Assembly: GCA_022566355.1 (NCBI GenBank) | Contig: JADFJB010000162.1 | Span: 1 to 7,921, forward strand | From: a candidate division KSB1 bacterium | GTDB lineage: Bacteria; Zhuqueibacterota; JdFR-76; DREG01 | Length of the DNA: 7,921 nt | Direction of reading: 5' to 3' | Shown here: positions 1 to 7,921 of the stretch, piece by piece | Position numbering within the stretch: position 1 is the stretch's first letter | Layout: every line of letters begins with the position of its first letter | Translations under genes and position numbers: made by a program | The notes under the pieces: generated by a model | The model's database searches: none | The model's input: the letters and a program-made list of their open reading frames with translations, nothing else | What the model was told of the DNA's origin: nothing

Positions 1-27
1 TGCGATCAATCTATTTAATCTATTCAT
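1..27 (-). CDS. Start of a lipoprotein paralogue (partial, runs off the left edge)
   Basis: Only nine codons are visible, reading MNRLNRLIA. They match the first nine residues of the complete lipoprotein at 1588-2157 (MNRLKRLIT) at seven positions. An AAGGAG Shine-Dalgarno site (plus-strand ctcctt, 35-40) lies seven bases before the ATG at 25-27, as in the other copy. The whole upstream region is nearly identical too, so I infer a second member of the same lipoprotein family. The visible residues are only the positively charged n-region of a signal peptide. Nothing can be said about the rest of this protein. Confidence 0.6.
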
Positions 28-90
28 TTTACAACTCCTTTATTTTGGTTAATATTATTTTGTTTTTTCTTTTCCATTTGCCTTCATACA

Positions 91-106
91 AGCAACAGGT
101 ATGCCA
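91..106 (-). promoter_or_regulatory. Sigma-54 (RpoN) promoter, left copy
   Basis: Read on the minus strand the sequence is TGGCATACCTGTTGCT. It fits every position of the established sigma-54 consensus TGGCAYRNNNNTTGCW, including the invariant GG (-24) and GC (-12) with correct spacing. It points toward the partial lipoprotein gene, which would give a leader of roughly 50-55 bases. Sigma-54 promoters need an AAA+ activator bound upstream, and the repeat array at 172-232 is correctly placed for one. No activator gene is in the window. Confidence 0.8.
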
Positions 107-171
107 AAGTGTAAAAAGAGTTATAACTTATTGATTATATGGCATTTGGAGAATTTCCCTTACTGAAAGCC

Positions 172-232
172 AATTGGCTGAGTTCAGCCAATTTGATGAG
201 TTCAGCCAATCAATTTGCTCATTTCAGCCAAT
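172..232 (-). promoter_or_regulatory. Upstream activator-binding repeat array, left copy
   Basis: An inverted repeat with 10-bp arms, AATTGGCTGA (172-181) and TCAGCCAATT (184-193), is separated by two bases. The half-site TTCAGCCAAT recurs at 183-192, 201-210 and 223-232. The array starts about 65 bp upstream of the -24 element, a normal distance for sites of sigma-54 enhancer-binding proteins. Function is inferred from this geometry and from near-perfect conservation in the second copy. The motif is not a known activator site I recognise. Confidence 0.6.
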
Positions 233-234
233 TT

Positions 235-489
235 ACAATGGTTGTTATAAAGCCTTGGGGAATTGAAAAGAAGAGTTTTTGAATAAGAAGAGGTATGAGA
301 TTTAAGTTTGCTAGACCCCTGCTTTGAATTGACCCTTTTGAAATGGATTTGAAACCACAGTATTCTTATTTTATCCGCGAATTTCTGTCACATAATAACA
401 CTGATGCAATACACAAAATAGATAAAAGCAGCCGTTCGAGATAATATTTAAATTCCAAAAAGTTATTTTCATACTTACAACTTTATCTC
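235..489. other. Gene-free spacer between the divergent units
   Basis: AT-rich sequence separating the left lipoprotein promoter (reading left) from the cysteine-rich gene (reading right). The only reading frame of any length, on the minus strand over 371-589, has no ribosome binding site, has unconvincing composition and covers the start of the plus-strand gene, so I regard it as chance. The one recognisable item is a diverged 41-bp sequence at 374-414 that recurs near 2780. I see no RNA gene or strong hairpin. Confidence 0.5.
374..414 (+). repeat. Diverged dispersed repeat, copy 1
   Basis: This 41-bp stretch aligns without gaps to 2780-2820 at 31 of 41 positions (about 76%). Both start with tccg, then share gaatt, ctgt, cata and a later tga-gca-tac pattern. 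Both lie in gene-free DNA upstream of the duplicated regulatory blocks. It may be the remains of an older repeat or mobile element. The evidence is one pairwise alignment by eye. Confidence 0.35.
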
Positions 490-517
490 TTGACAATCTT
501 AACTTTATTTCTAATTT
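490..517 (+). promoter_or_regulatory. Candidate sigma-70-type promoter of the cysteine-rich gene
   Basis: A perfect -35 hexamer TTGACA (490-495) is followed after 16 bp by a weak -10, TAATTT (512-517), with a TATAAA five bases further on. Transcription would begin about 50 bases before the TTG start at 576. The -35 is convincing and the -10 is not, so this is only a candidate. No sigma-54 match is present here, so this gene appears to be controlled differently from the flanking lipoprotein genes. Confidence 0.4.
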
Positions 518-575
518 ATAAATCGCAGAACAAAATGTAACTTTTTGTATTAACAATAACTTGTGGAGGTAGATA

Positions 576-788
576 TTGAAACGATTCATCTATTTAGTAC
601 TCGTGGGGGCATTCCTCGTCGCTATTCCGGCGTCTCATCTCATGGGTGGTAAATCAGAAGAGCCGAGCTCGCCGTGTGAAGCACTATGTGCCGCGGCCAT
701 GAAGGATTGCGCGAGTAAAGTCCGTAAATCGCGAGAATGCGCAGAAATACTTAGGGGGTGTATAGAGATATGTCATACTACTTGTTAA
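576..788 (+). CDS. Small secreted cysteine-rich protein (70 aa)
   Basis: I do not recognise a named family. The TTG start is set by a strong GGAGGT (565-570) five bases upstream. Residues 1-23 form a signal peptide or membrane anchor (MKRF then a hydrophobic run). The remaining 45 or so residues are hydrophilic with seven cysteines at 34, 38, 45, 55, 62, 66 and 70. The spacing is nearly mirror-symmetric, C-x3-C-x6-C, nine residues, C-x6-C-x3-C-x3-C, as expected of two amphipathic helices packed as a hairpin. This suggests either paired disulfides or thiolate metal binding, and it loosely recalls the helical Cys-rich DUF326/Csp copper-binding proteins, though much shorter. Its base composition is clearly more GC-rich than its flanks, hinting at a different origin. 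A decayed VKOR-DsbA-like gene follows on the same strand. The gene looks intact and has its own terminator. Function is unproven. Confidence 0.75.
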   Translation: MKRFIYLVLVGAFLVAIPASHLMGGKSEEPSSPCEALCAAAMKDCASKVRKSRECAEILRGCIEICHTTC

Positions 789-804
789 TTGCGAGATGGG
801 GAAC

Positions 805-823
805 CATGGCCAGTAGAGCCATG
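805..823 (+). other. Small hairpin after the cysteine-rich gene
   Basis: CATGGC (805-810) and GCCATG (818-823) can pair around a seven-base loop. It has no T-tract, so it is not a terminator by itself. It could protect the 3' end of the transcript or be coincidental. Confidence 0.25.
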
Positions 824-853
824 TGAATATCCAACTAAGTAAGCTAATTTAAA

Positions 854-890
854 AATGAGACTGGGGGTGATAGTGCCCCCAGTTTTCATT
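854..890 (+). terminator. Rho-independent terminator of the cysteine-rich gene
   Basis: ACTGGGGG (860-867) pairs perfectly with CCCCCAGT (876-883) around an eight-base loop. Outer AATGA (854-858) can pair with TCATT (886-890) across a small internal bulge. The stem is followed by TTTTCATTT. It lies 66 bases after the stop codon. Because the flanks are A-rich on one side and T-rich on the other, it could also act on leftward transcription. It closes eight bases before the ATG of the following pseudogene, which therefore has no obvious promoter. Confidence 0.75.
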
Positions 891-897
891 TCTGCTT

Positions 898-1481
898 ATG
901 GCTATTAAGAGTCTAAGATTTACATGTCTCACTCTCCTGGTATTTAGTCTGTCAGTCTGTGGCTATCTGCTATTCCGTCACTTCACTCTCACGGCTATAG
1001 GGGCTAATATTGGGTTCGACATTTGCTCGGCGATCTTTGGAACGGGCAGATTTGATTAAACGATTTGAAGGGAAACTTCAGGTCTTCTTCAAGCATTTTC
1101 CACTAGGGACAACCTGCAATCCTTCAATGGAAATTGACATTCATCCACAGGCTTGTGAGGCTGCAGAGGCAGCTGAAGCTGCAAACCGGCAGAAAAAGTT
1201 TTGGGTTTTTCACGACGTCTTGTTCGCATCTGACCTTAACAGTAGTCCGAACATGGTTAGTTTGATCGCCGCAGAAATAGAGTTAGATCTGCAAGCAATT
1301 TGAGGCTGATCGAAAATCACAAACAACCATTGAGAAAGTAAAATCAGATATTGATCTGGGGAACCGTTTAGGTGTGAATGCAACCCCTACAATTTTTATT
1401 AATTCTCGTTTAGTCTCTGACATTAGCTTACAAACGATCGAGTTCTTGATCACGAATGAGTTACAACTGGCAGACCAATAA
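898..1481 (+). pseudogene. Decayed VKOR-DsbA (vitamin K epoxide reductase / thioredoxin-like) fusion gene
   Basis: Three fragments in three frames read like one thiol-oxidation protein. Frame one (898-1059) gives an N-terminal membrane helix and then GFDICSAIFGTG, which matches the first periplasmic cysteine loop of bacterial VKOR proteins. At about 1047 it runs directly, out of frame, into a DsbA-like thioredoxin domain beginning RADLIKRFEGK and VFFKHFPLGTTCNPSM. That frame stops at 1301-1303. A third frame continues from about 1299 (FEADRKS, then GVNATPTIFIN, the cis-proline loop) to a double stop at 1479. Missing are most of the VKOR domain, including its CxxC, and the N-terminal part of the thioredoxin fold with its CxxC. 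I infer one large internal deletion plus a frameshift. An intact version would re-oxidise periplasmic disulfides with quinone as acceptor. This copy cannot. Identification rests on remembered family sequence. Confidence 0.8.
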
Positions 1482-1523
1482 TAACCCTACTCCAGGCTAT
1501 GTCTCTAAATGACGGGAGATTTG

Positions 1524-1561
1524 GAAAAAAGAAAAGGCCATCCCTAATTAGAGATGGCCTT
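1524..1561 (-). terminator. Rho-independent terminator of the lipoprotein gene
   Basis: On the minus strand, AAGGCCATC (plus 1553-1561) pairs with GATGGCCTT (plus 1534-1542) through nine perfect pairs around a ten-base loop. It is followed by TTTTCTTTTTT. It begins 26 bases after the lipoprotein stop codon. The strong T-tract on the minus side sets the orientation. The stem is symmetric, so it could also block read-through from the pseudogene side. Confidence 0.85.
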
Positions 1562-1587
1562 CAATTAAACCTCCTTGTTTATATATC

Positions 1588-2157
1588 TTAATTTGCAGCC
1601 AGGGCATAACGCGAGAAGTGATCGATATAGCCGTTAACTTGTTTCTTCACAGTGTTTACATCGGATGCGATAAGTTCCCAGACACCTTCCGTCTCGTTAA
1701 AAAAGTAGATACGGATGTCTTGCTCATTAATTCCAGTTAGATCAGCGTCTTTGTAAGAAAGTGTGATCTTAACTGGGTTGTTAAAAACGGCGTCACTTGG
1801 AGAGAATTCTGCTCCGCCCTCAAGTAATCCCGTAGATTCCCAAGAGAAGCGAACTAACACATCTTGGCTGACGTCACCACTTTTGAAATGGAGACTGCTC
1901 TTTCCATGCTCCTCATCCCCCACATGGATTTTACCGCCGTTTTTAACCGTTATCAGTTTTTCATTCACGAAAAGTTTGCCAAGGCTGTAGGTTTTTGCTT
2001 TAAGTATTTTAAGTTCTTCATCTGCCTGTTTGGGCGCAATTGAATGTGCTTCAGACTGCAAAGGCGACTCTTTGGAACAGGCGCTAAAGTTCAGAGCCAT
2101 TCCGGCTGCCAATAACACCGCCATACTCGATGTGATCAATCTCTTTAATCTATTCAT
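1588..2157 (-). CDS. Lipoprotein with a ZU5-like domain (189 aa)
   Basis: Residues 1-26 are a signal peptide (MNRLKRL, hydrophobic core about 12-24) ending in the lipobox-like FSAC, so Cys27 is the likely lipidated residue. Residues 28-60 form a polar linker. From about 70 to the end lies a beta-rich domain that I match to the ZU5-like fold found in many bacterial surface lipoproteins: GGKIHVG (74-80), FNNPVKITLSYKDADL (125-140), VWELIASDVN (159-168) and the closing GYIDHFSRYALA (176-187). No catalytic residues are evident, so binding or structural roles are likeliest. The start is supported by AAGGAG seven bases upstream and by conservation of the start in the partial paralogue at 1-27. It is a single-gene unit with a sigma-54-type promoter, an upstream activator array and its own terminator, so expression is probably switched on by a specific signal. 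The domain assignment is from memory of similar proteins, and the substrate is unknown. Confidence 0.85.
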   Translation of the reverse strand: MNRLKRLITSSMAVLLAAGMALNFSACSKESPLQSEAHSIAPKQADEELKILKAKTYSLGKLFVNEKLITVKNGGKIHVGDEEHGKSSLHFKSGDVSQDVLVRFSWESTGLLEGGAEFSPSDAVFNNPVKITLSYKDADLTGINEQDIRIYFFNETEGVWELIASDVNTVKKQVNGYIDHFSRYALAAN

Positions 2158-2219
2158 TTTACATCTCCTTACTTTTGGTTAATATTATTTTGTTTTTTCT
2201 TTCCATTTGCCTTCATACA

Positions 2220-2235
2220 TGCAACAGGTATGCCA
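2220..2235 (-). promoter_or_regulatory. Sigma-54 (RpoN) promoter of the ZU5-like lipoprotein gene
   Basis: On the minus strand the sequence is TGGCATACCTGTTGCA, an exact fit to TGGCAYRNNNNTTGCW. Transcription should start near 2209, giving a leader of about 50 bases that ends in the AAGGAG site at 2165-2170. An overlapping TTTACA further upstream could be read as a sigma-70 -35, but no good -10 goes with it. The sigma-54 reading is stronger because it is exact and present in both copies. Confidence 0.82.
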
Positions 2236-2300
2236 AAGTGTAAAAAGAGTTATAAGTTATTGATTATATGGCATTTGGAGAATTTCTCTTACTGAAAACC

Positions 2301-2361
2301 AATTGGCTGAGTTCAGCCAATTTGATGAGTTCAGCCAATCAATTTGCTCATTTCAGCCAAT
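2301..2361 (-). promoter_or_regulatory. Upstream activator-binding repeat array, right copy
   Basis: Inverted repeat arms AATTGGCTGA (2301-2310) and TCAGCCAATT (2313-2322) have a two-base centre. Further TTCAGCCAAT half-sites lie at 2330-2339 and 2352-2361. Relative to the predicted start near 2209 the array spans roughly -92 to -152, typical of enhancer-binding-protein sites. In this copy the last half-site continues into tttgatgag, the same extension that follows the first half-site, so the unit may be 18 bp long. Confidence 0.6.
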
Positions 2362-2370
2362 TTGATGAGA

Positions 2371-2408
2371 CGTGAAACGGCAAACGTGAAACGGCAAACG
2401 TGAAACGG
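2371..2408 (+). repeat. 14-bp tandem repeat, about 2.7 copies
   Basis: cgtgaaacggcaaa is repeated at 2371-2384 and 2385-2398, followed by a partial cgtgaaacgg at 2399-2408. The units are identical. It begins eight bases beyond the end of the duplicated block and is absent from the left copy, so it may mark a rearrangement boundary. No coding role is visible. Confidence 0.85.
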
Positions 2409-2574
2409 AGTGTGGGAGAAGGGGGAACGGAGATTAGAAAGATATTGATGTGACTGCTAGTCTGAGTACGATAAAATCCGAATTTCAAATCTCAAAAAAA
2501 AACAAATCCTAATTCCCTAATACCCAATTTCCCAAGATATTTGGACGATTGACGATGGAAATTGAAACAGTGCC

Positions 2575-2608
2575 AGTGTCTGAGACCGTTTCACTAATCT
2601 CCGACACT
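2575..2608. repeat. Imperfect inverted repeat (hairpin)
   Basis: agtgtctgaga (2575-2585) pairs with tctccgacact (2598-2608) at ten of eleven positions around a twelve-base loop. It has no T-tract and no adjacent gene end, so it is not a convincing terminator. It may be a single unit of a short palindromic repeat family. Confidence 0.45.
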
Positions 2609-2779
2609 ATCAGGCGTAGGATTTGTGAATTATTCAGGTTAATAAATCAAGTTAGGTTTGAATTTTGATTCCATTGCAAAAAAGCTAGAAGTATTCAAAC
2701 AAACTGTGATTAATTTGAGCAAGGAAGGTGAAATCAATTGTATGAACTTCTAAGATTATAATATTTACAGGGATTTTTG

Positions 2780-2820
2780 TCCGTGAATTGCTGTAGCATA
2801 TTGACAGTGACGCAGTACAA
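2780..2820 (+). repeat. Diverged dispersed repeat, copy 2
   Basis: Aligns without gaps to 374-414 at 31 of 41 positions. It lies roughly 420 bp upstream of the right regulatory block, while copy 1 lies about 140 bp upstream of the left block. It may therefore be a relic of an older, larger duplication whose intervening DNA has changed. Confidence 0.35.
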
Positions 2821-2906
2821 GGTTTTCCTGAAATGTGCCGTTGGTTGAGCATTGCTCCTTTATATCTCAAAATTTAGGACTGGTATTTCTTAAGGGTAAA
2901 ATAGAG

Positions 2907-3031
2907 CCGGATAAGAAACGATAGATACTGAATTCAATTATAATGTATTTCTGTATCGACCTTCCATTGTCGATAAAATGTTGTATTCCTTACTGGATCC
3001 CTATGACTAATTCAAAACATTTCTTATCCGG
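2907..3031. repeat. 125-bp element with 12-bp terminal inverted repeats (MITE-like)
   Basis: ccggataagaaa (2907-2918) and tttcttatccgg (3020-3031) are perfect inverted repeats enclosing 101 bp. Near the centre, tatcgac (2954-2960) pairs with gtcgata (2969-2975) around an eight-base loop, giving a nested, nearly symmetric layout. It has no coding capacity. Size and design resemble a miniature inverted-repeat element or a structured palindromic repeat. I see no clear target-site duplication in the flanks (atagag and tgtttt), so mobility is not shown. Confidence 0.5.
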
Positions 3032-3071
3032 TGTTTTTTAAAATCGCGCCTTATTTATCATTTCTATAAAT

Positions 3072-3375
3072 CTAATCATCATGGGCATTATCTTCACCAT
3101 CATCATCCTTATCTTCAAAAATTTCGATGGCAGCTTTGATATTATCTTCAATCATATCTTTATTATTTGTTGAACAAGGATCTAATAGATTGTCGCTATC
3201 ATCCACAAACCACAAATCCATATTAAGCCAAAACAATATTCGTGGAATTATTGTCTTTATCGGCACCGAGAATGGGGTTGAACTCTCTTTCCTGTTCTTC
3301 GCTAAAACTGCTTGTAAACACAAATTCTCGTTCTTGATCACCCTTTAAGTAACCTTTATAGGGAAAATGAAAAAA
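3072..3375 (-). pseudogene. Frameshifted acidic ORF after the membrane/spermidine-synthase-like gene
   Basis: Two overlapping frames each contain protein-like sequence. The upstream frame (3375 down to 3223) has no ATG, reads YKGYLKGDQEREF and SSFSEEQEREFNPILGADKD, and stops with TAA at 3225-3223. The next frame contains ATG at 3221-3219 and continues MDLWFVDDSDNLLDP to a very acidic tail, EDKDDDGEDNAHDD. The second frame can also be extended to a GTG at 3341, but that extension has less natural composition than the other frame over the same DNA. The simplest reading is one damaged gene of about 100 codons lacking its N-terminus. An alternative is a short intact 49-residue protein starting at 3221, coupled by the TAATATG junction. 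Neither start has a Shine-Dalgarno site. The DxDxDG-like tail could bind calcium. The family is not recognised. Confidence 0.35.
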
Positions 3376-3381
3376 TTAGAC

Positions 3382-6300
3382 CTATTGCTTCGAAACTGCA
3401 CTCAATAAACGCAGCTCAATTATGGGATTTTCTTTATTCTCATACCGGCTCCATAATTCTACGGCTGCAGCTTTATTCTCGAGAGCAAGATTCGCTAACA
3501 TCGCAGCCATGAGGAAATAATCATTCCAGCGTGAAGCCTTTATTGCACCAGGAGGGAGTAGTTGAGTTGATATTTTTAAAACCTGGTCAAAATCCCGACT
3601 CCCTAACGATCTATATAGGTTCACCAAATTCATTATTTCCGGGGGTATATTCGAGAAACATGGCGCTGACTCAATATCTGACCAAATCATCTTCATTTCC
3701 TGTGATGACAAATAAGGCAAGGTCAAATCTAATAAATAACTTATTGAGGGAAACCAATTTTCAATGATGTCTTTGGTTTCACATTTTTCACGAATCAGCC
3801 TGAAGCTACGAACAATTTGAGTGGTTTTTTGATCCATCGGAATAGTTGGCGTATTGTTTCTGTCTTCCAAATATCTAAAATATTGAAAAATAGCTTTCCC
3901 CTGGTGTGCCCGATAACTTAGAATTGAATTTTCAGGCAAACTGCCGAACCCCGATGTTTGGAGAGCAGTATCGTTTGCTAAGGTCTCAAGTAGAGGCATT
4001 GGTGCAGAACGTAACCTTACCAATTCTGTCGCATCACTTTTCAAGTATCTTGCTTTAACCGCCCTTATATCGAGAATCGGGAAATAATCTGAATTAGCAG
4101 GAATGTCATAGGAATTAAATAACGGATCCAGCGTTTTTTTGCTGCCCAATTTACGCAACTGCAAATCTTGTTTCCCGAAAATTTTGACGCGGGCAAGCTC
4201 AGGTTTCAATCCGGGAATCGTGAATATCCTATCTGAGAGCTGGCGATTTATTTGCTGCTTCCCCGCAAGAATAATAATATTCTGATCTCCGGTAAAATAA
4301 ATCGAATAATCAACAAAATTTTCGGACAGCGCTTTGATAATCGAAGCGATTAAAGGAGTATCCATTTCGTATAAATGCATCCACTGCACAAATAACCCAT
4401 CATCTTTAATGTAATTACGAATCAGGCGATAAAACTCCTTAGAAAAGAGTCCGGCGACACCGCTAACCCAGGGATTGGAAGGTTCTGAAATAATTAAATC
4501 ATACTGTTTACCTGCGTTGGTAAAAAAGGTTTTAGCGTCTTCAAAGTAAATATGACTACGTGGGTCAGTGTAATTATTGGCGACCCGCTCTCCAAAACCT
4601 TTTGCCGCTTCCACTATTGCCGGTTCAATCTCGACAATATCTACTTCGTCAATATCAGGATCCATTAATAATAAGTGAGAAGTCAGCCCTGACCCAAAAC
4701 CAATATTGGCGACAGTTTTTGCTTTGGTATGAAGCGATAATGGCAGCGCCGCTAATATTATCATAGTGATCTCATCCTGAGATGCGGTGGCTGAATAATT
4801 TATGGTCGCATCCGTTTTACCATTAGTAAGAATCGACAGTTTACCGGAACCACTTCTAACCAGGTCGACAGACGCTGTTTTGCCATCCTTATGAAACAAA
4901 ATTTTAGATTCACTTGCAGCAATGCCATTTCTATAAACACCAGAGGCCATTTTCGCCGAATCCAATTCAATCCAAAAAGCATTTAATAAAACAATCCCTG
5001 TGAAAATCGCAGCAACTACACTCCATTTTATCCTGGAAATTTGCGATTTCGAATACCACAAGAGTATTAATCCCAGGAGAATATCAATTCCTCCACCCAT
5101 GACAATTAAATTCTTCACACCTAAAACCGGCATAATCAAATGAACCCCTATTAAAACTCCGGCAATAGCTCCAACGGTGTTAGCGGCATAGATTTTACCG
5201 ATGGAGCCTTCTCCCTGCCCATTGGACATTAGGGTATGAGTCAGGAGCGGCAGGGTCATGCCTGCACATACTGTTGCAGGAAGCATGATGAATATTGCCA
5301 GGCCATGGCTAAATAGATTGAAATAGGCATAGCCCTGCCCTGTTTTTGGAAATGTTTTTATTGCATAGCTCATTAAATCAAACGTTTGGCCGTAGGATAG
5401 CAAGGTCAATAAAGCAAAACCTCCCATTACCAATTGAACCAGACCCAGGGTGTATACCGGGTTGGATAATTTATCGATCTTGCGGCTAATCAAGTAGCCC
5501 CCAATCGCCAGGCCCAAAATAAAGGAACTTAACATCAGCTCAAATGCATGTGTCGAACTGCCGAGCACTAAACTGAGCATGCGAATCCAGCCAATTTCAT
5601 ACATAAAGGAAGCGGTTCCGGTTAACCCTGCCACAAGTAGAAAAATAAGTGACAGCCTTTGCGAGGATATTCTTTTGGGCTGGAATTTTTCGGAAACAAA
5701 ATCCCGGCTTCGGTGGTGTGTTTTTCTGTAACAAATTGCTCCAACAACTAAAGCAAGCAAGATGTTCAGGATACCTGCGATCATAATTGTACCGGGCAGA
5801 CCGAAGTATTCAATCAACAGAAAACCACTGACTAAAATTCCAATGGCAGCTCCCAGGCTATTGACAAAATAAAGAAATGCTAAAGAGCGACCGGGGGTTT
5901 GGGGAAACCGGCGGATGATGCCGCCGCTCATTAACGGAAATGTTGCGCCAAGTAGAATCGACTGTGGCAGAATAATCAATGACGCTAAACCCCATTTAAA
6001 GAAATTAACAGCCATCCCACTATTTAATTGTGGAATGATGGAAAAGTATGCTAAATCCGTGGCGGTAACAAACAATGGATGGAATAAGATTCCCAACAGA
6101 CCGATAACCCCTTCAACCAGAGCATAACCCAGCAATAAATTACGGATTTTTAAACTATACCGACCAATTCCCCACGCACCAAGTGCCATCCCGCCCATAA
6201 AGATAATCAGCACAAGAGATTGGGCGTAAGCTGCATGACCCAAAAATAATTTGAGATAGTGGGTCCAAATCGATTCGTATATGAGACCGGAAAAACCGGA

Positions 6301-6459
6301 AACAGCAAATAGGAAGTAAAAAATGCCTTTCCCGACTTTCTTGTTTTTTGGTAAAAGCTCTTCTTGCTTCTCAGTTAAAAGTGGTTTGAGAGGATCCTCT
6401 AAAACTGCCAGAGATTCTGTTTCGAAAAGTTTGTCCTGGGTTTCCATACGAAATGACAT
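3382..6459 (-). CDS. Fused polytopic membrane / spermidine-synthase-like protein (1025 aa)
   Basis: After a 44-residue acidic N-terminus come about 12-13 membrane helices arranged as an internal duplication. GFSGLIYESIW (55-65) with its following helix matches GLTGTASFMYEIGWIR (278-293), and GATFPLMSGG (171-180) matches GMTLPLLTHT (400-409). The membrane part ends with a helix at about 477-497. A cytosolic Rossmann domain follows, with the S-adenosyl ligand motif NIGFGSGLT (585-593), acidic VEIEP (609-613), ED (640-641) and SEPSNPWVSG (658-667). In true spermidine synthases the last motif is D-S-S-D-P, so here the catalytic aspartate is replaced and polyamine synthesis is doubtful. Many database entries call this family 'fused MFS/spermidine synthase', and its real substrate is unknown. 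Residues 790-1025 are a helical tail of unknown type. Start: the ATG at 6459 has no Shine-Dalgarno site, and Met5 (6447) is equally possible. A 15-base palindrome (6449-6463) covers the start codon. It follows the pilin gene after about 100 bases, with no promoter I can see between them. Confidence 0.88.
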   Translation of the reverse strand: MSFRMETQDKLFETESLAVLEDPLKPLLTEKQEELLPKNKKVGKGIFYFLFAVSGFSGLIYESIWTHYLKLFLGHAAYAQSLVLIIFMGGMALGAWGIGRYSLKIRNLLLGYALVEGVIGLLGILFHPLFVTATDLAYFSIIPQLNSGMAVNFFKWGLASLIILPQSILLGATFPLMSGGIIRRFPQTPGRSLAFLYFVNSLGAAIGILVSGFLLIEYFGLPGTIMIAGILNILLALVVGAICYRKTHHRSRDFVSEKFQPKRISSQRLSLIFLLVAGLTGTASFMYEIGWIRMLSLVLGSSTHAFELMLSSFILGLAIGGYLISRKIDKLSNPVYTLGLVQLVMGGFALLTLLSYGQTFDLMSYAIKTFPKTGQGYAYFNLFSHGLAIFIMLPATVCAGMTLPLLTHTLMSNGQGEGSIGKIYAANTVGAIAGVLIGVHLIMPVLGVKNLIVMGGGIDILLGLILLWYSKSQISRIKWSVVAAIFTGIVLLNAFWIELDSAKMASGVYRNGIAASESKILFHKDGKTASVDLVRSGSGKLSILTNGKTDATINYSATASQDEITMIILAALPLSLHTKAKTVANIGFGSGLTSHLLLMDPDIDEVDIVEIEPAIVEAAKGFGERVANNYTDPRSHIYFEDAKTFFTNAGKQYDLIISEPSNPWVSGVAGLFSKEFYRLIRNYIKDDGLFVQWMHLYEMDTPLIASIIKALSENFVDYSIYFTGDQNIIILAGKQQINRQLSDRIFTIPGLKPELARVKIFGKQDLQLRKLGSKKTLDPLFNSYDIPANSDYFPILDIRAVKARYLKSDATELVRLRSAPMPLLETLANDTALQTSGFGSLPENSILSYRAHQGKAIFQYFRYLEDRNNTPTIPMDQKTTQIVRSFRLIREKCETKDIIENWFPSISYLLDLTLPYLSSQEMKMIWSDIESAPCFSNIPPEIMNLVNLYRSLGSRDFDQVLKISTQLLPPGAIKASRWNDYFLMAAMLANLALENKAAAVELWSRYENKENPIIELRLLSAVSKQ

Positions 6460-6509
6460 TTCGCAATGCCGTAGGTATTTTTAAAATGCGAGTGTAGCTA
6501 GATGTTTTT

Positions 6510-6548
6510 TTATTGCTCTTTCCAGGTGCCGTTTTTACAGTAAGGATG
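6510..6548 (-). pseudogene. Possible relic of a second pilin-like gene end
   Basis: Just downstream of the pilin stop codon, one minus-strand frame reads HPYCKNGTWKEQ followed by TAA (6510-6512). The pilin itself ends VNVVNGTWRRL and stop. The shared NGTW plus basic residue so close to a stop, and the partly matching DNA before it (actgtaaa in both), suggest a leftover from recombination between tandem paralogues. The stretch is short and could be chance. Confidence 0.25.
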
Positions 6549-6560
6549 ATAAACCTAAAC

Positions 6561-7796
6561 TTATAAACGTCTCCAAGTTCCATTAACGACGTTTACAGTT
6601 GGTGTGCCAGAGGTAAACCCTGGAGGCACAATGGTAGGCAAATAATTCTCATTCCAATCCATGTGGACACAATGTACATCTTCCTTGTCAATATAATCAG
6701 TGACAATGCTGCCTAATATATTTGTGTGACGAGCCTTGAGTTTCCCACCAGAATAAAAAATGCCTTTCATGTCGTTGCGTTTAGTGGAATCCGAATCACA
6801 ATCAATTGTGATCTCCTTAGGACTTATCATGCTGCCTGAAACGGCAGTATATGGATCTGAGACTTGGATTTTATTGCTTCCGAATAAAACCGATCCCATA
6901 CCCGACACTACAGATGCATTTTTGATTTTTAGGTCATGTCCTGCTATTATCGTAACATTATTCGCTATAGTTACCGCCTCGTCAAGAACTATATCATTGA
7001 CGGCTACTATAACTCCGGGGCCAGTGATGGTACAACCATTATTGATTACCAAATTTCCAATTTTATAAATGACTTTATCAGTAAAGCTTGATAAATTCAA
7101 ATTACTGGTGATAGCACCGGTCGGATAATCCGGATAGCCTCCTACATTGTTGATATAATCGTCGTAATATTGCGTATCTAGTACGGGCCAAGTTATAGGT
7201 GGGTTGCCGGAAGTAAATTCATCGAGTGTATAACTGTAACTCGTTTGGTTAATTACGTTTGTACCTTCCTCAACATGAACAGTAACGCCACCTAATACCC
7301 AGTCACTTTCGAACTTTACCTCAGCAGTATTTAAAGTAAATATTTCACCATTTAAATAAGGGGTATGAGAGCCTTGAAATCTAAGTTTTTTGCCAGTATT
7401 GAATGAACTAACAGCGTAATAAAAAGCCTGTGGTAAGAGACCAGTAATTTGGTATTTAACCTGCAAACTCTGCGTTATGCCATTTGAAGTAGCTGTAACG
7501 GTAAGTAGAGAATCACCCACTATTGTCGAACTTACCAAAGCCTCACCAATGGCCAGATTTGTAAACAAACCATTTCCTTCATTTTTCAGCAACCCCAATG
7601 CCATATCTATGCCCGCTTCAGCTGCGTAAAAGGCTTTAGTTTTGATAAGTTGATTACTGGCTCCTTTGGTATCGTTACCAATAAAACTAAGGGAAGTTAC
7701 AGCCATTAAAAAGACCAAGGTAATCACGGCAAAAGCAAAGGCGATTGAGATCGCTCCATGCTCATGCTTCATTTTTTTTACTTTTAATTTCAGCAA
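6561..7796 (-). CDS. PilX-like minor pilin with a beta-rich body
   Basis: Counting from the TTG at 7796, residues 1-14 form a basic leader ending KHEHG, the expected prepilin peptidase cut being after Gly14. Residues 15-40 are the hydrophobic N-terminal helix, followed by KTKAFYAAEAGIDMAL (53-68), the hallmark of PilX/PilX-N type pilins. The usual Glu at +5 is absent, as in other PilX proteins. Residues 230-330 are rich in V, I, N and G in short strands (NNGCTITGPGVIVAVNDIVL), typical of beta-helix-like passengers. It would be a minor or tip subunit of a type IV pilus or type II-like machine in the periplasm. Start choice: TTG at 7796 has GAGGG seven bases upstream. ATG at 7772 gives the classic six-residue leader MKHEHG but lacks a Shine-Dalgarno site. 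TTG at 7814 overlaps the preceding stop. It lies directly after the gene ending at 7811, so the two are probably one operon. Confidence 0.85.
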   Translation of the reverse strand: MLKLKVKKMKHEHGAISIAFAFAVITLVFLMAVTSLSFIGNDTKGASNQLIKTKAFYAAEAGIDMALGLLKNEGNGLFTNLAIGEALVSSTIVGDSLLTVTATSNGITQSLQVKYQITGLLPQAFYYAVSSFNTGKKLRFQGSHTPYLNGEIFTLNTAEVKFESDWVLGGVTVHVEEGTNVINQTSYSYTLDEFTSGNPPITWPVLDTQYYDDYINNVGGYPDYPTGAITSNLNLSSFTDKVIYKIGNLVINNGCTITGPGVIVAVNDIVLDEAVTIANNVTIIAGHDLKIKNASVVSGMGSVLFGSNKIQVSDPYTAVSGSMISPKEITIDCDSDSTKRNDMKGIFYSGGKLKARHTNILGSIVTDYIDKEDVHCVHMDWNENYLPTIVPPGFTSGTPTVNVVNGTWRRL

Positions 7797-7810
7797 GTAG
7801 AATCCCTCTT

Positions 7811-7921
7811 TCAAAGGTAATTCATACCTACGATAAACATAAGCCCGCCGGCTAAAATCATCAAGATGCCGCTGATTAACCGGAAACGAATCAGTTCGTG
7901 ATCTGTTGTTACTAAACGATT
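7811..7921 (-). CDS. C-terminus of a membrane protein (partial, enters from the right edge)
   Basis: The frame is open from the window edge to TGA at 7811-7813. The 36 visible residues begin NRLVTTDHELIRFR and then form one hydrophobic helix (LISGILMILAGGLMFIVG) ending MNYL. This leaves the C-terminus at or just beyond the membrane. The family cannot be told from this fragment. The stop codon lies within a few bases of the Shine-Dalgarno site of the pilin gene, a spacing typical of co-translated operon genes, so a role in the same pilus or secretion system is plausible. Confidence 0.7.
   Translation of the reverse strand, partial: NRLVTTDHELIRFRLISGILMILAGGLMFIVGMNYL

What the first reader, a model, noticed from the sequence alone, without database searches (positions are those of the whole stretch)
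1..2363. Duplicated sigma-54 promoter cassette in front of paralogous lipoprotein genes
A block of about 234 bp, nearly all non-coding, occurs twice in the same orientation at about 96% identity. It carries the lipoprotein start, ribosome site, sigma-54 promoter and activator array. The lipoprotein starts differ (MNRLNRLIA versus MNRLKRLIT), so the control region seems at least as conserved as the coding start. This suggests a multi-copy family of surface lipoproteins under one shared signal, possibly a dispersed regulon.
Basis: partly seen in the sequence, partly recalled or inferred. Interest (0 to 1): 0.7.

Follow-up and report, generated by a model that had tools for sequence, protein, structure and literature searches.

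The report
Copied sigma-54 switch for divergent lipoproteins
A roughly 234-base control switch, with three activator-binding sites and a sigma-54 promoter, occurs twice 2.1 kb apart in an uncultured bacterium, apparently in front of two old, very different surface-lipoprotein genes that relatives read from a single such switch, at the head of an undescribed kinase and peptide-transporter operon in several of them.

Summary
In detail: 1-234 and 2131-2363 are 96% identical, and they are the only copies in the 4.6-Mb genome. Each copy has three TTGGCTGANNTCAGCCAA dyads, a near-consensus -24/-12 core, a ribosome site and the start of a lipoprotein gene. The window is a whole contig (C162), so the left gene runs off its edge. 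A profile search found a lipoprotein tail cut by the right end of contig C53, oriented so that it can be that gene. It belongs to an old paralogue type, A; the window's complete lipoprotein is type B. They share 30% identity over 74 residues, against 96% for the control block. Hence the cassette was copied or homogenised, not the whole gene; this rests on the inferred join C53-gap-C162.

Relatives carry the same triple-dyad/sigma-54 cassette. Several put it at the head of an operon of lipoproteins, AAA/TPR protein, Ser/Thr kinase, FHA protein, oligopeptide ABC transporter and a sensor-less sigma-54 activator. This genome keeps the activator's orthologue on C61, the best candidate for reading the cassette. 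A dispersed regulon is seen in relatives (G056, G002), not in this assembly beyond these two copies. No expression or binding was tested.

The parts
1..27 (-). first nine codons (MNRLNRLIA) of the left lipoprotein gene, cut by the contig end; probably the start of the type-A gene whose last 116 codons are at C53:29229-29573
   Evidence: contig edge; C53 fragment truncated by the opposite contig end in matching orientation
28..90 (-). 5' leader and ribosome site (AAGGAG) of the left copy
   Evidence: sequence; 59/63 identical to the right copy
91..106 (-). sigma-54 -24/-12 core TGGCATACCTGTTGCT, left copy
   Evidence: score 20.1 of 20.7
174..231 (-). activator array, left copy: dyads at 174-191 (TTGGCTGAACTCAGCCAA), 192-209, 214-231
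2343..2360 (-). distal dyad, right copy TTGGCTGAAATGAGCAAA
2321..2338 (-). middle dyad, right copy TTGGCTGAACTCATCAAA
2303..2320 (-). proximal perfect dyad, right copy TTGGCTGAACTCAGCCAA, 67 bp upstream of the core
2220..2235 (-). sigma-54 -24/-12 core TGGCATACCTGTTGCA, right copy
   Evidence: score 20.1 of 20.7
2158..2219 (-). 5' leader and ribosome site (AAGGAG), right copy
   Evidence: sequence
1588..2157 (-). type-B lipoprotein gene, 189 aa, lipobox Cys27, conserved FSPSxxxFxxPV and C-terminal HFSRYAL; ZU5-like domain (weak)
1533..1562 (-). intrinsic terminator-like hairpin just behind the type-B gene, so it looks monocistronic
   Evidence: 13-pair stem followed by TCTTTTTT

Best explanation
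The repeated block is a complete sigma-54 control cassette: three tandem binding dyads that can seat a hexameric AAA+ activator, a -24/-12 promoter, a leader with a ribosome site, and the first codons of a lipoprotein gene. It is present twice, so that two anciently diverged ZU5-like lipoprotein paralogues (type B complete in the window; type A off the left edge, its tail on contig C53) are each read from their own copy. The most likely activator is the receiver-less sigma-54 activator on contig C61, whose orthologues in relatives sit at the end of an operon that starts with the same dyads, promoter and lipoproteins. When active, it would bind the triple dyads and loop to sigma-54 polymerase at both promoters, switching both lipoproteins on together. 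The cassette was duplicated, or kept uniform by gene conversion, in this lineage. Shown: sequence identity, geometry, conservation of dyads and promoter, operon structure in relatives, co-occurrence with the activator. Inferred: the join C53-gap-C162, the activator-site match, co-induction, the signal, and the function of the lipoproteins.
For: Block identity and sharp edge. Cores 20.1/20.7. In homologue loci chosen by protein only, the first lipoprotein gene has a strong -24/-12 site in 15 of 21 cases versus 5 of 184 other genes, p=3e-14. Triple dyads with 18 + 20-22 bp spacing recur in G000, G001, G002, G056 and G013, with weaker versions in G040, G067, G015 and G034; the proximal dyad lies 65-67, 78 or 121-123 bp from the core, roughly whole helical turns. 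Tandem dyad arrays at <=1 mismatch occur only in genomes with the receiver-less activator: five genomes, all among the 10 carriers of 99 (p=3.5e-6). Own activator C61: 359 aa, GAFTGA, no N-terminal domain, 54-76% identical to the orthologues, other own activators <=48%. The same recognition helix RG[KR][LF]RY[RK] occurs in a Spirochaetaceae activator next to the same dyad, while activators with SRPRLxRKI sit at loci whose promoters have a different dyad. The C53 fragment clades 100/100 with the first-gene lipoproteins of G056, G015 and G034.
Against: The join C53-gap-C162 is not sequenced; the left gene could be another one. No dyad array was found upstream of the C61 activator operon itself, and its transporter genes are not preceded by the binding-protein gene seen in relatives. 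The kinase/AAA part is not in this assembly. The genome has about 20 activators. The one outside genome with a perfect triple-dyad cassette (L124) has no activator with this helix, though its contig may be misbinned. RpoN itself was not searched for. No expression or binding data.
Confidence: 0.7

Rival explanations
1. A recent tandem duplication of the whole promoter-plus-lipoprotein gene; the left gene is a near-identical copy of the right one and the contig broke there because of the repeat.
For: Identity continues into the first nine codons (25/27) up to the contig edge; relatives do have tandem lipoproteins, e.g. two near-identical type-B copies in G015.
Against: No second type-B gene or fragment is in the assembly, while a type-A tail cut by a contig end in the right orientation exists. 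The block ends exactly at the distal dyad.
Confidence: 0.2
2. Both copies are bound by another of the roughly 20 activators, and the C61 activator has a different target.
For: About 20 activators in the genome; no dyads near C61.
Against: The C61 activator is the orthologue of the activator in the operon led by these dyads in relatives and the only own one found with the RGKLRYR helix; six own activators were not extracted by that script; co-occurrence.
Confidence: 0.2
3. Assembly artefact: two strain variants of one locus placed on one contig.
For: Metagenome-like fragmented assembly; contig edge at the repeat.
Against: The copies are joined by 1.9 kb of unique sequence, differ in flanks on both outer sides, and type A and type B are different genes.
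Confidence: 0.05

Closest known systems
NorR / norVW enhancer arrangement (E. coli)
   Same: sigma-54 promoter with three upstream activator sites that scaffold a hexamer (PMC2941729)
   Different: different dyad sequence; the activator here has no sensor domain and scores far below the NorR cut-off (299.7 versus 476)
PspF-type receiver-less sigma-54 activators
   Same: AAA+ plus Fis-type HTH only, GAFTGA, about 350 aa
   Different: below the PspF model cut-offs (272.8 versus 443.6; 230.6 versus 529); in relatives located in an operon with oligopeptide ABC transporter, kinase and FHA protein
Sigma-54 as controller of the bacterial exterior (Francke et al. 2011, PMC3162934)
   Same: sigma-54 control of cell-surface components, lipoproteins included
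   Different: this kinase/FHA/oligopeptide-transporter operon and this dyad are not described in the passages read; the terms oligopeptide and FHA do not occur in that paper
Promoter propagation / mobile promoters in prokaryotes (from memory; the paper is not held)
   Same: a non-coding control region copied within one genome in front of different genes
   Different: here the copied unit is a full sigma-54 cassette in front of paralogues that relatives keep in one operon

Membership tests
sigma-54-dependent promoter | GG-N10-GC core (TGGCAY-N5-TTGCW) | tested here: met
   TGGCATACCTGTTGC[A/T], score 20.1 of 20.7 in both copies
sigma-54-dependent promoter | upstream activator sites | tested here: met
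   three dyads 68-125 bp upstream of the core, conserved in relatives
sigma-54-dependent promoter | dependence of transcription on RpoN and an activator | not testable with these tools
   needs expression data; 20 activator genes are present, rpoN was not searched for
sigma-54 activator (bEBP), C61 protein | Sigma54_activat domain with GAFTGA, and Fis-type HTH | tested here: met
   PF00158 1.3e-66, HTH_8 2e-12; GAFTGA
NorR or PspF proper | score above the curated equivalog cut-off | tested here: not met
bacterial lipoprotein | signal peptide with lipobox cysteine | tested here: met
   Cys27 invariant in 16 aligned members; by sequence only, -3 position is Phe
ZU5 domain | match above the Pfam cut-off | tested here: inconclusive
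   6 of 16 members match ZU5 weakly, best E 0.019; ankyrin ZU5 chains appear at E 0.05-0.13; single-sequence model too poor to use
whole-gene tandem duplication | downstream coding regions as identical as the block | tested here: not met
   29.7% over 74 aa if the C53 fragment is the left gene; conditional on the inferred join

The most novel reading that the evidence does not exclude
The cassette is the output of an undescribed envelope-signalling system: a sensor-less sigma-54 activator whose activity is set by a co-encoded Ser/Thr kinase, FHA/zinc-ribbon protein and AAA/TPR proteins, coupled to an oligopeptide ABC importer, and whose main outputs are ZU5-like surface lipoproteins. In this lineage the switch has been copied so that lipoproteins A and B are independent transcription units.
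Probability: 0.25. Interest if true: 0.75.

Novelty: new variant of a known kind. Interest (0 to 1): 0.55.

Why it matters
It ties a specific DNA dyad to a specific activator lineage and to a conserved, apparently undescribed operon (lipoproteins, kinase, FHA protein, peptide importer, activator) in an uncultured bacterial phylum. It also gives a clean natural case of a whole sigma-54 switch, enhancers included, copied in front of old paralogues. It yields a one-plasmid test: the activator and the 234-bp block.

Tried and rejected
Idea that the left copy leads directly into the C61 transporter operon: dropped, because C61 shows no binding-protein gene at its end, the AAA protein is absent, and C53 fits as the partner. 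UAS-like hits in C62 and C166: inside genes. UAS single hits in G019, G028, G043, G045, G048, G062, G078: inside open frames, without tandem partners. Of the 13 hits of the genome-wide pattern scan, L124, L129 and L135 look real among the seven inspected; the others inspected look like chance, six were not inspected. Activator orthologue in the L124 genome: not found. Structure model of the lipoprotein: mean pLDDT 47, not used. Rfam: nothing. Literature for the dyad or for kinase-FHA-activator-oligopeptide systems: nothing useful.

Full report
What is there. The window is the whole of contig C162 in a 4.62-Mb, 213-contig assembly, 98.5% complete. On the minus strand it carries two copies of a control block, 1-234 and 2131-2363. 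They are 96% identical by blastn over 28-234. Segment counts: dyad array 63/63, spacer 62/65, -24/-12 core 15/16, leader 59/63 with one gap, first nine codons 25/27. Homology stops dead at 234/2363. The right copy leads a complete 189-aa lipoprotein gene (1588-2157, minus) followed by a terminator-like hairpin (1562-1533). The left copy leads nine codons and then the contig ends.

The control block. The core TGGCATACCTGTTGC[A/T] scores 20.1 of 20.7 on a hand-set scale that was fixed before promoters of relatives were scanned; the next best in the window is 19.7 inside a gene. Upstream lie three dyads of the form TTGGCTGANNTCAGCCAA at -85, -103 and -125 from the core. No other copy of the block, and no other dyad above control level, exists in the genome.

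Relatives. Searching about 99 related genomes with the lipoprotein found a family often arranged as two to four neighbouring genes. In loci selected by protein alone, the first lipoprotein gene has a strong -24/-12 site in 15 of 21 cases against 5 of 184 other genes (p=3e-14). The same triple dyads recur: G001 (same family), G002 (same family, two loci, degenerate cores), G056 (four loci) and G013, with weaker ones in G040, G067, G015 and G034. Dyad spacing is 18 plus 20-22 bp, and the proximal dyad is 65-67, 78 or 121-123 bp from the core, near whole helical turns. Single dyads elsewhere in the phylum fall mostly inside genes and lack tandem partners.

The operon. In G013, G040, G015, G034, G056 and G067 the genes behind the lipoproteins are, in order, a large AAA/TPR ATPase, a TPR protein (no separate one among the genes called in G067), a Ser/Thr kinase with AAA and TPR regions, a zinc-ribbon/FHA protein, an oligopeptide-binding protein, ABC ATPases, two permeases and a sigma-54 activator of 344-402 aa without sensor domain. 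Domains were tested by Pfam for G013 only; the others are assigned by order, length and sequence likeness. In G056 this operon begins at a contig end inside a lipoprotein, on a different contig from its dyads. In G001 the dyads and promoter stand directly before the AAA gene. This genome keeps the activator (C61, 359 aa; AAA domain from residue 15, GAFTGA, Fis-type HTH) behind the transporter permeases. The AAA gene is not in the assembly, and C61 shows no binding-protein gene before its ATPases.

The activator-site match. Ten genomes carry a close orthologue of the C61 activator (54-76% identity, no receiver domain); the rest fall to about 50% or less. All five genomes with tandem dyad arrays at one mismatch or less are among these ten of 99 (p=3.5e-6; relatedness of the genomes is not corrected for). 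The orthologues share the recognition helix NRGKLRYR or close variants. A Spirochaetaceae activator with SRGRLRYR sits next to a perfect dyad of the same type and a sigma-54 core. A sister group of lipoprotein loci uses another dyad type (GTAACGAAACGTTAC-like), with activators whose helix reads SRPRLxRKI. This is correlation, not binding. One counter-example: L124 has the cassette before a FliD-like gene, but no such activator was found in its genome.

The left gene. A profile of the family found a third own-genome member missed by the single-sequence search: C53:29229-29573, minus, on a contig of 29575 bases. It is the last 116 codons of a lipoprotein, cut at its 5' side by the contig's right end; the left gene of C162 is cut at its 3' side by the contig's left end, so orientation and order fit. 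By comparison with G056 about 70 codons would be missing between them. In a tree the fragment groups 100/100 with the first-gene lipoproteins of G056, G015 and G034 (type A), while the window's gene falls with the second-gene type B. A and B share 29.7% identity over 74 residues. If the join is right, the control block (96%) is far more alike than the genes behind it.

Mechanism. Best reading: an active C61-type activator binds the three dyads, forms its hexamer there as NorR does on its three sites (PMC2941729), and opens sigma-54 polymerase at both cores, giving joint expression of lipoproteins A and B. In relatives one cassette reads A and B in one operon; here each has its own. A duplication of promoter plus A plus B followed by loss of one gene from each copy, or gene conversion of the control region, would explain it; this step is inferred. 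What the lipoproteins do and what signal is sensed are unknown; the kinase, FHA protein and peptide importer in relatives suggest an envelope or peptide signal (inference).

Limits. Contig ends, no expression data, rpoN not searched directly, a poor structure model, only weak support for the ZU5 fold. The name of the organism is not given by the tools; one relative, G001, is the deposited 'Bacteroidota bacterium CSMAG_3093' (first 8000 bases of contig JAUXJX010000013.1 identical to G001:C220).

Noticed in passing
window 576-788 (+): A 70-aa secreted-looking, cysteine-rich peptide (CEALCAAAMKDCASKV...CAEILRGCIEICHTTC) with no family match, followed by a strong hairpin at 857-886.
   Followed up: partly
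window 898-1483 (+): A frame-broken gene remnant whose last piece resembles the C-terminal part of DsbA-like thioredoxins (Thioredoxin_4, E 8e-4, below cut-off); it lies next to the cysteine-rich peptide.
   Followed up: partly
window 2371-2408: Short tandem repeat GTGAAACGGCAAAC (about 2.5 copies) directly upstream of the right activator array.
   Followed up: no
L042 7542-14246 (own contig C78) and L172 (G040 C41): The third lipoprotein type sits in another conserved locus with an ECF-type sigma factor, a putative anti-sigma protein and a CHAT/TPR protein; in G040 also with a receiver-less activator.
   Followed up: partly
L047, L048, L052, L054, L056, L057: A sister system: lipoproteins with -24/-12 promoters and GTAACGAAACGTTAC-type dyads; in several loci a receiver-type activator lies directly upstream, and a TPR protein or oligopeptide transporter genes lie nearby.
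   Followed up: partly
L124 2972-4435: The same triple-dyad/sigma-54 cassette, with nearly the same spacing, stands before a FliD-like gene in a MAG labelled Bacteroidetes B12T1B10, in which no matching activator was found.
   Followed up: partly
window 3382-6459 (-) and L187 11789-13576: Large membrane proteins with spermidine-synthase domains lie on both C162 and the end of C53, mildly consistent with the two contigs being neighbours.
   Followed up: no
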